Shown in pieces: positions 1-62,181 of a stretch of DNA of 62,181 nucleotides (the first letter of the stretch is position 1; the number at the start of each line of letters is the position of its first letter). Origin of the DNA: a virus; the IMG/VR virus record IMGVR_UViG_3300042374_000456, positions 1 through 62,181 of that record. One strand, written 5' to 3'. Position numbers and translations under genes: made by a program. The notes beneath the pieces were generated by a model. That model worked only from the letters and a program-made list of their open reading frames with translations, was not told the origin of the DNA and made no database searches.

Positions 1-2
1 AA

Positions 3-422
3 AGACGTGCATTAGGGGAATTAGACCACCCAGATTCTGGTATTATCAACTTAAAGAATGTTTCACATAACGTAAAAGAAATTCATTGGGAAGGTGATGA
101 CCTTTGTGGGACAGTAGAAATTCTACCAACCCCATCAGGTAACATCTTAAAAGAATTATTAAGAGCAGGTATCCTTTTGGGTATTTCCTCTCGTGGTATG
201 GGTTCGGTAGTTAACATTGGCGAAGGTAAAGTAAAAGTGGGTGATGATTTTGAACTGATTGGTTGGGATTTTGTTTCTAACCCATCTACACATGGTGCAT
301 TTATGACACCGGTTACGATGAATGAATCAGTAAATAGACAATTAAAAGAACAAGCTATAGTTTGTGGTGAGTATTGTAAGGCACAAGACCTTATGAGAGA
401 AATCATTACTGAATTAGCATAA
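3..422 (+). CDS. 21: Prohead core protease, gp21-like (5' end outside window)
   Basis: This is the C-terminal part of the maturation protease that processes scaffold, internal proteins and capsid protein inside the T4-type prohead. The open frame enters from the left edge, so the start is not visible. Two motifs identify it: GELDHP just after the edge, holding the likely catalytic His, and GISSRGMG further on, holding the likely catalytic Ser of the S80 (herpesvirus-assemblin-like) family. The next genes encode candidate substrates, then scaffold and major capsid protein, which is the usual gp21-22-23 order. The short C-terminal helix after the Ser motif is typical of the family. Identification is firm; the missing N-terminus prevents judging total length. 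Confidence 0.9.
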   Translation, partial: RRALGELDHPDSGIINLKNVSHNVKEIHWEGDDLCGTVEILPTPSGNILKELLRAGILLGISSRGMGSVVNIGEGKVKVGDDFELIGWDFVSNPSTHGAFMTPVTMNESVNRQLKEQAIVCGEYCKAQDLMREIITELA

Positions 423-432
423 AGGATACAAT

Positions 433-873
433 ATGGCATTTTCAATACAAGATTATCTAAGAGATAACAAAATAGAAATGGGTAGTATTAAGAAAGAAGT
501 TGGTGATACACCTTTTAAGGGTGGTCATAACGATATTCGTAAGACTAACTATGAGGTTAAGATTAAAGCCGATGGTAAGTTAGACCTTTATACACATAAA
601 ACTGTATTAACTGAAACTAAAAGGGTAATTAAAGAGGCATCAGAAATTGAATTAAAAGAATTAGATTCTAACAAACAAAAACAAGTACAACAATTCTTAA
701 AATTCTTTAATGGTAAAGTTATTACAATTTGGGATGGTATTCATGGTAATATCGCTGATATTGAAATGGCAGAAAAAAATTGGAGAATGGATGTTAGTGA
801 TTTGAAATTATTAATTTCACTAAAAATACGTTGGATAGAATTTGATAATAAAACAGTCTCAATAGGATTTTAA
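433..873 (+). CDS. Unknown 146-residue protein of the head module
   Basis: I do not recognise a family. The protein is soluble, charged and Lys-rich, with no signal peptide or membrane segment. The N-terminal 40 residues are rich in Gly, Lys and Asp, and the C-terminus ends in short hydrophobic strands (around KIRWIEF and TVSIGF). The gene begins 10 bases after the protease stop and has an AAAGGA ribosome binding site six bases before ATG, so it is co-transcribed with the protease. Its place between protease and internal proteins suggests a head-assembly role, but nothing in the sequence proves this. Confidence 0.75.
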   Translation: MAFSIQDYLRDNKIEMGSIKKEVGDTPFKGGHNDIRKTNYEVKIKADGKLDLYTHKTVLTETKRVIKEASEIELKELDSNKQKQVQQFLKFFNGKVITIWDGIHGNIADIEMAEKNWRMDVSDLKLLISLKIRWIEFDNKTVSIGF

Positions 874-892
874 AATATAGGAACATCAACTA

Positions 893-2251
893 ATGATTAA
901 ATTAAATAATTTACTTAACGAAGAAACGTTTACTGCTACTAATAAGAAGACCGGTAAAACATCGGTGTTCAAATCAAAGGATAGTAGAGATTCTGCAATC
1001 AAAGCAGGAACTCACTCAAAAGCAGATAGTAAAGGGGGAGATACTTCTAAAAAGGCATCTACTCCAACCGCAAATATATTTAATACTCCTGCAGCAGAAC
1101 CTAAAGCGGATACACCAACGTCAGAACCTAAAAAGAAAAGACCAGGTAATCCATCGGTAAATAAAGATGCTAAGAAATTAGCTGAGAAATCAGGAATTAC
1201 TCCACAAAAGTTGGGTAATGAAAAATATAAAGAAGCAATGTTTCAAGCAGCAGTTTCTGCACTAACTGATTCAAACTTCCATAGTGAGGCAAGAGAATTA
1301 GTAGCAGCGATTGAGGGAAAACCTGAATTTGCAAAGAAACCTGAATATCCGTCAATCAAAGACCCTAAGTATAAAGAGAAAATGGCTGATATTCGTAAGA
1401 ATTCGGCAGATGGTTCGGTTTATATGAACGGAACTGGTGAGATTGATGATTATGGTACGGATGTATCACAAGCATCAGGATGGGATGGAGTCGATGCAGC
1501 AGATGGTATAGCATTTACATTAAGGATGAATGGATTTCATAAAGAAGCGGATTTAATTCAATCAGTATTTGATAATAAACCATATATGAAGAATGAAGGT
1601 AGACTTTCGTTATCAAAAATGGTAAATGAAGACCTATTAGATATAATTCCATACTTTAAGAAAAAAAGAGAAGCTGCAGCTAAAAAATTAGCTGATATAC
1701 ATTATACTAGAAAAGAGTTAGCATACAACAATGTTAAAGCAGTATATGATACTACTATAAAAGAATTAGATAATCCTAAATATTCACAAGATAAAGATGC
1801 TAAAATAAAAGCATGTAATGACTTGATTTGGACAATTGTATCAGGCGCACCTAAAAACGAAAAAATAAATTGGACTAAATTAAAAACATCATTTGATTGG
1901 GATGAATTAAATGAATTCAATATGATGGATGAAATTGAAAATACATTTGCAGACGTACTTAAAACAAAAGATACTACAAATGAAGGTAAATTCAAAAAAG
2001 ATGATTTAGTATATAATACAAGAACAAAGACAGTTGGTATTGTAAGAATGGGTGATGATAAATATGGTGAGGTTAAAACCGATGCAGATGGTAATGTTAA
2101 TGTTGACGAATTGGAAAAATATAATCCAATAAAGAGCAAACATCAACAAAATGCAAAAGTTGCACCATCTACTGAAAAGGAAGTGAATAGTAGAGGATTA
2201 TTTAATCCATTTAAATCAGAATCAATAAAATTAGTAAAATTAGTAAAATAG
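893..2251 (+). CDS. Putative internal head protein with capsid-targeting peptide (452 aa)
   Basis: The first ten residues, MIKLNNLLNE, resemble the ten-residue capsid-targeting peptides of T4 internal proteins, which end in a Leu/Ile-x-Glu cleavage site for gp21; here LNE is followed by Glu-Thr. Residues about 15-90 are a low-complexity, Lys/Ser/Thr/Pro-rich stretch. The middle is helical and charged. Near the C-terminus is a small beta domain (around FKKDDLVYN...VGIVRMGDDKYGEV) resembling a KOW-like module, and the end carries SESIKLVKLVK. The next gene shares the N-terminal peptide type and the ES(I/V) linker. It has a weak AGGA upstream. I infer that it is packaged in the head and trimmed by gp21; no enzymatic function is visible. 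Confidence 0.7.
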   Translation: MIKLNNLLNEETFTATNKKTGKTSVFKSKDSRDSAIKAGTHSKADSKGGDTSKKASTPTANIFNTPAAEPKADTPTSEPKKKRPGNPSVNKDAKKLAEKSGITPQKLGNEKYKEAMFQAAVSALTDSNFHSEARELVAAIEGKPEFAKKPEYPSIKDPKYKEKMADIRKNSADGSVYMNGTGEIDDYGTDVSQASGWDGVDAADGIAFTLRMNGFHKEADLIQSVFDNKPYMKNEGRLSLSKMVNEDLLDIIPYFKKKREAAAKKLADIHYTRKELAYNNVKAVYDTTIKELDNPKYSQDKDAKIKACNDLIWTIVSGAPKNEKINWTKLKTSFDWDELNEFNMMDEIENTFADVLKTKDTTNEGKFKKDDLVYNTRTKTVGIVRMGDDKYGEVKTDADGNVNVDELEKYNPIKSKHQQNAKVAPSTEKEVNSRGLFNPFKSESIKLVKLVK

Positions 2252-2261
2252 GAGATATTAA

Positions 2262-3878
2262 ATGATACGTTTATCAAAGATAGTTAAAGAGGGTGAAGAA
2301 CCAAAAAGATTTTCTAACGAAGTAAAAAAACATTTCTTAGAAATCGTTTCTACATACAACAAGTATCAAGAAATGATGGATAGAAAATCAGATATTACTG
2401 AGATAGCAGAAACTTTGGGTGGTATTACCGATGCAGCTAGAGAATTGGCGGTAAACGAAGCAGATGATTGGTTTGATGCACATACTGTTAAACGTAATAT
2501 GAATGAATTAACCAAATTAGGTAAATCATTTGACCAAGTTGCAATAGAAGCAAAGAACTTAGACCAAAGATTACATGGATTATACGAAGATATGGGTCAT
2601 ATCCTATCTCGTTACTATAAAATTGGTGAAATTTCTGAAGAACAAATGAGAGAACGTTTGGGATTGAGAGAAGATGGTAAATTACAAGGTGGGGAGAAAG
2701 ACCCATGTTGGAAAGGATATGAGATGATAGGAATGAAACCAGGTAAAGGTGGTGCTCAAGTTCCTAATTGTGTTCCAAAGAATGAATCAGTAAACGAAGC
2801 GTTAGGTAATGATAAAGCAATGTTGGCATTAGTAGATATGTTATCTAACTCAATGGAACATTACGCTAGTGCAAATGAATTTGTAAATATTACATCTAAA
2901 ATACCCGGTTTTGCTAATTACAAATCAGAATTAAAAGATGTATTTGCAAAATACTATAAAGTAGATGCAAGACAAAGAAACGATTGGAATACTAAAGAGT
3001 GGTTAAAGTGGTTGAAACAATGGCCATTAGAAGAATCTAAAACTAATTGTGTTGATTGTGGTAAAGTAAACGAAGATTACGATGGACCTGCTGTATTAAA
3101 AACTGGTGATAAAAACGCACTTAAAGTGGGTGAAAAAATTACTATTAATTCTGGTGGTAAGAAAAAAGAATATAAAGTAGTAAAATCAAATGGTAATGGT
3201 GATTTTGTTCTACATTTAGTAGAATCCGTAAACGAAGAAGTTTCTGATAAAAAAGTTGATGCAAAACTCATTGCAAATAAAATGAGAAAAAATCAATCAA
3301 CTAAGGCTTTCGCAGATAAAGTTGAAAAAATGGGTAAAGTATCCCATAAAGATTTAGAAAAAATGTTACCTGATTACGTTTCAGGTGGAATAATTACAAA
3401 TCTATTCAAAGAATCTATAAAAGAAGGAAAATTAAATGAAGAAGCAAAACCAATTTTAAAACCAGGAACAAAAGTAAAACTTCGCGGCGGTAAATCTGGT
3501 AAAATTGTTCGTTTTGATGGTAAAACACCCGGTTCTCCATTTTATATCGTAGATATTGGTCAATACTATTCAATTGAAGTACCTGCGTATGAATTAGAAA
3601 CAGAATCAGTAAAAGAAGCAGCACATGGATATAAAGATTCAACTGCATCATACATCGATAAACACAAAGAAGAATTCAAAGCAGCAGAAAAAATGAATAA
3701 AGGAAACGAGCAATCGTTCTATGATTCACTTTCTACGTTAGAAGAAAAATTAGGACATCCTAAGTATATGATATTCTTATCAAATGCATTAAGAGGATAT
3801 AAAGTAGATATGTATAAAGACCCAAAGATTAAAAATCAACAAGAAGCTGAAGAAGCATTGTTCCTTTTAAGCAAATAA
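2262..3878 (+). CDS. Putative multi-domain internal head protein, protease-processed (538 aa)
   Basis: It starts with MIRLSKIVKE followed by Gly, again a ten-residue peptide ending in x-x-Glu like T4 capsid-targeting sequences. Several short linkers of the type ES(V/I)xE recur: VNE179-Ala, VNE325-Glu, IKE388-Gly, LNE393-Glu and VKE452-Ala. They separate distinct blocks: an N-terminal helical region (1-145), a Cys/Gly/Pro motif DPCWKGYEMIG...VPNCVP (147-172), a helical block (180-255), a small beta domain (275-320), a helical block (328-380), a KOW-like beta domain (399-446) and a C-terminal helical domain. AGGAG lies seven bases before ATG. I infer an internal-protein precursor cut by the upstream protease. 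Confidence 0.7.
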   Translation: MIRLSKIVKEGEEPKRFSNEVKKHFLEIVSTYNKYQEMMDRKSDITEIAETLGGITDAARELAVNEADDWFDAHTVKRNMNELTKLGKSFDQVAIEAKNLDQRLHGLYEDMGHILSRYYKIGEISEEQMRERLGLREDGKLQGGEKDPCWKGYEMIGMKPGKGGAQVPNCVPKNESVNEALGNDKAMLALVDMLSNSMEHYASANEFVNITSKIPGFANYKSELKDVFAKYYKVDARQRNDWNTKEWLKWLKQWPLEESKTNCVDCGKVNEDYDGPAVLKTGDKNALKVGEKITINSGGKKKEYKVVKSNGNGDFVLHLVESVNEEVSDKKVDAKLIANKMRKNQSTKAFADKVEKMGKVSHKDLEKMLPDYVSGGIITNLFKESIKEGKLNEEAKPILKPGTKVKLRGGKSGKIVRFDGKTPGSPFYIVDIGQYYSIEVPAYELETESVKEAAHGYKDSTASYIDKHKEEFKAAEKMNKGNEQSFYDSLSTLEEKLGHPKYMIFLSNALRGYKVDMYKDPKIKNQQEAEEALFLLSK

Positions 3879-3890
3879 TCTATAAAAGAC

Positions 3891-3899
3891 ATATTTATT
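3891..3899 (+). promoter_or_regulatory. Late-type motif ATATTTATT before bS21 gene
   Basis: One copy of the recurring TATATTTATA-type motif, 36 bases before the bS21 start. Its position in the only gap between two head genes supports a promoter role. Confidence 0.4.
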
Positions 3900-3935
3900 A
3901 CCAAATAAGTTACAAACACAATTTAAATACAATTA

Positions 3936-4238
3936 ATGAGCGGATTATCAAGAGTTACAGTCGAAGTTCGTAATGGAGACATTGCAAAGGCTTTAAAGAA
4001 ATTCAAAAAAAAGGTTATGGAATCTGGACACCTCTTAGAACTAAGAGAAAGAAAGGAATACGTTAAACCTACTACAAAAAGAAGATTACAAAAACAAAAG
4101 GCAATCAGAGAAGAGCAAAAAAGAGTTGCTCTTGGTAAGATTGCTGATGGTGATAAAACGATTAGGTTTTTTACTAAAAAGAAAAAGAAAGTTAGTAAAA
4201 AAACACCTCAATCAGATAAAGACACCTCAAGAGATTAA
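3936..4238 (+). CDS. rpsU: Phage-encoded small-subunit ribosomal protein bS21
   Basis: Residues 7-60 match bS21 of the 30S subunit: VTVEVRNGD, then ALKKFKKK, LRERKEYVKPTTKRR and KAIREEQ. The Lys-rich C-terminal tail of about 40 residues is an extension beyond the usual 60-70 residues. Cellular bS21 sits on the platform beside the 16S rRNA 3' tail; in Flavobacterium it helps sequester the anti-Shine-Dalgarno, with a Tyr near the KA(V/A)Y motif as a key contact. In this protein the equivalent motif reads KAIR (55-58), closer to proteobacterial bS21. The gene itself has no Shine-Dalgarno; the leader is A-rich. It lies directly before scaffold and capsid genes. Phage bS21 genes are known from other marine and giant phages; the functional consequence here is inference. 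Confidence 0.9.
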   Translation: MSGLSRVTVEVRNGDIAKALKKFKKKVMESGHLLELRERKEYVKPTTKRRLQKQKAIREEQKRVALGKIADGDKTIRFFTKKKKKVSKKTPQSDKDTSRD

Positions 4239-4276
4239 AAATATTTTACATAAATTTTGCGGTTTCGTAAACATTT

Positions 4277-4286
4277 ATATATTTAT
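4277..4286 (+). promoter_or_regulatory. Late-type promoter motif TATATTTATT before scaffold/capsid genes
   Basis: It matches the recurring late motif and sits about 150 bases before the scaffold start, at the head of the scaffold-capsid transcription unit. It lies just upstream of the hairpin at 4296-4314. Confidence 0.45.
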
Positions 4287-4295
4287 TTCTATAAT

Positions 4296-4321
4296 AACCT
4301 ACTTAATGTAGGTTTAATTTT
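4296..4321 (+). terminator. Hairpin with weak T tract in the scaffold gene leader
   Basis: AACCTAC and GTAGGTT form a 7-bp stem around a TTAAT loop, followed by TAATTTTAT. It could weakly terminate bS21 transcripts, or form a 5'-end hairpin on messages starting at the motif at 4277. A smaller TCAAT/ATTGA hairpin lies at 4379-4391. Confidence 0.45.
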
Positions 4322-4436
4322 ATCCCGTTGGTTAATGAATACCCACCCTTATGTGAGGTCACCGAACAACTAACTTAATCAATTCGATTGAAAATCACTC
4401 AATATTTTCAGAAAAAAAAGTAAAGGAAGAAAACAA

Positions 4437-5552
4437 ATGGCAAATTCAAAATTGTTGAAAGATGCAATTGCTGATGCTAAAGCCGTACGTGAAACTGCAA
4501 TCGCTAATGCTAAAATCGCATTAGAGGAAGCTTTTACTCCACGTTTACAATCTATCTTATCTAAGAAAATCACAGCCGAAATGGAAGGTGAAGAAGATGA
4601 GACAGCAGATGTAACTGAAGAGTATGGTGCAGATGACACATCGGATGCAGACAGCACAAAATTTGGCGATGTTGAGAACAAAGACCCACAGGGTATCTCA
4701 ACTGATGCACACACAGAATTAGGTGATACTGACAAAGAAACAGCAACACCAGGTAAAGAAGACGAAAACAACACAATCGCAGAATCTGATGAAGATGAAA
4801 ATGGTGATGGTGTTAACGACGACCCAACTGGAGCAATTTCTGAAGAAGAAAAACCTGAACCTATGGATGAAGATGATTTCGATTTAGAAGAAATTATCAG
4901 AGAACTAGAACAAGAGTTAGATGGTAAAAACGACCCAATGACAGAAGAAGGTGACGAAAAAGGCGAAGTAAAATTCGAAACTGAAAAACCTGAGTATGTT
5001 GAAGAGGAAGAAAAACCAGAAGCTTTTGCAGAAGGTGACGAAAAAGCAGAACCAGTATCCGAAGAAGACGAAGAAATCGACTTAGACGAAATCTTACGTG
5101 AAATGGGTTATGGTGATGACGAAAAAATGGAAGGTGAAGAAGAGAAGATGGAAGAAGGTGCTGATGAAGAAAAAGCTGAATTACAAGCTGATTTAGAAGA
5201 AGCATACAAAGTTATCAAATCTTTGAAATCTACAATCAACGAAGTAAACTTGTTAAATGCAAAATTATTGTATACTAACAAATTATTCCGTTCTTACGAT
5301 TTAACTAATGAGCAAAAACATAAAGTTGTTGAAACTTTAGATAGAACTCAAAACGTTAGAGAAGTAAAGTTAGTTTTCTCTACATTAGCTGAATCAATGA
5401 AAATTGGTGGAACTGCTAAGAAGGTAAAACAACAAACTAAAATGAATGAATCATTCGCATCGAAAAAAGTTGCTTCAACTGCTCCAAAAACAATTATAGC
5501 AGAAAGCAATTCTATGGCAGAACGTTTCAAGAAATTAGCAAATATTAAATAA
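4437..5552 (+). CDS. 22: Prohead core scaffold protein, gp22-like
   Basis: Assembly core on which the capsid shell forms, later digested by gp21. The N-terminus (1-45) is an Ala-rich amphipathic helix ending in EEAFTPRLQSILSKK, a pattern seen in gp22-like scaffolds. Residues about 45-250 are extremely acidic and low in complexity (Glu/Asp-rich, no Cys). The C-terminal third is helical and coiled-coil-like, then a conserved-looking tail (NEQKHKVVETLDR...). The length, 371 residues, is longer than T4 gp22 (about 270) because of the acidic region. It has an AAGGA site ten bases before ATG and is followed 34 bases later by the capsid gene, as in T4. Acidity and gene order make the call strong. 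Confidence 0.85.
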   Translation: MANSKLLKDAIADAKAVRETAIANAKIALEEAFTPRLQSILSKKITAEMEGEEDETADVTEEYGADDTSDADSTKFGDVENKDPQGISTDAHTELGDTDKETATPGKEDENNTIAESDEDENGDGVNDDPTGAISEEEKPEPMDEDDFDLEEIIRELEQELDGKNDPMTEEGDEKGEVKFETEKPEYVEEEEKPEAFAEGDEKAEPVSEEDEEIDLDEILREMGYGDDEKMEGEEEKMEEGADEEKAELQADLEEAYKVIKSLKSTINEVNLLNAKLLYTNKLFRSYDLTNEQKHKVVETLDRTQNVREVKLVFSTLAESMKIGGTAKKVKQQTKMNESFASKKVASTAPKTIIAESNSMAERFKKLANIK

Positions 5553-5586
5553 ACAAAAAAAACAACCCCAAAGGAGAAAAAATAAA

Positions 5587-7212
5587 ATGGCAAATTTTAA
5601 TTTATCTAAACTTATGGAAGGCAAGAACCCACAAGCGGTAATGTTGGCTGAAACACGTCAATTGAAAAGCAAATGGGAAGCAACTGGTCTTTTAGAAGGT
5701 TTAAAAGAAAGAGAGCAATCTCAAATCGCAGTTCTATTAGAGAACCAAGCGAAACAATTATTGGATGAAGCTACCGCAACTGGTACTTCAGCAGGTTCTG
5801 AAGAATGGTCTGGCGTAGCTTTACCATTAGTAAGAAGAATCTTTGGTGAAATTGCAGCGAAAGAATTCGTTTCAGTTCAACCAATGAACTTACCTTCAGG
5901 TCTTATATTCTATCTAGATTTCAAATACGGAACTGAAGTAGCAGGTGCTACTAAATTTAATGGTCAATCATTATTTGGTGGTTCTGGTACTTCTACATTC
6001 GATGGTGATTTCGGTAGAACTAAATCAGCTGTAAATGGTCTTTATGGTGAAGGAAGATATTCTTACACAATTAACGACAAATCAATTGATGTAACAGCAG
6101 GTAATGCTGTAACTTCATCAGCAACATGGGCAGATGTAAATTATGATTCATCATTATCTGCATCAGTAGCTTATGGTTCTTTGAAAAAAGTAACTATTGC
6201 AAAATCAAACATTTCAACTGCAGCAGATTTTGATGCAGTACGTTCATTCCATATCTCATCTTCGGCTATGACAGGTTCAGATACATTCTACCCTGCACAT
6301 ACTGAAGTAGTTGGTTCAAACGTAGTATTCTACGCTAATTTGATGCCAAATGGTGGTACTAATGCAGCAGTAGTTAAATATTCATTAGCTCCAACTTCTA
6401 TAACTCGTGGTGATTTTGAAGATGGCGTTTCAAACAATGCTATTACTGAACCAGCAACTGATTTAGGTATTCCTGAAGTTGACTTAGAATTACGTTCTGA
6501 GGCAATCGTTGCTAAGACTCGTAAGTTGAAAGCAGTGTGGACACCAGAATTGGCACAAGATTTGAATGCATACCATTCAATCGATGCTGAAGCTGAATTA
6601 ACTTCTATGTTATCTGAATACATCTCTTTAGAGATTGATTTAGAAATCTTAGATATGTTAAAGTCTAACGCGTTGACAACCGAATATTGGTCAGCAACAG
6701 TTGGTGAAGAATTAATAAATGGTGTTTGGACTGGTGGTAGCTCATCTTTGGCATACCAAAAAAATACATGGTTCCAAACATTAGGTGTTAAATTGAACAA
6801 AGTTTCTAACAAGATTCATCAATTAACTCTTCGTGGTGGTGCTAACTTTATCGTTGCATCTCCAGATGTTTGTACTATCTTAGAATCAATTCCTGGTTTC
6901 TCAGTAAACGCGGATAAAGATGCTACATCTTTCGCAGCTGGTGTATCTCAAGTAGGTTCTTTGGCATCTCGTTACACAGTTTACAAGAACCCTTATATGA
7001 CTTCTAACGAAATCTTATTAGGATTCAAAGGAAGTAACTTCCTTGAGACTGGTGCGGTTTATGCTCCATATGTACCATTGATTATGACTCCATTAGTGTA
7101 CGACCCATCTAACTTCACGCCTCGCCGTGGTGTTATGACTCGTTACGCTAAGAAGATGGTGCGTCCAGAATTTTATGGCAAGATTTATGTTAAAGATTTG
7201 GCTTCTATCTAA
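5587..7212 (+). CDS. 23: Major capsid protein, gp23-like
   Basis: The 541-residue protein has the features of gp23 precursors. There is an N-terminal prohead segment with a likely gp21 cleavage site at LLDE61-Ala62, followed by the family hallmark in which EEW precedes LPLVRRIFGEIAAKEFVSVQPM, where the mature shell domain begins. The interior contains the insertion-rich beta region and the conserved C-terminal stretch YDPSNFTPRRGVMTRYAKKMVRPEFYGKI. It carries one of the strongest ribosome binding sites in the window (AAAGGAG, ten bases before ATG), fitting its role as the most abundant virion protein, and is followed by a strong terminator. No separate vertex protein (gp24) gene is visible in this window. 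Confidence 0.97.
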   Translation: MANFNLSKLMEGKNPQAVMLAETRQLKSKWEATGLLEGLKEREQSQIAVLLENQAKQLLDEATATGTSAGSEEWSGVALPLVRRIFGEIAAKEFVSVQPMNLPSGLIFYLDFKYGTEVAGATKFNGQSLFGGSGTSTFDGDFGRTKSAVNGLYGEGRYSYTINDKSIDVTAGNAVTSSATWADVNYDSSLSASVAYGSLKKVTIAKSNISTAADFDAVRSFHISSSAMTGSDTFYPAHTEVVGSNVVFYANLMPNGGTNAAVVKYSLAPTSITRGDFEDGVSNNAITEPATDLGIPEVDLELRSEAIVAKTRKLKAVWTPELAQDLNAYHSIDAEAELTSMLSEYISLEIDLEILDMLKSNALTTEYWSATVGEELINGVWTGGSSSLAYQKNTWFQTLGVKLNKVSNKIHQLTLRGGANFIVASPDVCTILESIPGFSVNADKDATSFAAGVSQVGSLASRYTVYKNPYMTSNEILLGFKGSNFLETGAVYAPYVPLIMTPLVYDPSNFTPRRGVMTRYAKKMVRPEFYGKIYVKDLASI

Positions 7213-7261
7213 TTTAGATAAAGAACAATCGATAACTGAATCAAACTAACGATTCAATAAT

Positions 7262-7294
7262 AAAAAAGGGGAGAAGAAATTCTTCCCTTTTTTT
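7262..7294 (+). terminator. Rho-independent terminator after the capsid gene
   Basis: Stem GGGGAGAA/TTCTTCCC (one G-T pair) closed by a GAAA tetraloop and followed by seven T. It ends the head transcript. Confidence 0.9.
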
Positions 7295-7316
7295 ATGCGG
7301 TTTACTCACATAGAAC

Positions 7317-7326
7317 TATATTTATA
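7317..7326 (+). promoter_or_regulatory. Late-type motif TATATTTATA before GIY-YIG gene
   Basis: Exact copy of the recurring motif, 15 bases before the endonuclease start and directly after the capsid terminator. Confidence 0.45.
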
Positions 7327-7341
7327 ATAAAACACAATTCT

Positions 7342-7908
7342 ATGGATAAAATTTATAAATTAACTGCACCTAATGGAAAAGTTTATATTGGACGTACTTT
7401 TGATTTCGATGATAGGATGTATGGCCATTATAGAGCAGCATATCATAAGAAATTAGATTTTCCTTTGTATAAAGCAGTTCGTAAATATGGATGGGATAAT
7501 TTTCAGAAAGAGATTATATGTGAGGTTGACCCAATTGAATCAGTAAAGGTAGAGGAAGAACTGATAGTTGCCTATAATTCAGTTAAAAAGGGATTAAATG
7601 CAATATATAAAGGTGAAGGTGGGGATGTATGGTATGGTAGGAGGGATACTGATGAATATATAGAGTTTATTAGTAAGATGAAAGAACTTACAAAGGGCGA
7701 TAAGAATGGTATGTTCGGTAAAACCCATTCAGAGGATACTAAATCCAAACAAAAGGAGAAGGCTAAGGGTAGATTCTCCTTAGAATGGTTTATTGAGAGG
7801 AACGGACAGGAAGCCGGTCAAAGGATGTATGATGAAAGAAGGGTCTTTTTGAGTAGTAGGAATATGAGGAGGGATGAAAAGGGAAATTTTGTGAAAAAAG
7901 AGGATTAA
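7342..7908 (+). CDS. GIY-YIG homing endonuclease with NUMOD3-type motif
   Basis: A free-standing DNA endonuclease of the kind that spreads by cutting alleles lacking it. The GIY-YIG module occupies residues 1-95: KIYKL (3-7) stands for GIY, VYIG (14-17) for YIG, followed by Arg18 and a candidate catalytic Glu within VEEELIVAYNS (about 70-80). A NUMOD3-like DNA-binding motif follows (KNGMFGKTHSEDTKSKQKEKAKG region, about 122-145). The C-terminus is basic. It sits alone between terminator and early promoter, immediately after the capsid gene, a common homing target. It has no Shine-Dalgarno sequence. The G-rich codons of the 3' half differ somewhat from the flanking genes. Confidence 0.88.
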   Translation: MDKIYKLTAPNGKVYIGRTFDFDDRMYGHYRAAYHKKLDFPLYKAVRKYGWDNFQKEIICEVDPIESVKVEEELIVAYNSVKKGLNAIYKGEGGDVWYGRRDTDEYIEFISKMKELTKGDKNGMFGKTHSEDTKSKQKEKAKGRFSLEWFIERNGQEAGQRMYDERRVFLSSRNMRRDEKGNFVKKED

Positions 7909-7910
7909 TA

Positions 7911-7942
7911 TTTGGAAATACCAAAAAAAGGTTGTATATTAG
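7911..7942 (+). promoter_or_regulatory. Early promoter, Bacteroidota type
   Basis: TTTG at 7911-7914, 20 bases, then TATATTAG at 7935-7942, matching the -33/-7 layout. It precedes the repeat-containing helicase gene by 25 bases. Confidence 0.75.
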
Positions 7943-7967
7943 CTTTATAAAATTTAAACATAAATAA

Positions 7968-10199
7968 ATGAATTTAGAAAAACAATTAAAAGATATTTTT
8001 GAAAGTAGAGGTCTTGAAATGAGAGACTATTCTGCTAGAAATATTTTAGAGTATGTAAACCCAAAAAAACCACACGTATCGGCTATGGGTACATCGGGTG
8101 GTAAAACATTAATGACAGCAGCTAGATACGAATTGTACTACTCCAATGGTATCTTAACGAGAAATGATATTACATTAATATTGCCTTCTGATAAAACTAT
8201 ATTAAGAGGTAATTTTGTAAAGCAATTTCAATTCTTTTTTAAAGATATCCCCGCATCATTCACTTGGATAGCTGTAAAAAATCGTAAAGAATTACAAGAA
8301 GCTGTTAATAACAAAATACAAGTTATTATCGTACTTCCTCAATTACTTAATGATACTAATATTCAGATACTAAAAGGTTGTAAAATTAAATGGATGGTTT
8401 TGGATGAAGCGCATAAATGGTACTTTGCAAAAACTATACAGAGAATTATAGATACACTTAAACCAAAATATCAATCATTACTTACCGGTACTCCATTTAA
8501 GTTTAATGAAAAGAAAGATAAGTTTATTATTGATTATACATCGGTAAAAGAAATGTATGGTAAAGGATTACTTTCTGATGTAGACCTTCAAGTGTTACAC
8601 TCATCATTAGAACTCACTAAATTAGATTATAACTCTTTATTAGGTTCATTAAAAGAAGATACTCGTATTGATAGTAAAAAATATAGGAAATTATTTAGAG
8701 ATGTACTATCTCAATTGATTAAAAAATTAAAACTTCCAAATAAATCAATGAGTACACTTAATAATGTTAGTAAAAATGCAATTAGTGTATTTGGTACTTT
8801 AGAAAAAAGTATTATATTTGCTCACGGAATTCCTGAAGCTAAATGTTTAGATAAATATTTTAAAGAATTGGGGGTAGGTGTATTAACCTCACATAGTAAA
8901 AATTTGGATGAAATACCAGAAGAAACATTTACTGAATTTGAAAATAATCCTAATATTAAAGTATTAATTGCAGTTAATAGAGGTAAAGAAGGATTTGATT
9001 TTCCAGATTTATACAATGTTATTGATATGACTTTTACTCAAAATTTTGAGGTTGTAATGCAAATTGTTGGTAGATTAATGAGAAAATCAAAAAATAATAA
9101 TAAAAAAGTATTCTACAAAATAGCACCAAAAAATACTGCTGGGTATTTTGTAGATTGGATGGATTGTATGTTTATGTTATTTGATGATTATTGGTATCAA
9201 AATTTTAATGGTAAAAACGCATATAATATTAGGATACCAAATGCATTATTGGCTAGGAATAAAAATCTTAATCAGCAATCAACTACATCCAAAACTAAAA
9301 AAGGTAATTTTAAACCTAAAAATTTGGAAGAACTATTGCCAAACTCATTATCATTTATGAATAAGAATGCTTGGTTTAAGTTAGATGACCAATTAAGTAC
9401 TGTAGCTACAACATCATTAAAAGATATTGTTTATAAATTTAATAATATAAATCATTGGACACCTGATAAAATTAGAGAAGAAGCATTAAAATATAACACT
9501 AAAGCAGAGTTTATTAGTTCAAATCCATCTGCATATAATGCTGCTCGTAACTTAAATATTTTAGATGAAGTTTGTTCTCATATGGAAGCAAAATTAAAAT
9601 ATTGGACTGAAGAAGAAGTTAGAGAAGAAGCATTAAAATATAATAGTAGGGTTGAATTTAGAAAAAATAGTGTTAATGCATATTCATATGCTAAAAGATT
9701 CGGTATTATGAATGAAATTTGTACTCATATGGAACTTAAAAGAAAACCCTATTCAATAAATATAATTAGAGAAGAGGCTTTAAAATATAATAGTAGGGCT
9801 CAATTTAGAAAAAATAATGGAAGTGCATATGGACATATTTTACAATTAGGTATTTCTGATGATATTTTTTCTCATATGGATTTACCCAAAAATAAAAAAT
9901 GGACAATTGATGAACTTAAAGAAGATGCCTTAAAATACAATACAAAGACTGATTTTAGAAAAAATAACGGAGGTGGTTATGTAACTGCACATCGTTTAGG
10001 CATCTTAGATGAAATTTGTTCACATATGCAAGTTAAAAGAAGAAAATGGACACCTTCTGAACTTAAAGAAGATGCCCTAAAATATAATACAAGAGCTGAA
10101 TGGAAACGAAAGGGTGGTGCTGGATTTCAAGCAGCTAAAAGAATGAATATCTTAAATGATATATGTTCTCATATGAGACCCTACAACTATAAAAATTAA
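7968..10199 (+). CDS. Superfamily 2 helicase with five C-terminal DNA-binding-type repeats
   Basis: The N-terminal two-thirds is an SF2 helicase/ATPase: Walker A GTSGGKT (41-47), DEAH box (146-149), SLLTGTP motif III near residue 170, and motif VI QIVGRLMRKS near residue 365. From residue 497 to 738 there are five tandem repeats of about 48 residues with the pattern W-T...R/KEEALKYN-S/T-R-x-x-F...AY...A...L-G-I-L-D-E-I-C-S-HM. I recall similar repeats in phage homing endonucleases and other phage proteins, where DNA binding is assumed. It could be a UvsW-like branch-migration helicase, but the repeats and the adjacent GIY-YIG gene suggest a mobile or targeting role. It has its own early promoter and no Shine-Dalgarno sequence. 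Confidence 0.85.
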   Translation: MNLEKQLKDIFESRGLEMRDYSARNILEYVNPKKPHVSAMGTSGGKTLMTAARYELYYSNGILTRNDITLILPSDKTILRGNFVKQFQFFFKDIPASFTWIAVKNRKELQEAVNNKIQVIIVLPQLLNDTNIQILKGCKIKWMVLDEAHKWYFAKTIQRIIDTLKPKYQSLLTGTPFKFNEKKDKFIIDYTSVKEMYGKGLLSDVDLQVLHSSLELTKLDYNSLLGSLKEDTRIDSKKYRKLFRDVLSQLIKKLKLPNKSMSTLNNVSKNAISVFGTLEKSIIFAHGIPEAKCLDKYFKELGVGVLTSHSKNLDEIPEETFTEFENNPNIKVLIAVNRGKEGFDFPDLYNVIDMTFTQNFEVVMQIVGRLMRKSKNNNKKVFYKIAPKNTAGYFVDWMDCMFMLFDDYWYQNFNGKNAYNIRIPNALLARNKNLNQQSTTSKTKKGNFKPKNLEELLPNSLSFMNKNAWFKLDDQLSTVATTSLKDIVYKFNNINHWTPDKIREEALKYNTKAEFISSNPSAYNAARNLNILDEVCSHMEAKLKYWTEEEVREEALKYNSRVEFRKNSVNAYSYAKRFGIMNEICTHMELKRKPYSINIIREEALKYNSRAQFRKNNGSAYGHILQLGISDDIFSHMDLPKNKKWTIDELKEDALKYNTKTDFRKNNGGGYVTAHRLGILDEICSHMQVKRRKWTPSELKEDALKYNTRAEWKRKGGAGFQAAKRMNILNDICSHMRPYNYKN

Positions 10200-10210
10200 A
10201 ATAAAATAAT

Positions 10211-10546
10211 ATGACAGAAGAACAATTTGAAACCTTAATGGATAAATTAAGTGAAATCGGCTATGAAAACAATTTACAAACAACATGGAGTGTTAATGAA
10301 ATAGAAGATGTATACACACCTATTGGAATCCAACCAGAATACCTTACCGATGGTATTCATAACGATGTAATAATTCAATTACCAAATATACCATTGACTT
10401 GGTTAGACCTTTGGAAAGCAGCAGATAAGTTGTATGAAGAAGTCAGTAAATTGGATGATTTTATGATATCACACCGATTTATAGAAAGTTATGAATTAAA
10501 GGAAGAAGATGGTAAGCCGTATTTAGAAGTATTTTTCGGTAGTTAA
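10211..10546 (+). CDS. Unknown acidic 111-residue protein
   Basis: No family recognised. The protein is acidic (many Glu and Asp), soluble and lacks Cys, with an alternating helix/strand pattern. It begins 11 bases after the helicase stop, so it belongs to the same early transcript, and is followed by a strong terminator. The leader is A/T only, with no Shine-Dalgarno. Confidence 0.7.
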   Translation: MTEEQFETLMDKLSEIGYENNLQTTWSVNEIEDVYTPIGIQPEYLTDGIHNDVIIQLPNIPLTWLDLWKAADKLYEEVSKLDDFMISHRFIESYELKEEDGKPYLEVFFGS

Positions 10547-10563
10547 TAACGATTCAATAATAG

Positions 10564-10592
10564 AAAAGGGAAACTTCGGTTTCCCTTTTTTT
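10564..10592 (+). terminator. Rho-independent terminator with TTCG loop
   Basis: Stem AAAAGGGAAAC/GTTTCCCTTTT with a cTTCGg tetraloop and a T run. It ends the helicase transcript. Confidence 0.92.
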
Positions 10593-10605
10593 ATGCCCAT
10601 AACTT

Positions 10606-10643
10606 ATTGATACTCAACCCGTTATAACTCGTTGATAATCAAT
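10606..10643 (+). repeat. Imperfect 13-bp inverted repeat upstream of early promoter
   Basis: Arms at 10606-10618 and 10631-10643 pair at 11 of 13 positions around a 12-base spacer. It lies 40 bases before the early promoter at 10684 and could be an operator; there is no T run, so it is not a typical terminator. Confidence 0.3.
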
Positions 10644-10683
10644 AAAAAATTTTACAAAAAAAGTGAAAATAAATGGGAAAATG

Positions 10684-10715
10684 TTTGGAAATATGGTAAA
10701 TAATGTGTAGTTTAG
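10684..10715 (+). promoter_or_regulatory. Early promoter, Bacteroidota type
   Basis: TTTG at 10684-10687, 20 bases, TAGTTTAG at 10708-10715. It drives the small-gene cluster beginning at 10757. Confidence 0.75.
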
Positions 10716-10756
10716 CTATGTAAGATTAAGAGATAAACAATTAAAATATAAAAGAT

Positions 10757-10987
10757 ATGAGCACAATTAAAGAGTATTATGTAGAGAACTTCCCAACCGA
10801 TGATTTGGGATTAGAATTGAATGAAACCCCCACATTTCCCGGTCTATTAAATAAACTGATTGTTGGTGAGGATGTTTACCGATACATTGGTGTTACCGAT
10901 AGTGTAATCAGAGAGAGATTGTTTGAGAAACTTGCAGAGACCTTAAATGTGAGTTATGATTATGTTTACAATTTATGGTTAAAATAA
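10757..10987 (+). CDS. Unknown small early protein (76 aa)
   Basis: No family recognised. It is an acidic, single-domain protein with a helical C-terminus (VIRERLFEKLAETLNVSYDYV). It is the first gene of a small early cluster, 40 bases after a clear early promoter, with an A-rich leader and no Shine-Dalgarno. Small genes like this in T4-like phages often encode host-takeover proteins, but nothing specific is visible. Confidence 0.7.
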   Translation: MSTIKEYYVENFPTDDLGLELNETPTFPGLLNKLIVGEDVYRYIGVTDSVIRERLFEKLAETLNVSYDYVYNLWLK

Positions 10988-10999
10988 AATATAAGATAT

Positions 11000-11308
11000 A
11001 TGAAAACGCAATTTGAAATTTGGTTAGGAAAGGTTGATGCAGACCGTAAAAAAAGACACGAATCCGGTGATTATTATAGTGATTATACCCCTTTAAAGGT
11101 TAAAAAGGGTTCTAAGTTTATGAAAATTATGGATTCAACCCACGTATGGGCGTTCGTTTCAATGTTTGATGGTTACCATATGGGAGTTCCGGTTAAGAAA
11201 GGTGATTTAATGAAACCTGCCAGTTGGAGAGCCCCGGCTAAACATAGTAGAGGAAACATATTTGAGGGAACTGCTAAATGGTCACATTATGGCCCAACTT
11301 ATTTGTAA
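11000..11308 (+). CDS. Unknown basic early protein (102 aa)
   Basis: No family recognised. It is basic, with many Lys and aromatic residues, no Cys and no membrane segment. The middle (KVKKGSKFMKIMDSTHVWAFV) looks like a small beta barrel. It starts 12 bases after the previous gene in the same early unit, without a Shine-Dalgarno. Confidence 0.7.
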   Translation: MKTQFEIWLGKVDADRKKRHESGDYYSDYTPLKVKKGSKFMKIMDSTHVWAFVSMFDGYHMGVPVKKGDLMKPASWRAPAKHSRGNIFEGTAKWSHYGPTYL

Positions 11309-11324
11309 AATAAGTCCTAAAATA

Positions 11325-11356
11325 TTTGGAAATGTGGAAAAAAAGTTGTAGATTAG
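11325..11356 (+). promoter_or_regulatory. Early promoter, Bacteroidota type
   Basis: TTTG at 11325-11328, 20 bases, TAGATTAG at 11349-11356. It precedes the 80-residue gene at 11406. Confidence 0.75.
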
Positions 11357-11405
11357 CTTTATAAGATTGAGAGATAATAAACTATAAAATATAAAATATA
11401 AAATT

Positions 11406-11648
11406 ATGAAACATAGAGCAAAGTATGAAAGGTTGTTAAAAAATTCAAAAGGTGAGTACCGATACCAATTCAATTGGGTAAGTGGTGGGTTCAACGATGT
11501 TTGGGCTAAAAACCTTAAAGAGTTCAAATCAGAACTTAAACGCCAGTTCGGTAATTCCAACTTAGATGTGGATTACAATACACTTCACAAAGCAACCGAA
11601 AGTGGTGCTAGAAGTTGGGATAAGGCAGGAGATATGTTGTGTTGGTAA
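11406..11648 (+). CDS. Unknown small basic early protein (80 aa)
   Basis: No named family. It is a basic protein with Trp and Tyr spread along it and a helical middle (KNLKEFKSELKRQF), ending in DMLCW. It heads an early unit with its own promoter; the 50-base leader is A/T-rich with no Shine-Dalgarno. Confidence 0.7.
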   Translation: MKHRAKYERLLKNSKGEYRYQFNWVSGGFNDVWAKNLKEFKSELKRQFGNSNLDVDYNTLHKATESGARSWDKAGDMLCW

Positions 11649-11665
11649 CCCTTAAAATATAAAAT

Positions 11666-11878
11666 ATGAATATTACAAAAATTAGCAGTTTAACCGGTAT
11701 TGAACACACATTGAATATCAATGTTACTCAAGATGAGTTATTAAGAGTAGAGAATCGTTACAATTCAAAAGAATTGATACAAAACATCGTTCCAAACTTA
11801 ACAATGGACGAAAGGGAGTTCCTTATGACGGGGATTACCAATGAGGAATGGATTAGAGTATTTGGCGAAATAGATTAA
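11666..11878 (+). CDS. Unknown small acidic early protein (70 aa)
   Basis: No family recognised. It is acidic, with a short beta N-terminus (TGIEHTLNINVTQDELLRVE) and a helical C-terminal half containing DEREFLMTGITNEEWIRVFG. It is 17 bases downstream of the previous gene, in the same early transcript. Confidence 0.7.
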   Translation: MNITKISSLTGIEHTLNINVTQDELLRVENRYNSKELIQNIVPNLTMDEREFLMTGITNEEWIRVFGEID

Positions 11879-11901
11879 TTAAAACTTAAAACATAAAAGA
11901 C

Positions 11902-12168
11902 ATGAATTATTCAGAATTATCAAAATTATCAGTAGCAGAATTGCGTAATGTTAACCAAATGGTTATTGAACTGATTAAACAAAAACGTACCATAGAATCG
12001 TTAGAAAAGAAATTGTCATTGCAAGTAGGTATGACGGTTAAAGTAAATCACCCCAAATTAATGGGTAGAGAGTTAGAGGTCGTTAAAATCAACCGAACTA
12101 AAGCTAATTTGAGAGTAAAAGGTGGATTTGCTTCATACAACGTACCGGTCTCAATGATTGAGTATTAA
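11902..12168 (+). CDS. Small early protein with helix plus KOW/SH3-like beta domain (88 aa)
   Basis: The first 38 residues form a charged coiled-coil-like helix. Residues 42-88 resemble a compact SH3/KOW-type barrel: VGMTVKVNHPKLMGRELEVVKINRTKANLRVK. Such folds bind nucleic acid or ribosomes, but no specific partner can be named. It is the last gene of the early insert and is followed by a terminator. Confidence 0.7.
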   Translation: MNYSELSKLSVAELRNVNQMVIELIKQKRTIESLEKKLSLQVGMTVKVNHPKLMGRELEVVKINRTKANLRVKGGFASYNVPVSMIEY

Positions 12169-12199
12169 GATATTAGTTTTGTTTGTTTGTTCATTTGTT

Positions 12200-12223
12200 A
12201 AAGGGAGATTTCTCCCTTTTTTT
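12200..12223 (+). terminator. Rho-independent terminator of the early insert
   Basis: AAAGGGAG-ATTT-CTCCCTTT stem-loop followed by a T run. It also shows that an upstream ATG at 12183, in frame with the next gene, is not its start. Confidence 0.85.
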
Positions 12224-12230
12224 GTATATA

Positions 12231-12239
12231 ATATTTATA
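12231..12239 (+). promoter_or_regulatory. Late-type motif ATATTTATA before SGNH gene
   Basis: It matches the recurring motif but lies only three bases before the ATG. A -10 role would make the message leaderless or cut off the start, so its function at this site is uncertain. Confidence 0.3.
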
Positions 12240-12242
12240 ATA

Positions 12243-13007
12243 ATGACAAATAATAGATTATTTACATTTGGATGTAGTTACACAAAATATAAATGGCCCA
12301 CCTGGGCTAACATAATAGCAACAAATTTTGAACAACATTATAATTGTGCACAACAAGGGGCAGGTAATTATTATGCTGCTGAAAAATTATACGAAATGCA
12401 TTTAAAAGTAAACATAACTAAAAACGACGTGGTGTTAATAATGTTAAGTAGTTTTAATAGATTGGATATATATAACCCAAAGTATAAAGCTTTTATATTA
12501 AATGGAAATATTTACAACTCAGAACATATTTTTGGTGAAAAATTTGTAAGAGAGGTGTGGAATGATGAACATTCAATATACAACACTTGGTTTATGGTTA
12601 AAACTATGACGACATTATTAGATGGGATTGGATGCAAGTATAAAATACTTCAAGCATTTGATTTATTAGAAACTGATATGGGCACCACACTAAAAACTGA
12701 TGATAATGTAAATTTACTTATTAGTGATTACAAAAAGAATGTCTACATTAATGAAAGTTTACAATCATATTCTTCAAAAACTAGCCCACAATCATATGGT
12801 TTTAAAGATACTCCAATTCCATATGAATTAGATGGTCACCCAACCATAATGTGTCATCACAATTTTGTAAAAGAACATTTATCAGAATATTATGATGATA
12901 ATATGCTAAGTATAGCAAAAATATGGGAATCCGAATTACCAGATACCAGCGAATTATGTATACGTTATCCGTTTTCAAAACAAAAAATAAATTCAAAAAT
13001 TATTTAA
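12243..13007 (+). CDS. SGNH/GDSL-type hydrolase-like protein
   Basis: The 254-residue protein has the spaced blocks of SGNH esterases/lipases: FGCSY with candidate nucleophile Ser12, a block-II-like Gly and a block-III-like Asn in GAGN (39-42), and DGHP with candidate Asp197 and His199. Family members remove acyl or acetyl groups from carbohydrates or lipids; phage versions may deacetylate host surface polysaccharide. There is no signal peptide, so it could be virion-borne or cytoplasmic. I chose the ATG at 12243 because the upstream in-frame ATG at 12183 lies before a terminator and would add a meaningless hydrophobic stretch. It is flanked by a late-type motif and virion genes. Substrate unknown. 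Confidence 0.65.
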   Translation: MTNNRLFTFGCSYTKYKWPTWANIIATNFEQHYNCAQQGAGNYYAAEKLYEMHLKVNITKNDVVLIMLSSFNRLDIYNPKYKAFILNGNIYNSEHIFGEKFVREVWNDEHSIYNTWFMVKTMTTLLDGIGCKYKILQAFDLLETDMGTTLKTDDNVNLLISDYKKNVYINESLQSYSSKTSPQSYGFKDTPIPYELDGHPTIMCHHNFVKEHLSEYYDDNMLSIAKIWESELPDTSELCIRYPFSKQKINSKII

Positions 13008-13020
13008 ATTAACCTTTTTA

Positions 13021-13030
13021 TATACTTATT
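13021..13030 (+). promoter_or_regulatory. Late-type motif TATACTTATT
   Basis: Variant of the recurring late motif, 21 bases before the Dps-like gene. Confidence 0.35.
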
Positions 13031-13051
13031 ACTATAAAGGAACAAAAGTAA

Positions 13052-13423
13052 ATGGAAAAATTAGCATCAATATTCTTTCATAGTAGAACACAAACCCACA
13101 TATTCCATTTAGGAGTAACTGGTCCTGGTTCATATTCAATGCATAAGGCGTTAAATAAATACTATGATGGTATACTAGATTTAATGGATGAATTATTAGA
13201 AGCTTATCAGGGTAAATACGGAATTATAACATTTAAACCAGTAAACGGACTTGATACTGATGCATCAAAGGAAAACATAATCGCATATTTTGATAAATTA
13301 ATTAAATTTTTAGAAACCGAAAGACAAACTGAACAATTAAAAGATAGTTGGATTCAAAATGAATTAGATAATATTGCTAAACTGCTATATACTACAAAAT
13401 ATAAATTAGTAAACTTAGGATAA
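13052..13423 (+). CDS. Dps/ferritin-like helical protein (DUF5856-type)
   Basis: The 123-residue all-helical protein begins with FFHSRTQTHIFHLGVTGPGSYSMHKALNKYYDGILDLMDELLEAYQG. The pattern H...H...Y..H..L..FYD...D..D...E resembles small Dps-like proteins found in T4-like marine phages (DUF5856). Conserved His, Asp and Glu fit a metal or ferroxidase site. The role is unproven; DNA protection or iron binding is inferred from the fold. It has an AAGGA site 11 bases before ATG and is followed by a terminator, so it is a single-gene unit. Confidence 0.6.
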   Translation: MEKLASIFFHSRTQTHIFHLGVTGPGSYSMHKALNKYYDGILDLMDELLEAYQGKYGIITFKPVNGLDTDASKENIIAYFDKLIKFLETERQTEQLKDSWIQNELDNIAKLLYTTKYKLVNLG

Positions 13424-13445
13424 TAGATATAAAACATAAGATTTG

Positions 13446-13476
13446 AAAGGGAGTGGATTTATTCACTCCCTTTTTT
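13446..13476 (+). terminator. Rho-independent terminator
   Basis: Ten-bp-class stem AAAGGGAGTG/CACTCCCTTT with an 8-base loop and a T run, separating the Dps-like gene from the neck genes. Confidence 0.92.
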
Positions 13477-13483
13477 GTTATTT

Positions 13484-13493
13484 TATATTTATA
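13484..13493 (+). promoter_or_regulatory. Late-type promoter motif TATATTTATA before neck genes
   Basis: Exact motif, 29 bases before the neck gene start and just after a terminator, so a promoter is needed here. Confidence 0.5.
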
Positions 13494-13522
13494 TAAGAAT
13501 AAATGTATTAAGGAGAATAAAT

Positions 13523-14674
13523 ATGTCGCAATCAAGAGTATGGACAGGTACGGCAACTTTCGTTACCGGTTCATCTACCCCATTCGGATTATATGATAAT
13601 GATTCAAACTTTCAATTAGATGCCCCTAAAGTTGCATCGTGGTGTGCACAGAGGTTGGGTTATCCAATTGTAGATGTAGAATTGATATCAAGTAGTTTCT
13701 TTGCGGTGTTTGAAGAGGCAGTGAGTGAATATTCTGCACAAGTCAATCAATTTAACATACGAAACAATATGGGTGCCCTTGAAGGTCAACCCACAAGTTC
13801 AAATTTCACCAATAAATCAGTATTAGGAAGTGAATTGAACAATGTAATTACTATTGCCGAAGGTTATGGTACTCAAGCAAATGTTGGTGGTAGAATTGAT
13901 ATTAAAAGGGGAAGTATCCTTGCATCGGCGGGTACTCAAAGTTATGATTTACAAGAATTATGGGGTGATGTAAGTGAAAGTGGCGAAAGACTTGATATAA
14001 CTAAAGTATTTTACGAAGCCACTCCGGCAATATCTCGTTTCTTTGACCCTTATTCAGTTTCTGGACAAGGTACATTGAACTTAATCGATGAATTCGGGTT
14101 TGGTTCATTCTCCCCAGCCGCACAATTTATTCTAATGCCAATGTATGAGGATATGTTAAGAATTCAAGCGATTGAATTCAACGACCAATTCCGTAAATCT
14201 GCATTTAGTTTTAATATTGTCAATAATAAAATACAAATATTCCCAATACCAACTGCAACTGAAAGATTATGGTTTGAGTATATGGTAAAAAAGGATTTCA
14301 GAGAAGGAAATACTATAATAACACCAAATGTTGTAAGTGATTATTCAAATGTTGGATATCAGTTTCAAGATTACTCAAAAATTAATGATGTTGGTAAACA
14401 ATGGATTAGAAAATACACACTTGCACTTGCTAAAGAATTATTAGGTGCAATTAGAGAAAAATATTCTACTATACCAATTCCTGGTTCGGATGTTTCATTA
14501 GATGGTGCAGCACTAAGAGCAGAAGCACAAACTGAAAAGGAATCATTAGTAACTCAATTGAGAGAAAACTTAGAAGAGGTTAGTAAAAAGACCAGAATGG
14601 AAAATGAATCCAATATGGTTGAACAACAACAAAAAATAATTAAATCAGTTCCATTAGCAATATACATAGGATAA
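13523..14674 (+). CDS. Neck protein, gp13-like
   Basis: A 383-residue virion protein at the head of a tightly packed cluster. The region APKVASWCAQRLGYPIVDVELISSSFFAVFEEAVSEYSAQVNQFNIRNNMG (about 36-85) is characteristic of structural proteins at this locus in marine T4-like phages; I infer the neck protein equivalent to gp13. The C-terminal part has a long amphipathic helix (ESLVTQLRENLEEV). The start is ATG at 13523, preceded by AAGGAG; an upstream in-frame ATG at 13475 lies inside the terminator and promoter. The next gene starts six bases later. Confidence 0.6.
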   Translation: MSQSRVWTGTATFVTGSSTPFGLYDNDSNFQLDAPKVASWCAQRLGYPIVDVELISSSFFAVFEEAVSEYSAQVNQFNIRNNMGALEGQPTSSNFTNKSVLGSELNNVITIAEGYGTQANVGGRIDIKRGSILASAGTQSYDLQELWGDVSESGERLDITKVFYEATPAISRFFDPYSVSGQGTLNLIDEFGFGSFSPAAQFILMPMYEDMLRIQAIEFNDQFRKSAFSFNIVNNKIQIFPIPTATERLWFEYMVKKDFREGNTIITPNVVSDYSNVGYQFQDYSKINDVGKQWIRKYTLALAKELLGAIREKYSTIPIPGSDVSLDGAALRAEAQTEKESLVTQLRENLEEVSKKTRMENESNMVEQQQKIIKSVPLAIYIG

Positions 14675-14680
14675 TAATAT

Positions 14681-15235
14681 ATGCCAAAGTTTTTTCATAG
14701 TAGAGATTTGGAATTCATAAAAACTATCGCTGAAGAAGTGGTAGATTATGTAGTGGAAACGACTATTACTCTATTCAAAATATCAGTTGGTGAATCAAAA
14801 ACTAATTTATATGGTGAATCATTGGGTAAAATATACCATGCACCTGCTAATTTAATGTGTATTGTTGATAGGGAGAATACTACTTCAAATTATGATGAAT
14901 TTGGACCGGATACACAACAAAATGTAGAATTCCGTTTTAATAAAGAAAGATTAAGAACACATGAGATACCAAAGGTACGAGATATCAATGGTAACGAAAT
15001 TCCTGCGGATGCAATACAAAATACACAATACGGATATCCTGAAATCGGAGATATTATTTTATTTGATGAATTTTATTATGAAATAAATAATGTTATGGAT
15101 ACTATGTTAATAGGTGGTTCATCAAAAATATATGACCAAACTACCAACACATTCGCAGATGCAAGTATGCAACTTGTTGCTACTGGTATGATGGTAAAAC
15201 GTTCGCAAGTACAAATTGAGGAGAGAACATACTAA
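14681..15235 (+). CDS. Neck / head-closure protein, gp14-like
   Basis: The 184-residue protein has the beta-rich signature of head-closure proteins: an N-terminal helix (DLEFIKTIAEEVVDYVVET), then strands and GYPEIGDIILFDEFYYEINNV (about 126-146). Gene order after the gp13-like gene and before the gp15-like gene supports gp14. It is shorter than T4 gp14 (about 256). The stop codon overlaps the next start by one base (TAATG), indicating translational coupling. The specific assignment is mostly by position. Confidence 0.6.
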   Translation: MPKFFHSRDLEFIKTIAEEVVDYVVETTITLFKISVGESKTNLYGESLGKIYHAPANLMCIVDRENTTSNYDEFGPDTQQNVEFRFNKERLRTHEIPKVRDINGNEIPADAIQNTQYGYPEIGDIILFDEFYYEINNVMDTMLIGGSSKIYDQTTNTFADASMQLVATGMMVKRSQVQIEERTY

Positions 15236-16365
15236 TGGCCGTAGACCCACTAAAAAACCCACTAAATAGAGCAGAACAACTTAAAACTGAACCTAAAAAT
15301 CAGTTTAAAGGAGTAAAGTTATACGATGTTGATTTGGCAATTGCTGAACATATGGTAGATACTGTTGTTCCTAATTTAGAACTTTTAGGTGAATCGATAA
15401 AAGTACCTGTAATATATGGTAATCCAGAAAGATGGAAAGCTATAAGAAGGGATGGCTTTTTAAGAGATAAAAACGGACAAGTTCAAACTCCAATAGTTGT
15501 ATTTAAACGAAATTCAATTGCTAGAGATGAATCATTGGCTAGTACGATGAATCGTCATGTATCATACCCTACCATATCTATGTATTCTAAAAAACATAAA
15601 TATGATAAGTTTAGTTTGATGACCGATACTAAAAGACCAGTCGAACAATACAATATAACAATGCCGGATTATGTTAGTGTAACATATGATGTTATTATAT
15701 GGACAGATTTTACTGAGCATATGAATAAAATCGTTGAAGCATTTCAATATGCAACGGATGAATATTGGGGAGATAAATCTGGGTTTAAATTTCGTACAAA
15801 AATAGATTCATTTGAGAATCAACAAGAAGTGGGGGATGGTGCACAAAGAATTGTAAGAACTACATTTACAATGACAGTCAATGCGTACTTATTACCTGAA
15901 AAATTTGATAATCAACCAACTACTAAAAAATCATTATCTCCTAAAAAAGTAGTATGGGGAATAGAAACTGATTTATCTGGAGGTAATGTAAATTATACAA
16001 AACAACAAATGTATAATGAGTATTCAGACCTAATTGATTTTATTACTATTAGAGGAGCACAAGGTGGGGTATTAGGAAGTTCAGGTTCACCTGTCTTTGT
16101 AAACTCATCTACTATTAAGTTAACTAATGTAAAACTACCTATATGCCCGCCAGAATTAAGAAATACTTATGTTGCTGGTGGTGAATGGTTTAAGGTTTAT
16201 TTAAGTGGAGTATTAATACCATTTATATATTATAGTTATTCATATAATTCAGGAACAAATGAAATAGTATTTTCATTTATTGAACTATGTGAATGGACAA
16301 ATAATTGTATTGGTATTGAAACTACTGATGAAATAGCAGTAACCGGAAAATTTATTGAATTATGA
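15235..16365 (+). CDS. Tail sheath stabiliser / tail terminator, gp15-like, with extra C-terminal domain
   Basis: Residues about 40-235 follow the layout of T4 gp15: VPVIYGNPERWKAI near the start, PTISMYSKKHKYDKFS, and YDVIIWTDFTEHMNKIVEAF followed by FTMTVNAYLLPE. This matches the tail-tube terminator fold that caps tube and sheath and joins tail to head. At 376 residues it is about 100 longer than T4 gp15. The added C-terminal part ends with a small beta domain (KVYLSGVLIP...EIAVTGKFIEL) that is also present at the ends of the next two proteins. It overlaps the next gene by four bases (ATGA). Confidence 0.7.
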   Translation: MAVDPLKNPLNRAEQLKTEPKNQFKGVKLYDVDLAIAEHMVDTVVPNLELLGESIKVPVIYGNPERWKAIRRDGFLRDKNGQVQTPIVVFKRNSIARDESLASTMNRHVSYPTISMYSKKHKYDKFSLMTDTKRPVEQYNITMPDYVSVTYDVIIWTDFTEHMNKIVEAFQYATDEYWGDKSGFKFRTKIDSFENQQEVGDGAQRIVRTTFTMTVNAYLLPEKFDNQPTTKKSLSPKKVVWGIETDLSGGNVNYTKQQMYNEYSDLIDFITIRGAQGGVLGSSGSPVFVNSSTIKLTNVKLPICPPELRNTYVAGGEWFKVYLSGVLIPFIYYSYSYNSGTNEIVFSFIELCEWTNNCIGIETTDEIAVTGKFIEL

Positions 16366-16694
16366 TATATGATTTAAATAAAATATTGAAACAAATTGAA
16401 GAACAAAATGAGTATACATTGACCCCAAAGGATATGAATCACCCATTATATTGGATATGGGTTGCAACAAATACTAAACTTAAAGATTTAGAATCATTTC
16501 TTAGGCCATTACGTCGCGAACACGCACGTTTTGATATATTTATTAACGGACAATACATATCTGAAAAAGATTATGTAATGGAAGGGTATAATGCAGATAT
16601 TTTAGTTAAATTTAAAAAAGCTAATTTTGTAAACGCATATGATATTACTACAAACGATAATATTGTAATGAAGGGAGATTTTGAAATACTATGA
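16362..16694 (+). CDS. Small structural protein with neck-cluster beta domain (110 aa)
   Basis: The N-terminal 50 residues are helical (DLNKILKQIEEQ...LKDLESFLRPLRRE). The C-terminal 55 residues form a beta domain, DIFINGQYISEKDYVMEGYNADILVKF...NIVMKGDFEIL, similar to the ends of the proteins before and after it. Four-base ATGA overlaps on both sides show strict co-translation with the tail terminator. It may decorate the neck or attach fibres; this is inference. Confidence 0.7.
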   Translation: MIYDLNKILKQIEEQNEYTLTPKDMNHPLYWIWVATNTKLKDLESFLRPLRREHARFDIFINGQYISEKDYVMEGYNADILVKFKKANFVNAYDITTNDNIVMKGDFEIL

Positions 16695-17077
16695 AAGTAG
16701 CACCAAAAATAAAAAAAGTTCCCTTCAATGATAGAAGTCGTATAAAGGAATTAATATATGAGGTATTTGATGATACATTTAGACGTTCATACCAATTAAT
16801 AGGTGGTACTGATGATATGGAGTTAGATGAACTTACTGATACACTATTTACATTAACTTTAACTAATAAAAAATTTGAATTTGAAGAATTAAAATTTAAT
16901 AATACCAAAGATTATGTAGATGTATATCTACAAGGTATATTACAAGAACCAACTTCATATGATGTTACAACCAGTGGTAATAATATAATAATAACATTTA
17001 ATCAAGCAATAGCTTATACTCCAAGTGAGATTCTTATAAGTGAATTTATGGTTAAAGGAAAACTAGTGAATATTTAA
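16691..17077 (+). CDS. Small structural protein with neck-cluster beta domain (128 aa)
   Basis: Helical N-terminus (residues 1-60), then a beta domain, DVYLQGILQEPTSYDV...NIIITFNQ...EILISEFMVKGKLVNI, related to those ending the two preceding proteins. It overlaps its neighbour by four bases and is followed six bases later by the first long fibre gene. This suggests a connector between neck or tail and fibres, but I do not recognise a named family. Confidence 0.7.
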   Translation: MKVAPKIKKVPFNDRSRIKELIYEVFDDTFRRSYQLIGGTDDMELDELTDTLFTLTLTNKKFEFEELKFNNTKDYVDVYLQGILQEPTSYDVTTSGNNIIITFNQAIAYTPSEILISEFMVKGKLVNI

Positions 17078-17082
17078 GAATT

Positions 17083-19692
17083 ATGGCTACACTTATTAAA
17101 AGTAAACAAATACAGGGGGTTGTAACCGCTTCAGTAGTTGAAGGAATATTCACAGTAAGTGGGTCTTTAGTTGCTACGGATATAACCGCATCTGGTAATA
17201 TAAGGGCCAATACCTTTACGGGTAATGGTGCAGGATTAACTAATATCAATTTTGGTAGTATTGTTAACGCACCAACATTAGTTAGTGGGTCATCTCAAAT
17301 AATTGGCATCTTAACGGATTTAAATACTTTTAGTGGTTCACAAAATACTAAGGATTTAACTCTTGCTACTTATACTGCATCGGTTACTTCACAACTTTCA
17401 AACTTAACCCAAGCAACTTCATCTTACGAAACAAAGGGTAGAGGAATTATTAGTTCATCTGCACAAATCAGTGCGTTAGGATATGTAGTAGGGGGTGGAG
17501 GAGGTGGTACGGATGATTATACTCAACTTATAAACGTACCGAATGGTATTATAAGTGGTAGTTCACAAATTACCGCATTAGGATTTGTTAGTTCATCTGC
17601 TTCAGTACCTACCGGAACTATTAGTGGTTCTGCACAAATAACTTCATTGGGATTTGTCAGTTCTTCAACTGATATATCTGCATTAAATGCGTTTACTTCA
17701 TCAATAAATCAAAAATTTGATACTCTTGCTACTCAATCAGGTAGTTTTGGAGGCGGAACAACCATACCGGCTGGAACAATCAGTTCTTCTGCACAAATTA
17801 CAGCGTTAGGATTTGTTAGTTCATCGGATTCAGTACCTACCGGAACAATTAGTGGGTCATCTCAATTAACAGGTTCATTTGATACACGATATACTCTAAG
17901 CGGTAGTGTTCAAAACATAATACTACCATCAGATTTAATAAGTTCATCAGCACAAATAACTGCATTAGGATTTGTAAGTGGAAGTTACGCTACAAGTCAA
18001 TCAGTAGCTGAATTAACGATATCATCATCTTTAATGACTGCATCAATTGTAGGACTTAGAGCAGATGTAGATTCATTAGCATCCGCGGGTGTTCCTGCTG
18101 GTACAATAAGTGGGTCTACCCAAATTCAAAGAGCAGGATTCCTTTTATCAAGTTCATTTAATTCATTTACACAATCACTTGCTACAGCAATTACTGCAAG
18201 TGGTACGAATGTAACAATTAATGGTAATTTAACAGTTAAAGGAACAACCACCACAATTAACTCAACAACAATTCAGTTAGGTGATAATATTATCGAACTA
18301 AATGGTAGGGGTTTACAACATGGTGGTTTATTAGTTAAAGATGCAGATAGTCCAAATGAAATATCTGGTTCTTTACTTTGGGATTCCATTAATGATAGAT
18401 GGATTGCCGGCCCTAAAGATAGTGAACAAAATATATTATTGGCTGGAAGTGATGGAATAGTATCTGGTTCATCTCAAATTTCATTTACTGATTTAAGTAA
18501 TCTTCCAAATGGTATTGTAAGTAGTTCTGACCAAATAACATCATCATTAGATGGCGTATTTGCAACTGATGCTGATTTAACCACATTTAGTTCATCAATA
18601 GCAACTACATTAGAATCATTATCTCAAAGTAGTGGTTACATTAACTATGTAACTAATAGTGTTGAGCAATTGACAGGAATAGAAGTTGCAGATTTTGATA
18701 ATAATACTGCGGTAACATTTACAAACGGAGTTCTTAAATTTATTTTTGGAACACCAACCGCACCAACATCAGTAGCTGCATCTTTAAGTGGATTCGAAAG
18801 TGATAGGTTCAATAGAGTAACTGATGCGTATTCAGTTAATGGGGCTTGGAATAATCAAGGATATACAATAGTAAGTGCCTCTTTATTTGAAGGGGCAACT
18901 CTATTAACACAAGTTGGTAGTGGAACATCATTAACATATAGTACAACAACATCAGGTTCACATACCTATACTTTACAATATACTGCAAGTTCTCCATTGG
19001 ATGGTTCATTATATAAAACATCGACTACAACAACGGGAACTTTATCTAAATCAAATCCTGCTAATCCGACATTGAGTTCAACTCCATCGGTTCAGTTAGG
19101 ATATAGTTCAAATCAAATTGAACAAGGTGCAACAGGTAGTATTACATTTACATCATCATCTGCAAATCCTTCTAATAGTTGGAATTTGACAAGTGTAACA
19201 ACAAATGTGGCTTCACCTTATTATGTAACGGGTTCTGCAACCGGTTCTACTTCAATTAGTATAACCGCAACTGCAAACTATGCATCTCCGTCAGGTGATA
19301 ATAGTTCTGATTTAACAACAACATCGACTACTACTAATACTTATAGTAAGATTAGAAGTTTAAGATATGGTGCAAGTACGGCAACATCATTTACTGCAGG
19401 AGAATTGGAAAACATTGGTGCTTGGGATACTACATTGGGTGGTGCAATAGGAACGATTGTAAAAGGAACAACAACTGCGAGTGGGCAAACCCTAACAATT
19501 AGTTGGAGTGGTGATAAATATCTTTATATAGTATTTGATTCAGCTAGAGCAAACTTAACAGGTATCTCAACAAGTGGTTTCGCAGTATTAGGACAATTTA
19601 CATTAACAACAGTTGGACAATATAAAGTTTATAGAACAACTCTTTTAAATGCAGGTGGTGCAGGAAGTAGTATAACATATATATTAACATAA
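17083..19692 (+). CDS. Long SGSSQ-repeat fibre protein (869 aa)
   Basis: A fibrous virion protein rich in Ser, Thr, Gly and Ala. The first half contains many copies of the short repeat (G/V)xxISGSSQIxxLGFVSS and short coiled segments (LATYTASVTSQLSNLTQ). At about residues 380-470 is a module shared with other fibres here (GDNIIELNGRG...SLLWDSINDRW). The C-terminal 300 residues are Thr/Ser-rich beta domains and end in a compact domain (SLRYGASTATSF...KVYRTTLLNAGGAG), probably the exposed tip. There is no S74 chaperone domain. It starts six bases after the neck cluster. It probably trimerises and binds host or attaches to baseplate or neck; receptor unknown. Confidence 0.75.
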   Translation: MATLIKSKQIQGVVTASVVEGIFTVSGSLVATDITASGNIRANTFTGNGAGLTNINFGSIVNAPTLVSGSSQIIGILTDLNTFSGSQNTKDLTLATYTASVTSQLSNLTQATSSYETKGRGIISSSAQISALGYVVGGGGGGTDDYTQLINVPNGIISGSSQITALGFVSSSASVPTGTISGSAQITSLGFVSSSTDISALNAFTSSINQKFDTLATQSGSFGGGTTIPAGTISSSAQITALGFVSSSDSVPTGTISGSSQLTGSFDTRYTLSGSVQNIILPSDLISSSAQITALGFVSGSYATSQSVAELTISSSLMTASIVGLRADVDSLASAGVPAGTISGSTQIQRAGFLLSSSFNSFTQSLATAITASGTNVTINGNLTVKGTTTTINSTTIQLGDNIIELNGRGLQHGGLLVKDADSPNEISGSLLWDSINDRWIAGPKDSEQNILLAGSDGIVSGSSQISFTDLSNLPNGIVSSSDQITSSLDGVFATDADLTTFSSSIATTLESLSQSSGYINYVTNSVEQLTGIEVADFDNNTAVTFTNGVLKFIFGTPTAPTSVAASLSGFESDRFNRVTDAYSVNGAWNNQGYTIVSASLFEGATLLTQVGSGTSLTYSTTTSGSHTYTLQYTASSPLDGSLYKTSTTTTGTLSKSNPANPTLSSTPSVQLGYSSNQIEQGATGSITFTSSSANPSNSWNLTSVTTNVASPYYVTGSATGSTSISITATANYASPSGDNSSDLTTTSTTTNTYSKIRSLRYGASTATSFTAGELENIGAWDTTLGGAIGTIVKGTTTASGQTLTISWSGDKYLYIVFDSARANLTGISTSGFAVLGQFTLTTVGQYKVYRTTLLNAGGAGSSITYILT

Positions 19693-19712
19693 TAAAATAG
19701 AAAAGATACAAA

Positions 19713-20270
19713 ATGGCAATCATATTACCTGGTGGATTTAATATAACGAATAGTGAACCGGTCGATGCTAGATTTAGTTTAGCAGACCAAACGGCACGTT
19801 ATGCATTATCCGCCGCAAACATATATGAAGGTTTACTTGTCTATCAACGCGATACAAACACTATATGGGTATTAAAAGATACCTCAAATGTAGCGAATGT
19901 TAATGGTTGGGAGGAAGTCCTATTAAGTAATAGAGGGGCATTTCAAATCTACCCAACTTATGCAGATTTAACCGCTGTTTATGCAAATTATTTTACAGAT
20001 GGTCAAATCGTTTATGTTGTAGATACCAACACATTATATCAGGCTGATGTAACATACGCAGATTTCTCGAATACGTTTAGTGATTCTATTACTTGGAACA
20101 CTTACACTTTTGGTGGTGGTAACACATACGAAGCATCTAATGGATTAACCGGTTCAGTATCTGGCACTACAATATCATTTTCATTAGATACTGGCTCTTT
20201 ACATTTTCAAAGTGGAGTAGAATCTGTAATTTCTTCAGGTTCTTTTACAATTGACTGCGGTAAAATATAA
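19713..20270 (+). CDS. Fibre-associated protein of unknown role (185 aa)
   Basis: No named family. The N-terminal 70 residues contain a pattern (RYALSAANIYEGLLVYQRDTNTIWVLKD) that appears twice, again at about 85-110 (YADLTAVYANYFTDGQIVYVVDTNTLYQ), suggesting two copies of a small beta module often found near fibre N-termini. The C-terminal part (ASNGLTGSVSGTTISFSLDTGSLHF) resembles fibre shaft beta repeats. It lies between two long fibre genes and may be an adaptor or short fibre. Confidence 0.65.
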   Translation: MAIILPGGFNITNSEPVDARFSLADQTARYALSAANIYEGLLVYQRDTNTIWVLKDTSNVANVNGWEEVLLSNRGAFQIYPTYADLTAVYANYFTDGQIVYVVDTNTLYQADVTYADFSNTFSDSITWNTYTFGGGNTYEASNGLTGSVSGTTISFSLDTGSLHFQSGVESVISSGSFTIDCGKI

Positions 20271-20288
20271 TAAATCTAAAATATCTTC

Positions 20289-20298
20289 ATACTTATAT
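20289..20298 (+). promoter_or_regulatory. Late-type variant motif ATACTTATAT
   Basis: It occurs about 100 bases before the 1005-residue fibre gene in an otherwise gene-free gap. The same variant precedes other virion genes. Confidence 0.35.
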
Positions 20299-20396
20299 TC
20301 ATAACACTACATAGTGTTTTATTATTTAGGCATATGTCCTTACAACCAAAAAAATAAAGGTTATCATTTAAATTAAAAAAACAAAGAAGGAAAACA

Positions 20397-23300
20397 ATGG
20401 CACAAATAATTAAACATAGGAGGGGTTCGTTAGAATCCGTATCAAGTGCTACAAAAAGAGCAGGTGAATTATTAGTTGTAACGGGTTCAGCAGGAATCAC
20501 AGCAACTAATGGTAACTCAATCTTATTCGTAGGTATTGATGGTTCAACAGTAACTCCCGCAAATAAAATTTTACAAGGAACTGCAACGCCTGATTTAACA
20601 GGAGCAACATATGATACCTCAATAGATGGTATTCCATTTTATAACACATCAACTGAAAAATTATTCATCGTTAATAAAGGTGGTAATGTTGAGGTAAAAG
20701 CAACAGCAAATACTGGTGGAACAGGAATCGTTTCAGGTTCTGGTCAAGTTGCTGCTTTATTACCGACTGGAACTATTTCAAGTTCTGCACAAGTAGATGC
20801 GGATTCAATCACTAACTTTGATTCAAACGTTAAATCTAAATTAGATGCTGACGGTGTAATTTCAGGTTCAGCTGGTATCATCCCATTATTACCAACCGGT
20901 ACAGTATCGGGTTCTTCACAAATATCTTATGCAAGTATCTCTTCAATTCCAGCAGGAATTGTTAGTGGTTCTTCTCAAGTAACTTTTAGTGGAATTAGTT
21001 CATTACCAACATTAGTATCGGGTTCATCTCAAATTGACGCAGATTCGATTACTAACTTTGATTCAAACGTTAAATCTAAATTAGATGCTGATGGAGTAAT
21101 TTCAGGTTCAGCAGGTATCATTCCATTATTACCAACGGGGACTGTTTCTGGTTCTTCACAAGTAAATGCGGATTCAATTACTAATTTTGATGAAAATGTT
21201 AAAGCTAAATTAGATGCTGATGGAGTAGTTTCTGGTTCATCTCAACTAATTGGTATATTAAGTGGTTTAAATTCATTTACACAATCACAAGATAGTAAAA
21301 ATTCAACTTTAGCAACTTATACTGCATCAGTTGATACTAGTCTTTCTGCTATCAATTCATACACTTCATCATTAAGAGCAGCATTTACTGCAAGTGGTGC
21401 AAATGTAACATTTAGTGGTAATGTAACTATTCCTGGTAACTTTACAGTAGCAGGAACACAAACTATTGTAGATTCTACAACGGTTCAAATCGGTGATAAT
21501 ATCATCGAATTAAATGGTTCGGCAGCAGCAAATGGTGGTTTATATGTAAAAGATGCAACCGCACCAAACACTGCAACTGGTTCATTAATTTGGGATACTA
21601 CAAATGACCAATGGAAAGCTGGAGTTAAAGATTCTGAAATTAAAATAGCATTGATGGGTGGTGATAATGTTGTTACCTCATCTCAACAAATACTTTTAAC
21701 ACAAGTAGACGGATACGATACATATAGTGGTTCAGTAGCAACAGCAATCAGTGCATCAACCGCAGCAGCTACATGGGAAAACCTTAATGGTAAACCAGGT
21801 GGAATTGTTAGTGGTTCATCTCAAGTAGTTGGATACTTATCAGGTTCAAATGTGAATCTTGCAGGTATTTCTGGTTCATCTTTGAACATTACAGGAAACG
21901 CTAAAATTGATGGTAACTTAACTTTAGGTGGTAATATCACAATTGGTGATGCTACAACTGATACAGTATCATTCGCAGCAGATTTAACTTCAGACATTAT
22001 ACCTTCTGGTTCTAATGTTCGTAGTTTAGGTTCTGATACTAGATTATTTGCTAATGTTTACGCAACTAACGTATATGGAGCAATTAACGCTACAAATGGT
22101 GTAGTTTCGGGTTCATCTCAAATATTAGGTGGAAGTGGATTATTTAGTAGTTCTGCACAGGTAAACGCAGATTCAATTACTAACTTTGATGAAAATGTTA
22201 AAGCTAAATTAAACGCGGATACAGTAGTTTCGGGTTCATCTCAAATTACTTACGCAAATATATCTTCAATCCCTGCAGGAATCGTTTCTGGTTCTTCTCA
22301 ATTGGATTCAACTACAATCAATCTTGCAACATTAACAAATGTATCTGCAAGTGGTTCATTTAGTGGTTCACATTTTGGAACATTCTCAGGAGATGGTTCT
22401 GCATTAACAGGTATTGCAAGTACATTAGCATTTAGTGGTTCTACTGGTAATGATACACTTAATTTGAAAACTGAAGCTTTATTAGTAACGGGTTCAAATT
22501 CAATATCTGCAGCAGTATCAGCTAATACAATTACAATTACAGCTGATAATGCAAGTACATCTGCAAAGGGTGTTGCTTCATTTGATGCTACTAATTTCGG
22601 TGTAACTTCTGGTAATGTCGCAATTAAAGCAGGTGGTGTAAACGCTGCAACTTTAAACGCTGATGTCGCAGGAACTGGTCTTTCTTTAGATGGTGGTGAT
22701 AATTCATTAAAAGTGGATTATGGTTCAACCTCTGGTACTGCAGTAGAAGGTAACACTTCATTGACAGTTCAAGGAACAGCTAATGAAATCGAAATCACAG
22801 GTGGTTCAGTAACTTTAGGTTCAGGCGGGACAGTAACTATCGGTTTACCTGATAACGTAACGGTTTCTGGTTCATTTACTGCAAATGGTAATGTTTTCTT
22901 AGGTAATTCAACTGCAGATTCAGTAACAATCGCTGGTAACTTATATGTTCAAGGTACAACTACAACAGTTGATTCTACGACCGTACAAATCGGTGATAAC
23001 GTTCTTGAATTAAACGGAAGTGGAGCAGCAAATGGTGGTTTATTAGTAAAAGATGCTACTAATCCAAACACTGCATCTGGTTCTTTACTTTGGGATTCTA
23101 CATCTGATTATTGGAAAGCTGGAGCGTTAGGTTCTGAAAAAGAACTTGCTAGATTCAGTGCAACTCCAACATCAGGTTCAGTTCAAGTAGTAGGAGCAAG
23201 TGGATTATTTGTAAATTCTCAAATTTCTGATGATGCGGTTAAAGTAACTATCGGAACTGATTTGATAATTACCGGATTAACTGCTAACTCATTCGTAGTA

Positions 23301-23414
23301 TCGAATGGTTCTAAGAAGTTAATTTCAGTAACTCCATCAAACGCTGGTGATTTGATTCAATGGAATGGTTCATCATTCATTGCTTCAAACGAATTAGATG
23401 GCGGAACATTCTAA
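20397..23414 (+). CDS. Long SGSSQ-repeat fibre protein (1005 aa)
   Basis: The N-terminus, MAQIIKHRRGSLESVSSATKRAGELLVV, is the K/R-R-G...GEL motif shared by four fibres here and widespread in phage fibres, probably the virion-attachment domain. Long repeats follow: DADSITNFDSNVKSKLDADG-VISGSAG units (several copies), VSGSSQ units, and two copies of the GDNIIELNG...SLIWDTTNDQWKAG module (about 345-430 and 845-920). The shaft ends in a short beta domain without S74. AAGGA precedes ATG and a terminator follows, so it is a separate unit. Repeats are conserved at protein level but differ synonymously in DNA. Confidence 0.75.
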   Translation: MAQIIKHRRGSLESVSSATKRAGELLVVTGSAGITATNGNSILFVGIDGSTVTPANKILQGTATPDLTGATYDTSIDGIPFYNTSTEKLFIVNKGGNVEVKATANTGGTGIVSGSGQVAALLPTGTISSSAQVDADSITNFDSNVKSKLDADGVISGSAGIIPLLPTGTVSGSSQISYASISSIPAGIVSGSSQVTFSGISSLPTLVSGSSQIDADSITNFDSNVKSKLDADGVISGSAGIIPLLPTGTVSGSSQVNADSITNFDENVKAKLDADGVVSGSSQLIGILSGLNSFTQSQDSKNSTLATYTASVDTSLSAINSYTSSLRAAFTASGANVTFSGNVTIPGNFTVAGTQTIVDSTTVQIGDNIIELNGSAAANGGLYVKDATAPNTATGSLIWDTTNDQWKAGVKDSEIKIALMGGDNVVTSSQQILLTQVDGYDTYSGSVATAISASTAAATWENLNGKPGGIVSGSSQVVGYLSGSNVNLAGISGSSLNITGNAKIDGNLTLGGNITIGDATTDTVSFAADLTSDIIPSGSNVRSLGSDTRLFANVYATNVYGAINATNGVVSGSSQILGGSGLFSSSAQVNADSITNFDENVKAKLNADTVVSGSSQITYANISSIPAGIVSGSSQLDSTTINLATLTNVSASGSFSGSHFGTFSGDGSALTGIASTLAFSGSTGNDTLNLKTEALLVTGSNSISAAVSANTITITADNASTSAKGVASFDATNFGVTSGNVAIKAGGVNAATLNADVAGTGLSLDGGDNSLKVDYGSTSGTAVEGNTSLTVQGTANEIEITGGSVTLGSGGTVTIGLPDNVTVSGSFTANGNVFLGNSTADSVTIAGNLYVQGTTTTVDSTTVQIGDNVLELNGSGAANGGLLVKDATNPNTASGSLLWDSTSDYWKAGALGSEKELARFSATPTSGSVQVVGASGLFVNSQISDDAVKVTIGTDLIITGLTANSFVVSNGSKKLISVTPSNAGDLIQWNGSSFIASNELDGGTF

Positions 23415-23435
23415 TACGGAATAAATAAAAAATCA

Positions 23436-23466
23436 AAATCCCTCACAATAGTGGGGGATTTTTTTT
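23436..23466 (+). terminator. Rho-independent terminator after fibre gene
   Basis: ATCCCTCAC-AATA-GTGGGGGAT stem-loop with eight T. Confidence 0.88.
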
Positions 23467-23482
23467 AACTTTTTATTTTTCA

Positions 23483-23492
23483 ATACTTATAT
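23483..23492 (+). promoter_or_regulatory. Late-type variant motif ATACTTATAT
   Basis: It lies after the fibre terminator, 80 bases before the next fibre gene, which also has an exact TATATTTATA at 23537. The two may be alternative starts. Confidence 0.3.
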
Positions 23493-23536
23493 AGGTGATA
23501 TAACTATTATATCTCACTTACATTTTATTAAATGTC

Positions 23537-23546
23537 TATATTTATA
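23537..23546 (+). promoter_or_regulatory. Late-type promoter motif TATATTTATA
   Basis: Exact motif, 26 bases before the 1237-residue fibre gene. Confidence 0.5.
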
Positions 23547-23572
23547 GGAAATAAAATAGGAAATTTCAATTA

Positions 23573-26500
23573 ATGGCTGCAATATTACAATTACGAAGAG
23601 GTACATCTAATGCATCTCCATCATTAGATGAGGGTGAATTATATTTACATCAAGGTTCGGGTTCAATTCAATTTGGAAGTGGCTCACTTACCATAGGTGA
23701 TGGATTAACAAAAACATATACATTATTACCATTAAACGCACCTGTAAATGGTAACATAAAGTTAGTTGGTGATATTACTGCTTCTAATATCCTTTTAAGT
23801 GGTGATTTAACCGCTAGAGATGTAAGATTAAGTGGAAATATTTATTTAGGTGATAGTGGTAGTGATAATATAATCGTCACTGCACAAGTGAGTGGTTCAT
23901 TGATACCTTCTGCATCAAATGAATACGATTTAGGTAGTGATATTCGTAAATGGAAAAAATTATATGCAGTTTCTGCATCAATAGATAGTATATTAGTACC
24001 AGGAAGTGGTATTTTATCATCATCTGGTATTTCTTTTGATTTATATACCGGAAGTGTTGATACTAAAAATATAACTTTAGCAAATGTAACAAGTTCTTTA
24101 TTATCATCCCAAACTAATTTAAATTTATATACATCTTCACAAGATACAAAAAATTCAACATTAGGAAATTACACTGCTAGTTTAGATACTAAGAATTCTA
24201 CTTTAAGAGATTACACTGCAAGTTTAGATACTAAGAATTCTACTTTAGGAAATTATACTGCTTCAATTGATACAAAATGGAGTACGTTATCAAATGTAAC
24301 CCAATCAATTTTATCAGCAACTTCATCATTAAATTCTTATACACAATCGCAAGATACTAAAAATAGTACTCTTGCAATTTATACTGCTTCAATAGATACT
24401 AAATGGGAAACATTATTAAATGTAACCTCATCAGTTTTATCAGCAACAGCATCATTAAATTCTTACACATCTTCACAAGATACTAAGAATAGTACTCTTG
24501 CAAATTATACTTCAAGTTTAGATACTAAGAATTCAACATTAGCTTTATTAACGAGTTCTTTGTTACTATTTACTGCATCTGAAGAATCAAAAAATTCAAC
24601 TTTAGCAATTTATACTGCTTCAATAGATACTAAATGGGAAACATTATTAAATGTAACCTCATCAGTTTTATTATATACTCAATCTTTAAAAGATGCAATA
24701 ACAGTTACTGGTCAAGATGGTTCATCGATTACTACGATTAAAGGAAATTTAGTAGTTCAAGGAACACAAACATCAATTAATTCAACTGCAATTGTATTGG
24801 GTGATAATATCATCGAATTAAATGGTACAGGTGTAGCGAATGGTGGTTTATTGGTTAAAGACCCGACTGGTGCTTCCGAAATTAGTGGTTCTCTATTATG
24901 GGATTCAAGTAATGATTATTGGATAGGTGGTAAAAAAGATTTAGAATCAAAGATACTTTTAGCTGGAGGAGATGGGATAGTTTCATCATCCGCACAAGTG
25001 ACTTCATTATTACCATCCGGTGTAGTTAGTGGTTCTCAACAAGTAACAAGCTCATTAGATAATAGATATTTAATGATTGATGGTGATTCAGTAGTTTCAT
25101 CATCTGCACAAATCGTAAGTATATTAAGTGATTTAAATTCTTACACATCTTCACAAGATACTAAGAATACAACTTTAGGAAATTATACATCAAGTTTAGA
25201 TACTAAGAATATAACATTACAAAATTTAACTGGTTCATTTGCAACAACTGGTTCAAATACATTTAAAGGTGAGCAAATAATAAGTTCTTCTTTAATAGTA
25301 ACTAATGAAATTAAAGGTATTGGAAATATATTTTTACAACCTGATGTTAATGATGCAAGATATTTTCAAATTTATAATACTGCGGCACCTTCGGGTAATG
25401 ATATTCACTTTAAAGGTAATGCAGATTTCAACTACTTTGGTGACGATATCAATTACTTAAAAATAGATGATACTGCACAAACTATAACTATTACCAGTGC
25501 TAATGGTGTATTTGTTAGTTCTTCATTAAATGTAACAGGTGCAGTAAGTGCATCAGCAGGATTTACTGGTTCAATCATCGGTGTAATCAATGCAACAAAT
25601 GGTGTAGTTAGTGGTTCATCTCAAGTAGTATATACATCATTAACATCAATCCCTGCGGGCATAGTTAGTGGTTCTTCACAGATACCATCATTATTACCAA
25701 CTGGTGTAGTTAGTGGTTCTCAGCAAGTAACAGGTTCATTAGATTTAAGATATGCACCATCCGCATCATTTGCTACCTTATTAGGTGCAAATACATTAGC
25801 ATCATTAGGTTCGGCAGCGTTTTACAATGTAACATCATCAGTAGACGTTGTACTTGTAAGTGGAAGTATTAATTATATAAATAATCATTTACTTACTGCA
25901 GGTGCTACTAAAAAATATATAGATTGGAGAACCGAAGAACTTTTAGCGGCCGCAGCTGTTGCAGATATTTTATCGGTAGCTGCGGGAGATGGATTAGGCG
26001 GAGGGGGATTATCAGGTGATGTAACTCTTACATTAAATACCGGTTCTACACATTTTACAAATGGTGTTGATGCTAGACTAATTCCATTGACATCATTAAA
26101 TTCTTATACATCTTCACAAGATACGAAGAATTCAACTCTTGCTATTTATACAGCTTCGATTGATTCACATATTTCAAATCTAAATACTGCAACGTCATCT
26201 TACGAAACAAACGGAAGAGGTATTGTATCTGGTTCATCACAAATATTCGGTGGAAGTGGACTAGTTAGTGGAAGTTCTCAAATAACATATACGGGTATCT
26301 CTTCAATTCCAACAGGAATTGTTAGTGGGTCATCTCAAATAATAGAATTATTACCAACCGGCGTAGTTAGTGGGTCATCACAAATATTAGGAGGAAGTGG
26401 AGTTTGGAGTGGTTCAGGTCAATTACCAAATGGAATAATTTCGGGGTCATCTCAATTAAGTGGAACAACTATTACAGATTTAACTATTGTTAATTTAACA

Positions 26501-27286
26501 ACAATTAATGAAACGGCATCAGTTATATTCAGTAGTGGCTCTAATAGGTTTGGCGATTTTGGAAATGATACACATGAATTTACAGGTTCAGTTCAAATAA
26601 CAGGTTCACTTACAACAATAGGTGATGTAACTGCAACTTCATTTAATGGAGTAATAAATGCTACAAATGGTGTTATCTCAGGGTCTTCACAGCTTACCGC
26701 TACATTGCCATCCGGAGTTGTAAGTGGGTCATCTCAAGTAGATTTGACATCAACTACAAATTATAGTACTGGTATTAAAACAAGATTAAATGCAGAAGGA
26801 GTTATTTCGGGTTCATCACAAATAACCAGAACATTACAACAAATAACTGATACCGGTGCATCAACATCAACTGCAATCACAATTACAAATGCTACCGCAT
26901 CGACTGATAAAACAACTGGTGCATTTATCGTAACAGGTGGTATAGGGGTAAGTGGTGATATCAATGCAGGAGGTGATATTGTTGCTTTTGCATCATCAGA
27001 TATTAGATTAAAAAATAATATCAAACCAATCGAATCCCCATTAGAAAAGATTTCTAAAATTAATGGCTGTGAGTTTGAATGGAATGATGAGTTACAATCT
27101 ATTTATAGTGGTAAAGATTACGGAGTAATCGCTCAAGAAATCGAAGAAGTATTCCCTGAATTAGTACAAACAAGAGAAAATGGTTACAAAGCAGTTAAAT
27201 ATGATAAATTAGTATCCGTTTTAATTGAAGGTATTAAGGAATTAACCAAACAAGTGGAATATTTAAAAACCAAAATAGAAAATTAA
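23573..27286 (+). CDS. Long fibre protein with C-terminal S74 chaperone domain (1237 aa)
   Basis: It carries the attachment-type N-terminus MAAILQLRRGTSNASPSLDEGELY. Residues about 155-360 are a coiled-coil-like array of NSTLANYTASLDTK units, about 13-14 residues each. A GDNIIELNGTG...LLWDSSNDYW module lies around 400-465, then SGSSQ repeats and beta domains. The last ~95 residues are an intramolecular chaperone/autoprotease (peptidase S74): SSDIRLKNNIKPIESPLEKI...YGVIAQEIEEVFPELV...YKAVKYDKLVSVLIEGIKEL, with the Ser at the self-cleavage site. Such domains trimerise fibres and then cut themselves off. The stop overlaps the next start by one base. Confidence 0.85.
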   Translation: MAAILQLRRGTSNASPSLDEGELYLHQGSGSIQFGSGSLTIGDGLTKTYTLLPLNAPVNGNIKLVGDITASNILLSGDLTARDVRLSGNIYLGDSGSDNIIVTAQVSGSLIPSASNEYDLGSDIRKWKKLYAVSASIDSILVPGSGILSSSGISFDLYTGSVDTKNITLANVTSSLLSSQTNLNLYTSSQDTKNSTLGNYTASLDTKNSTLRDYTASLDTKNSTLGNYTASIDTKWSTLSNVTQSILSATSSLNSYTQSQDTKNSTLAIYTASIDTKWETLLNVTSSVLSATASLNSYTSSQDTKNSTLANYTSSLDTKNSTLALLTSSLLLFTASEESKNSTLAIYTASIDTKWETLLNVTSSVLLYTQSLKDAITVTGQDGSSITTIKGNLVVQGTQTSINSTAIVLGDNIIELNGTGVANGGLLVKDPTGASEISGSLLWDSSNDYWIGGKKDLESKILLAGGDGIVSSSAQVTSLLPSGVVSGSQQVTSSLDNRYLMIDGDSVVSSSAQIVSILSDLNSYTSSQDTKNTTLGNYTSSLDTKNITLQNLTGSFATTGSNTFKGEQIISSSLIVTNEIKGIGNIFLQPDVNDARYFQIYNTAAPSGNDIHFKGNADFNYFGDDINYLKIDDTAQTITITSANGVFVSSSLNVTGAVSASAGFTGSIIGVINATNGVVSGSSQVVYTSLTSIPAGIVSGSSQIPSLLPTGVVSGSQQVTGSLDLRYAPSASFATLLGANTLASLGSAAFYNVTSSVDVVLVSGSINYINNHLLTAGATKKYIDWRTEELLAAAAVADILSVAAGDGLGGGGLSGDVTLTLNTGSTHFTNGVDARLIPLTSLNSYTSSQDTKNSTLAIYTASIDSHISNLNTATSSYETNGRGIVSGSSQIFGGSGLVSGSSQITYTGISSIPTGIVSGSSQIIELLPTGVVSGSSQILGGSGVWSGSGQLPNGIISGSSQLSGTTITDLTIVNLTTINETASVIFSSGSNRFGDFGNDTHEFTGSVQITGSLTTIGDVTATSFNGVINATNGVISGSSQLTATLPSGVVSGSSQVDLTSTTNYSTGIKTRLNAEGVISGSSQITRTLQQITDTGASTSTAITITNATASTDKTTGAFIVTGGIGVSGDINAGGDIVAFASSDIRLKNNIKPIESPLEKISKINGCEFEWNDELQSIYSGKDYGVIAQEIEEVFPELVQTRENGYKAVKYDKLVSVLIEGIKELTKQVEYLKTKIEN
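24374..24671 (+). repeat. Exact 67-bp direct repeat inside fibre gene
   Basis: Bases 24374-24440 and 24605-24671 are identical, 231 bases (77 codons) apart, within the coiled array. Exact identity suggests recent duplication or gene conversion and allows recombination that changes fibre length in frame. Confidence 0.8.
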
Positions 27287-27930
27287 TGGCACAAATTATT
27301 AAATTCAAAAGGTCAACGACCGCTGGAGCAATACCCGAAACTGGTTCACTACAATATGGTGAAATAGCAATGAACGTTACCGATGGTAAGGTATTTTTTA
27401 GAAAATCAGGTTCAGTAGACTCGGTAGAATCATTAGTAACAACTAATACTTCAACTGCCATTGCTGGTAACCTTAATATAACAGGTTCAATTACCGCATC
27501 ATTTTTTAAAGGTGATGGTAGTGGGTTAGAAAATATAACAGTTGCACAAGCAGCAACAGTTCAACGTTCTTTTACTGCTTCATCAAGTTGGGTAGTTAAC
27601 CATAATTTGAATACTCCCAATGCAATAGCACAAGTGTTTGATGCAGAAGGATATCAAATAATCCCATCAACATTAAGACATACTGACGATAATACTATAA
27701 CAATTACATTCGAATCCGCTAGAAGTGGTTATGTAGTTGTAGCAAAAGGTGGTCATATTCTTAGTGGTTCGATTGATTCAAGTAAAATTATAGGTTTTGA
27801 TGCTTCAGTAACAAATCAAGTAAATGTACTTGGTTTATTTAGTGGTTCGGCTCAAATAACATTGAGCGGAGATGTGACAGGAACAGCAAATGCAACAACA
27901 ATATCTAGTATAGATGGTGGTTCAATTTAA
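27286..27930 (+). CDS. Short fibre protein with attachment-type N-terminus (214 aa)
   Basis: The N-terminus MAQIIKFKRSTTAGAIPETGSLQYGEIAMNVTDGKVFF matches the attachment motif of neighbouring fibres. Residues about 85-165 form a beta domain (QRSFTASSSWVVNHNLNTPNAIAQVF...SGYVVVAKGGHI) that recurs twice in the 624-residue fibre. It begins at the stop of the S74 fibre (TAATG) and may be co-assembled with it. The C-terminus ends in a beta repeat (ITLSGDVTGTANATTISSIDGG). Confidence 0.72.
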   Translation: MAQIIKFKRSTTAGAIPETGSLQYGEIAMNVTDGKVFFRKSGSVDSVESLVTTNTSTAIAGNLNITGSITASFFKGDGSGLENITVAQAATVQRSFTASSSWVVNHNLNTPNAIAQVFDAEGYQIIPSTLRHTDDNTITITFESARSGYVVVAKGGHILSGSIDSSKIIGFDASVTNQVNVLGLFSGSAQITLSGDVTGTANATTISSIDGGSI

Positions 27931-27936
27931 AAAAAA

Positions 27937-27946
27937 TATATTTATT
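27937..27946 (+). promoter_or_regulatory. Late-type motif TATATTTATT
   Basis: It occurs 30 bases before the next fibre gene, in the gap after the short fibre gene. Confidence 0.4.
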
Positions 27947-27976
27947 AGTAAATAAAATAAAAAAAAATCAAAAGCG

Positions 27977-29527
27977 ATGATAATACATAGTCCCATAATT
28001 TCAGGTTCACTAACCTTTGCAAATGGTGCAACATTCACCTTACCGGATAATGGTATATATAGTGGTTCATTTAGTGGTTCGGTTGCAGGTTTAGGAGACC
28101 CGTCAAGTTTTTCTGCATCATTACAAACTAAAATTCAACAATTAAATATTGATACTGGCTCTCAAGATGCTAGATTGGATTTAATTGAATCGTATACATC
28201 ATCGTTAGAAACTAAGAATTCAACTCTTGCTATTTATACTGCATCAGTTGATACACAACTTTCAAACTTAAACTCTGCAACTTCATCTTATGAAACAAAG
28301 GGTAGAGGATTGGTTAGTGGGTCATCTCAAATAACTTATGCTAGTATCTCTTCAATCCCAGCTGGAATTGTAAGTGGTTCTACTCAAGTAACTGAATTGT
28401 TACCAACCGGTGTAATCTCTGGTTCTGCACAACTTACTTCAACATTACCAACTGGCGTTGTTAGTGGTAGTTCACAAGTAGTTGGTATATTATCAGATTT
28501 AAATACTTTTAGTGGGTCTGAAGAATCAAAAAACTCAACTCTTGCTACTTACACTGCAAGTTTAGATACTAAGAATACAACTCTTGCAAATGTAACAGGC
28601 TCTTTATTATCATCACAAACAAGTTTAAATACATATACATCATCTCTTAATGGAGCAATTCAACTTACGGGTTCAACTGTTTCATTTTTGGGAGATATAG
28701 TTGTATATGGAACACAATCTATAATTAATTCAACAAATTTAGCAATACAAGATAATCTCATTTACTTAAACGAAGGTTCTACTATAACTAATCCTGACTT
28801 AGGTATTGTTGGTAATTATAATGATGGAGTGTATCGACACGCTGGTATTTTTAGAGATGCAAGTGATGGTGGTACTTGGAAAGTATTCGAAGGATACACA
28901 TCAGAACCATCTGGTACACTTGATACGACCGGTAATGGATTTACATTAGCAGATTTTAAAGCAGATGTAATTACCGCAACTTCATTTAATGGAGTGATAA
29001 ATGCAACTAATGGTGTAATATCTGGCTCTTCACAACTTACCGCAACATTACCAACCGGAGTAGTTTCGGGTTCATCTCAAATAACTCTATCATCAACAAC
29101 AGGATATGGTTCAGTATTAAACCAAGCAGTTTTAACTTCATCATCCCCAACTTTCGCAGGTTTAACAATTAACGGAGCAATAACTGCAACGGGTGATATT
29201 ACAGCATTCTCTGCTTCAGATATTCGTTTCAAAGAAAATATTACAGCAATCGAATCTCCAATCGAAAAAATCAAAATGATTAGTGGTAACACATACGATT
29301 GGAAAGCAGAAAATAAAGATATACATGGATTTGAAGGAAACGATGTCGGTGTAATCGCACAAGAAATTGAAGTAGTTCTTCCACAATTAGTTGTAACTCG
29401 TGATAATGGATACAAAGCGGTTAAATATGACAAATTAGTTGCTCTATTAATCGAAGGTATAAAAGAACAACAAAAACAAATTGAAGATTTATCAAACAAA
29501 ATTAATAAATTAGAAACTGGACTATAA
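27977..29527 (+). CDS. Fibre protein with C-terminal S74 chaperone domain (516 aa)
   Basis: A Ser/Thr-rich shaft with SGSSQ and NSTLATYTASLDTK repeats occupies the first 220 residues. A variant of the shared module follows (YGTQSIINSTNLAIQDNLIYLNEGS...), here carrying a distinct insert (GIVGNYNDGVYRHAGIFRDASDGGTWKVFEGY). Residues about 412-516 are a second S74 domain: SASDIRFKENITAIESPIEKI...DVGVIAQEIEVVLPQLV...YKAVKYDKLVALLIEGIKEQ, ending in a coiled coil. Unlike its neighbours it lacks the MAQxxKxxR attachment motif, starting MIIHSPIISGSLTF. It could be the distal part of a fibre whose proximal part is the preceding 214-residue protein. Confidence 0.82.
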   Translation: MIIHSPIISGSLTFANGATFTLPDNGIYSGSFSGSVAGLGDPSSFSASLQTKIQQLNIDTGSQDARLDLIESYTSSLETKNSTLAIYTASVDTQLSNLNSATSSYETKGRGLVSGSSQITYASISSIPAGIVSGSTQVTELLPTGVISGSAQLTSTLPTGVVSGSSQVVGILSDLNTFSGSEESKNSTLATYTASLDTKNTTLANVTGSLLSSQTSLNTYTSSLNGAIQLTGSTVSFLGDIVVYGTQSIINSTNLAIQDNLIYLNEGSTITNPDLGIVGNYNDGVYRHAGIFRDASDGGTWKVFEGYTSEPSGTLDTTGNGFTLADFKADVITATSFNGVINATNGVISGSSQLTATLPTGVVSGSSQITLSSTTGYGSVLNQAVLTSSSPTFAGLTINGAITATGDITAFSASDIRFKENITAIESPIEKIKMISGNTYDWKAENKDIHGFEGNDVGVIAQEIEVVLPQLVVTRDNGYKAVKYDKLVALLIEGIKEQQKQIEDLSNKINKLETGL

Positions 29528-29544
29528 CCTACACGGGTTATAGT
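29521..29544 (+). other. Perfect 9-bp hairpin across a fibre stop codon
   Basis: ACTATAACC at 29521-29529 pairs perfectly with GGTTATAGT at 29536-29544, loop of six bases. It includes the stop codon and lacks a T run, so it may be an RNA processing or mRNA-stabilising site rather than a terminator. Confidence 0.5.
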
Positions 29545-29611
29545 TCACAAACTTCTTATATAAGGAGTTTCTAATTAAGTAATTATATAATGAAATTATT
29601 AAGTCATACAT

Positions 29612-31486
29612 ATGGCACAAGTATTAAAGCTAAAAAGAACGGCAGTTCAGGGAAAATCACCTACAACCGACACTCTTGAGTTAGGAGAGTTGGCAATAAA
29701 CACTTACGATGGTAAGTTGTATTTTGAAAAAGATAACGGAGTCCCTTCCATACAATCAATAGTTGTTACTGATGCCCTAATTTCTGGTTCAATTAATATC
29801 GGTGGTGCTATAACGGCTTCAAATTTCATAGGAAATGGTTCTCAAATAACATTCGGTGGGACTGGAATGGTTTCCGGCTCATCTCAATTAACATCCTCAT
29901 TAGATTCAAGATATTTAAATACATTAGGTGAAGGAACTATTAGTGGTTCTTTCACTGGTTCGTTTGGAGGAGATGGTAGTGGATTAATCAACCTACCTGC
30001 ATCCGATATCTCTCAAGTAGCAACTGTTAATTACGCTTTCTTTAATTCCTCAAACATATCAGTTAGTCATAATTTTAATTCACGAAATGTAATTATTTCG
30101 GTATATGATTCTAATTATGCACAAATAATTCCATCATCAGTAACTCTTACGGATTTAAATACTTCAACAATAGTATTAACATCTGCTCAAAGTGGTTATG
30201 TAGTTGTTGCTAAAGGTGGTCACATCGTTAGTGGTTCTGCGGATGATTCGAATAAATTAAATGGTCAATCCGGTTCATATTATTTAGATTATACAAATCA
30301 TACAAATAAACCAAGCGGATTAGTAAGTGGTTCATCTCAGATAGTTAGTATATTGAGTTCATTAAATTCGTATACACAATCACAAGATACTAAGAACTCA
30401 ACCCTTGCAACATATACTGCTTCAATTGATAATGAGTTAGATAGAATACACGAATCAACTGCATCTTTAAACACATATACATCCTCTCTTAAAACCGCTT
30501 TAGAGTTGGCAGGTTCGAATGTAATTGTTTTAGGTAATTTGACCGTTAGAGGAACAACAACATCGATAGAATCAACTACAATTCAGTTAAACGATAATAT
30601 CATTGAATTAAATGGTAGTGGTGTAGCAAATGGTGGTTTGATAGTTAAAGACTCAACGGGTGCTTCTATTATTAGTGGTTCTTTATTATGGGATTCAACT
30701 AATGATTATTGGAAAAGTGGATTAAGTGGGTCTGAATCTAAAATATTACTTGCTGGTGGAGATAGCATCGTATCAGGTTCATCTCAAATTACTTTTAGTG
30801 GAATCAGTTCATTACCGACATTAATATCCGGGTCAATACAAATATTAGGTGGAAGTAATATTGTATCATCATCAACCCAAATCGTTTCATCATTAGTTAG
30901 TGAATCAATCAATTTAGGAACTGGTGCAATTACAGCATCATACTTTGTTGGTGATGGTAGTGGTATTACAAATGTGGTAACTGAAATAGCAGAAGTTGCA
31001 ACTATCACATCATCATTTGATAACCAATCAACTATTGCGGTAACACACAATTTTAATACTAAAAATGTATTAGTTTCAGTATATGGAACGAATGATTCAC
31101 AGATAATACCGGCATCGATAACCCTTACTAATAATAATACTGCAACAATAGTGTTATCATCTGCTCAAAGTGGATATGCGGTAGTTGCTAAAGGTGGCCA
31201 CATAGTAAGTGGTTCTACTTCTTGGAATAACTTAGCAGGAATGCCAAGTGGAATAGTATCTGGTTCATCACAAATAACCACACTAACAACATATAAAGAA
31301 ACAGTTAGTGGCAATTCAACTTATTCGATTACTCATGGGTTAGGTGAAGAATATCCAATAGTTCAAGCATGGAATACTACTAATAAAAGACAAGAAGTTC
31401 CCTCAATTATAGAATCAACCTCAGTTAACGCGTTAACTATAACTTTTGCTGGATTATTTTCTGGACTAATTATAATTAAAAAATAA
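29612..31486 (+). CDS. Long SGSSQ-repeat fibre protein (624 aa)
   Basis: Attachment-type N-terminus MAQVLKLKRTAVQGKSPTTDTLELGELAINTYDGKLYFEKD. There are two copies of the beta domain V-A-T...HNFN-x-(R/K)NV-(I/L)-(I/V)-SVY...AQSGY-x-VVAKGGHIVSGS (about 130-210 and 465-540), a GDNIIELNGSG module (about 325-385) and SGSSQ repeats. The C-terminus (ETVSGNSTYSITHGLGEEYPIVQAW...FSGLIIIKK) is a third, diverged copy of the beta domain. The start is ATG at 29612; an AAGGAG at 29562 is too far upstream to serve it. The glycosyltransferase gene follows after five bases. Confidence 0.75.
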   Translation: MAQVLKLKRTAVQGKSPTTDTLELGELAINTYDGKLYFEKDNGVPSIQSIVVTDALISGSINIGGAITASNFIGNGSQITFGGTGMVSGSSQLTSSLDSRYLNTLGEGTISGSFTGSFGGDGSGLINLPASDISQVATVNYAFFNSSNISVSHNFNSRNVIISVYDSNYAQIIPSSVTLTDLNTSTIVLTSAQSGYVVVAKGGHIVSGSADDSNKLNGQSGSYYLDYTNHTNKPSGLVSGSSQIVSILSSLNSYTQSQDTKNSTLATYTASIDNELDRIHESTASLNTYTSSLKTALELAGSNVIVLGNLTVRGTTTSIESTTIQLNDNIIELNGSGVANGGLIVKDSTGASIISGSLLWDSTNDYWKSGLSGSESKILLAGGDSIVSGSSQITFSGISSLPTLISGSIQILGGSNIVSSSTQIVSSLVSESINLGTGAITASYFVGDGSGITNVVTEIAEVATITSSFDNQSTIAVTHNFNTKNVLVSVYGTNDSQIIPASITLTNNNTATIVLSSAQSGYAVVAKGGHIVSGSTSWNNLAGMPSGIVSGSSQITTLTTYKETVSGNSTYSITHGLGEEYPIVQAWNTTNKRQEVPSIIESTSVNALTITFAGLFSGLIIIKK

Positions 31487-31491
31487 TATAA

Positions 31492-32490
31492 ATGGTTTAT
31501 GATGTTTATTATACCACAGGTGGTGGACCGTGGGTCAATGCAGGTTCTGATATTTGGGTAAATCTTTGGATGGAATTAATAGCACCTAAATTAGATGTTA
31601 AACCAATTCTACTAATTCATAGAAACAAACCCAAAGGACACGAAGATTACGAATTCCCAATAGAAACTTACTGGCATGGTGAAGATATTCAAAAATTTGA
31701 AGAACTATGTAAAGGTGCACGAAGAATTAATATTCTACATGGGCATTATACTCCAATGAAACCGATTGTAGATAATAAAGATAAAATTCATTCAAATATA
31801 TTACACAATTCAGTAGACCATATCTTAAAATCTCAATTCGGAAGTGATTTACCAATAGGACATCATCCTTATATGAGTACGGAATGGGAACAAGAGGTTA
31901 CTGATTGGTGTGAAAATAATATATGGGTAGGATTATACGATATACTTTATAACAATACAAATATACCAAATTTTTACGAATTTAAATGGAATTTACCTCT
32001 ATCCGAATCTAATAAATTGGGATTTGCTGCAAGAAGTGAAGGTAGAAAAAACCCACACTATTTAGATAAAATTCCAAGTCTTATTTTCACAAATTCCGAA
32101 GAATTTAATTTACTTTGGAAAAATGGAGTAAAGATAGATATTTCAAAATCAAAATTATATCATTACAACCCAGATTTTAAAGATACTTTTTACAATATGG
32201 ATTGGGGTATATCACATTCATCTTTTATATCAGAACCATTTGGATATTCAATATTCGAAGCGGTTGATAAGGGTAAATTACCAATACTACATTCTAGTTG
32301 GTGTAAAGATTTAGAATATCCATACCGAGCATCGTCTAAAACTGAATTTTTCGATATTTATACAAAGATTACTACATTACCTTATTCTGAAAAATTATAT
32401 TGGTTTAATATTATAAAAACTTATATGATTGAAAAATATACGGATAAGAATAAGTGGATTGATTCATTATTAGATATTTATAACAAATAG
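31492..32490 (+). CDS. GT-B glycosyltransferase (GT4-like) within the fibre cluster
   Basis: The 332-residue protein shows the nucleotide-sugar-binding half of GT-B transferases. The stretch GISHSSFISEPFGYSIFEAVDKGKLPIL contains the E-x7-E motif (Glu248 and Glu256) of GT4-type enzymes, and LGFAARSEGRKNP (186-198) resembles the loop that binds the donor phosphate. It has no membrane segment, so it acts in the cytoplasm. It sits five bases after one fibre gene and 11 before another fibre-type gene, so its acceptor is plausibly a fibre protein rich in Ser, Thr and Asn, or else host polysaccharide or phage DNA. Donor and acceptor cannot be deduced. Confidence 0.75.
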   Translation: MVYDVYYTTGGGPWVNAGSDIWVNLWMELIAPKLDVKPILLIHRNKPKGHEDYEFPIETYWHGEDIQKFEELCKGARRINILHGHYTPMKPIVDNKDKIHSNILHNSVDHILKSQFGSDLPIGHHPYMSTEWEQEVTDWCENNIWVGLYDILYNNTNIPNFYEFKWNLPLSESNKLGFAARSEGRKNPHYLDKIPSLIFTNSEEFNLLWKNGVKIDISKSKLYHYNPDFKDTFYNMDWGISHSSFISEPFGYSIFEAVDKGKLPILHSSWCKDLEYPYRASSKTEFFDIYTKITTLPYSEKLYWFNIIKTYMIEKYTDKNKWIDSLLDIYNK

Positions 32491-32501
32491 GAACAACATA
32501 A

Positions 32502-33773
32502 ATGGCAACATTAACATCAGGACAGACCAAAAGTTTAAATAATTTAGCTTCAGCTACCGGTCAAGCTACAAAATCAATGTCAGCAGCAAAAGGAAATTCA
32601 ACAGGTCCTATTGCAATGTCATCATTTGCAATTGATTCGGTAGATTCGGTAACTGGTTATACATACGCAGTGGAATCTACAACTGAAACATATACATTAG
32701 GTTTTACTGGTGCTGGTTCAAATTTTAGTAGAATTAGTGGTAGAGCAGCAAACTTTACATGGAGTGTAGCAGCAGGTTCATATATAACATTGGGAACAAA
32801 TAGTGGTACAACCGCTACTTTTACAATTTCTAATATGAATCCACAATCACCATCAGCACAAACTTCACTTTTAACTGCACAATCTAATACAATTAGAGCA
32901 GTATTTGCAGATGGTTATAATACTCATGCAACTGGATATAATTCAAATAAAGATAAGACGGTTTATTCCGTAGATTCATATGATGGTAACTCAACCGCTT
33001 TATGTTTAACAATTGATTCACCAATAGTGTTATCAGATGGTTCAATAGTAGAAGCAGGAGATTTAGTAGAAGGTGATAAGTTAAAAGGTTATTCATTATC
33101 TGGTTTAACATTAGATTCTGATAATAATTTCTTTAATTGGTCATCATCTGAATTAGGTCAAGAATTAAAAGAAGTAGAAGTTAAGGGTATTGTATACTCA
33201 TTCTCATCAAAATATTATGATATAAACAATGGTGGAGTAACTGCAACATCAGAACATCCATTATTAGTAAAAGATTCTGAAGATGGTAAATATAGATTCA
33301 AAGAAATATTTAGAATTACAACTGACGATAAATTAGTAAAAGAAGAAGGTGGAGTTTTAGTAGAAAAAGATATTACATCAATTGAATTAATAAATAGAAC
33401 ATCTGAAATCGTTTCAATTGACGTTGAAGATGTAGATACTTATTTGGTAAATGGATATGTAACCCACAATAAAGGTGGAAACACATTTGCAGATTTAGCA
33501 GCACCTGGTGCACCAACATCAGTAGCATATGCATCTCCGTTTGTATCGTGGGTTGCACCGGCATCAGTAGGAACAGGTGGTATTACTGCATATGATGTAC
33601 AAATATCAACAGGAAATACATTTGTTTCTAACACAGTAGATAATACTGAATGGAGTGAAGCTAATATAGAAGTTAATACTCTATTAACTGCAGGGACTTG
33701 GTATGTTAGAGTTAGAGCGATTGACCAAGGTCTTAAAGGGACTTGGAGTAGTGCAGTTTCATTTGTTAGATAA
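32502..33773 (+). CDS. Fibre-type virion protein with embedded Hint (intein-like) domain and FN3 domain
   Basis: Residues 1-165 are Ser/Thr/Ala-rich beta structure like phage adhesins. Residues 168-323 form a Hint domain: Cys168 in LCLTIDSPIVLSDGSIVEAGDLVEGDKL (block A), TSEHP with His252 (block B), and DVDTYLVNGYVTHN ending in His322-Asn323 (block G). There is no homing endonuclease. The residue after Asn323 is Lys, not Cys/Ser/Thr, so normal splicing is unlikely; this resembles type-A bacterial-intein-like domains that cleave. Residues about 335-420 are a fibronectin-III domain (PTSVAYASPFVSWVAP...WYVRVRAIDQG). AGGA precedes ATG. The product may be cut into an adhesin part and an FN3 part. 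Confidence 0.85.
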   Translation: MATLTSGQTKSLNNLASATGQATKSMSAAKGNSTGPIAMSSFAIDSVDSVTGYTYAVESTTETYTLGFTGAGSNFSRISGRAANFTWSVAAGSYITLGTNSGTTATFTISNMNPQSPSAQTSLLTAQSNTIRAVFADGYNTHATGYNSNKDKTVYSVDSYDGNSTALCLTIDSPIVLSDGSIVEAGDLVEGDKLKGYSLSGLTLDSDNNFFNWSSSELGQELKEVEVKGIVYSFSSKYYDINNGGVTATSEHPLLVKDSEDGKYRFKEIFRITTDDKLVKEEGGVLVEKDITSIELINRTSEIVSIDVEDVDTYLVNGYVTHNKGGNTFADLAAPGAPTSVAYASPFVSWVAPASVGTGGITAYDVQISTGNTFVSNTVDNTEWSEANIEVNTLLTAGTWYVRVRAIDQGLKGTWSSAVSFVR

Positions 33774-33799
33774 TTTTTTTATCGTTTGGGGAAAATCTA

Positions 33800-33809
33800 T
33801 ATATTTATA
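33800..33809 (+). promoter_or_regulatory. Late-type promoter motif TATATTTATA
   Basis: Exact motif, 33 bases before the coiled-coil gene that precedes the tail sheath gene. Confidence 0.45.
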
Positions 33810-33842
33810 TATATAACTAATTAATAAACAAAATATATCAAA

Positions 33843-34112
33843 ATGGCAGAAAAAATTAAGTTTACGGAAGACGAGGTTAATCAAATTAACGAATTACGAA
33901 TTGAAGTTGGGTCGGTTTTTACTGAATTAGGACAAATTCATATTGAAAAAAAGAGAAGATTGTCAGAATTAGAAGAAAGAGAAGCAGAATTAATTAAACA
34001 ACATTCGGAGTTGGTTATCAAAGAAGAAACCTTATTTAAAGGATTAAACGAAAAATACGGCGATGGTGATTATAACCCTACAACGGGAGAATTCACACCA
34101 ATAGCAGAATAA
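33843..34112 (+). CDS. Small coiled-coil protein before the sheath gene (89 aa)
   Basis: Almost wholly a charged coiled coil (residues 8-70, rich in Glu, Leu and Lys), with a short disordered C-terminus (YGDGDYNPTTGEFTPIAE). Similar small coiled-coil genes occur beside structural genes in T4-like marine phages, without known function. It has its own late-type motif and no Shine-Dalgarno. Confidence 0.7.
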   Translation: MAEKIKFTEDEVNQINELRIEVGSVFTELGQIHIEKKRRLSELEEREAELIKQHSELVIKEETLFKGLNEKYGDGDYNPTTGEFTPIAE

Positions 34113-34158
34113 TACTACGTTACGCATATATAAAATAATATTTTAGAAAAAGTATCTA

Positions 34159-34168
34159 ATACTTATAT
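34159..34168 (+). promoter_or_regulatory. Late-type variant motif ATACTTATAT before sheath gene
   Basis: It lies in the sheath gene leader, 36 bases before the ATG. The same variant occurs before fibre genes and the 739-residue gene. Confidence 0.4.
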
Positions 34169-34204
34169 GTGTATCATTACACAAACTTAATAGGAGTAAA
34201 TAAA

Positions 34205-36580
34205 ATGGCAGAAAAAATTGTATCACCTGGTGTATTCACAAGAGAGAATGATTTATCATTTTTATCACAGGGTATCGGAGAAATTGGAGCAGCAATAGTA
34301 GGACCTTTCAGTAAAGGACCAGCGTTCTTACCAACTATCGTCAATACACAATCAGAATTTGAAGAAATATTCGGTACACCTGATGGAACATACTATACAG
34401 GGTACGCAGTTCAAAACTATCTAAGAGAAGCAGGAACAGTTACGATTGTTCGTGTCGGACACATAGGTGGATATGAACACGCAGCACCACTTGCAATAGT
34501 AGTTAGTGGCTCAGCCGCACAAGGTGGAAAAAAAATAGTAGCAACTTTACATTCAACGATTGAATCGATTGAAAGTGTTGGATTATTTAGTGGTTCTACA
34601 AATGCAACAATTACATCACCAATTGGAAGTTCTGAATTTTTAATTACAGGCGGTCAATTAAGTGGTTCATTTAGTGCATCAATATTACCATCAGCTGGAA
34701 ACGATATAGGTGATGTATTTGGTGAATCTCCATTTGGAACTAAAAAAGCATACACATACACTTATTTTGAAAAAACAGCAACTGATTTTTCACAATCATT
34801 TGCAACAAGTGCAGCAGATGTTGAATTACTTGAGTTACCAACTCAAATATATAGTGCTACAGATGGTCCAACACACGCATCTACTCCGTGGGTTAAATCT
34901 CAATTGATTAGTGGTGAAAGAAGTGACCTTTTCCGTTTCCATACATTAGGTGATGGTAACCCATATAATACTGAATATAAAGTAAGTATTTTTAATGTTA
35001 AAGCAGCAGGAGTATCTGGTGCAACTGATTACGCAACATTCTCAGTAGTAATTCGTGGATTCAATGATACCGATAGAAAAAAATCAGTAAAAGAAACATA
35101 TAATAACGTTAACTTAGACCCAGCATCTCCAAACTATATTGCTAAAGTAATTGGTGATAGAAATTTGACAATTGATGCAAATGGTAAACAAAGTGAAAAT
35201 GGTGATTACGCAAATCGTTCTAAATTAGTTAGAATAGAAGTGTCACCTGAAGGTACATTCCCTATTATAGCAGCACCTTTTGGACACGAGGCGTATTATA
35301 ATCCTATAAGATTAGCATCTGGTGCAACAGCTGTATATGTACCTAAAGTTATTTACACATCAGGCTCATTTAGTAATACAGCATCATCTGCATATAGATA
35401 TTCTGGTATTGATTTAGAAACTAGTGTAGTAAGAATAAACAACACACAATATTTAAAACCACTACCTGATTATAGTGTAGCGGATGAAATCGCAGGTATA
35501 ACAACCGGTTCAAACCAACTATTTGCATTTGATAACGTAAGTTTAGGATTATCTGCTTCATTATCAACTGATGATACTGCTGAAACAATTGCTAAAAGAC
35601 AATTTACATTAGGATTTCAAGGTGGATTTGATGGTGTAACTCCAACAAGAGTAATAAATAAAGGTGTAGATATATCATCTGGTAATTCACAAGGATTTAA
35701 CTTAGCAACATCAATTGCAAGTGGTTCAGTTGCATATGTAAAAGCAATCAACGCGGTATCCAACCCTGATGATTTTGATATTAACTTAATCGCAGTACCA
35801 GGTATAATTCGTAGACATCATTCATATGCATTTGATTACATAAGTGAAATGTGTGAGAATCGTGAAGATGTATTCTTCATTGGTGATGTAGTTGGATGTG
35901 ATAGTACTGATACGATTGATGCAGCAGTAACAGAAGGTGCATCAGTAGATTCTAACTATGTAGGTACTTACTACCCGTGGGTTAAGACAATCGATAGAAA
36001 CACCAACAAATTAACTGCAGTACCACCATCAGTATTGATGCCAGGTATTTACGCAGCAAATGACGCGGTTGCAGCAGAATGGTTCGCACCAGCTGGTTTA
36101 AATCGTGGTGGAATCGTAGGAGCAGTTTCAGTATTGAATAGATTAACACACGCAGAGAGAGATACATTATACGAAGGAAAAATAAATCCTATCGCATCTT
36201 TCCCTGGTGAGGGTATCGTGGCATTTGGACAGAAAACATTACAAGAAAAATCATCAGCGTTAGATAGAATCAATGTTAGAAGATTACTTATCAAAGTTAA
36301 GAAGTATATCGCTTCTACATCAAGATACTTAGTATTCGAACAAAATACTTCTACCACTCGTTCAAGATTCTTAAATACAGTTAATCCTTATTTAGAAGCA
36401 ATTCAACAAAGACAAGGTTTATATGCATTTAGAGTAGTAATGGATGAGACTAATAACACTCCTGATGTAATTGATAGAAATATATTGGCTGGACAGATTT
36501 TCTTACAACCAACAAAAACAGCTGAATTCATCGTATTAGATTTCAATATCTTACCGACTGGAGCATCGTTCTCAGCATAA
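34205..36580 (+). CDS. 18: Tail sheath protein, gp18-like
   Basis: The contractile sheath of the tail, 791 residues. The N-terminus, SPGVFTRENDLSFLSQGIGEIGAAIVGPFSKGPAFLPTIV, and the C-terminal region (ERDTLYEGKINPIASFPGEGIVAFGQKTL...INVRRLLIKVKKYIASTSRYLVFE) are classic sheath signatures. The middle holds insert domains. It is somewhat longer than T4 gp18 (659). I chose ATG at 34205 because it has AGGAG eight bases upstream and starts the conserved MAEKIVSPGVF; an upstream in-frame ATG at 34169 lacks both. The next gene is the tube protein, the usual pairing. Confidence 0.95.
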   Translation: MAEKIVSPGVFTRENDLSFLSQGIGEIGAAIVGPFSKGPAFLPTIVNTQSEFEEIFGTPDGTYYTGYAVQNYLREAGTVTIVRVGHIGGYEHAAPLAIVVSGSAAQGGKKIVATLHSTIESIESVGLFSGSTNATITSPIGSSEFLITGGQLSGSFSASILPSAGNDIGDVFGESPFGTKKAYTYTYFEKTATDFSQSFATSAADVELLELPTQIYSATDGPTHASTPWVKSQLISGERSDLFRFHTLGDGNPYNTEYKVSIFNVKAAGVSGATDYATFSVVIRGFNDTDRKKSVKETYNNVNLDPASPNYIAKVIGDRNLTIDANGKQSENGDYANRSKLVRIEVSPEGTFPIIAAPFGHEAYYNPIRLASGATAVYVPKVIYTSGSFSNTASSAYRYSGIDLETSVVRINNTQYLKPLPDYSVADEIAGITTGSNQLFAFDNVSLGLSASLSTDDTAETIAKRQFTLGFQGGFDGVTPTRVINKGVDISSGNSQGFNLATSIASGSVAYVKAINAVSNPDDFDINLIAVPGIIRRHHSYAFDYISEMCENREDVFFIGDVVGCDSTDTIDAAVTEGASVDSNYVGTYYPWVKTIDRNTNKLTAVPPSVLMPGIYAANDAVAAEWFAPAGLNRGGIVGAVSVLNRLTHAERDTLYEGKINPIASFPGEGIVAFGQKTLQEKSSALDRINVRRLLIKVKKYIASTSRYLVFEQNTSTTRSRFLNTVNPYLEAIQQRQGLYAFRVVMDETNNTPDVIDRNILAGQIFLQPTKTAEFIVLDFNILPTGASFSA

Positions 36581-36602
36581 ATTTTAAAAAAAAGAGAAAC
36601 CT

Positions 36603-36612
36603 TATATTTATT
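36603..36612 (+). promoter_or_regulatory. Late-type motif TATATTTATT before tube gene
   Basis: It lies 22 bases before the tube gene start, between sheath and tube genes. Confidence 0.45.
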
Positions 36613-36634
36613 AATATAATAGGAGAAAAATAAA

Positions 36635-37123
36635 ATGGCAGAAATATTAGAGTTTAACGAAATGTTCTATACCAACTTTGAACCAAAGATGAAAAATCGT
36701 TTCATCATGGAAATCGGTGGTATCCCTTCATATCTTATCAAAGCTGGAAACAGACCAAACATTCAGTTTGAAGTTGTAACACTTGAACACATCAACTTAA
36801 AAAGAAAGTTGAAAGGTAAAGGTGAATGGCAAGATTTAGAAATCACATTATATGACCCAATTGTACCATCAGGTGCACAGGCAGTAATGGAGTGGGTTAG
36901 AACTTCACATGAATCCCTAACAGGACGTGATGGATATGCAGATTTCTACAAAAAAGATATTGATATCTATATGTTAGGACCAGTTGGTGATAAAATCGAA
37001 CAATGGAAACTAAAAGGTGCATTTATTTCAAACGCACAATTTGGTGATTTAGATTGGACATCAAATGACCCTGCAGAAATCACATTAACGTTATCTTATG
37101 ATTACGCAATACTTGAATTCTAA
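36635..37123 (+). CDS. 19: Tail tube protein, gp19-like
   Basis: The 162-residue protein matches T4 gp19 in length and pattern: NRFIMEIGGIPSYLIKAGNRPNI near the N-terminus, LKRKLKGKGEWQDLEITLYDPI in the middle and a C-terminal AEITLTLSYDYAILEF strand. Hexameric rings of this protein form the inner tube through which DNA passes. It has a strong AGGAG site ten bases before ATG and is followed by a terminator, suggesting a strong monocistronic message suited to an abundant protein. Confidence 0.95.
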   Translation: MAEILEFNEMFYTNFEPKMKNRFIMEIGGIPSYLIKAGNRPNIQFEVVTLEHINLKRKLKGKGEWQDLEITLYDPIVPSGAQAVMEWVRTSHESLTGRDGYADFYKKDIDIYMLGPVGDKIEQWKLKGAFISNAQFGDLDWTSNDPAEITLTLSYDYAILEF

Positions 37124-37146
37124 TAGAATTAAAATATAAAATTAAG

Positions 37147-37175
37147 AAAGGAGATAGAAATATCTCCTTTTTTTT
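37147..37175 (+). terminator. Rho-independent terminator after the tube gene
   Basis: AAAGGAGATA/TATCTCCTTT 10-bp stem with a GAAA loop and a T run. Confidence 0.93.
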
Positions 37176-37192
37176 CAATTTTTTTTTATTTA

Positions 37193-37202
37193 TATATTTA
37201 TA
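37193..37202 (+). promoter_or_regulatory. Late-type promoter motif TATATTTATA
   Basis: Exact motif, 26 bases before the gp26-like gene and right after the tube terminator. Confidence 0.5.
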
Positions 37203-37228
37203 TACAATAAACAAAATAAAGGTAAAAT

Positions 37229-37984
37229 ATGTCACAATACGAATTCGCAACCGAGATAGTATCGTTACCATCACAAGGTAAATGCTATCCAGTAACAAAT
37301 CCATTATCAAGTGGTAACATTGAATTAAAATACATGACCGCAAGAGAGGAGGAAATTCTTTCATCTCAAAGTCTAATTAAAAAAGGTGTAGTATTAGATA
37401 AATTATTCGAAGCAATTATAGTAGATAAAGCAGTAAATCCAGATGATATAATTCTGGGTGATAAGAATGCTATTATGTTGGCAACTCGTATTTTAGGATA
37501 CGGACCTGATTATAAAATTCAAATACAAACCTCAACCGGAGAAACGGATACAATTAGTGTTGATTTGGGTAAAGTTCAAACAAAGGATATCGATTTTAGT
37601 AAATTGACTTCTGATAATCGTTATACATTTAAAACATCTACTGGTAATGTATTAGTTTTTAAATTATTAACTCATGGTGATGAAAAGAGAATTGATGCCG
37701 ATGTTACTGCAATGAAACGATTAAGTAAAGATTCAATGGGTGGAGAATTAACTACTCGTTATCGTTATATGATAGTTTCCGTTGATGGGAATGAAGATAC
37801 TAAATCAATTACTGATTTTATTAATAATAAATTTTTATCAAAAGACACTAAATCTTTTAGAGAGCATTTAAAATCAATCCAACCGGATATTAAAATGGAG
37901 TTTGATTATACTGACCCAGAGACGGGAGAAACGGAGGTACGCTCTATACCAATGGGCGTAAACTTTTTTTGGCCTTCCGAGTAA
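37229..37984 (+). CDS. Baseplate/tail assembly protein, T4 gp26-like (zero-frame product)
   Basis: The 251-residue protein carries the signature of the T4 base-plate protein family containing gp26: LPSQGKCYPVTNPLSSGNIELKYMTAREEEILSSQSLIKKGVVLDKLFEAII at residues 11-62. The rest is a beta-rich region then a helical C-terminus, ending FFWPSE. In T4 this protein belongs to the baseplate hub pathway; it may be an assembly chaperone. AAAGGT lies seven bases before ATG. A run of seven T at 37964-37970, eight codons from the stop, appears to let some ribosomes shift into a second frame that continues to 38195. Confidence 0.8.
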   Translation: MSQYEFATEIVSLPSQGKCYPVTNPLSSGNIELKYMTAREEEILSSQSLIKKGVVLDKLFEAIIVDKAVNPDDIILGDKNAIMLATRILGYGPDYKIQIQTSTGETDTISVDLGKVQTKDIDFSKLTSDNRYTFKTSTGNVLVFKLLTHGDEKRIDADVTAMKRLSKDSMGGELTTRYRYMIVSVDGNEDTKSITDFINNKFLSKDTKSFREHLKSIQPDIKMEFDYTDPETGETEVRSIPMGVNFFWPSE

Positions 37985-38195
37985 TTATTCTGTCCTATTA
38001 CATAAACAAATTTTTGAATTATGTTATCATGGACATGGATTCATTCAATCCGATGTTTATAGATTACCAATTCATTTAAGAAATTTTTATTATAAAGAAT
38101 TGGTTGATGCTAAGAAAAAGGAAAATGATGCCACAAATAAAGCACAAAAAACTAGCCAACCATCAAAAGGACCTGGTGTAAGAGTGAGGAAATAA
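37962..38195 (+). CDS. Second-frame extension of the gp26-like protein via +1 (or -2) frameshift
   Basis: This frame opens right after a stop at 37959-37961 and stays open to TAA at 38193-38195. It reads, after the T7 run, GLPSNYSVLLHKQIF then ELCYHGHGFIQSDVYRLPIH and LRNFYYKELVDAKKKE, ending in a basic tail. It contains no ATG at all and no GTG or TTG in its first 40 codons. The overlap spans the zero-frame stop. The pattern resembles the second component of tail assembly chaperones, which in many phages is made by programmed frameshifting. A terminator stem begins within its final codons, marking the true 3' end. A +1 shift at TTT TTT T would give a 321-residue fusion. Confidence 0.75.
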   Translation, partial: TFFGLPSNYSVLLHKQIFELCYHGHGFIQSDVYRLPIHLRNFYYKELVDAKKKENDATNKAQKTSQPSKGPGVRVRK

Positions 38196-38211
38196 ATTCC
38201 TCACTTTTTTT
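38184..38211 (+). terminator. Rho-independent terminator overlapping the frameshift ORF stop
   Basis: GTGAGGAA/TTCCTCAC stem, five-base loop containing part of the stop codon region, then seven T. Confidence 0.92.
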
Positions 38212-38217
38212 ATGTCT

Positions 38218-38227
38218 TATATTTATA
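38218..38227 (+). promoter_or_regulatory. Late-type promoter motif TATATTTATA
   Basis: Exact motif directly after a terminator; 9 bases before the first ATG and 21 before the second of the next gene. Confidence 0.45.
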
Positions 38228-38236
38228 GTAGTATAA

Positions 38237-38500
38237 ATGGAAAATACTATGAAATTAACTGAAACAAAGAAAAAAAGCATAAAAGAATTTATAACCAAAA
38301 AACATTCTATACGAGAAGGTGTAATAGAATATATCTTTGGAAAAATTTTAGTAAATAAACTAAAAAACGATAAAGATTTTGTTGCTATGGCTAATAAATT
38401 AGATAGAGATATGCAAGAGCTTAGAGATGAGGTAGAAAGATTAAAAGCTCAAGGGAAACGAATTCCTAACTCATATAAACATATCTTAAACATAGATTAA
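38237..38500 (+). CDS. Small helical protein before the tape-measure gene (87 aa)
   Basis: A basic, almost entirely helical protein (TETKKKSIKEFITKKHSI, then VAMANKLDRDMQELRDEVERLKAQG). No family recognised. The start could also be the ATG at 38249, which gives a spacing from the late motif closer to that of other genes. It heads the tape-measure/baseplate unit. Confidence 0.7.
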   Translation: MENTMKLTETKKKSIKEFITKKHSIREGVIEYIFGKILVNKLKNDKDFVAMANKLDRDMQELRDEVERLKAQGKRIPNSYKHILNID

Positions 38501-38517
38501 TTTAGAATATTAATATA

Positions 38518-41112
38518 ATGGCAGACCAGCAACAAAATTTAAAATATGCCAAAGAGATGGCAGACAAACAACGGGAGCAAGTTCGTATTCAAGAAGAATA
38601 CAACGAAGCTATAAAAATGTCTTCATCTCTAAGTAGTAAATTACAGGATGATATAGAGTATACAGTAAAAACAAATGCAGAATTAGGTGAAAAGGCTAAG
38701 GAGTATTTGGGTAGTTTAAAATCTTCAATAAGTGGATTATCTTCATCAAAAGATATTAGTAAACAATTAGTCACTATTGAACAAGATAAATTAAAAATAC
38801 AAAATAATGCATTTAATTTAACTGAAGCCGAAAACACTGCATTATTAGAACAATTAGATATTGCTAAAAGGGCTCTAAATATAGAAGAACAACGGGTATT
38901 AATAACTGAAAAAGTAAATCAAGCAGCAACAAAACTATCGGAAACAATGGGGGGTGCGTTTGATGGATTGGTAGCAAGTGTAAAAGAGATACCTGTAATT
39001 GGTAAGTTATTAGGTGGGTTGGGTGATATTGGTACAAAAATGTTAAAAGAAAAATTATCCAACGCCGCAATGAAATTTACCACCGATTTTTCTAAAGGTT
39101 TGGCAGATGGTAAGGGAACTATGCAAGCATTATCTGGTGCAGCAGGAGGGTTAGGTAAATCATTATCATTTCTTGCAAATCCATACGTTTTAGTAGCAGC
39201 AGCAGTATTGGCTGTAGCACTAGCAGGTGTATTAGCATTTTATAAAATGAGTGCAGCAGCTAAACAATTTAGAGAAGAGACTGGGTTATTAAACTCTCAA
39301 ACAAAAGGTTTAGAAGCTCAAATTGGTAGAGTATATAGTGCAACGGCCCCATTGGGTGGTTCAATGGAAGATGCTTCTAAAGCCGCAACTGCGTTCACAC
39401 GCGAATTTAGTGGTATCGAATTGGCATCCGATGAAGTACTAACTTCAATGGTAGTAATGAACAAAAATTTTGGAGTTGGAGTAGAAGAAGCATCTAAATT
39501 AAATAAAGTAATTCAAAATATAGGTGGATTAAGTGCAGAACAATCACAAGCACTAATAGGTCAAACTGTATCTATGGCTCAGTTAGCCAATGTTGCTCCA
39601 AGTCAAGTTATTAAAGATATGGCTGAAAATTCTGAATATGCTTATAAGTATTTTCAGGGTTCTCCGCAAGAACTAGCTAAAGCAGCAGTTCAAGCAGCCA
39701 AATTAGGAACATCTATTGGTGAGGCAGGAAAAGTAGCAGATAATTTATTAGATTTTGAAAATAGTATTACCTCAGAATTAGAAGCAAGTGCAATATTAGG
39801 TACTAATCTAAATTTAGGTCAAGCAAGATATCTAGCAGCAAATGGAAAAATATTAGAAGCACAACAATCGGTTGTTGACCAAGTAGGACAATTAGGAGAT
39901 TTGACAAAATTAAATACATTTGAACAAGAGGCCCTTACAAAAGCAACTGGTATGTCAATATCTGATTTAGAAAATCAAAGAAGAATTAAAGAACGATTTA
40001 GTGATTTAGATGAAGAACAACTAGCTGCTGCACTACAATTTCAAAAAACGGGTGGTGATATAAGTAAAATGACTAAAGCAGATTTGACAGAACAAACTAA
40101 AAAATTAGCCTTACAACAAGAAATGCAAACAGAATTTGATAAATCTGCTAATGCATTAAGTGCAATAGGCAGTGAATTTATGATGTCATTATTACCAATC
40201 GGTAAATTTTTAATGGATGTATTGATGGTTGGTATATCATACCTACAAGGGGTATGGGGTCCTATTGCAAAAGCAGTTGGTCATGTTGTAGATGCAGTTA
40301 GTAAGATATTTAAACCATTTCAAGATTTATTTGGAACATCTGGGGGTGGTATGATGATGAAAGTATTTGAATTTATTGGTAATATAGTAGGTGGTTCACT
40401 TACATTTGCATTTGAATATATAGCAGGTGTAGTTGGTTCAATAGCAGATGTAATTGGTGGGGTATTTAAAATCATAAAAGGTATATTTACTTTGGATTTT
40501 GGAATGGTAATGGAAGGACTAGGACAAGGATTAAAAGGTATTTTTGGATATATTTTACGTTTACCTATTGCATTATTTAACGCGTTTTTAGATATGTTCC
40601 CTGATTTGGGTGCAAAAATTGTAGATTTCTTTAGTAGTATTGGTAGTAAAATGAAAGGATTTTTTTCAGGTATACTACCCTCTTGGTTAGGAGGTTCTAA
40701 AAGTGATGCATCAAAAGTACAATCGGAAGCAGCAACAACACCTCCACCTGCAATAAATGACGGTATTGTTCAAAATGGTAAAATAATAAGTACAAATCCA
40801 GCAGATACTTTAATAGCAACAAAAAAACCTAACGAATTAGTAAACTCAGTAAAACCACCAGATGGATTATCAACTCCAGTAGCTCCAGCTGAAGGTGGTA
40901 TAGGTGGGTTATTAAATGGTGTAGGTGATTATATGGGTAAAGTTGCAGGTTCATTCAATGGTAGCAATAGAATTATAGAAAAATTAGATGAATTAATACT
41001 TGCTACACGCGGCGGTAAAAATATCTATATGGATAGAGAAAAAGTTTCATCAGCAGTCGCAACAACAAACGAAAAAAGTGGTGAAAACCGATTTGGATTA
41101 ATGGGAGCTTAA
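38518..41112 (+). CDS. Tail tape measure protein
   Basis: The 864-residue protein is mostly helical with a charged coiled-coil N-terminus (residues 1-130). Ala/Gly-rich hydrophobic segments follow (around 220-242, VLVAAAVLAVALAGVLAFY), with more hydrophobic helices at about 570-690 (LPIGKFLMDVLMVGISYLQG, FEYIAGVVGSIADVIGGVFKIIKGIF). It ends in a Pro/Gly-rich tail. Such composition, and its place between sheath/tube genes and baseplate genes, identify a tape measure that sets tail length and is expelled into the envelope. In T4 this role is played by gp29; sequence similarity to it is not obvious by eye. The next gene starts two bases after the stop. Confidence 0.8.
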   Translation: MADQQQNLKYAKEMADKQREQVRIQEEYNEAIKMSSSLSSKLQDDIEYTVKTNAELGEKAKEYLGSLKSSISGLSSSKDISKQLVTIEQDKLKIQNNAFNLTEAENTALLEQLDIAKRALNIEEQRVLITEKVNQAATKLSETMGGAFDGLVASVKEIPVIGKLLGGLGDIGTKMLKEKLSNAAMKFTTDFSKGLADGKGTMQALSGAAGGLGKSLSFLANPYVLVAAAVLAVALAGVLAFYKMSAAAKQFREETGLLNSQTKGLEAQIGRVYSATAPLGGSMEDASKAATAFTREFSGIELASDEVLTSMVVMNKNFGVGVEEASKLNKVIQNIGGLSAEQSQALIGQTVSMAQLANVAPSQVIKDMAENSEYAYKYFQGSPQELAKAAVQAAKLGTSIGEAGKVADNLLDFENSITSELEASAILGTNLNLGQARYLAANGKILEAQQSVVDQVGQLGDLTKLNTFEQEALTKATGMSISDLENQRRIKERFSDLDEEQLAAALQFQKTGGDISKMTKADLTEQTKKLALQQEMQTEFDKSANALSAIGSEFMMSLLPIGKFLMDVLMVGISYLQGVWGPIAKAVGHVVDAVSKIFKPFQDLFGTSGGGMMMKVFEFIGNIVGGSLTFAFEYIAGVVGSIADVIGGVFKIIKGIFTLDFGMVMEGLGQGLKGIFGYILRLPIALFNAFLDMFPDLGAKIVDFFSSIGSKMKGFFSGILPSWLGGSKSDASKVQSEAATTPPPAINDGIVQNGKIISTNPADTLIATKKPNELVNSVKPPDGLSTPVAPAEGGIGGLLNGVGDYMGKVAGSFNGSNRIIEKLDELILATRGGKNIYMDREKVSSAVATTNEKSGENRFGLMGA

Positions 41113-41114
41113 TT

Positions 41115-43787
41115 ATGCCAACAATATTAGAATTATTTAGAGGTTCGAATAAAGATATAACTCCAACCATATTGGACTTAACTCCCGTGCAAGAATTATT
41201 TGTAGGTTCTACTCAAGAAAAAAGTGTAAAATCAGACCAAATAAATTTAATAGAACAAGAACTTAGTGGTATTCGTATAAAAACTAAGGTAGAATTAAAT
41301 AATCCATTAATTTATGGTAACGAAGCAATTCGTATAGCAACTCGTTCAACATCATCGGTTGAGAAAATGAAACAGGCAACTGGTGGAAGTGCAGGAGATG
41401 GTGGATTGATTGGTAAAGGATTAGGTGCTATTACCGGTGGTAAATTTGGTAAATTTGTTTTTGGTGGTAAAGTTACATCATTATCTCAAGCAAGAGATGG
41501 TGTAAATTCACGTATAGGTATTCCAGGAAATGCTATCCCAACTTATGTATATAATACAAATGGATTACAATCAGGATTAGAACCAGATACAATGATTACT
41601 CTTGCAAAAATTAGAAATGATGCAAAGGGTACAATCGTTGGCACATTCCTAAAAAATACCGGTGGTGGTAATCCAAAAACAATTGGCAAACAAATAATAG
41701 GTCAGGGTATCTCATTAGTAAAGGATAAATTAAGAACTGCTCTATTTGGTAATCCAAATACATTAGGTGCTAATACCGCAGGTGCAACTGATAAGTACGA
41801 ATATAGTTCAAAACTACCATATTCAAAACAAATTGATAATGTTAAATTTAATTCAAAATCAGTAAGTAAAGTAGATAAAGGTGCAACTGATATTACTAAA
41901 AAAGTAACTCAATTACAACTTGATGCTAAGAAAAAATTAGGAGAGGCATCTACAAACGCAACTGCATCTCTAAAACAAAAACTAAAAGGTTCTGCATCAC
42001 CAACTGCACTTGATAAACTTTTAGAAGAAAAAGCTAAAGAAAAAGCTGATAATGCTAGACCATATAATGAAAAATATAGTTCATATATAACATCGAATAG
42101 TAAAGAAACTAATTTAGGAATACCAACTGCTGAATCTACCGATACTGCAAAAAAAGATTCGGCAGAGATTGGTAAGGCTAAAGAAAAATTAGGGTCAACT
42201 ACTACCTCAGTAAAAGATAAACTAAAAGGTACGGAATCTAAATCTGAAATAGATAAAGCAGTTGAATCAAAAACTAAAACAACTACTGCTACCGAAAAAA
42301 CATATAGTGAAAAAATGGATGTTAATACCTTAAATGGAATTGACTTATCCTTAGTATCTCCTGTGTATGGAATTGATAGAAGAAACACAAAAGGTGTGTT
42401 TGGTACATCACCAAACGCATTTAAAGATATAAAAAATAATACTGGTGCTGTTATGCCCAATGACCCAACTAATCCATATAGTGGAGTAGTAGGTGGTCAA
42501 AAAATTCCTACATTGGAAACAAAATATGGAATAACAAGTAATAAAGGTGATTTAATTAATAGTTCTTATGGAGTAAAAGGTAATGGTAATGGAGATGATA
42601 AAGATTTAGTAACATTTTCAATAGCAGGGGTAGGTGATTCTCAAAAAGTATATTTCAGAACCCTAATAACAAGTTTAAGCGAAACAGTTTCACCAACTTG
42701 GGATTCTGCAAAATTTGTTGGTAATCCATATAGTTACTACACATATGGTGGAGTAGAAAGAACCCTATCATTACAATTAAAAATGTATTGTATGAATTCA
42801 GCTGAATTATCAACAATGTGGCAACGAATTCAATTTTTAACTGGTAAAGCATATCCAACTATTGATAAAAATAATTTAGTGAATCCACCATTTATTGAAT
42901 TTACATTGGGTAATATGTATCAACAGAAAACTGCATTTATAAACTCTCTTTCGTATACATTCCCTGATGATGGTGTATGGGAAACTGCAAATGGTAATCA
43001 ATTACCAAAAATAGTTGAAGTCCAAATGGAATTTAAATTTGTTGAAAATATTGGTGCAGAACTTAAACTTTATGGAACTCCAATTTCTAAAGAGGCAGTT
43101 AAAGTAATTAATAAGAGAAAGGCTCAACAATCCGGCAACACAACTGCTGTAAGTCAACAACCAAAAACAGGTGGCGGTGCGCCAACTACAAATAGTGGAG
43201 GAACTGCAAGTACACCTCAAGTAGTTCAACCAACAACACCTCCGGCACCAATTAATAGTGTAGGTGTACCACAAACCCAAGCACCTAAAACCGAATCAAA
43301 GAGTGGTGGTATGTTAGGAGTAGATTCTACACCAAAATCATTAGATACAGGGAAACCAGCGGAAACCCCAAAAGAAAGTAGCGATGCGGCTTCATTGGCT
43401 GCAATTGTAGCTACTACTGAAACATCGTTTGAAGAAAAATCTAAAAAAGCATACGAAAAATATAAGAGTCAAGGGATTTCAGACAAGATATCAGGTTGGT
43501 TTAGTAATTTAGAAGCGAATGATGCAAAAATAACAAATATTAAAAAAATAGGAGAAGAAGACTGGTTTGCAAATGTAGAATATAAAGATGAACCAGGACA
43601 TATCAATAATTTTGTTTTTTCTGAGACTTATAGGAGAGAAAGTTATGGTGTATGGGTTCAAAGAAATAATGGTAAAGACCCAATGAATAAATCTTTTAGT
43701 GGGTTTGTTCGACCATCAACCGGTGAGGGAGACCCACAAGGTAAAGCCGCATTAGATAGAATTAATAAAGCACGAGAAAATCGATAA
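41115..43787 (+). CDS. Baseplate tail-tube initiator-like protein (gp48/gp54 type) with long low-complexity parts
   Basis: Residues about 500-665 match the phage baseplate tube-initiator pattern: VYFRTLITSLSETVSPTWDSAKFVGNPYSYYTYGGVERTLSLQLKMYCMNSAELSTMWQRIQFLTG, then IEFTLGNMYQQKTAFINSLSYTFPDDGVWE and LPKIVEVQMEFKFVENIG. T4 gp48/gp54 nucleate the tail tube on the baseplate. The first 490 residues are unusual: Lys/Thr/Ala-rich repeats such as KEKLGSTTTSVKDKLKG and KKKLGEASTNATASLKQKLKG. A Pro/Thr-rich linker follows the core, then a small C-terminal domain. At 890 residues it is far longer than T4 gp54 (about 320). It is coupled to its neighbours by short spacing. Confidence 0.72.
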   Translation: MPTILELFRGSNKDITPTILDLTPVQELFVGSTQEKSVKSDQINLIEQELSGIRIKTKVELNNPLIYGNEAIRIATRSTSSVEKMKQATGGSAGDGGLIGKGLGAITGGKFGKFVFGGKVTSLSQARDGVNSRIGIPGNAIPTYVYNTNGLQSGLEPDTMITLAKIRNDAKGTIVGTFLKNTGGGNPKTIGKQIIGQGISLVKDKLRTALFGNPNTLGANTAGATDKYEYSSKLPYSKQIDNVKFNSKSVSKVDKGATDITKKVTQLQLDAKKKLGEASTNATASLKQKLKGSASPTALDKLLEEKAKEKADNARPYNEKYSSYITSNSKETNLGIPTAESTDTAKKDSAEIGKAKEKLGSTTTSVKDKLKGTESKSEIDKAVESKTKTTTATEKTYSEKMDVNTLNGIDLSLVSPVYGIDRRNTKGVFGTSPNAFKDIKNNTGAVMPNDPTNPYSGVVGGQKIPTLETKYGITSNKGDLINSSYGVKGNGNGDDKDLVTFSIAGVGDSQKVYFRTLITSLSETVSPTWDSAKFVGNPYSYYTYGGVERTLSLQLKMYCMNSAELSTMWQRIQFLTGKAYPTIDKNNLVNPPFIEFTLGNMYQQKTAFINSLSYTFPDDGVWETANGNQLPKIVEVQMEFKFVENIGAELKLYGTPISKEAVKVINKRKAQQSGNTTAVSQQPKTGGGAPTTNSGGTASTPQVVQPTTPPAPINSVGVPQTQAPKTESKSGGMLGVDSTPKSLDTGKPAETPKESSDAASLAAIVATTETSFEEKSKKAYEKYKSQGISDKISGWFSNLEANDAKITNIKKIGEEDWFANVEYKDEPGHINNFVFSETYRRESYGVWVQRNNGKDPMNKSFSGFVRPSTGEGDPQGKAALDRINKARENR

Positions 43788-43797
43788 TAAATAAATT

Positions 43798-44085
43798 ATG
43801 TCAAGATATACAAATAATAAAATACAAAAACTCAAAGATGGTAGGGAAGTCTTCAGAACAAAGATATACCCAAATATACCATTGAGAGATACTGATATTT
43901 ACGCAGTGACCCAGACGGGTGATAGATTGGATACACTTGCACATCAGTTTTACGGAGATGCATCCTTATGGTGGATTATAGCAACTGCTAACAACATCCA
44001 CGATGCACCATTCGCAGTAAACGATGGAACAATACTAAGAATACCAGAAAATTATTTAGAAATTTCAAATAGTTTTTCAAAATAA
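43798..44085 (+). CDS. 53: Baseplate wedge protein with LysM-like domain, gp53-like
   Basis: The 95-residue protein contains TDIYAVTQTGDRLDTLAHQFYGDASLWWIIATANNI, the LysM-like fold of T4 gp53, which clamps neighbouring wedges in the baseplate; the C-terminus GTILRIPENY completes the domain. It is shorter than T4 gp53 (about 196) but typical for marine relatives. It is 11 bases after the tube-initiator gene and eight before the next gene. Confidence 0.85.
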   Translation: MSRYTNNKIQKLKDGREVFRTKIYPNIPLRDTDIYAVTQTGDRLDTLAHQFYGDASLWWIIATANNIHDAPFAVNDGTILRIPENYLEISNSFSK

Positions 44086-44092
44086 ATAAATT

Positions 44093-46600
44093 ATGCCAGG
44101 TTCATTTCCAAATTTATCAAATATATATCCTGAATTAGCAACCACTTTAAAAAATAGAGCAGGTAATAACAACCCGTGGAATTCAAAAGCAAATCCCGGT
44201 GTTAGTGGTCTATCCACTTGGATTAGATTATTGGCAGGTGTTTTCCCAAATGGGTGTATATTAGAATCAATAAATCCAAACGCTACTGATTTCACATCGG
44301 TGTATGGTTCGAGTGGTGGTTCTTATATAGGCCCTGGTGCTATTGGTAGAAATTTTAATGGTGATGAAATATGGATACCATCTGGTAAAAGTAGAGCACT
44401 TAGACCACCACCTATTATAACATCTATGACTATGGATGAAAAAGCTGAAGGTGGTAGTCGATTAGCAACTATTAAAATTCGTGCGTTTACAAAAGAACAA
44501 TCTGATTTAGTAGCCGGATATTTTTTAGAACCGGGATTCCACGCCTTATGTGAATGGGGTTGGAATACTCAAAAATCAAATGCACAAAAAGTTGGAGGTG
44601 GTGGAAAGGTAACAAATTGTGATTTAGTTGCATACGACCAATGGTCTACAATTAAAGACAAGAGACTTAAATCTGATTTTACTTATGATGCATTTTTAGG
44701 TATCGTAACGGGTGGTGGAATTTCATTTGGAGATAATGAAAGTTATGAATTGGAAGTAAAATTAACATCTGTTGGTAATGTGGCAGAATATATGCAAACG
44801 CATAGAGATGCTAATAATATAACTGAAAATAAAAAAGATAGTGGAAAAACTTTTTCACCACAAGAAATTGAAGCACAGGTGGGTGATAAAAAAATTGGTG
44901 CCGCACTTTTTATGCAAATGTTTAATCAACTTCCTGGTCAAAAAAGAACACCAGAAGTTTATAAATTATGGAATGTTCCACAATGGGCAGATACTGCTAA
45001 TTTTGTGAATATAGATAAAGTAGTTGGTGAAACTTTAAAAGATGCATTATCAGAGGCAGGCGAATTAAAATCATCCTCTGGTACGGAGGTGGCAATTCCC
45101 AAAGATTTACCACTATTATCAGAAGAAAAATTTATTAGATTTGAATTGGCATGTGAAATCATGAATAGTTATGTATATGATTTAAAAAGTAAACCAAGTT
45201 CATGTCCTAATTCTGAAACCCGTAGTAAAATAATTAATATTAAAAATACTTATATTAGTGGGTTTCCACATATGTTTTCAACTGATGCTACAAAATTATT
45301 TATACCAAACCCAACTACTCCAAATTTTAAATTTTTAGATGCGTTATCAGCAGATAAAGAAATAAAAACTTATTTTGAGTTTGATGCATTAGACGATTCC
45401 AAAAATTTTTCAAACATACATCCGTTAGCGGAACTACCGGCCTATCCTTGGCTACAACACGTAGATTCAAGAGTAGACCCTTCAGATGGTAAGACAAGGT
45501 TAGTTCCATATGCATTTCCAAATACAAGAGGATTGAGTGCAAAATCATCTGCAGATTCTACATTTATAGCAGTACAAGAAAAAGCTAGATTTTGGGGATA
45601 CTTAAAAGATTTATATATAAATTTTAATTTTTTTGTAGAATGTATAAGTAAACCAAATTTTGTAATTAGAGATGTTTTTTATGAAATGCTAAATGGTATG
45701 TCATCTGCATGTAATTCAATTTGGAAATTTCAAATACAAGAAGTACCAAAAGCAAATCCAGAAGGGAAATATGAATTGGCAGTAGTTGATTTAAATTTTT
45801 TAGGTGATATCTCAAATAATGATGGTCTGATAACATTTCAATCTAGAGGAGTTAAATCACCATTTATTAGTTGTGATTTTTCAGTAGAAGTTCCCGCAGC
45901 AATGATGTCATCGGTTGTAAATAATAAATTAAAAGATGATAAGGGAAAGGTATATGACCATAGTCCTGAATTAAATCCTCGCCCAATGTTAGGAACTGTA
46001 TTTTCTAGAAGAGAAGATTTTGTTGGTACTATCCTAGCAGGAATACAACAATCAGAAAAAGAAGCAGATGAAGACCCACCTGACACATCAAATACTCCAC
46101 CACAGCGAAAAAGTGCAGCTGAGTTAGAATTAGAAGCCAAAGTAGCAAATTTTGAATTTTTTGTAAAAACAGGTGCAGTATATCCTAAAATTCAAGATAG
46201 AGAAGCAAAATTGGATATAACTAAAACTTTTTTCGATAGTGCAGAAAATGATAATACAATTGAAAATGTATTAATGGTAGGTTCGTGGAATGATACTTCA
46301 GCTCTAAGACAATGTTTTTTAGTTGATAAGGGATTAACCCCTGTTCAAACTTTACAAAAAAAGGCTGATAATAATAAACAAAACCCACCATTTGGTCCTG
46401 CTGAGTTTACTTTCAAAGTACATGGAGTTAGTGGATTTAAAGTGGGTGACCAACTTCAAATAGATGGATTACCTGATAAGTTCGGTGCACCAAATGTATT
46501 TCAAGTAGTAAAAGTAGACCATGCGTTAGATGGTATGACATGGACAACGGATATTAAATCTAAATTAAGAATGGTAGGTGTACCAGGTAAGGCTAAATAA
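44093..46600 (+). CDS. Baseplate hub protein (835 aa), gp27/gpD-like at its C-terminus
   Basis: A large baseplate-cluster protein. The N-terminal region has ITSMTMDEKAEGGSRLATIKIRAFTKEQSDLVAGYFLEPGFHALCEWGWN (about 104-154), a beta pattern typical of hub domains that dock onto the tail tube. The last 60 residues, FTFKVHGVSGFKVGDQLQIDGLPDKFGAPNVFQVVKVDHALDGMTWTTDIKSKLRM, match the end of phage hub proteins of the gp27/gpD type. The middle is long and unfamiliar. It probably forms the trimeric hub joining tube and cell-puncturing device, though no spike or lysozyme gene is visible in the window. The next gene starts two bases later. Confidence 0.68.
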   Translation: MPGSFPNLSNIYPELATTLKNRAGNNNPWNSKANPGVSGLSTWIRLLAGVFPNGCILESINPNATDFTSVYGSSGGSYIGPGAIGRNFNGDEIWIPSGKSRALRPPPIITSMTMDEKAEGGSRLATIKIRAFTKEQSDLVAGYFLEPGFHALCEWGWNTQKSNAQKVGGGGKVTNCDLVAYDQWSTIKDKRLKSDFTYDAFLGIVTGGGISFGDNESYELEVKLTSVGNVAEYMQTHRDANNITENKKDSGKTFSPQEIEAQVGDKKIGAALFMQMFNQLPGQKRTPEVYKLWNVPQWADTANFVNIDKVVGETLKDALSEAGELKSSSGTEVAIPKDLPLLSEEKFIRFELACEIMNSYVYDLKSKPSSCPNSETRSKIINIKNTYISGFPHMFSTDATKLFIPNPTTPNFKFLDALSADKEIKTYFEFDALDDSKNFSNIHPLAELPAYPWLQHVDSRVDPSDGKTRLVPYAFPNTRGLSAKSSADSTFIAVQEKARFWGYLKDLYINFNFFVECISKPNFVIRDVFYEMLNGMSSACNSIWKFQIQEVPKANPEGKYELAVVDLNFLGDISNNDGLITFQSRGVKSPFISCDFSVEVPAAMMSSVVNNKLKDDKGKVYDHSPELNPRPMLGTVFSRREDFVGTILAGIQQSEKEADEDPPDTSNTPPQRKSAAELELEAKVANFEFFVKTGAVYPKIQDREAKLDITKTFFDSAENDNTIENVLMVGSWNDTSALRQCFLVDKGLTPVQTLQKKADNNKQNPPFGPAEFTFKVHGVSGFKVGDQLQIDGLPDKFGAPNVFQVVKVDHALDGMTWTTDIKSKLRMVGVPGKAK

Positions 46601-46602
46601 TT

Positions 46603-46992
46603 ATGAGTATATTAGATTCATATAACAAGTTGGTAAATCCATCAACATCATTACCAAATGATTCATTTGATACTCATATTCCTACGCCATCTAAATTAGA
46701 TTATACTCGTGGATATATCAGTAGATACTTTATAAAAAAAGTAAATGATACCAATTCACCTATATTTGAAATCAATGGAAAAACATATTTAAGATTTCAA
46801 ACAAACCCCCTATTCAGTCGTTGTTCTTTGAAATGGAGAATATCTGGCCCAAAGGAAACTCAATATAGAGAAAATGGTGATGTATTTGATGTAAGTGTAA
46901 GTGAATCAAATAGAAGGGCAATAAAATTGGTATATGAAAAAATACCTACCTTAAAATTATACCTACCAAATTTATTACAATTTTATAAGTGA
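46603..46992 (+). CDS. Unknown baseplate-cluster protein (129 aa)
   Basis: No named family. It is a basic protein with a disordered N-terminus (residues 1-35) and a compact beta domain (YISRYFIKKVND...YLRFQTNPLFSRCSLKWRISGP). It is translationally coupled to the hub gene (two-base gap) and is the last gene of the tail unit, so a baseplate role is likely. Confidence 0.7.
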   Translation: MSILDSYNKLVNPSTSLPNDSFDTHIPTPSKLDYTRGYISRYFIKKVNDTNSPIFEINGKTYLRFQTNPLFSRCSLKWRISGPKETQYRENGDVFDVSVSESNRRAIKLVYEKIPTLKLYLPNLLQFYK

Positions 46993-47033
46993 TAACAATC
47001 ATAAAAAAATAATTATCGTTTTTACAAATTATA

Positions 47034-47043
47034 TATATTTATA
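47034..47043 (+). promoter_or_regulatory. Late-type promoter motif TATATTTATA
   Basis: Exact motif, 15 bases before the PhyH-like gene. Confidence 0.45.
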
Positions 47044-47058
47044 TAAAACACAAAAGTT

Positions 47059-47835
47059 ATGCAAAAATACAAACACCTTACAACGGAAGAACTTCAACAA
47101 ATATCATTTGATTGGAGATATCGCGGATTCACAGTTTTAGAATTATTAACTGAAGCAGAAGTAGATGAAATCAATGAAGAGTTAGACCGTTTACGTGTAG
47201 AACGTAATGAAAAAGAGCCAGGAAAATGGCAAGAGTTCGAACCTATTATGTATCCACATAAAGATTCAGAAAAAATAGCAAAATTATTTGCACATCCAAA
47301 AATTTTAGAAGCAGCAGAATTCCTAATGGAAGGTGGAGTTGTTGGATTACAAACTTGGGGTTATTACAAACCAAAAGGTGAATTGGGTAGAGACCAACAT
47401 CAAAACGCATTCTATACGGGATGTGGTCATAATGAAATCATCAACACTGCATTGGCATTAGATAATCATGACCCAATTAATGGAGCAGTTTGGAACTATG
47501 AGGGTTCACATAGATTACCTGTTTTACCAATCGAAGATAATGAAGAAAGAAAAGCAACTAATACTGATAACTGGAGAAGTGAAAGAGGTAAAAGTTGTGT
47601 AATGCCAGAAGGTCACGATTTCCGTAAGATAGAAGGGTATCTGAAAAAAGGACAGGTTGCCCTTTTACATTCACACGTAGTACATGGTAGTGAACCAAAC
47701 GGAGATACCACAAGAATGAGAAGAAATTTCTTAGGTGGGTATCTTAAAGAAGGTGCATATTTCCATCCGGGAAACCAAATGAAACGTGAATCAATTGATG
47801 TTTACGAATTAAGAAAAAAACATTGGGGAGAATAA
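47059..47835 (+). CDS. PhyH-type Fe(II)/2-oxoglutarate dioxygenase-like protein with altered metal motif
   Basis: The 258-residue protein has the double-stranded-beta-helix layout of phytanoyl-CoA dioxygenase relatives: a helical N-terminus, GYYKPKGELGRDQHQNAF (101-118), DNHDPINGAVWNYEGSH (135-151) and LLHSHVVHGSEPN (202-214), with Arg219/221 available for 2-oxoglutarate. The usual metal triad is His-x-Asp...His. Here His114 and His209 are present but the Asp position holds Asn116, so activity may be altered or lost. Family members hydroxylate small molecules or proteins; phage copies are common in marine T4-like genomes with unknown substrates. It is a single-gene unit with a late-type motif and a terminator. 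Confidence 0.75.
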   Translation: MQKYKHLTTEELQQISFDWRYRGFTVLELLTEAEVDEINEELDRLRVERNEKEPGKWQEFEPIMYPHKDSEKIAKLFAHPKILEAAEFLMEGGVVGLQTWGYYKPKGELGRDQHQNAFYTGCGHNEIINTALALDNHDPINGAVWNYEGSHRLPVLPIEDNEERKATNTDNWRSERGKSCVMPEGHDFRKIEGYLKKGQVALLHSHVVHGSEPNGDTTRMRRNFLGGYLKEGAYFHPGNQMKRESIDVYELRKKHWGE

Positions 47836-47858
47836 CTCTTTGATTACTAATATATTAT

Positions 47859-47888
47859 AACTCATTGATTTTCAATGAGTTATTTTTT
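47859..47888 (+). terminator. Rho-independent terminator
   Basis: AACTCATTGA/TCAATGAGTT 10-bp stem with a TTT loop, then ATTTTTTG. Confidence 0.9.
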
Positions 47889-47922
47889 GTCTAAAAATAA
47901 ATGAAAAATAAGTGGTAAAATA

Positions 47923-47954
47923 TTTGGAAATGTGGAAAATAATGTGTAGTTTAG
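47923..47954 (+). promoter_or_regulatory. Early promoter, Bacteroidota type
   Basis: TTTG at 47923-47926, 20 bases, TAGTTTAG at 47947-47954. It drives the gene at 47999. Confidence 0.75.
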
Positions 47955-47998
47955 CTGTATAAGATTGAGAGATAATAAACCCTTAAAATATAAAAGAT

Positions 47999-48403
47999 AT
48001 GACAACTGAAATTTCTCACCGCGATTCTTTAATTCAACTTTATTCTGATTACCATAAAGATGCTTATGGTTATCGCCCCACTTACAACTATTCTCTCTTA
48101 ACAACGGAGGAGTTGGAGGCTGATTATGAGACATTCGGCCGTATTTGTAAGGAGAATGCCGAAGAGGAGGCTAAGGCTGAGAAATTAGCCATTAATAAAT
48201 TTAATGAGACAATTAACAAGATGGTTAAAATGGGTGCCAACAACACCAAAACCGCCCTTCGTTGGATTTGTGAGGCTGGAGTTGAAGAAGATGGTTGGGA
48301 TATGGATTTCTTTTTATGGAAAATGGGTATTTCTAAATATAGTTCGGAGGGTTCGGTAATTCATAATAAATTACTACCATTTTGGAGAAAAGCTCTAAAA
48401 TAA
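47999..48403 (+). CDS. Unknown early protein (134 aa)
   Basis: No family recognised. The protein is helical and acidic in its middle (TTEELEADYETFGRICKENAEEEAKAEKLAINKFNETINKMVKMG), with a C-terminal part rich in Trp. It lies 44 bases after an early promoter, with an A-rich leader and no Shine-Dalgarno. Codons ending in C or G (GCC, GAG, CGC) are more frequent than in flanking virion genes. Confidence 0.72.
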   Translation: MTTEISHRDSLIQLYSDYHKDAYGYRPTYNYSLLTTEELEADYETFGRICKENAEEEAKAEKLAINKFNETINKMVKMGANNTKTALRWICEAGVEEDGWDMDFFLWKMGISKYSSEGSVIHNKLLPFWRKALK

Positions 48404-48414
48404 TTGATAAATTA

Positions 48415-48446
48415 TTTGGAAAATTGAGAAAAAAGCTGTATATTAG
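48415..48446 (+). promoter_or_regulatory. Early promoter, Bacteroidota type
   Basis: TTTG at 48415-48418, 20 bases, TATATTAG at 48439-48446. It precedes the 73-residue gene. Confidence 0.75.
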
Positions 48447-48490
48447 CTGTATAAGATTGAAAGATATATAAAACTTAAAATATAAACGTT

Positions 48491-48712
48491 ATGATGAATA
48501 GAATTGATATTAATGTATTAAAGAAAATTGAAGAGGTATTTGGTTATTTTGATATTGACCAAGCGTTTGGTTCAAATGAGGTGTATCTTCGATTTGGGTA
48601 TTGGGCTAGAGTTGATGTAAAAAAGTTACAGGAAATCTTAGGTCAATCGGTTGAAGAAAAGGATGATTACGATGAAGATTGTGGATATCAATTTTGTTAT
48701 TCATTAAAATAA
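48491..48712 (+). CDS. Unknown small acidic early protein (73 aa)
   Basis: No family recognised. The pattern VLKKIEEVFGYFDIDQAFGSNEVYLRFGYWARVDVKKLQEILG suggests a small alpha/beta domain. It has two adjacent possible starts (48491 and 48494). It is a single gene between two early promoters, with no Shine-Dalgarno. Confidence 0.68.
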   Translation: MMNRIDINVLKKIEEVFGYFDIDQAFGSNEVYLRFGYWARVDVKKLQEILGQSVEEKDDYDEDCGYQFCYSLK

Positions 48713-48713
48713 A

Positions 48714-48745
48714 TTTGGTAATCTCAGCTATTCTTCGTATATTAG
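48714..48745 (+). promoter_or_regulatory. Early promoter, Bacteroidota type
   Basis: TTTG at 48714-48717, 20 bases, TATATTAG at 48738-48745, followed by CTTTG. It drives the cluster from 48777. Confidence 0.78.
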
Positions 48746-48776
48746 CTTTGTAATAAATGATTAAACTATAAACAAT

Positions 48777-49148
48777 ATGAACTCTTCTATTTTTGACAAC
48801 ACCCCAGCTGGTCAATTTATTGATGTGACCGTTTCCCTTAATGGTAAGGTTAAGACCCGAAATCTTAAATTATGTAAGGTTAAATCCCGCTCAGTTCTCT
48901 TTATTTTAGTTGATAAAGAAAATAGGGTAAATACCTTCTTTAAGGTAAAATATAGTGATATTAAGGATTATTTACCGGCAGTTCACTTACTTCGAATGAA
49001 AGATGGTACATTACCTGATAAATGGGAATCGCCGTGGGATTCAATTGGTTCACCATCACCATCGGTACAAAGTTATGGTAGATTTGCTACAGCAGCAAAA
49101 CCTTTTGTTTCAACAACAAACTCAGCTGTTGGGTTTCAAATGGTATAA
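48777..49148 (+). CDS. Unknown early protein (123 aa)
   Basis: No named family. The first 65 residues form a beta-rich domain (AGQFIDVTVSLNGKVKTRNLKLCKVKSRSVLFILVDKENRVNTFFKVKYSDI); the C-terminal 50 residues are Ser/Pro-rich and probably disordered. It is the first gene of an early operon that continues into the SWIM-finger gene four bases later. Confidence 0.7.
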   Translation: MNSSIFDNTPAGQFIDVTVSLNGKVKTRNLKLCKVKSRSVLFILVDKENRVNTFFKVKYSDIKDYLPAVHLLRMKDGTLPDKWESPWDSIGSPSPSVQSYGRFATAAKPFVSTTNSAVGFQMV

Positions 49149-49151
49149 CAT

Positions 49152-49499
49152 ATGAATATCGTATCAAATTTACCACCGGTATCGTTTCAATCAGTAGTTG
49201 ATGGACAATGGTATATCGTTACTACTGGCAAGGAAGGAAAATGGACAAAGGTAGATAGAAAATATGATTGGAGTGAGATTGAATCAATGTGGGTTAAGGA
49301 TGAGTTTAAAAAAGATACAAAATCAGTAGTAATACTACCTAAAATAGTAAAAAAACAAACTTTCTCAGTTGAAGGTAGTAAAGGTAAAGTTTATGAGGTG
49401 GTAAGTGAGAATGGTAGATGGACGTGTAGTTGTCCGGCACATGGATTTGGCAGAGGTAAGGATTGTAAACATATAATTGAATTAAAAAGTAAAATATAA
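49152..49499 (+). CDS. SWIM zinc-finger protein (115 aa)
   Basis: The C-terminal 40 residues carry a SWIM finger, C-x-C-x(n)-C-x-H, seen as WTCSCPAHGFGRGKDCKHIIEL. SWIM domains bind DNA, RNA or protein and occur in recombination mediators and transposase-like proteins. The N-terminal 65 residues (VDGQWYIVTTGKEGKWTKVDRKYDW) form a small beta domain. A DNA- or RNA-binding early regulator is possible; its target is unknown. It is in an early operon with tight spacing to both neighbours and no Shine-Dalgarno. Confidence 0.8.
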   Translation: MNIVSNLPPVSFQSVVDGQWYIVTTGKEGKWTKVDRKYDWSEIESMWVKDEFKKDTKSVVILPKIVKKQTFSVEGSKGKVYEVVSENGRWTCSCPAHGFGRGKDCKHIIELKSKI

Positions 49500-49503
49500 A
49501 ACA

Positions 49504-49716
49504 ATGATAAAAACTAAAAAAAACAAAGGTATTGAGATTGACTTAACTGGTCCACAAGGTAATGTATTTTTCTTAATTGGAACTGCCGGTAATCTAGCCA
49601 AACAATTGGGATTAGATGCTGCAGCAATCAAAAAAGAAATGATGAGTAGTGATTATGAAAACGCAGTAAATGTGTTTGATAAAAACTTCGGTTCGTTTGT
49701 AACATTATATAGATAA
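49504..49716 (+). CDS. Small conserved phage protein, IDLTGPQGN type (70 aa)
   Basis: The sequence IEIDLTGPQGNVFFLIGTAGNLAKQLGLDAAAIKKEMMSSDYENAVNVFDKNFGSFVTLYR follows a pattern I recall in short early proteins of many unrelated phages; no function is established. It starts four bases after the SWIM gene in the same operon. Confidence 0.75.
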   Translation: MIKTKKNKGIEIDLTGPQGNVFFLIGTAGNLAKQLGLDAAAIKKEMMSSDYENAVNVFDKNFGSFVTLYR

Positions 49717-49734
49717 AATTTAAAATATAAAATT

Positions 49735-50220
49735 ATGGGAGTAGATGTATCGGGCAGAAAGCCTAAAACGGAAGCAGGTGATTATTTCGGTGCTAATTGG
49801 TGGGGATGGAGACCAATCCAAGCCCTTTCTGAAACTGCAATCGAATTAAAGGGATTGGGGTTTGATACCACAAATTGGGGTTCAAACGATGGTAAGGGGT
49901 TGAAAAATCAACGTGAGTGTAATAAGTTAGCAGATGCAATAGAATTATTGATATCTGAAAAATATGGTGAGAATCTTACGGAAGATGAAGACCGATTATA
50001 TGTTTGTATGGGTATGTGGTGTGAGGCAGGTACTGGTAAATTTATACCAAGAGAAGTTACTGAAGGATTAGATGACCAATATGAATATGGTGATATTCTA
50101 TTCACCTCAGTTGTAGCATTAGATGGAACTCATGTTGAACCATCATATAGTGTATCTTTGGGTAGATTAAAAGAATGGATTAACTTTCTTCGCAATTGTG
50201 GAGGATTTCAAATATGGTAA
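49735..50220 (+). CDS. Unknown conserved-looking early protein (161 aa)
   Basis: An acidic soluble protein rich in Trp and Gly: MGVDVSGRKP, GANWWGWRPIQALSE, WCEAGTGKFIPREV. The motifs look conserved and similar proteins occur in other phages, but I cannot name a function. It contains three Cys without a clear metal motif. It belongs to the early operon begun at 48777. Confidence 0.72.
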   Translation: MGVDVSGRKPKTEAGDYFGANWWGWRPIQALSETAIELKGLGFDTTNWGSNDGKGLKNQRECNKLADAIELLISEKYGENLTEDEDRLYVCMGMWCEAGTGKFIPREVTEGLDDQYEYGDILFTSVVALDGTHVEPSYSVSLGRLKEWINFLRNCGGFQIW

Positions 50221-50234
50221 ATAAATAAAATAAA

Positions 50235-50519
50235 ATGAATAAAATCAAAAAGTACAAAAAACAAATCTTCACTTTCATAACAATATGGTTGTTATTACAA
50301 TTTGGAGTGTATCCTAGTCTAACAATGGCAGATACTTTCGCTAATATAGTAGGTGGTATCGCCCTTTTACTATTACTCATTTGGGGTGGACTAGCATTAT
50401 ATGACTGGGCTAATAGTTCGGATGAATCATGGGCTAATAGTCCGGATGAATCAGTAGACGAAGTTAAACCATTTGAACCTACAAATGTAAAACCAAAACG
50501 TAAACCTAAAACAAAATAA
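50235..50519 (+). CDS. Small membrane protein (94 aa) upstream of SPFH gene
   Basis: Two hydrophobic segments, at about 12-30 (IFTFITIWLLLQFGVYPSL) and 36-56 (IVGGIALLLLLIWGGLALYDW), separated by a short loop, then an acidic and finally Lys/Pro-rich tail. It is probably an inner-membrane protein with its termini in the cytoplasm. The next gene, an SPFH protein also anchored in the membrane, starts one base after the stop, suggesting a shared complex. Confidence 0.75.
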   Translation: MNKIKKYKKQIFTFITIWLLLQFGVYPSLTMADTFANIVGGIALLLLLIWGGLALYDWANSSDESWANSPDESVDEVKPFEPTNVKPKRKPKTK

Positions 50520-50520
50520 T

Positions 50521-51432
50521 ATGGCAGTATATGATACGGATTATCAAGCTCTAAGACAAAAAGAGATTGAAGAATATAAATTAAAACAAAAATTAAAAAT
50601 AAAAAAAATGATAAAAGCAATTAGTGCAGGTGTATTAGGATTTATCCTATTAGTAGTATTATTCAATTCATGTGAAAGAGTTGATGCAGGACACGTTGGT
50701 GTTAAAGTAAATATGTATGGTGATAACAAAGGTGTGGACGATGTAGTAGCAGTTACTGGTATGGTATTTTTTAATCCAATTACAACAAAAATTTATGAGT
50801 TCCCTACATTCATTCAACACAAAGAATACAAAGGTGAGAATTCATTCATTGTAAATAGTAAAGATGGTTCGGAGTTTAGTGTATCGCCCATTATGAACTA
50901 TTCAGTACAAAGAGAGAAAGTACCTGCTATATTTAGTAAGTATCGTAGACCGTTGGAAGATATTGAAGAAGGATTCTTAAAGACAGCGGTGTATGATGCA
51001 TTCAGATTAGCAACTAACAAATATACGGCTGATGAATTGATTAGCAATCGTGCAATATTTGAAGTTGAGGTTCGTAGATTATTAGATGGGCAATTATTAA
51101 AAGAGGGATTTACAATTAATCAGTTCACATCGAATTTGATTTACCCTGAAACATTTAAGAAATCAATTGAAGCTAAGAACAATGCAGTTCAAGCAGCATT
51201 AAGAGCAGAGAATGAAGTTAAGACAGCAGAAGCACAAGCAAAGATTAAAGTAGCAACTGCGGAAGGTAATGCACAGGCAATGTTAACATCTGCAAAGGCA
51301 GAAGCGGAATCAAATCGAATGAAGCAAGTAACTCTAACACCATTGTTGTTACAATTGGAATATATTAACAAATGGGATGGTAAATTACCGGTATATGGAC
51401 AAGTTCCACAAATGTTCAAAAATATTCAATAA
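50521..51432 (+). CDS. SPFH/band-7 (prohibitin/HflC-like) membrane protein
   Basis: The 303-residue protein has a charged N-terminus, one membrane segment (about 36-50, AGVLGFILLVVLFNS), then an SPFH domain (ERVDAGHVGVKVNMYG...EKVPAIFSKYRRPLEDIEEGFLKTAVYDAFRLATNKYTADELI). A long Ala/Glu/Lys coiled coil follows (EAKNNAVQAALRAENEVKTAEAQAKIKVATAEGNAQAML). Bacterial relatives HflK/HflC and prohibitins form rings that regulate FtsH protease and organise membranes. A phage version could alter host proteolysis, lysis timing or superinfection; this is inference. It contains a Cys right after the membrane segment, but no typical lipobox. Confidence 0.85.
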   Translation: MAVYDTDYQALRQKEIEEYKLKQKLKIKKMIKAISAGVLGFILLVVLFNSCERVDAGHVGVKVNMYGDNKGVDDVVAVTGMVFFNPITTKIYEFPTFIQHKEYKGENSFIVNSKDGSEFSVSPIMNYSVQREKVPAIFSKYRRPLEDIEEGFLKTAVYDAFRLATNKYTADELISNRAIFEVEVRRLLDGQLLKEGFTINQFTSNLIYPETFKKSIEAKNNAVQAALRAENEVKTAEAQAKIKVATAEGNAQAMLTSAKAEAESNRMKQVTLTPLLLQLEYINKWDGKLPVYGQVPQMFKNIQ

Positions 51433-51441
51433 AATATAGAT

Positions 51442-51591
51442 ATGAAAATTATTTATATGCAACAAACCATTATGTTAATGGCTCAACAAAATCCAAAAAT
51501 GGTAGATAATTTAATCCAAACTGGTATAATTAAAGAACATAATGATATGAAATATTTGGTAATAGAAGAAAAAACGGAAAAAAGTGAGTAG
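51442..51591 (+). CDS. Small ORF, 49 aa, coupled to next gene
   Basis: An open frame of 49 codons starting ATG at 51442, ten bases after the SPFH stop, reading MKIIYMQQTIMLMAQQNP then KMVDNLIQTGIIKEHND. The C-terminal half is charged and helical. Its 3' end overlaps the GTG start of the next gene by eight bases, a sign of translational coupling. No family recognised. Confidence 0.55.
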   Translation: MKIIYMQQTIMLMAQQNPKMVDNLIQTGIIKEHNDMKYLVIEEKTEKSE

Positions 51592-51889
51592 TAACGAAAA
51601 GAAAAATGAATTTTATATTGGTGATACAAGTTATCTGACAATGAAAACTAGCACCATTATTGAAATGAGAGACCATTTGAGATTAATAGTTGGCGATGAT
51701 GACCGTATATCATTAGATGTATCAATCAAAGCAGATTTTGAAGGAATACCACCTGAATATCATCAACTATTTTGTCAAATGATGCAAGTAAGGTATGGAG
51801 GTATAGTAAATGTTTGGGATAACACCCAACCATTTGCAAAACCGGATGTAAAAAATAAAAAATGGTATCAATTTTGGAAATCTAACTAA
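51584..51889 (+). CDS. Unknown small protein, GTG start (101 aa)
   Basis: It begins with GTG inside the end of the 49-residue ORF. The sequence FYIGDTSYLTMKTSTIIEMRDHLRLIVGDDDRISLDVSIKADFEGIPPEYHQLFCQMMQVRYGG is a small mixed alpha/beta domain; no named family. It is the last gene before the polymerase-like gene, whose early promoter lies within its final codons. Confidence 0.65.
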   Translation: MSSNEKKNEFYIGDTSYLTMKTSTIIEMRDHLRLIVGDDDRISLDVSIKADFEGIPPEYHQLFCQMMQVRYGGIVNVWDNTQPFAKPDVKNKKWYQFWKSN

Positions 51890-51904
51890 TTTTTCGTATC
51901 TTTG
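51873..51904 (+). promoter_or_regulatory. Early promoter with consensus -7 box, abutting the polymerase start
   Basis: TTTG at 51873-51876, 20 bases, TATCTTTG at 51897-51904 (perfect TAnnTTTG). The ATG is only four bases after the box, so the message is predicted to be leaderless or nearly so. Confidence 0.82.
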
Positions 51905-51908
51905 TAAA

Positions 51909-53171
51909 ATGATTATAGTAGAAACCGAACAGGAAGTTCAAGATTTTCTAAACTATTGGGGTTCATATACCTCAATAGTTTTTCCTATATGGGCTGATTT
52001 GGAAAAGCATCCAATGAATACCCATCTATCGTTTCTCTATGTCCGATTCGAAACAAAGGGAGAATGGGTAATTCCATTTGACCATACCGATTGCGAACCG
52101 ATTACAATCGACCTTAGTCAATCTACACAACCTAAAAAAGTGTGGAATAAGAAGGGATTACTACAAACGAATTTGGGTATTCAATCTCTATATGATTTGG
52201 AAACTGAATCCTTTTTTCTCCATAATAAAACAATCCCATATAACACCCTTTTAGAACCTGCCCTGAACTTTTATACTCGTTTGGGTATAAGAGATGATTT
52301 GGGTAAAAGTTTCCCTATAATGAAGTGGGTAGAGGTATTAAACCTTATTAGTAAAGATATCCCTTATACAATAAACGATTTGTGGATTGATGATACGATG
52401 ATTCCTATCCTTTCAGATATTGAACGAATGGGACTCCACGTCGACTACAAAAAATTTATTGATAGATGGCCATCTAATACTAAACACTTAGTTAATGATA
52501 TTATTTGGACAGAATATAATCCCTATACCCTAACCTCCCGTCCATCCAATCGACATGGTGGCATCAATTTCGGTGCACTTAATAAGAAGGATGGTTCGAG
52601 AGAAGTATTTATTCCCCGTGATGGAACGATGTTTTTAGGCATGGATTACGATGCGTATCACGTTCGAATCATTGGGAAGTTGATTGGGTATGACCTTCCG
52701 AAGACTTCCGTTCACCAATGGTTGGCAGACCAATATGGTTGTTCATATGAGGAATCAAAGGGGAGAACCTTTCGGATTCTTTATGGTGGGGTGAGTGAGG
52801 AGGATAGGAGTATCCCATTTTTTCAACAGGTCGATGAGTTCATTCAAAAACTCCATATCGGTTCGTTGGAGAGAGGATGGATACAAACCGGAAAGGGTCG
52901 TAAAATCCCTATCGAATGGATTGAAGGTCTAACCCCACAAAAGGCATTCAATTATCTCCTTCAAGCAACCGAAACGGAATTTAATATGGAAATCATCCAC
53001 AAATTAAAGACATCCGACCTTCCACTACCGGTTCTATATCTCTATGATTCGTTTCTATTTGAGTACCCTCTGAATTGGGGGATGGAGTCTGCAAAGGGGA
53101 TTCAAATCGTGCTCGAAAGTTTTGGCTTCCCAATTAAGGCGAGTTGGGGCATGGATTACTCTAAAATTTAA
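51909..53171 (+). CDS. Reduced family-A DNA polymerase-like protein (420 aa)
   Basis: The C-terminal half has PolA palm/fingers motifs. YTLTSRPSNRHGGINFGAL resembles the template-binding TGR...NLQNIP region. Motif A is MDYDAYHVRIIGKL (Asp246). Motif B is KGRTFRILYGG (Lys284 and Tyr292, correctly spaced). Motif C is LYLYDSFLF (Asp380, with the usual His-Asp-Glu changed to Tyr-Asp-Ser). The thumb is nearly absent: only about 25 residues separate IERMGLHVD from the template region, versus over 100 in Pol I. The N-terminal 150 residues look like a degenerate 3'-5' exonuclease without the Asp-x-Glu motif. T4-like phages normally use a family-B polymerase, so this is likely an accessory enzyme. Confidence 0.8.
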   Translation: MIIVETEQEVQDFLNYWGSYTSIVFPIWADLEKHPMNTHLSFLYVRFETKGEWVIPFDHTDCEPITIDLSQSTQPKKVWNKKGLLQTNLGIQSLYDLETESFFLHNKTIPYNTLLEPALNFYTRLGIRDDLGKSFPIMKWVEVLNLISKDIPYTINDLWIDDTMIPILSDIERMGLHVDYKKFIDRWPSNTKHLVNDIIWTEYNPYTLTSRPSNRHGGINFGALNKKDGSREVFIPRDGTMFLGMDYDAYHVRIIGKLIGYDLPKTSVHQWLADQYGCSYEESKGRTFRILYGGVSEEDRSIPFFQQVDEFIQKLHIGSLERGWIQTGKGRKIPIEWIEGLTPQKAFNYLLQATETEFNMEIIHKLKTSDLPLPVLYLYDSFLFEYPLNWGMESAKGIQIVLESFGFPIKASWGMDYSKI

Positions 53172-53179
53172 TATTTATA
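53171..53179 (+). promoter_or_regulatory. Late-type motif ATATTTATA
   Basis: It lies at the end of the polymerase gene, 23 bases before the exported nuclease gene. Confidence 0.45.
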
Positions 53180-53202
53180 TACTAAACGAGAAAAGTTAGT
53201 AT

Positions 53203-53868
53203 ATGAGAACAAATTTAGGAACAATAGTGGGGATTACGTTAATGACGTTGATGCTATCATTCGTTACAATTGTAACATTCGCACAAGATGTAGTGGTTTT
53301 AAAACACACAAATTACACAACACACTTTAGTAAATCAAAAAGGTATCCGGTCTTAGTAGAATGGTGGGAAACCAAAGCAAAAATTGGTTGTCCAAACCCG
53401 ATTCCACGTAAAGATAATTTTAAACCCGACCCCCTTTTACCAAACGAAACCAATATCGGAACGGATTATGTAGGAAGTGGATTTGATAGAGGTCATCTAA
53501 TGCCGGCAAAATCGAATCAATGTCAAACCCCTGCGGTACAAGATGAAAGTTTTTATTATTCAAACATGGTAGCACAATACCATAGATTGAATGCGGGAGA
53601 TTGGAAATCCTTAGAAACCCTAACAAGAGATGTTGCTCTAATATCAGATTCCGTTCATGTGTGGGCAGGAAATGTGGGTGAGTTAAAAAAGATAGGAAAG
53701 ATTTCCGTACCGACACAATGTTGGAAAGTTTTTTATGTAGTTAGAAATAAAGAATGGTTTGCGTTTTTATTTGAGAACGACTTATCTAAACCGGATGGTA
53801 TAAATAATAACAAAGTAGAGGTTTCGGATATTGAAAAACTAACAGGTTTTAAATTCAAACAAAAATAG
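53203..53868 (+). CDS. Exported DNA/RNA non-specific endonuclease (NUC1 type)
   Basis: Residues 1-27 form a signal peptide (charged MRTN, hydrophobic ITLMTLMLSFVTIVTFA), with likely cleavage before QDV. The mature part is a beta-beta-alpha-Me nuclease of the Serratia/NUC1 family. DRGH (95-98) carries the catalytic His, followed by LMPAKS, then FYYSNMVAQYHRLNAGDWKSLE with the metal-binding Asn. Substrates are single- and double-stranded DNA and RNA. Export suggests action in the periplasm or outside the cell. The upstream motif implies late expression. Confidence 0.88.
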   Translation: MRTNLGTIVGITLMTLMLSFVTIVTFAQDVVVLKHTNYTTHFSKSKRYPVLVEWWETKAKIGCPNPIPRKDNFKPDPLLPNETNIGTDYVGSGFDRGHLMPAKSNQCQTPAVQDESFYYSNMVAQYHRLNAGDWKSLETLTRDVALISDSVHVWAGNVGELKKIGKISVPTQCWKVFYVVRNKEWFAFLFENDLSKPDGINNNKVEVSDIEKLTGFKFKQK

Positions 53869-53880
53869 AAGAAAAATAAA

Positions 53881-54684
53881 ATGGCAATAGTAATTAAAAA
53901 CGGAATAATAACTGAATTAAAAACATCTACAAGTGGTAAGAATTTAGCATTTGGCGATTTAGTTGGTAAAGCAATTATATCAGGTTCAGTAACTACTGCA
54001 ACTTTAACTACAACGGATTTGGTACTACACTTTGACCCATCCAATCCATCATCTTATAATGGTAGTGGAACAACCATTACGGATTTGAGTGGTAATGGTA
54101 GACATGGAACAATGAGTAATATCTCATACACATCACCATACTTTACATACAATGGTTCTTCATCACAAATTTCAGTTGCAGATAATGCATTATTAGAACC
54201 TGGAAGTGGTGATTGGACAATAGAAGTTTGGGTAAATCAGGCAGTAGCAGGTAACGATGTAGTTCTTGGTAAATTTAACGCAGGTGGATTAACAACAAAT
54301 GTGGGTTATAGTATTAGAACAACAAGTTCAACATTTTACGGACAATATGGTTCGGGTGGAGGTTCGGGTGCAACTCTATTTGTTAATAGTACAAATTATT
54401 CTAAAACTATTAATACCTGGCATCAATTAGTTTATGTCTTTACCAATGTTGCCGCTAATACATTCCAAACATTTGTTAATGGTAGTAGTATCGGTAGTGT
54501 AAACCATAGTTTGGCAAGTATATTAAATACATCAACAAACTTATACATTGGTTCATACAATGGTGGTGAATATGCACAATGGTTTGATGGTAAAATTGGA
54601 ATAACCCGTTTATATAATAGGGCATTGACATCAACCGAAGTTTTGAATAACTACAACGTAGATAAATCCAAATACGGATTATAA
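53881..54684 (+). CDS. LamG/concanavalin-like adhesin protein (267 aa)
   Basis: Residues about 45-260 form a Laminin-G-like jelly roll: LVLHFDPSNPSSYNGSGTTITDLSGNGRHGTM, then SGDWTIEVWVNQ, INTWHQLVYVFTN, FVNGSSIGS and FDGKIGITRLYNRALTSTEVLNNYN. LamG domains bind carbohydrate or protein and occur on phage capsid decorations and fibres of Bacteroidota phages. The N-terminal 35 residues (MAIVIKNGIITELKTSTSGKN) may anchor it to the virion. It starts 12 bases after the nuclease gene, suggesting co-expression late in infection. Confidence 0.82.
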   Translation: MAIVIKNGIITELKTSTSGKNLAFGDLVGKAIISGSVTTATLTTTDLVLHFDPSNPSSYNGSGTTITDLSGNGRHGTMSNISYTSPYFTYNGSSSQISVADNALLEPGSGDWTIEVWVNQAVAGNDVVLGKFNAGGLTTNVGYSIRTTSSTFYGQYGSGGGSGATLFVNSTNYSKTINTWHQLVYVFTNVAANTFQTFVNGSSIGSVNHSLASILNTSTNLYIGSYNGGEYAQWFDGKIGITRLYNRALTSTEVLNNYNVDKSKYGL

Positions 54685-54686
54685 CA

Positions 54687-54696
54687 ATACTTATAT
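54687..54696 (+). promoter_or_regulatory. Late-type variant motif ATACTTATAT
   Basis: Just after the LamG stop, 40 bases before an early-type promoter for the same downstream gene; the gene may thus be transcribed in both phases. Confidence 0.35.
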
Positions 54697-54713
54697 AAAT
54701 AAGCAAAGATAAA

Positions 54714-54745
54714 TTAGGAAAACCGAAATATTTTTTGTATATTTG
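54714..54745 (+). promoter_or_regulatory. Early promoter with perfect -7 box
   Basis: TTAG at 54714-54717, 20 bases, TATATTTG at 54738-54745. The gene starts 22 bases further on. Confidence 0.7.
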
Positions 54746-54767
54746 TAATGGGTAAAAAAAAATAAAA

Positions 54768-56987
54768 ATGACTTCAAATCAATTTTTCAATAAATTATTA
54801 CGTGAACTTTCTTATAGGAGTACCGAAGGGTATCCTATATTGTCTAAAAAGGAACATCAAGACCTAATATCAGATATTCTATCAGAGTGGGGATTGGGTT
54901 CAATGGAATCAGAACTAATCCAAAATTTAACCGAAGGTGGAGAAGAAGATGCTCAATACAAACACGTTGGACAGGGATTCTTTGTAAAAGCAGCAGATGC
55001 CGGTAAAGAAGGTGCACAAAAATTTACAAAAGATGATAATGGAAAATATTCACCTGTAAGTGATGATGAATATGAAAAACAAAAAAATAAAGCCGGTGAA
55101 GAAGGTGGACCAACTAACAATCCAAACGCTGAACCACAAGAAAAAGGTAATGGGGAAGAAGGTCAAGCGGTAGGGGGTGAACAACCACCTGCAGAACCGG
55201 CAAAGGGAACTTCATTGCAAGACCCTCAATCTCAAGAAAGATTTAAGAAAGAGGCAGAAGCAGCAGCAGATTCTAGAACTGATAATTCTAAAAAATCTGA
55301 AAAAAATATTTCAAAAGAAAATGGAGTAACTCTTAAAAGAGTAAAAGAACAAATTGATAAAAACGGAGTATCTTTAACTCCTGAACAAAAGAAAATAACT
55401 GAAGATTGCTATACCGATGTTGAAAAACTATTTGATGATAATTTGTCTGATGAGGAAAAACGTACAATAGCAGAAGAAATTAAAAGTAAATATAATATCA
55501 CTACTAATGCAAGTGGTAGTAAATTCTATATAAATGCATTAGGTGGTAAAAGAAAAATTTTTGGTGATGGTACAAAATCAACTGAAAATTTAGTAAATCA
55601 ACTAAAACAATACACTCAATTAGACCAAGTAGATTTTTCTGGTATTAAGAAAAACCTAACAGCAGCAGCAAAACCAGATTTAGGTAAAGATTCAGTAGCA
55701 ACACCCAAAGATACACCGGAAGTAAAGCAATTATTTGATTCATCCCCTGTCCTATCTCGTATTAGAGAAAATGTGAGAGGTGTGTTTGTACCAAAAGATG
55801 AAGATGGTAATATACTATATCCATCAAATAAACATCCTCGTGCTTATTTAGACCAATCATTTAAAAACCCTGCTCTAACTAAAACAATCGATTTGGTTAA
55901 AGAATATGTGAAAGATGGTCATTTATCACAAGAATATTTAGATGCATTGGTAACCCATCAAAGTAGATTAGCAAGTATACTGAGTGTTTATGAAGTACCA
56001 TCTGAAGATGCTGCAAATGCAATTGCAGATTCATATAATGATTTAATGGTAGATTTACATAATTCAGACCCCGAAGCAGCATCTGCAGTAATGAAACAAC
56101 TTGCTGAAAATCGTTTATATGAAGAATCGCTTGCAAGAGGTGAAGAAGTTTATTTACCATCAAATGGAACATTCCCTGGTGGTGATATGATTAGAGTAGG
56201 TGGTGGAAACGATGGGGTGGAAACGGTATCATTAGTAAGTTGCAAGTTTGGTAAAGAAGGTAGAATATATGGATGTCCTGCAAACATGAAAGCAGTTACC
56301 CAATTACATCCAGATGAAACCAAAAGAGATATGTTTGGTCAGTATGTTGGTGAAAAAGGGCATACTATGATGATTAAAGATGAATTAATTCAAGGTGAGA
56401 CAAAAGAAGAAACTCAAAAGAAAACAAGAGATTTAATAAAACTATCTTTACAAAATCAAATGTTAAGTGATACGTTTAGTGATGAAGAATTAGATAAAAT
56501 TTCCGAAGTGTGTTCTGAATATTTTTATGAGTTAAAATCTCTTAGAGAAAAATTAGAAGCGGAAATGGGAAATGTTGGTGCAGATACATTTTGGGGCGAG
56601 TATCAAAAACGATTATCTAAATTCAAAAAAGATTACCAAAAGAAAATACAAGAACTAGTCCCATCTGATAAATTAGGAAAAATTGTTGGTGAAAATAATA
56701 TACCTAATTTTAAAACAAGATTAACACCCGATGTGTTTTTATCTGGTGTTTTACTAGCAGAAAATATTAGAACAAGTGGTGGATATGGACTTTCACATAA
56801 TAAACAATATTATGATGAGAATGGTAAACCGGTTTCAAAAACCGATAAAGGTACTGCAGAACCTAATGATTATTCATTAACTATACGCAACGAAAGAACC
56901 GCTGGAAGAAATGGTGGTGGTATTCAAATGTCATTCTCAGGTGATGGTAATAGACCTAAAGGTGAAATATTACCATTGGAATCATAA
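54768..56987 (+). CDS. Large unknown protein with disordered N-terminal third (739 aa)
   Basis: No family recognised. Residues 1-50 are helical; 60-85 contain QYKHVGQGFFVKAADAGKEGAQKFTKDDNGKYSPVSDDEYE, a pattern I associate with virion-linked proteins of T4-like phages. Residues 85-190 are low-complexity (Glu, Gly, Pro, Lys). The rest is a folded region with a possible alpha/beta core (DMIRVGGGNDGVETVSLVSCKFGKEGRIYGCPANMKAVTQLHPDE, about 470-515), a long coiled segment (about 580-640) and a Gly-rich end. It stands alone, with an early promoter and a late-type motif upstream. Enzymatic function cannot be judged by eye. Confidence 0.75.
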   Translation: MTSNQFFNKLLRELSYRSTEGYPILSKKEHQDLISDILSEWGLGSMESELIQNLTEGGEEDAQYKHVGQGFFVKAADAGKEGAQKFTKDDNGKYSPVSDDEYEKQKNKAGEEGGPTNNPNAEPQEKGNGEEGQAVGGEQPPAEPAKGTSLQDPQSQERFKKEAEAAADSRTDNSKKSEKNISKENGVTLKRVKEQIDKNGVSLTPEQKKITEDCYTDVEKLFDDNLSDEEKRTIAEEIKSKYNITTNASGSKFYINALGGKRKIFGDGTKSTENLVNQLKQYTQLDQVDFSGIKKNLTAAAKPDLGKDSVATPKDTPEVKQLFDSSPVLSRIRENVRGVFVPKDEDGNILYPSNKHPRAYLDQSFKNPALTKTIDLVKEYVKDGHLSQEYLDALVTHQSRLASILSVYEVPSEDAANAIADSYNDLMVDLHNSDPEAASAVMKQLAENRLYEESLARGEEVYLPSNGTFPGGDMIRVGGGNDGVETVSLVSCKFGKEGRIYGCPANMKAVTQLHPDETKRDMFGQYVGEKGHTMMIKDELIQGETKEETQKKTRDLIKLSLQNQMLSDTFSDEELDKISEVCSEYFYELKSLREKLEAEMGNVGADTFWGEYQKRLSKFKKDYQKKIQELVPSDKLGKIVGENNIPNFKTRLTPDVFLSGVLLAENIRTSGGYGLSHNKQYYDENGKPVSKTDKGTAEPNDYSLTIRNERTAGRNGGGIQMSFSGDGNRPKGEILPLES

Positions 56988-57010
56988 TATAGTCTTTCAA
57001 TTTCGTTTTT

Positions 57011-57020
57011 TATATTTATT
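57011..57020 (+). promoter_or_regulatory. Late-type motif TATATTTATT
   Basis: It lies 30 bases before the gene at 57051. Confidence 0.4.
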
Positions 57021-57050
57021 GTAGAGAGTATAAAAAATAGGAGAGATTAG

Positions 57051-57461
57051 ATGCAAACACAATTATTGTGTACCTTTACAAAAAGAGATGAGTTACAACC
57101 CATACTAGAAAAAATTAGACAAACATATACAATTGTTTATAATTACATATACGTGCTTCAGAATAAATCTAACTTAGATGAATTATATATTACATACAAT
57201 ATAGATACTCAATATAAACCAACTACTCCACTAAAAGATACTATTTTAGTACATAGAAAAAAACAATCTAATACCTTATATACAATCAACGCCCTAAATG
57301 AATTAGTTAAAGAGGAAAATGGTGGTAAATTAGATAAGAGTTTTGAGATAGATTGGGAAAAATTTAGAAACACTATTATAGTGACAAATACCGAAGGAAC
57401 TAAGAAACTTAGTACGAGAATTTTTGAAGTGATAGAAACATCAGAAACTATTTCAGAATAA
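57051..57461 (+). CDS. Unknown protein (136 aa)
   Basis: No named family. Alternating strands and helices, starting QTQLLCTFTKRDELQPILEKIRQTYTIVYNYIYVLQNKSNLDELYITYNID. It has a strong AGGAG eight bases before ATG and a late-type motif upstream, so it is expressed with virion genes. Confidence 0.72.
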   Translation: MQTQLLCTFTKRDELQPILEKIRQTYTIVYNYIYVLQNKSNLDELYITYNIDTQYKPTTPLKDTILVHRKKQSNTLYTINALNELVKEENGGKLDKSFEIDWEKFRNTIIVTNTEGTKKLSTRIFEVIETSETISE

Positions 57462-57462
57462 A

Positions 57463-57494
57463 TTTGGTAATACGAAATATTATTCGTATCTTTA
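57463..57494 (+). promoter_or_regulatory. Early promoter, Bacteroidota type
   Basis: TTTG at 57463-57466, 20 bases, TATCTTTA at 57487-57494. It drives the DUF1599-like gene. Confidence 0.78.
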
Positions 57495-57521
57495 CATTAA
57501 TAAAAACAAATAAAGGTTATA

Positions 57522-57992
57522 ATGGCAAAAAACACACCCCCACAATCAAGTGGCCCAAAGATTCTGAGTCAACAAACAAAGAATCAACTTCAAATGAACA
57601 TCGCTCCTAAATTGGAGACTAAGGATGATGAGGTTGCATTTATCAAATATGATAATCCTCAAATCATAGAACAGGTCGAAAAAGAATATCCAGAAATGAC
57701 GGATGAGTTTAAACGACTTATGTTTACTCAATACGAATTGTTTTGTCTAAAACAATCAAACTACGGCCCAAATAATATTTCGGTTGGTACTAAATTAGAA
57801 ACTGCTGAGGATAAGAAATTATCACTTACGGGATTATGGTTTAGAATGAACGATAAAATCCAAAGATTAAAACAATTAGTAGTTCTAAGTAAAGAGGATT
57901 CAGTTGGGGAATCAATAGAAGATACCTTTCAAGACCTATCAGTATATGGAATTATTGCACAAATAGTTTCTAATGGTAAATGGGCAAAATAA
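57522..57992 (+). CDS. DUF1599-like nucleotide-metabolism-type protein (156 aa)
   Basis: The C-terminal 90 residues follow a pattern seen in DUF1599 proteins: KQSNYGPNNI, then GLWFRMNDKIQRLKQLVV and VGESIEDTFQDLSVYGIIAQIV. The DKIxRLK and E-S-x-x-D-T-x-x-D motifs resemble all-alpha nucleotide pyrophosphohydrolases such as MazG relatives. A role in nucleotide pool or DNA base modification metabolism is suspected for this family but not proven. The N-terminal 45 residues are Gln/Pro-rich. It has its own early promoter. Confidence 0.72.
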   Translation: MAKNTPPQSSGPKILSQQTKNQLQMNIAPKLETKDDEVAFIKYDNPQIIEQVEKEYPEMTDEFKRLMFTQYELFCLKQSNYGPNNISVGTKLETAEDKKLSLTGLWFRMNDKIQRLKQLVVLSKEDSVGESIEDTFQDLSVYGIIAQIVSNGKWAK

Positions 57993-58003
57993 ACGATAGA
58001 ATA

Positions 58004-58035
58004 TTTGGATATATCAGATAATAATCGTATCTTAG
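58004..58035 (+). promoter_or_regulatory. Early promoter, Bacteroidota type
   Basis: TTTG at 58004-58007, 20 bases, TATCTTAG at 58028-58035. It precedes the HNH-helicase gene by 28 bases. Confidence 0.76.
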
Positions 58036-58063
58036 CTTAATAATAAAACATAAAACTTAAAAG

Positions 58064-59686
58064 ATGAAGTATAGTAAAAAAGAATATTGTGAAAATTGTA
58101 ACGCTATATTAGGTTATGAATGCACATATAAAATACCAATGGATATACATTCTAAAGGTATTCTTACTCTAGAACACTGGGATGGTAATCCTAATAATAA
58201 TTTAGCAGATAACCTATTAACATTATGTGGTAATTGTGCACAATATAAAACAAGTTTACATCAAGATTGGTTGACACCTGGTAGAAACCTAAAAAAAGTT
58301 GAAGGTAGAAGTTGGATAGACCCTATTGATTTCATTTGGAAAGATTGGGTTGCATATTGTAATTCACCTCTTTTTCCTAAAATAAAAAATAATATTGGTA
58401 TTATTGTTGGTAAAACCGGTCAAGGTAAAACATTTTCGATTACAAAGTATATGATACCTGAATGGTCAAAATCAAAACATAATCTTCAATTAGTTATAGT
58501 ATCGGCACCACAATGTGGCATTTTAGATGAAATTGATTTTAGAGTGTGTGCTCAAACAAATGGTTGGATGTTTTCAGAAAATCCCCAAAGTACACTTGAA
58601 CTTTTAGAAGATGGTCATAAAGTAATTCATATCTCAACTCATAAAGGTTTAGTAAGTAAAAATGGAAAAAATCTTATAAAATATTGTAAAAAAACTAAAA
58701 TTAAACATTCAATAATCATTGATGAAGCACATACCTGGTTATGTACTGATTTGGAACTTTATAAAAAAACAGTAGGATGGAACACTAATGATTATGCTGC
58801 GGTTCTTTATAATTTATTATCCGAAGTTAGTTCATATAATCCATATGTATTTGGATTAACAGCAACTCCAAACGGTCAACAAACAGGAAAAGTACCTATT
58901 AATAATTCACACACCACTTTTCAAATTATAAACAAAAGTTGTCCTGTACAACTTTTATTACCAAAACAAGCTTGGATTAAAGAACACAAATATTTAAATT
59001 TAGGAAATATAGAAGAAACGTTTGGTAAAATAAAAGAAAGAATCATTGAGATAGAAAATTCTAAAATAATTACTGGCGTTAAAAAAACTCTTTTATTATC
59101 ATGTGCTATTAGTGGGTATGGTAACCCATACGAAGTAGATTCTGTATTAGAAAGAATAAATAAAATTTATTCGGATTTAGGTATGGAGGGTGATTTTAAA
59201 GTATGCGTAATGACAAGCGGAAGAAATGAATCATACTCGCCAGATGGTAGTATTGAACAAGAAAATGAAACTTCATTAAAAAGAAAACTCAATAACAACG
59301 AAGACCCTCTGACCGTAATTCTTGTTGTTCATAAAGGAACTATGGGAATGAATATCCCTACTATGAGTGGAGTAATGGTATTAAAAAGAACGGATAAAGA
59401 TGATGGTGAAGGATTGGCACTTACTGAATTTGCAAGACAATTAATTGGTAGATTAGTAAGAATGAACGTAGTTAATCAAAAATTATTAAAAGAACAATAT
59501 AATTATGATTTCTCCGAATACTATACAACATTATCAGACGATGAAAAGAGAAATGCAATTGAAGCTAATTCTTTCTTTGTAGATATTCCTGCTGATAACG
59601 AAATGTGGGAATTAGCTATTCAAGAATTTAGACATAGCTATGTTAATAATCTTGAATTTGCTATTGAATCTTTAAATAAATTATAA
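58064..59686 (+). CDS. HNH-type zinc module fused to superfamily 2 helicase
   Basis: Residues 9-58 form an HNH-like zinc module: CENC (9-12), LEHWDGNPNNN with His38, and LTLCGNC (55-58). From about residue 110 comes an SF2 helicase: Walker A GKTGQGKT (116-123), DEAH in IIDEAHTWLC near residue 220, motif III FGLTATPNG near 266, and motif VI RQLIGRLVRMN near 460. HNH modules usually cut DNA, so the fusion could nick and unwind, or the zinc module may only bind DNA. T4 has UvsW as an SF2 helicase in recombination-dependent replication, and gp32 and UvsX follow here, so a replication/recombination role is plausible. No Shine-Dalgarno. Confidence 0.82.
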   Translation: MKYSKKEYCENCNAILGYECTYKIPMDIHSKGILTLEHWDGNPNNNLADNLLTLCGNCAQYKTSLHQDWLTPGRNLKKVEGRSWIDPIDFIWKDWVAYCNSPLFPKIKNNIGIIVGKTGQGKTFSITKYMIPEWSKSKHNLQLVIVSAPQCGILDEIDFRVCAQTNGWMFSENPQSTLELLEDGHKVIHISTHKGLVSKNGKNLIKYCKKTKIKHSIIIDEAHTWLCTDLELYKKTVGWNTNDYAAVLYNLLSEVSSYNPYVFGLTATPNGQQTGKVPINNSHTTFQIINKSCPVQLLLPKQAWIKEHKYLNLGNIEETFGKIKERIIEIENSKIITGVKKTLLLSCAISGYGNPYEVDSVLERINKIYSDLGMEGDFKVCVMTSGRNESYSPDGSIEQENETSLKRKLNNNEDPLTVILVVHKGTMGMNIPTMSGVMVLKRTDKDDGEGLALTEFARQLIGRLVRMNVVNQKLLKEQYNYDFSEYYTTLSDDEKRNAIEANSFFVDIPADNEMWELAIQEFRHSYVNNLEFAIESLNKL

Positions 59687-59715
59687 AAAACATTTATACG
59701 AAAATCGGAAATTCG

Positions 59716-59725
59716 TATATTTATA
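59716..59725 (+). promoter_or_regulatory. Late-type motif TATATTTATA before gp32
   Basis: Exact motif upstream of the gp32 leader hairpin; it also reads as a TAnnTTTA -7 box, but the expected TTTG 20 bases upstream is absent. Confidence 0.45.
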
Positions 59726-59736
59726 TACACACACCG

Positions 59737-59753
59737 CGAGTAGGAAAGACTCG
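59737..59753 (+). other. Leader hairpin upstream of gp32
   Basis: CGAGT and ACTCG (5 bp) around an AGGAAAG loop, near the predicted 5' end of the gp32 message, followed by about 50 bases of A/T-rich unpaired leader. T4 gp32 represses its own translation by binding such a structured leader; a similar role is inferred. Confidence 0.45.
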
Positions 59754-59803
59754 TAAATAAAACCATAAAACAACTTAATTTTAAACACTTAAACGGAGAA
59801 AAA

Positions 59804-60640
59804 ATGGCATTAGACATTAACGCAATTAGAGGTAGACTAAACAAACTACAAAACACACAAAAGAAAACGGATGCATTGTGGAAACCAACACCTGGTAAAT
59901 CCCAAGTCCGTATCGTCCCTTACAAGTTCAACAAAGATAATCCATTTATCGAACTTTATTTTCACTACAACGTAAATAACAAAACTTATCTATCTCCAAT
60001 TTCGTTTGGTAGACCTGACCCTATTGTTGAGTTTGCAGACAAACTTAAAAGAATGGGTGATAAGGAAGATTGGAAAGCAGCAAAGGCTATGGAGCCTAAG
60101 TTGAGAACCTTCGTTCCTGTTATTGTTCGTGGACAAGAAAATGAAGGAGTTAAATTTTGGGGATTTGGTAAGACAGTTTATCAAGAAATTTTGGGTTACA
60201 TTGCTGACCCCGATTACGGAGATATTACTGACCCAAATGCCGGTAGAGATTTAACAGTTGATTACATTTCTGCGGAAGATGCAGGTACATCGTATCCTAC
60301 GACTACACTGCGTGTTAAACCAAATCAAACACCATTGGCAGAAGGTGGAGACCTTCAGAAATTCTTAGATAACCAAACTGAGATTACTGAATTGTATTCC
60401 GAACTTTCTTACGCTGAATTAAAGAATGTATTAGAAGGATGGTTAAACCCATCTGCAACATCAGATGATGATGGTACAACTTCAGTAGTAGAAGAAGCAC
60501 TTTCAACCAATACTACATCTAAAACTACACCAAGTGTATCACATGATTTAGGCGGTTCAATCGAAACTCCAACACAACCACCAGTTTCTAAAAAGACTGA
60601 TGATGTAGCTGCAGCATTCGATGATTTATTTAACAATTAA
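59804..60640 (+). CDS. 32: Single-stranded DNA-binding protein, gp32-like
   Basis: The 278-residue protein has the gp32 layout. The basic N-terminal LAST-like region (IRGRLNKLQNTQKK) is for cooperative binding. An OB-fold core follows (SQVRIVPYKFNKDNPFIELYFHYNVNNKTYLSPISFGRPDPI...FVPVIVRGQENEGVKFWGFGKTVYQEI), then a Ser/Thr-rich linker and an acidic tail ending DDVAAAFDDLFNN, which contacts replication proteins. The protein contains no Cys, so the zinc site of T4 gp32 is absent. It has GGAG eight bases before ATG. UvsX follows 12 bases later. Confidence 0.93.
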   Translation: MALDINAIRGRLNKLQNTQKKTDALWKPTPGKSQVRIVPYKFNKDNPFIELYFHYNVNNKTYLSPISFGRPDPIVEFADKLKRMGDKEDWKAAKAMEPKLRTFVPVIVRGQENEGVKFWGFGKTVYQEILGYIADPDYGDITDPNAGRDLTVDYISAEDAGTSYPTTTLRVKPNQTPLAEGGDLQKFLDNQTEITELYSELSYAELKNVLEGWLNPSATSDDDGTTSVVEEALSTNTTSKTTPSVSHDLGGSIETPTQPPVSKKTDDVAAAFDDLFNN

Positions 60641-60652
60641 TAACCAAATTTT

Positions 60653-61774
60653 ATGGCAAAACAAGAATTGGATTTAGCCGATATTCTAGCGAGTGAGCTA
60701 AATAAACAATCTAAAGACCAAAAAGTAGCATTCTTCTTAGATGATGATGCAACTCCTACAAACGTAGAGGGTTGGGTATCAACCGGATGTGCTACATTAG
60801 ATGTTGCGATTTCAAATCGTCCTTATGGTGGATTGCCTGTTGGTAGAATTGTTGAGATAACAGGATTAGAACAAAGTGGAAAATCATTAGTATCTGCACA
60901 CATCCTTGCTGAAACACAAAAGCAAGGGGGTGTAGCAGTGTTAATAGATACTGAAACTGCAGTTAGTAGAGAATTTCTTGAAGCAATCGGTGTGGATGTA
61001 AAGAAATTACTTTATGTATCAGCAGATTCAGTTGAACAAATCTTTGATTTTACTGAAACTATTATTGAGAAAGTTAGACAGACAGACAAAGACAGATTAG
61101 TAGTAATTGTAACCGATTCAGTAGCAGCAGCATCCACTAAAACGGAGTTGGCTTCTGATTATGGTAAAGATGGCTATGCAACTGACAAAGCAATCATCAT
61201 CTCAAAGGCGATGAGAAAGATTACCAATATGATTGGTAGACAAAAAATCTTATTAGTATATACAAACCAACTTCGTCAGAAAATGAACGCAATGCCGTTC
61301 GGTGACCCGTGGACTACATCCGGTGGTAAAGCCCTAGCATTCCATGCTTCGGTTAGATTACGTTTGAAAGGAATGGGGCAGATTAAGATGAAGGTAAATG
61401 GTAACGATAAAATCGTTGGTATGAAAGTAAGAGCTCAAGTCGTTAAGAATAGAATGGGCCCACCATTAAGATGTGCTGATTTTGATATCTTCTTTGATAG
61501 AGGAATCGATAACTATGGTTCGTGGTTAGTTGTAATGAAAGATAATAAAATCGTTAAACAAGCAGGTGCTTGGTATGAATATACTGATACTGAAAGTGGC
61601 GAGGTTATTAAATTCCAATCTAAAGATTTCATCACTATGATGGAAAGTAGGGTTGATGTTAGAGACCAAATTTATAAAAAGATTTGTGAATCTACGATAT
61701 TACAATACAAATCAGATACATTAGATATCGAAAATATGGAAATCGATGAATCTGGTGCAGGAATGGATGATTAA
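60653..61774 (+). CDS. uvsX: UvsX/RecA-type recombinase
   Basis: The 373-residue protein has RecA-core motifs: Walker A GLEQSGKS (about 71-78), Walker B-type VVIVTDSVAA (about 150-160), the KAMRKITNMIGRQKILLVYTNQLRQK segment that includes the L2-adjacent region, and a GGKALAFHASVRLRL strand. It forms filaments on single-stranded DNA and performs strand exchange for repair and recombination-dependent replication, loaded onto gp32-coated DNA. The C-terminus is acidic. It directly follows gp32 with no Shine-Dalgarno of its own, so it probably depends on the same transcript. Confidence 0.94.
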   Translation: MAKQELDLADILASELNKQSKDQKVAFFLDDDATPTNVEGWVSTGCATLDVAISNRPYGGLPVGRIVEITGLEQSGKSLVSAHILAETQKQGGVAVLIDTETAVSREFLEAIGVDVKKLLYVSADSVEQIFDFTETIIEKVRQTDKDRLVVIVTDSVAAASTKTELASDYGKDGYATDKAIIISKAMRKITNMIGRQKILLVYTNQLRQKMNAMPFGDPWTTSGGKALAFHASVRLRLKGMGQIKMKVNGNDKIVGMKVRAQVVKNRMGPPLRCADFDIFFDRGIDNYGSWLVVMKDNKIVKQAGAWYEYTDTESGEVIKFQSKDFITMMESRVDVRDQIYKKICESTILQYKSDTLDIENMEIDESGAGMDD

Positions 61775-61789
61775 TTTAAAAACAACACA

Positions 61790-62181
61790 TTGAAAGCAAT
61801 ATACAAAAACATTTTAGAGTCGGTAGAAAAAGAACATACTAGCAACTCTATTAAAACTAGAAATTCTAGAGTTCTCATAATAGATGGATTAAATACATTC
61901 ATCCGTTGCTGGTCATCAATTCCCACAATGAATGATGATGGCGACCACTTAGGTGGAGTAACGGGAGTTTTAAAATCAATAGGTTACGCTATCCGTCAGG
62001 TTCAACCAACTCGTGTTATTGTAGTTTTCGATGGTAAAGGTGGCTCTCAAAGTAGAAAAAAGAGATTTTCGGGTTATAAGGCAGATAGAGACCCAAACAA
62101 ACTTAGAGTGAATCGTCAATATGCCGGTATGATGAATATCGAGGATGAACGCGAATCAATGAAAAGACAATTTGTTTGGTT
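61790..62181 (+). CDS. 5'-3' exonuclease / RNase H-like (FEN type), 3' end outside window
   Basis: The open frame continues off the right edge. The motif VLIIDGLNTFIRCW (about 32-45) with its conserved Asp, and VIVVFDGKGGSQSRKKRFSGYKADR (about 80-105), are typical of the FEN/PIN 5' nuclease family that includes T4 RNase H, which removes RNA primers during lagging-strand synthesis. No ATG precedes the first motif; the only start after the in-frame stop at 61772 is TTG at 61790, so I infer a TTG start. It follows UvsX after 15 bases and belongs to the same replication cluster. Confidence 0.85.
   Translation, partial: MKAIYKNILESVEKEHTSNSIKTRNSRVLIIDGLNTFIRCWSSIPTMNDDGDHLGGVTGVLKSIGYAIRQVQPTRVIVVFDGKGGSQSRKKRFSGYKADRDPNKLRVNRQYAGMMNIEDERESMKRQFVW

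Follow-up and report, generated by a model that had tools for sequence, protein, structure and literature searches.

Type A bacterial-intein-like (BIL) domains, which are among the closest described relatives of the domain analysed here, combine an N-terminal thioester with asparagine cyclisation, and the freed amine of the C-terminal part can ligate even without a nucleophile at the +1 position (PMC4031507). Those without a +1 nucleophile splice at a low level and yield mainly cleavage products (PMC4031507). The type A BILs published so far are described from hypervariable stretches of bacterial proteins that are not themselves conserved (PMC7765530). What BILs do has long been an open question, because the known domains belong to variable proteins with little conservation and in most cases do no more than cleave. 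A eukaryotic example, BIL2 from the Tetrahymena BUBL1 polyubiquitin locus (6Y75, 6TMM), has been reported to splice through an isopeptide bond to a lysine side chain (PMC8616854). In phages, the open literature that we searched reports Hint domains in terminase, ribonucleotide reductase or helicase genes, and we found no report there of Hint domains in tail Ig/FN3 proteins or tail adhesins.

Here we describe a Hint domain in a phage protein encoded within a stretch of 62,181 nucleotides (IMG/VR record IMGVR_UViG_3300042374_000456, positions 1 to 62,181), referred to below as the window. Profile searches identified a sheath, a tube, a baseplate hub, S74 fibre proteins and UvsX, as expected for a myovirus-type phage. 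A first-pass annotation of the window had proposed a complete intein-like Hint of about 156 residues without a homing endonuclease, a proposal that is borne out by the ORF coordinates, by the TIGR01445 profile and by a structural model (Z 16-20). The interval 33003-33470 corresponds exactly to codons 168 (TGT, Cys) through 323 (AAT, Asn), is followed by an AAA codon for Lys324, and includes blocks A, B, F and G, so that the Hint is complete (Table 1). Cys168, His252 within the TSEH motif (249-252), the His322-Asn323 pair and the subsequent Lys324 all occupy the positions initially assigned to them. With 156 residues, the domain is too short for an endonuclease insert and thus represents a Hint without endonuclease. 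Residues 168-256 match the NCBIfam intein_Nterm profile (TIGR01445) at 25.8 bits (cut-off 24.5), as do 57 of 65 family members, while the Pfam profiles PT-HINT (PF07591; 27.4 bits against a gathering cut-off of 27.7) and fn3 (24.9 bits for the C-extein; cut-off 25) fall marginally below their thresholds.

Table 1. Features of the Hint gene and the genes downstream of it (positions refer to the window; residues are numbered in the 423-residue protein).
Feature	Positions	Strand	Remarks
Hint gene	32502..33773	+	423-aa ORF: Ig-like domain, Hint, FN3-like domain
N-extein, residues 1-167	32502..33002	+	short N-terminal helical segment and Ig-like beta sandwich; last residue is the invariant Leu167
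Hint domain, Cys168-Asn323, 156 aa	33003..33470	+	TIGR01445 above cut-off; Hint-fold structural matches
Cys168, predicted thioester nucleophile (Hint residue 1)	33003..33005	+	96/96 distinct homologs selected by the N-domain (among the matches listed)
Block B, T249-S-E-H252	33246..33257	+	His252 and Pro253 invariant (70 sequences, <85% identity)
Asp307, block F acidic residue	33420..33422	+	kept in at least 90% of 65 sequences
His322-Asn323, predicted Asn cyclisation site	33465..33470	+	invariant
Lys324, +1 residue	33471..33473	+	Lys in 148/148 distinct sequences (among the matches listed)
C-extein, residues 324-423	33471..33770	+	conserved KGGN linker and FN3-like domain
Small conserved gene between Hint gene and tail sheath gene	33843..34112	+	154/164 distinct loci
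Tail sheath gene	34169..36580	+	phrog_23, E 1e-71; Pfam Phage_sheath

The AlphaFold model of the 423-residue protein, built on 65 homologs, has a mean pLDDT of 86.4. Its residues 163-328 resemble known Hint structures (Z 16-20 in a structure search), the best match being Tetrahymena BIL2 (6y75; Z 20.4, rmsd 1.8, 141 residues), followed by the Ssp DnaB mini-intein (Z 19.5), a Clostridium BIL (2lwy; Z 18.5) and Hedgehog (1at0; Z 18.4). Residues 332-423 match the FN3 structure 4bqb (Z 12.5). The N-terminal 167 residues are modelled as an Ig-like sandwich (pLDDT 88.6, pTM 0.84). In a fold search, the Ig-like domains of phage T5 pb6 and lambda gpV matched this part weakly (Z ≤7.2), so that 'Ig-like' denotes an arrangement here and not a family assignment. 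The initial placement of the Hint ahead of an FN3 domain thus holds, and the gene lies in a tail module; the supposed Ser/Thr-rich domain upstream of the Hint is a folded Ig-like beta domain and not a low-complexity region. Model confidence is low near both junctions (161-164 and 326-331, the latter with pLDDT <50), where the linkers are probably flexible; Leu-1 and Lys+1 are unchanging even though both adjoin these segments. Long stretches of the model are also matched by the predicted viral structures A0A6J5MFV5 and A0A6J7WKC1 from uncultured Caudovirales, which are known by annotation only ('Fibronectin type III' or 'Hint domain containing protein').

In sequence and fold, the phage Hint is type A BIL-like, and it differs from the described members by its fixed site in a conserved gene and by a constant lysine at +1. 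It shares with the type A BIL of Clostridium thermocellum (2lwy) the Hint fold, Cys1, the block B histidine, the C-terminal His-Asn and the lack of C/S/T at +1. In the phage family, however, the +1 residue is invariably lysine, and the Hint always occupies the same site of a single gene family upstream of the sheath gene, in place of the hypervariable location that is descriptive of, but does not define, type A BILs. BIL2 is the best structural match, gives a significant profile match and likewise lies between two small domains, but it is eukaryotic, carries methionine at +1 in the crystallised construct and is only 20-22% identical to the phage Hint. The features of class 1 inteins are lacking, as the +1 residue is Lys324 and no intein-free homolog of the host protein occurs among the 96 intact matches listed. 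Pretoxin HINT (PT-HINT, PF07591) is linked to the phage domain by the weak profile match and by the position of the Hint ahead of a C-terminal domain, which in the phage protein is FN3-like and not a toxin domain. Hedgehog Hog domains have a sterol-recognition region and no C-terminal His-Asn, in contrast to the phage Hint, which ends in His-Asn and is followed by the FN3-like domain.

In a tblastn search for cultured phages, matches at E <0.01 were confined to phage NCTB and one uncultured huge phage. In NCTB, the 'large intein domain protein' and two neighbours (BN7874_132, 135, 136) resemble our family in that they place Hints among tail-fibre genes. These Hints are C-terminal or stand alone, are ~26% identical to the phage Hint described here and have no FN3 part behind them; they end in LVHNAPVDQKH, LVHNKVD and CIHNAVMVAKK. 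BN7874_135 (L572:6198-6659) is a 153-aa gene, apparently consisting of a Hint alone with the end HNKVD; it has tail fibre genes on one side and a further Hint protein on the other.

Scans of viral contigs yielded more than 100 relatives, with at least 148 distinct sequences that include the Hint end, 136 of them full length. To avoid selection on the Hint itself, two scans were queried with the N-terminal domain alone; these recovered 160 loci that encode 98 distinct proteins among the matches listed. Ninety-six of these carry the Hint, one is cut by a contig end and one (L096) is frameshifted. In all 96 intact homologs among the matches listed, the N-terminal junction of the Hint reads Leu-Cys, and the Hint retains the block B His-Pro, ends in His-Asn and is followed by lysine; no Hint-less (empty) allele was found among them, which led us to reject a mobile intein. 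The L096 sequence has a frameshift and a short duplicated stretch within the Hint, due to a genuine loss or to faulty assembly, and it was rejected as a Hint-less homolog since the lesion lies inside the Hint and does not constitute an empty allele.

Leu167, Cys168, His252, Pro253, His322, Asn323 and Lys324 are among the residues that never change in a set of 70 sequences with <85% identity, although the Hint overall diverges to a mean distance of 45%. The median dN/dS is lower in the Hint (0.14) than in its flanks (0.20 and 0.18), which counts against decay. The Hint evolves together with its protein, as its distances correlate with those of the flanks (Mantel r 0.45-0.47, P 0.001). Taken from sequence comparison, these patterns indicate that the Hint is a fixed part of its protein and not a mobile one. 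They also speak against the suggestion that the domain generates variants: none of the intact homologs among the matches listed departs from the common site, architecture and residues, so that there is no sign of diversification. No second Hint was found within the window, and a Hint profile search of genome contigs returned no cellular relative.

The genomic context of the family is conserved as well. In 154 of the 164 distinct loci with enough downstream DNA (among the matches listed), the Hint gene lies upstream of the small gene and the sheath gene, and in 80 of 89 loci (among the matches listed), a conserved 332-aa gene stands just ahead of it, with fibre genes also on the upstream side. 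Neither Pfam nor PHROG gave a significant match for the 332-aa gene (31492-32490 in the window), the C-terminal half of which looks, by eye, like a GT-B glycosyltransferase. Farther upstream, the fibre proteins encoded at 23573-27286 and 27977-29527 have C-terminal matches to S74-chaperone-type tail fibre families, and the fibre-like protein of 624 aa encoded at 29612-31486 is rich in SGSSQ motifs and is repeated internally (SAQSGYVVVAKGGHIVSGS and SAQSGYAVVAKGGHIVSGS). The cultured phages with the closest sheath proteins are Microcystis phage Mel-JY01 and Flavobacterium phage immuto, neither of which has a Hint-gene homolog adjoining the sheath gene. The match to phrog_38766 ('virion structural protein') aligns mostly through the Hint and so provides no independent proof of a virion location, and no N-domain member matched PHROG. 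The designation as a virion adhesin was too strong: we infer both the adhesin role and the virion location from the neighbouring genes and from the Ig and FN3 domains.

Lys324 is a constant feature of the family. It confirms the initial view that a classical +1 nucleophile is lacking, as lysine occupies this position in all 148 distinct sequences among the matches listed. Lys324 is the sole invariant one among the 18 lysines of the window protein (70 sequences, <85% identity), and of the 136 full-length sequences, 109 encode it by AAA and 27 by AAG, a mixture that points to selection on the amino acid. Members with an extended linker (HNKDEG, HNKEQG) still have the lysine directly after the asparagine. 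On sequence grounds, this constancy suggests that the +1 lysine takes part in the reaction, and to call the domain non-splicing because of its lysine is probably too simple. The proposed 'non-splicing C-terminus' was also too strong in view of the low-level splicing of type A BILs (PMC4031507) and the lysine isopeptide of BIL2 (PMC8616854). Autoprocessing as such, which the first-pass annotation had also put forward, is likely.

A preference for lysine extends beyond this family. We ran a control scan of viral sequences with a G-block pattern that left the +1 residue unselected and matched mostly inteins; among the matches listed, the +1 residue was C/S/T in 110 of 119 Hints and lysine in 7. 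These 7 are mini-Hints that belong to different proteins; in many of them the cysteine is preceded by a Gly-rich linker, and several terminate at HNK-stop. A wider survey then covered phage Hints without C/S/T at +1, with their ends placed by pattern. Of 22 sequence clusters among the matches listed, 21 had a lysine no more than 12 residues behind His-Asn; the expected number, 7.5, was derived from windows of ORFs at these loci, some six-frame noise included. Lysine was at +1 in 11 of these 22 clusters (among the matches listed), and canonical inteins had a lysine in the first 12 residues in 40 of 107 cases (among the matches listed). As the excess had been noticed post hoc, a prediction was written down before testing a held-out sample of new loci chosen by the block A motif only: lysine in the first 12 residues in >80% of clusters and at +1 in at least 30%. 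The prediction was borne out: among the matches listed, 19 of 22 clusters had a lysine in this 12-residue stretch (7.8 expected; P 7e-7, the clusters being only roughly independent), and 8 of 22 had one at +1. A count of lysines at +1/+2, added after the prediction and not part of it, gave 14 of 22 held-out clusters among the matches listed (~2 expected, P about 5e-10), and the excess persisted when the lysine content of the Hints themselves served as background (P 3e-9). In bacterial genomes, the same block A motif retrieved Hints with lysine at +1/+2 in 8 of 12 clusters (among the matches listed). Several exceptions look like misplaced Hint ends. Phage Hints without C/S/T at +1 thus tend toward lysine at +1/+2.

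Other arrangements were seen in the same material. Many phage Hints lie at the protein C-terminus and end at HNK-stop with no C-extein domain (L217, L259, L283, L294, L337, L367, L425). Phage proteins L337, L367, L425 and L749 carry two or more Hints in a row, the last often with HNK-stop. A further common class consists of Hint-like domains of ~140 aa at the C-terminus of phage proteins (L469, L488, L497, L502, L510, L513, L530 and others). They follow a Gly-rich linker, start with CF.xGT.I.M.DG and end with NVNILNAS or similar, without His-Asn; these may perhaps be type B BIL-like.

We tentatively favour a reading in which the Hint, a fixed part of a phage tail-module protein, is active and processes itself in the manner of a type A BIL, with an amine of Lys324 capturing the thioester. 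Cys168 would attack the Leu167-Cys168 bond in an N-S acyl shift, assisted by His252 and Asp307, so that the Ig-like N-terminal part is held as a thioester. Asn323 would then cyclise with the help of His322 and release the C-terminal part, which would start at Lys324. Capture of the thioester by a lysine amine could produce an isopeptide bond if the side chain reacts, or an ordinary peptide bond if the freed alpha-amine does. The predicted products are an Ig-FN3 protein of ~267 residues and a free Hint of 156 residues, and some precursor may end as simple cleavage products in a side reaction. We infer all of these chemical steps, as well as the product ratio, and the alpha- and epsilon-amines are indistinguishable from sequence. 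Capture by Lys324 is favoured because of type A BIL ligation (PMC4031507) and the BIL2 isopeptide (PMC8616854). The more specific proposal that the Lys+1 side-chain amine is the true acceptor, attacking the Cys1 thioester so that the Hint is excised and the Ig-like and FN3-like parts are joined by an isopeptide bond, is rather doubtful. The invariant Lys+1 is compatible with a BIL2-like side-chain acceptor of the Cys1 thioester, but the methionine at +1 of the crystallised BIL2 construct implies that the acceptor lysine of BIL2 lies elsewhere and that the geometry of this precedent differs from that of Lys324. Alternatively, Lys+1 might not be an acceptor and could owe its conservation to the tuning of asparagine cyclisation or to some function of the N-terminus after processing.

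The main rival to ligation by Lys324 is plain cleavage, in which thioester hydrolysis and asparagine cyclisation would cut one or both ends and the Ig-like and FN3-like parts would separate or stay together non-covalently. We regard this as quite possible: type A BILs mostly cleave (PMC4031507, PMC7664689), and in polymorphic toxins, autoproteolysis by the HINT domain is the presumed means of freeing the C-terminal part (PMC3482391). It leaves unexplained, however, why a lysine follows the cut in every member and why unrelated phage Hints show an excess of lysine at +1/+2. A Hedgehog-like transfer, in which another molecule (a lysine of a neighbouring tail subunit or a group on the host surface) attacks the Cys168 thioester and the Ig-like part becomes crosslinked, fits the match to the Hedgehog Hint 1at0 (Z 18.4) and the many C-terminal phage Hints that end at HNK-stop, for which the absence of a C-extein domain means that only the N-terminal part matters. 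In our family, by contrast, the C-extein domain is always there, the lysine is part of the same chain and a lipid-recognition region is lacking, which makes such a transfer unlikely.

Ig and FN3 domains are beta modules that serve as spacers in tails, and a dead Hint might accordingly be retained as one more structural spacer between them; the invariance of all catalytic positions across 70 sequences (<85% identity), despite the 45% mean distance of the Hint, renders this highly improbable. The match to the intein_Nterm profile would also suit a classical mobile mini-intein that invaded the gene and splices through its +1 nucleophile, a reading to which we assign next to no probability given the lysine at +1 in all members, the missing endonuclease and the lack of a second copy in the window.

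At least 96 distinct virus proteins carry a BIL-like domain that is fixed in one gene, close to that of the tail sheath, and in all of them the residue behind the cut is frozen as lysine. The family therefore makes the question of what BILs are for directly testable, as self-processing of a tail protein with lysine as acceptor. The +1/+2 lysine rule provides a simple sequence marker of Hints that lack the usual splicing nucleophile, and if the side chain of Lys+1 is the true acceptor, lysine at +1/+2 in phage and bacterial Hints without C/S/T would mark widespread lysine-dependent ligation in virion and surface proteins. Should ligation by lysine be real, it would amount to ATP-free isopeptide bond formation in virions and offer a possible protein-ligation tool.

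Follow-up and report, generated by a model that had tools for sequence, protein, structure and literature searches.

A conserved recoding site in a T4-type tail assembly chaperone gene, probably read by +1 ribosomal frameshifting

Within the window, the whole 62,181-nucleotide stretch of viral DNA analysed here, a gene that we read from its sequence as a T4-type tail assembly chaperone (TAC) carries a conserved recoding site at a run of seven T (T7), and the comparison of its relatives indicates that this site is real. The gene would encode a short form (TAC-N) and a fused form (TAC-NC), the latter probably produced by a programmed +1 ribosomal frameshift at UUU_UUU_U, a reading to which we assign a probability of about 0.74. 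A T4-like phage and more than 100 relatives seem to make long and short forms of one tail-assembly protein.

The zero-frame open reading frame (positions 37229..37984, plus strand) encodes the short form of 251 residues, which ends in ...MGVNFFWPSE and matches the PHROG_150 baseplate hub family with an E-value of 7.9e-8. Its match to the Pfam family T4_baseplate (PF12322) lies just under the curated cut-off (22.9 bits vs 24.5, E-value 7.8e-5), which is exceeded by the relatives LR756508 (L041), a Streptococcus phage (L042) and SP-15. T4 gp26 (8.8e-64) and gp51 (3.9e-52) both match the same family, in agreement with the preliminary description of a gp26-like gene. AlphaFold2 predicted the zero-frame product with a pLDDT of 89.5, the two parts of the protein being folded separately. 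Structural similarity search using Foldseek revealed that the predicted structure resembles T4-like baseplate hub proteins, with a TM score of 0.83 for the protein of SP-15; no relative with a solved structure was found by fold.

The gene also lies where a tail assembly chaperone would be expected, as a gp26 relative between the tail tube gene (36635..37123, plus strand; PHROG_4542, 1.1e-31) and a gene for a long protein (38518..41112, plus strand), which by position and length is probably the tape measure. The latter protein found no PHROG support of its own in the PHROG comparison; its equivalents in immuto, SP-15 and LIS04 carry a tape measure annotation. A tail sheath gene also lies upstream of the chaperone gene, and a Gp23 major capsid protein is encoded elsewhere in the window. 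One PF12322 match and no gp26/gp51 gene pair were found over these 62 kb, which come from a record that may be incomplete. An 87-residue open reading frame without a family match of note (38237-38500) lies between the chaperone and presumed tape measure genes. Two genes before the tail sheath gene, positions 32502-33773 encode a protein with a weak match to the intein-like PT-HINT domain (4.6e-6) plus an fn3 domain.

The zero frame ends at a TAA (37982..37984, plus strand), the fifth codon past the codon pair that contains the T7, with four codons, TGG to GAG, in between. The +1 frame has a TAA at 37959-37961, is open from 37962 and stops at a TAA at 38193-38195, so that the two frame ends, their overlap and the T7 within it are all located as first described. 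It was also correctly noticed that this frame lacks an ATG and an early alternative start: its sole TTG (38100) and GTG (38184) are both within the conserved domain. The extension, a TAC-C-like domain of 74 codons plus stop (37971..38195, plus strand), is supported by the frame of the relatives, by selection and by its predicted helical structure, and would give a fused product of 321 residues. A terminator had been placed at its end, where we found an intrinsic terminator-like hairpin with a T tail (38180..38208, plus strand; -14.9 kcal/mol, z = -5.4) that overlaps the +1-frame stop.

A protein search yielded 37 loci, of which all readable ones share the offset and the T7 down to 64% identity, and a profile search added 80 further loci. 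In relatives with readable sequence, including the phage records immuto, Mel-JY01, LR756508, Streptococcus GXN1, SP-15 and LIS04, the extension lies in the +1 frame at 119 of 119 loci, down to 26% identity, and never in frame 0 or -1. The extension profile gives E-values of 1e-15 to 1e-44 in the +1 frame and nothing comparable in the others. As this profile was built from part of the 119 loci, the independent part consists of L046, L049 onwards and 12 genome-assembly loci, all 12 of which (two with identical sequence) have the +1 extension. Altogether, the comparison strongly supports the frame change proposed at the T7 in the preliminary description. Moreover, the +1 frame past the zero-frame stop has a pN/pS ratio of 0.30 among 81 clusters, against 1.15 and 1.07 for the other frames; within the short overlap the ratio is 0.33 for the +1 and 1.14 for the zero frame (117 pairs). 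No ATG, GTG or TTG precedes the domain in the +1 frame in 36 of the 81 clusters; binomial figures for the 81 clusters are descriptive only, because the clusters are related. The fused product is annotated in none of the annotated phages examined. In the public annotations (L039, L040, L043 and L046), Mel-JY01 has two overlapping open reading frames, SP-15 a 40-residue fragment and immuto a 37-residue frame, and the +1 region of LIS04 is blank.

The purifying selection agrees with the earlier judgement that the second frame encodes a plausible protein, whereas the “several strands and helices” then ascribed to it gave way to a predicted short helical domain (helices at residues 8-23, 28-32 and 36-63). 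This domain had no significant fold match among viral proteins, and profile comparison with the C-terminus of T4 gp51 detected no homology, the likeness being one of layout. A relationship to DUF6760, a contractile-injection-system family, was dropped, as one of 13 members matches, with an E-value of 0.17.

The shift site TTT TTT T(GG) (37964..37970, plus strand) consists of exactly seven T and is read in the window as AAC TTT TTT TGG. In 75 of 81 clusters the frame junction keeps this slippery site, with exactly seven T in this phase and GG, AC or AT after them. In the synonymous-conservation scan of the whole fused gene, the two TTT codons and the next codon rank first. At the first Phe position 79/81 clusters use TTT, against a TTT share of 73% among Phe codons, and the base 5' of the run is T in none of the 81, where codon usage would predict about 44; the codons ahead of the run are Asn AAC, Asp GAC and Gly, mostly GGG. 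The run is thereby limited to seven T, and its phase rules out the -1 heptamer T_TTT_TTT. Runs of T8 or more are almost absent, the one case being a T8 at the genome-assembly locus L133. Divergent relatives in which the run is interrupted or shorter have the extension in +1 as well: TTC TTT TAC in L092, TTT CTT TGG in immuto, TTT CTA TTC in LR756508, TTC TTT CGT in the Streptococcus phage, TTT TTT CAC in SP-15 and TTT TTT AGT in LIS04. These divergent sites permit +1 re-pairing of the P-site tRNA, whereas -2 re-pairing fails in L092, LR756508 and the Streptococcus phage; of the +1 and -2 options left side by side at first, they favour +1. The site does not conform to the canonical -1 slippery pattern X_XXY_YYZ, and the extension is +1 in every relative. 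No known RNA family was found at the shift site. A second in-frame TTT TTT T is present at 40660-40666 in the presumed tape measure gene, with no obvious frame change.

Two further conserved elements, absent from the preliminary description, lie upstream of the T7. A Shine-Dalgarno (SD)-like GGAGG (37933..37937, plus strand; -37..-33 from the A-site codon) is present at this fixed position in 58 of 81 clusters vs 21 of 18547 same-phase positions elsewhere in the gene, and its codons E236 (GAG) and 235 (mostly G-ending) are among the highest in the synonymous-conservation scan. The Firmicute phages do not have it. Across the window, GGAGG occurs 30 times on the plus and three times on the minus strand. 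Between GGAGG and T7 there is a putative hairpin, UACGCUC-N9-GGGCGUA (37938..37960, plus strand; -8.1 kcal/mol), which leaves AAC before the T7. In 40 clusters, the region from GGAGG to T7 folds with a mean of -6.1 kcal/mol vs -3.8 kcal/mol after synonymous recoding (sd of the null mean 0.30), compared to an excess of about two sd at most in control regions of the gene. The paired sequences vary between clades; one pair stands out for compensatory change in the TAC group, and covariation in the window's own clade was not significant. As the covariation is weak, we grade the hairpin as likely, short of proven. Comparison shows that the +1 coding frame, the shift site, the GGAGG and the tendency to form a hairpin are all conserved.

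Based on these features, we propose that most ribosomes would terminate at 37984 and release the short form, whereas some would slip +1 with the peptidyl-tRNA-Phe on either UUU codon, moving from UUU to UUU with perfect re-pairing while UGG, or UAC/UAU in relatives, waits as the next codon. The shifted ribosomes would read 74 extra codons and thereby add the small helical domain. We prefer a +1 shift by the ribosome because the divergent sites allow +1, a -2 shift fails at three of them, and slippage of the E. coli polymerase needs at least seven T. A counterpoint is that the T7 exceeds the need of such a slip, for which TTT T is enough. In lambda, the tape measure is coated by the short form, whereas tail tube subunits are brought in by the extension; a similar division of labour may, by analogy, apply to the short and long forms here. 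We infer the ribosomal nature of the shift, the parts played by GGAGG and the hairpin, and the function and ratio of both products.

The two upstream elements suggest a stimulator in which GGAGG would pair with the anti-SD of the 16S rRNA and the hairpin would loop out 23 nt. In the window, GGAGG is 26 nt from the first UUU, a distance that would fall to 3 nt only through formation of the hairpin. Among the 55 clusters that have both elements, the spacing left by the hairpin is 1-14 nt, most commonly 3 nt. An SD spacing of 3 nt is optimal for +1 shifts, compared to 9-14 nt for -1 shifts (PMC5009743). We put forward this split SD, brought to about 3 nt by a hairpin during elongation, as a tentative idea that stays on the doubtful side of even odds. 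This spread of the spacing among relatives, and the fact that a ribosome on the T7 would cover the hairpin, both count against the proposal. As for GGAGG, the anti-SD is normally occluded in ribosomes of Bacteroidia (PMC8710568), and SD-like sequences precede 8 of 51 gene starts in the window. The near absence of SD starts, together with the relatives (Flavobacterium phage immuto, and assemblies binned with Flavobacteriales and Saprospiraceae), indicates that the host is probably a member of the Bacteroidota. The +1 site of Flavobacterium prfB, AGGAGGUAUCUU UGA, nevertheless keeps a perfect AGGAGG though the anti-SD is mostly occluded (PMC8710568). One fold pairs GGAGG with the U run; an SD-like role was preferred, as an A-rich sequence would pair better with the run.

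The same hairpin and U7 also resemble a polymerase slippage or pause signal, and RNA polymerase might drop one U or add two, which would join the frames in part of the mRNAs; a one-base deletion gives the identical +1 product. Exactly seven T is the minimum for E. coli RNA polymerase, with about 10% deletion at T8 (PMC6260861), and the hairpin directly upstream is stronger than under synonymous recoding. However, a cellular polymerase should not slip at the broken or short runs of immuto, L092, LR756508 and the Streptococcus phage, which keep the +1 offset, the better-slipping T8 or longer runs are almost absent, and GGAGG is left unexplained. We regard polymerase slippage as unlikely, yet deserving of some weight. 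Less probable still is a ribosomal -2 shift, by which tRNA-Phe would move back two bases in the U7 and insert one extra Phe (NFFFGLPS). The U7 lets the second UUU re-pair two bases back, and the first Phe codon is TTT above the codon-usage prediction; three relatives nevertheless share the frame at sites where such re-pairing fails, and a -2 shift gives no reason for GGAGG.

The +1 domain could instead be a separate small gene, translated by internal or coupled initiation, as the TAATG overlap before the homologous domain of LR756511 and the two overlapping frames annotated in Mel-JY01 would suggest. Against this very improbable arrangement, a start codon before the domain is lacking in the window as in the 36 clusters, and selection on the +1 frame is already seen in the overlapping stretch immediately 3' of the T7. 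Finally, a homopolymer at the junction could raise the suspicion of a sequencing or assembly error, or of a decayed fused gene. A sequencing error at the T7 was rejected, as more than 100 separately assembled relatives have the same offset; the 119 loci come from many assemblies, most of them with T7, and also from phages sequenced from cultures, and purifying selection acts on the +1 frame. The chance of error or decay is negligible.

Frameshifting in tail chaperone genes is conserved from the lambda gpG/gpGT case onwards (Xu, Hendrix, Duda 2004, as cited in PMC5009743). The gene of the window has the same place between tail tube and presumed tape measure, and would likewise give a short product and a minor one with a C-terminal domain from a shifted frame near the 3' end. 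Compared to lambda and most others, which shift -1, it belongs to the T4-type family, would shift +1 and has GGAGG and a putative hairpin upstream. Besides the known -1 cases, a -2 case is known in Mu and a likely +1 case in the tail chaperone of the haloarchaeal myovirus HSTV-2 (PMC5009743). A +1 shift also occurs in phage tail genes of Listeria PSA and A118, although there it is CCC-based and in structural protein genes (PMC5009743). The G-T shift is described as conserved “except T4” (PMC5009743), and for T4-type phages a short and a long gene are reported as tail assembly chaperones (cited in PMC10885494 and PMC12846349). The T4 proteins gp26 and gp51 share PF12322 with the window gene, gp51 being the longer of the two by a C-terminal extension. 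Their genes are separate in T4 and lie on opposite strands, reportedly with no frameshift (Vladimirov, Gautam and Davidson 2022), whereas the window has one gene with two inferred products.

In Rak2-like jumbo phages (Atu_ph07, 121Q, Phosso and PA5oct; L048, L142-L144), a homologous gene has its extension from the equivalent FF motif, but in the -1 frame after T TTT TTC (G TTT TTC... in PA5oct), some with an overlapping ATG; these extensions are annotated as separate small frames or not at all. In LR756511 (L047, ~2777), a 595 kb phage, the ATG of the extension homologue overlaps the zero-frame stop (TAATG) in a start-stop coupling. The +1 route is found in the window's clade, Thornevirus and the Streptococcus phage. 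Outside phages, bacterial prfB has a +1 shift stimulated by an SD-like GGAGG/AGGGGG, its slip site being CUU_U or UUU_U, and immuto has the CUU_U; prfB differs in that its A site holds a stop codon and its SD is directly 3 nt away, compared to a sense codon and a putative intervening hairpin in the window. Hairpins that shorten a long SD spacer are known from the split ribosome binding sites of T4 genes 38 and 25, where they serve initiation, whereas the window hairpin would act in elongation (PMC3014915).

TAC frameshifting is already known; its +1 variant in the T4-type family looks new, as far as the literature searched shows. T4-type phages are the stated exception to tail-chaperone frameshifting, an exception that the window gene appears to break. 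One gene family has apparently taken four routes to two products, namely separate genes (T4), -1 (Rak2-like), start-stop overlap (LR756511) and +1 (the window's clade and Firmicute T4-likes), so that a change in direction of a recoding site can be studied within it. GGAGG, hairpin and U7 would together make a compact, testable putative +1 stimulator, and a split SD, if true, would be used in phages whose likely Bacteroidota hosts hardly use SD pairing for initiation. Among the records examined, the end of NHDW01000006.1 (L138, L139; 306 kb, binned with Methylococcaceae) repeats an internal stretch exactly over 4972/4972 bases; the contig probably represents a jumbo phage genome whose assembly ran on beyond its starting point.
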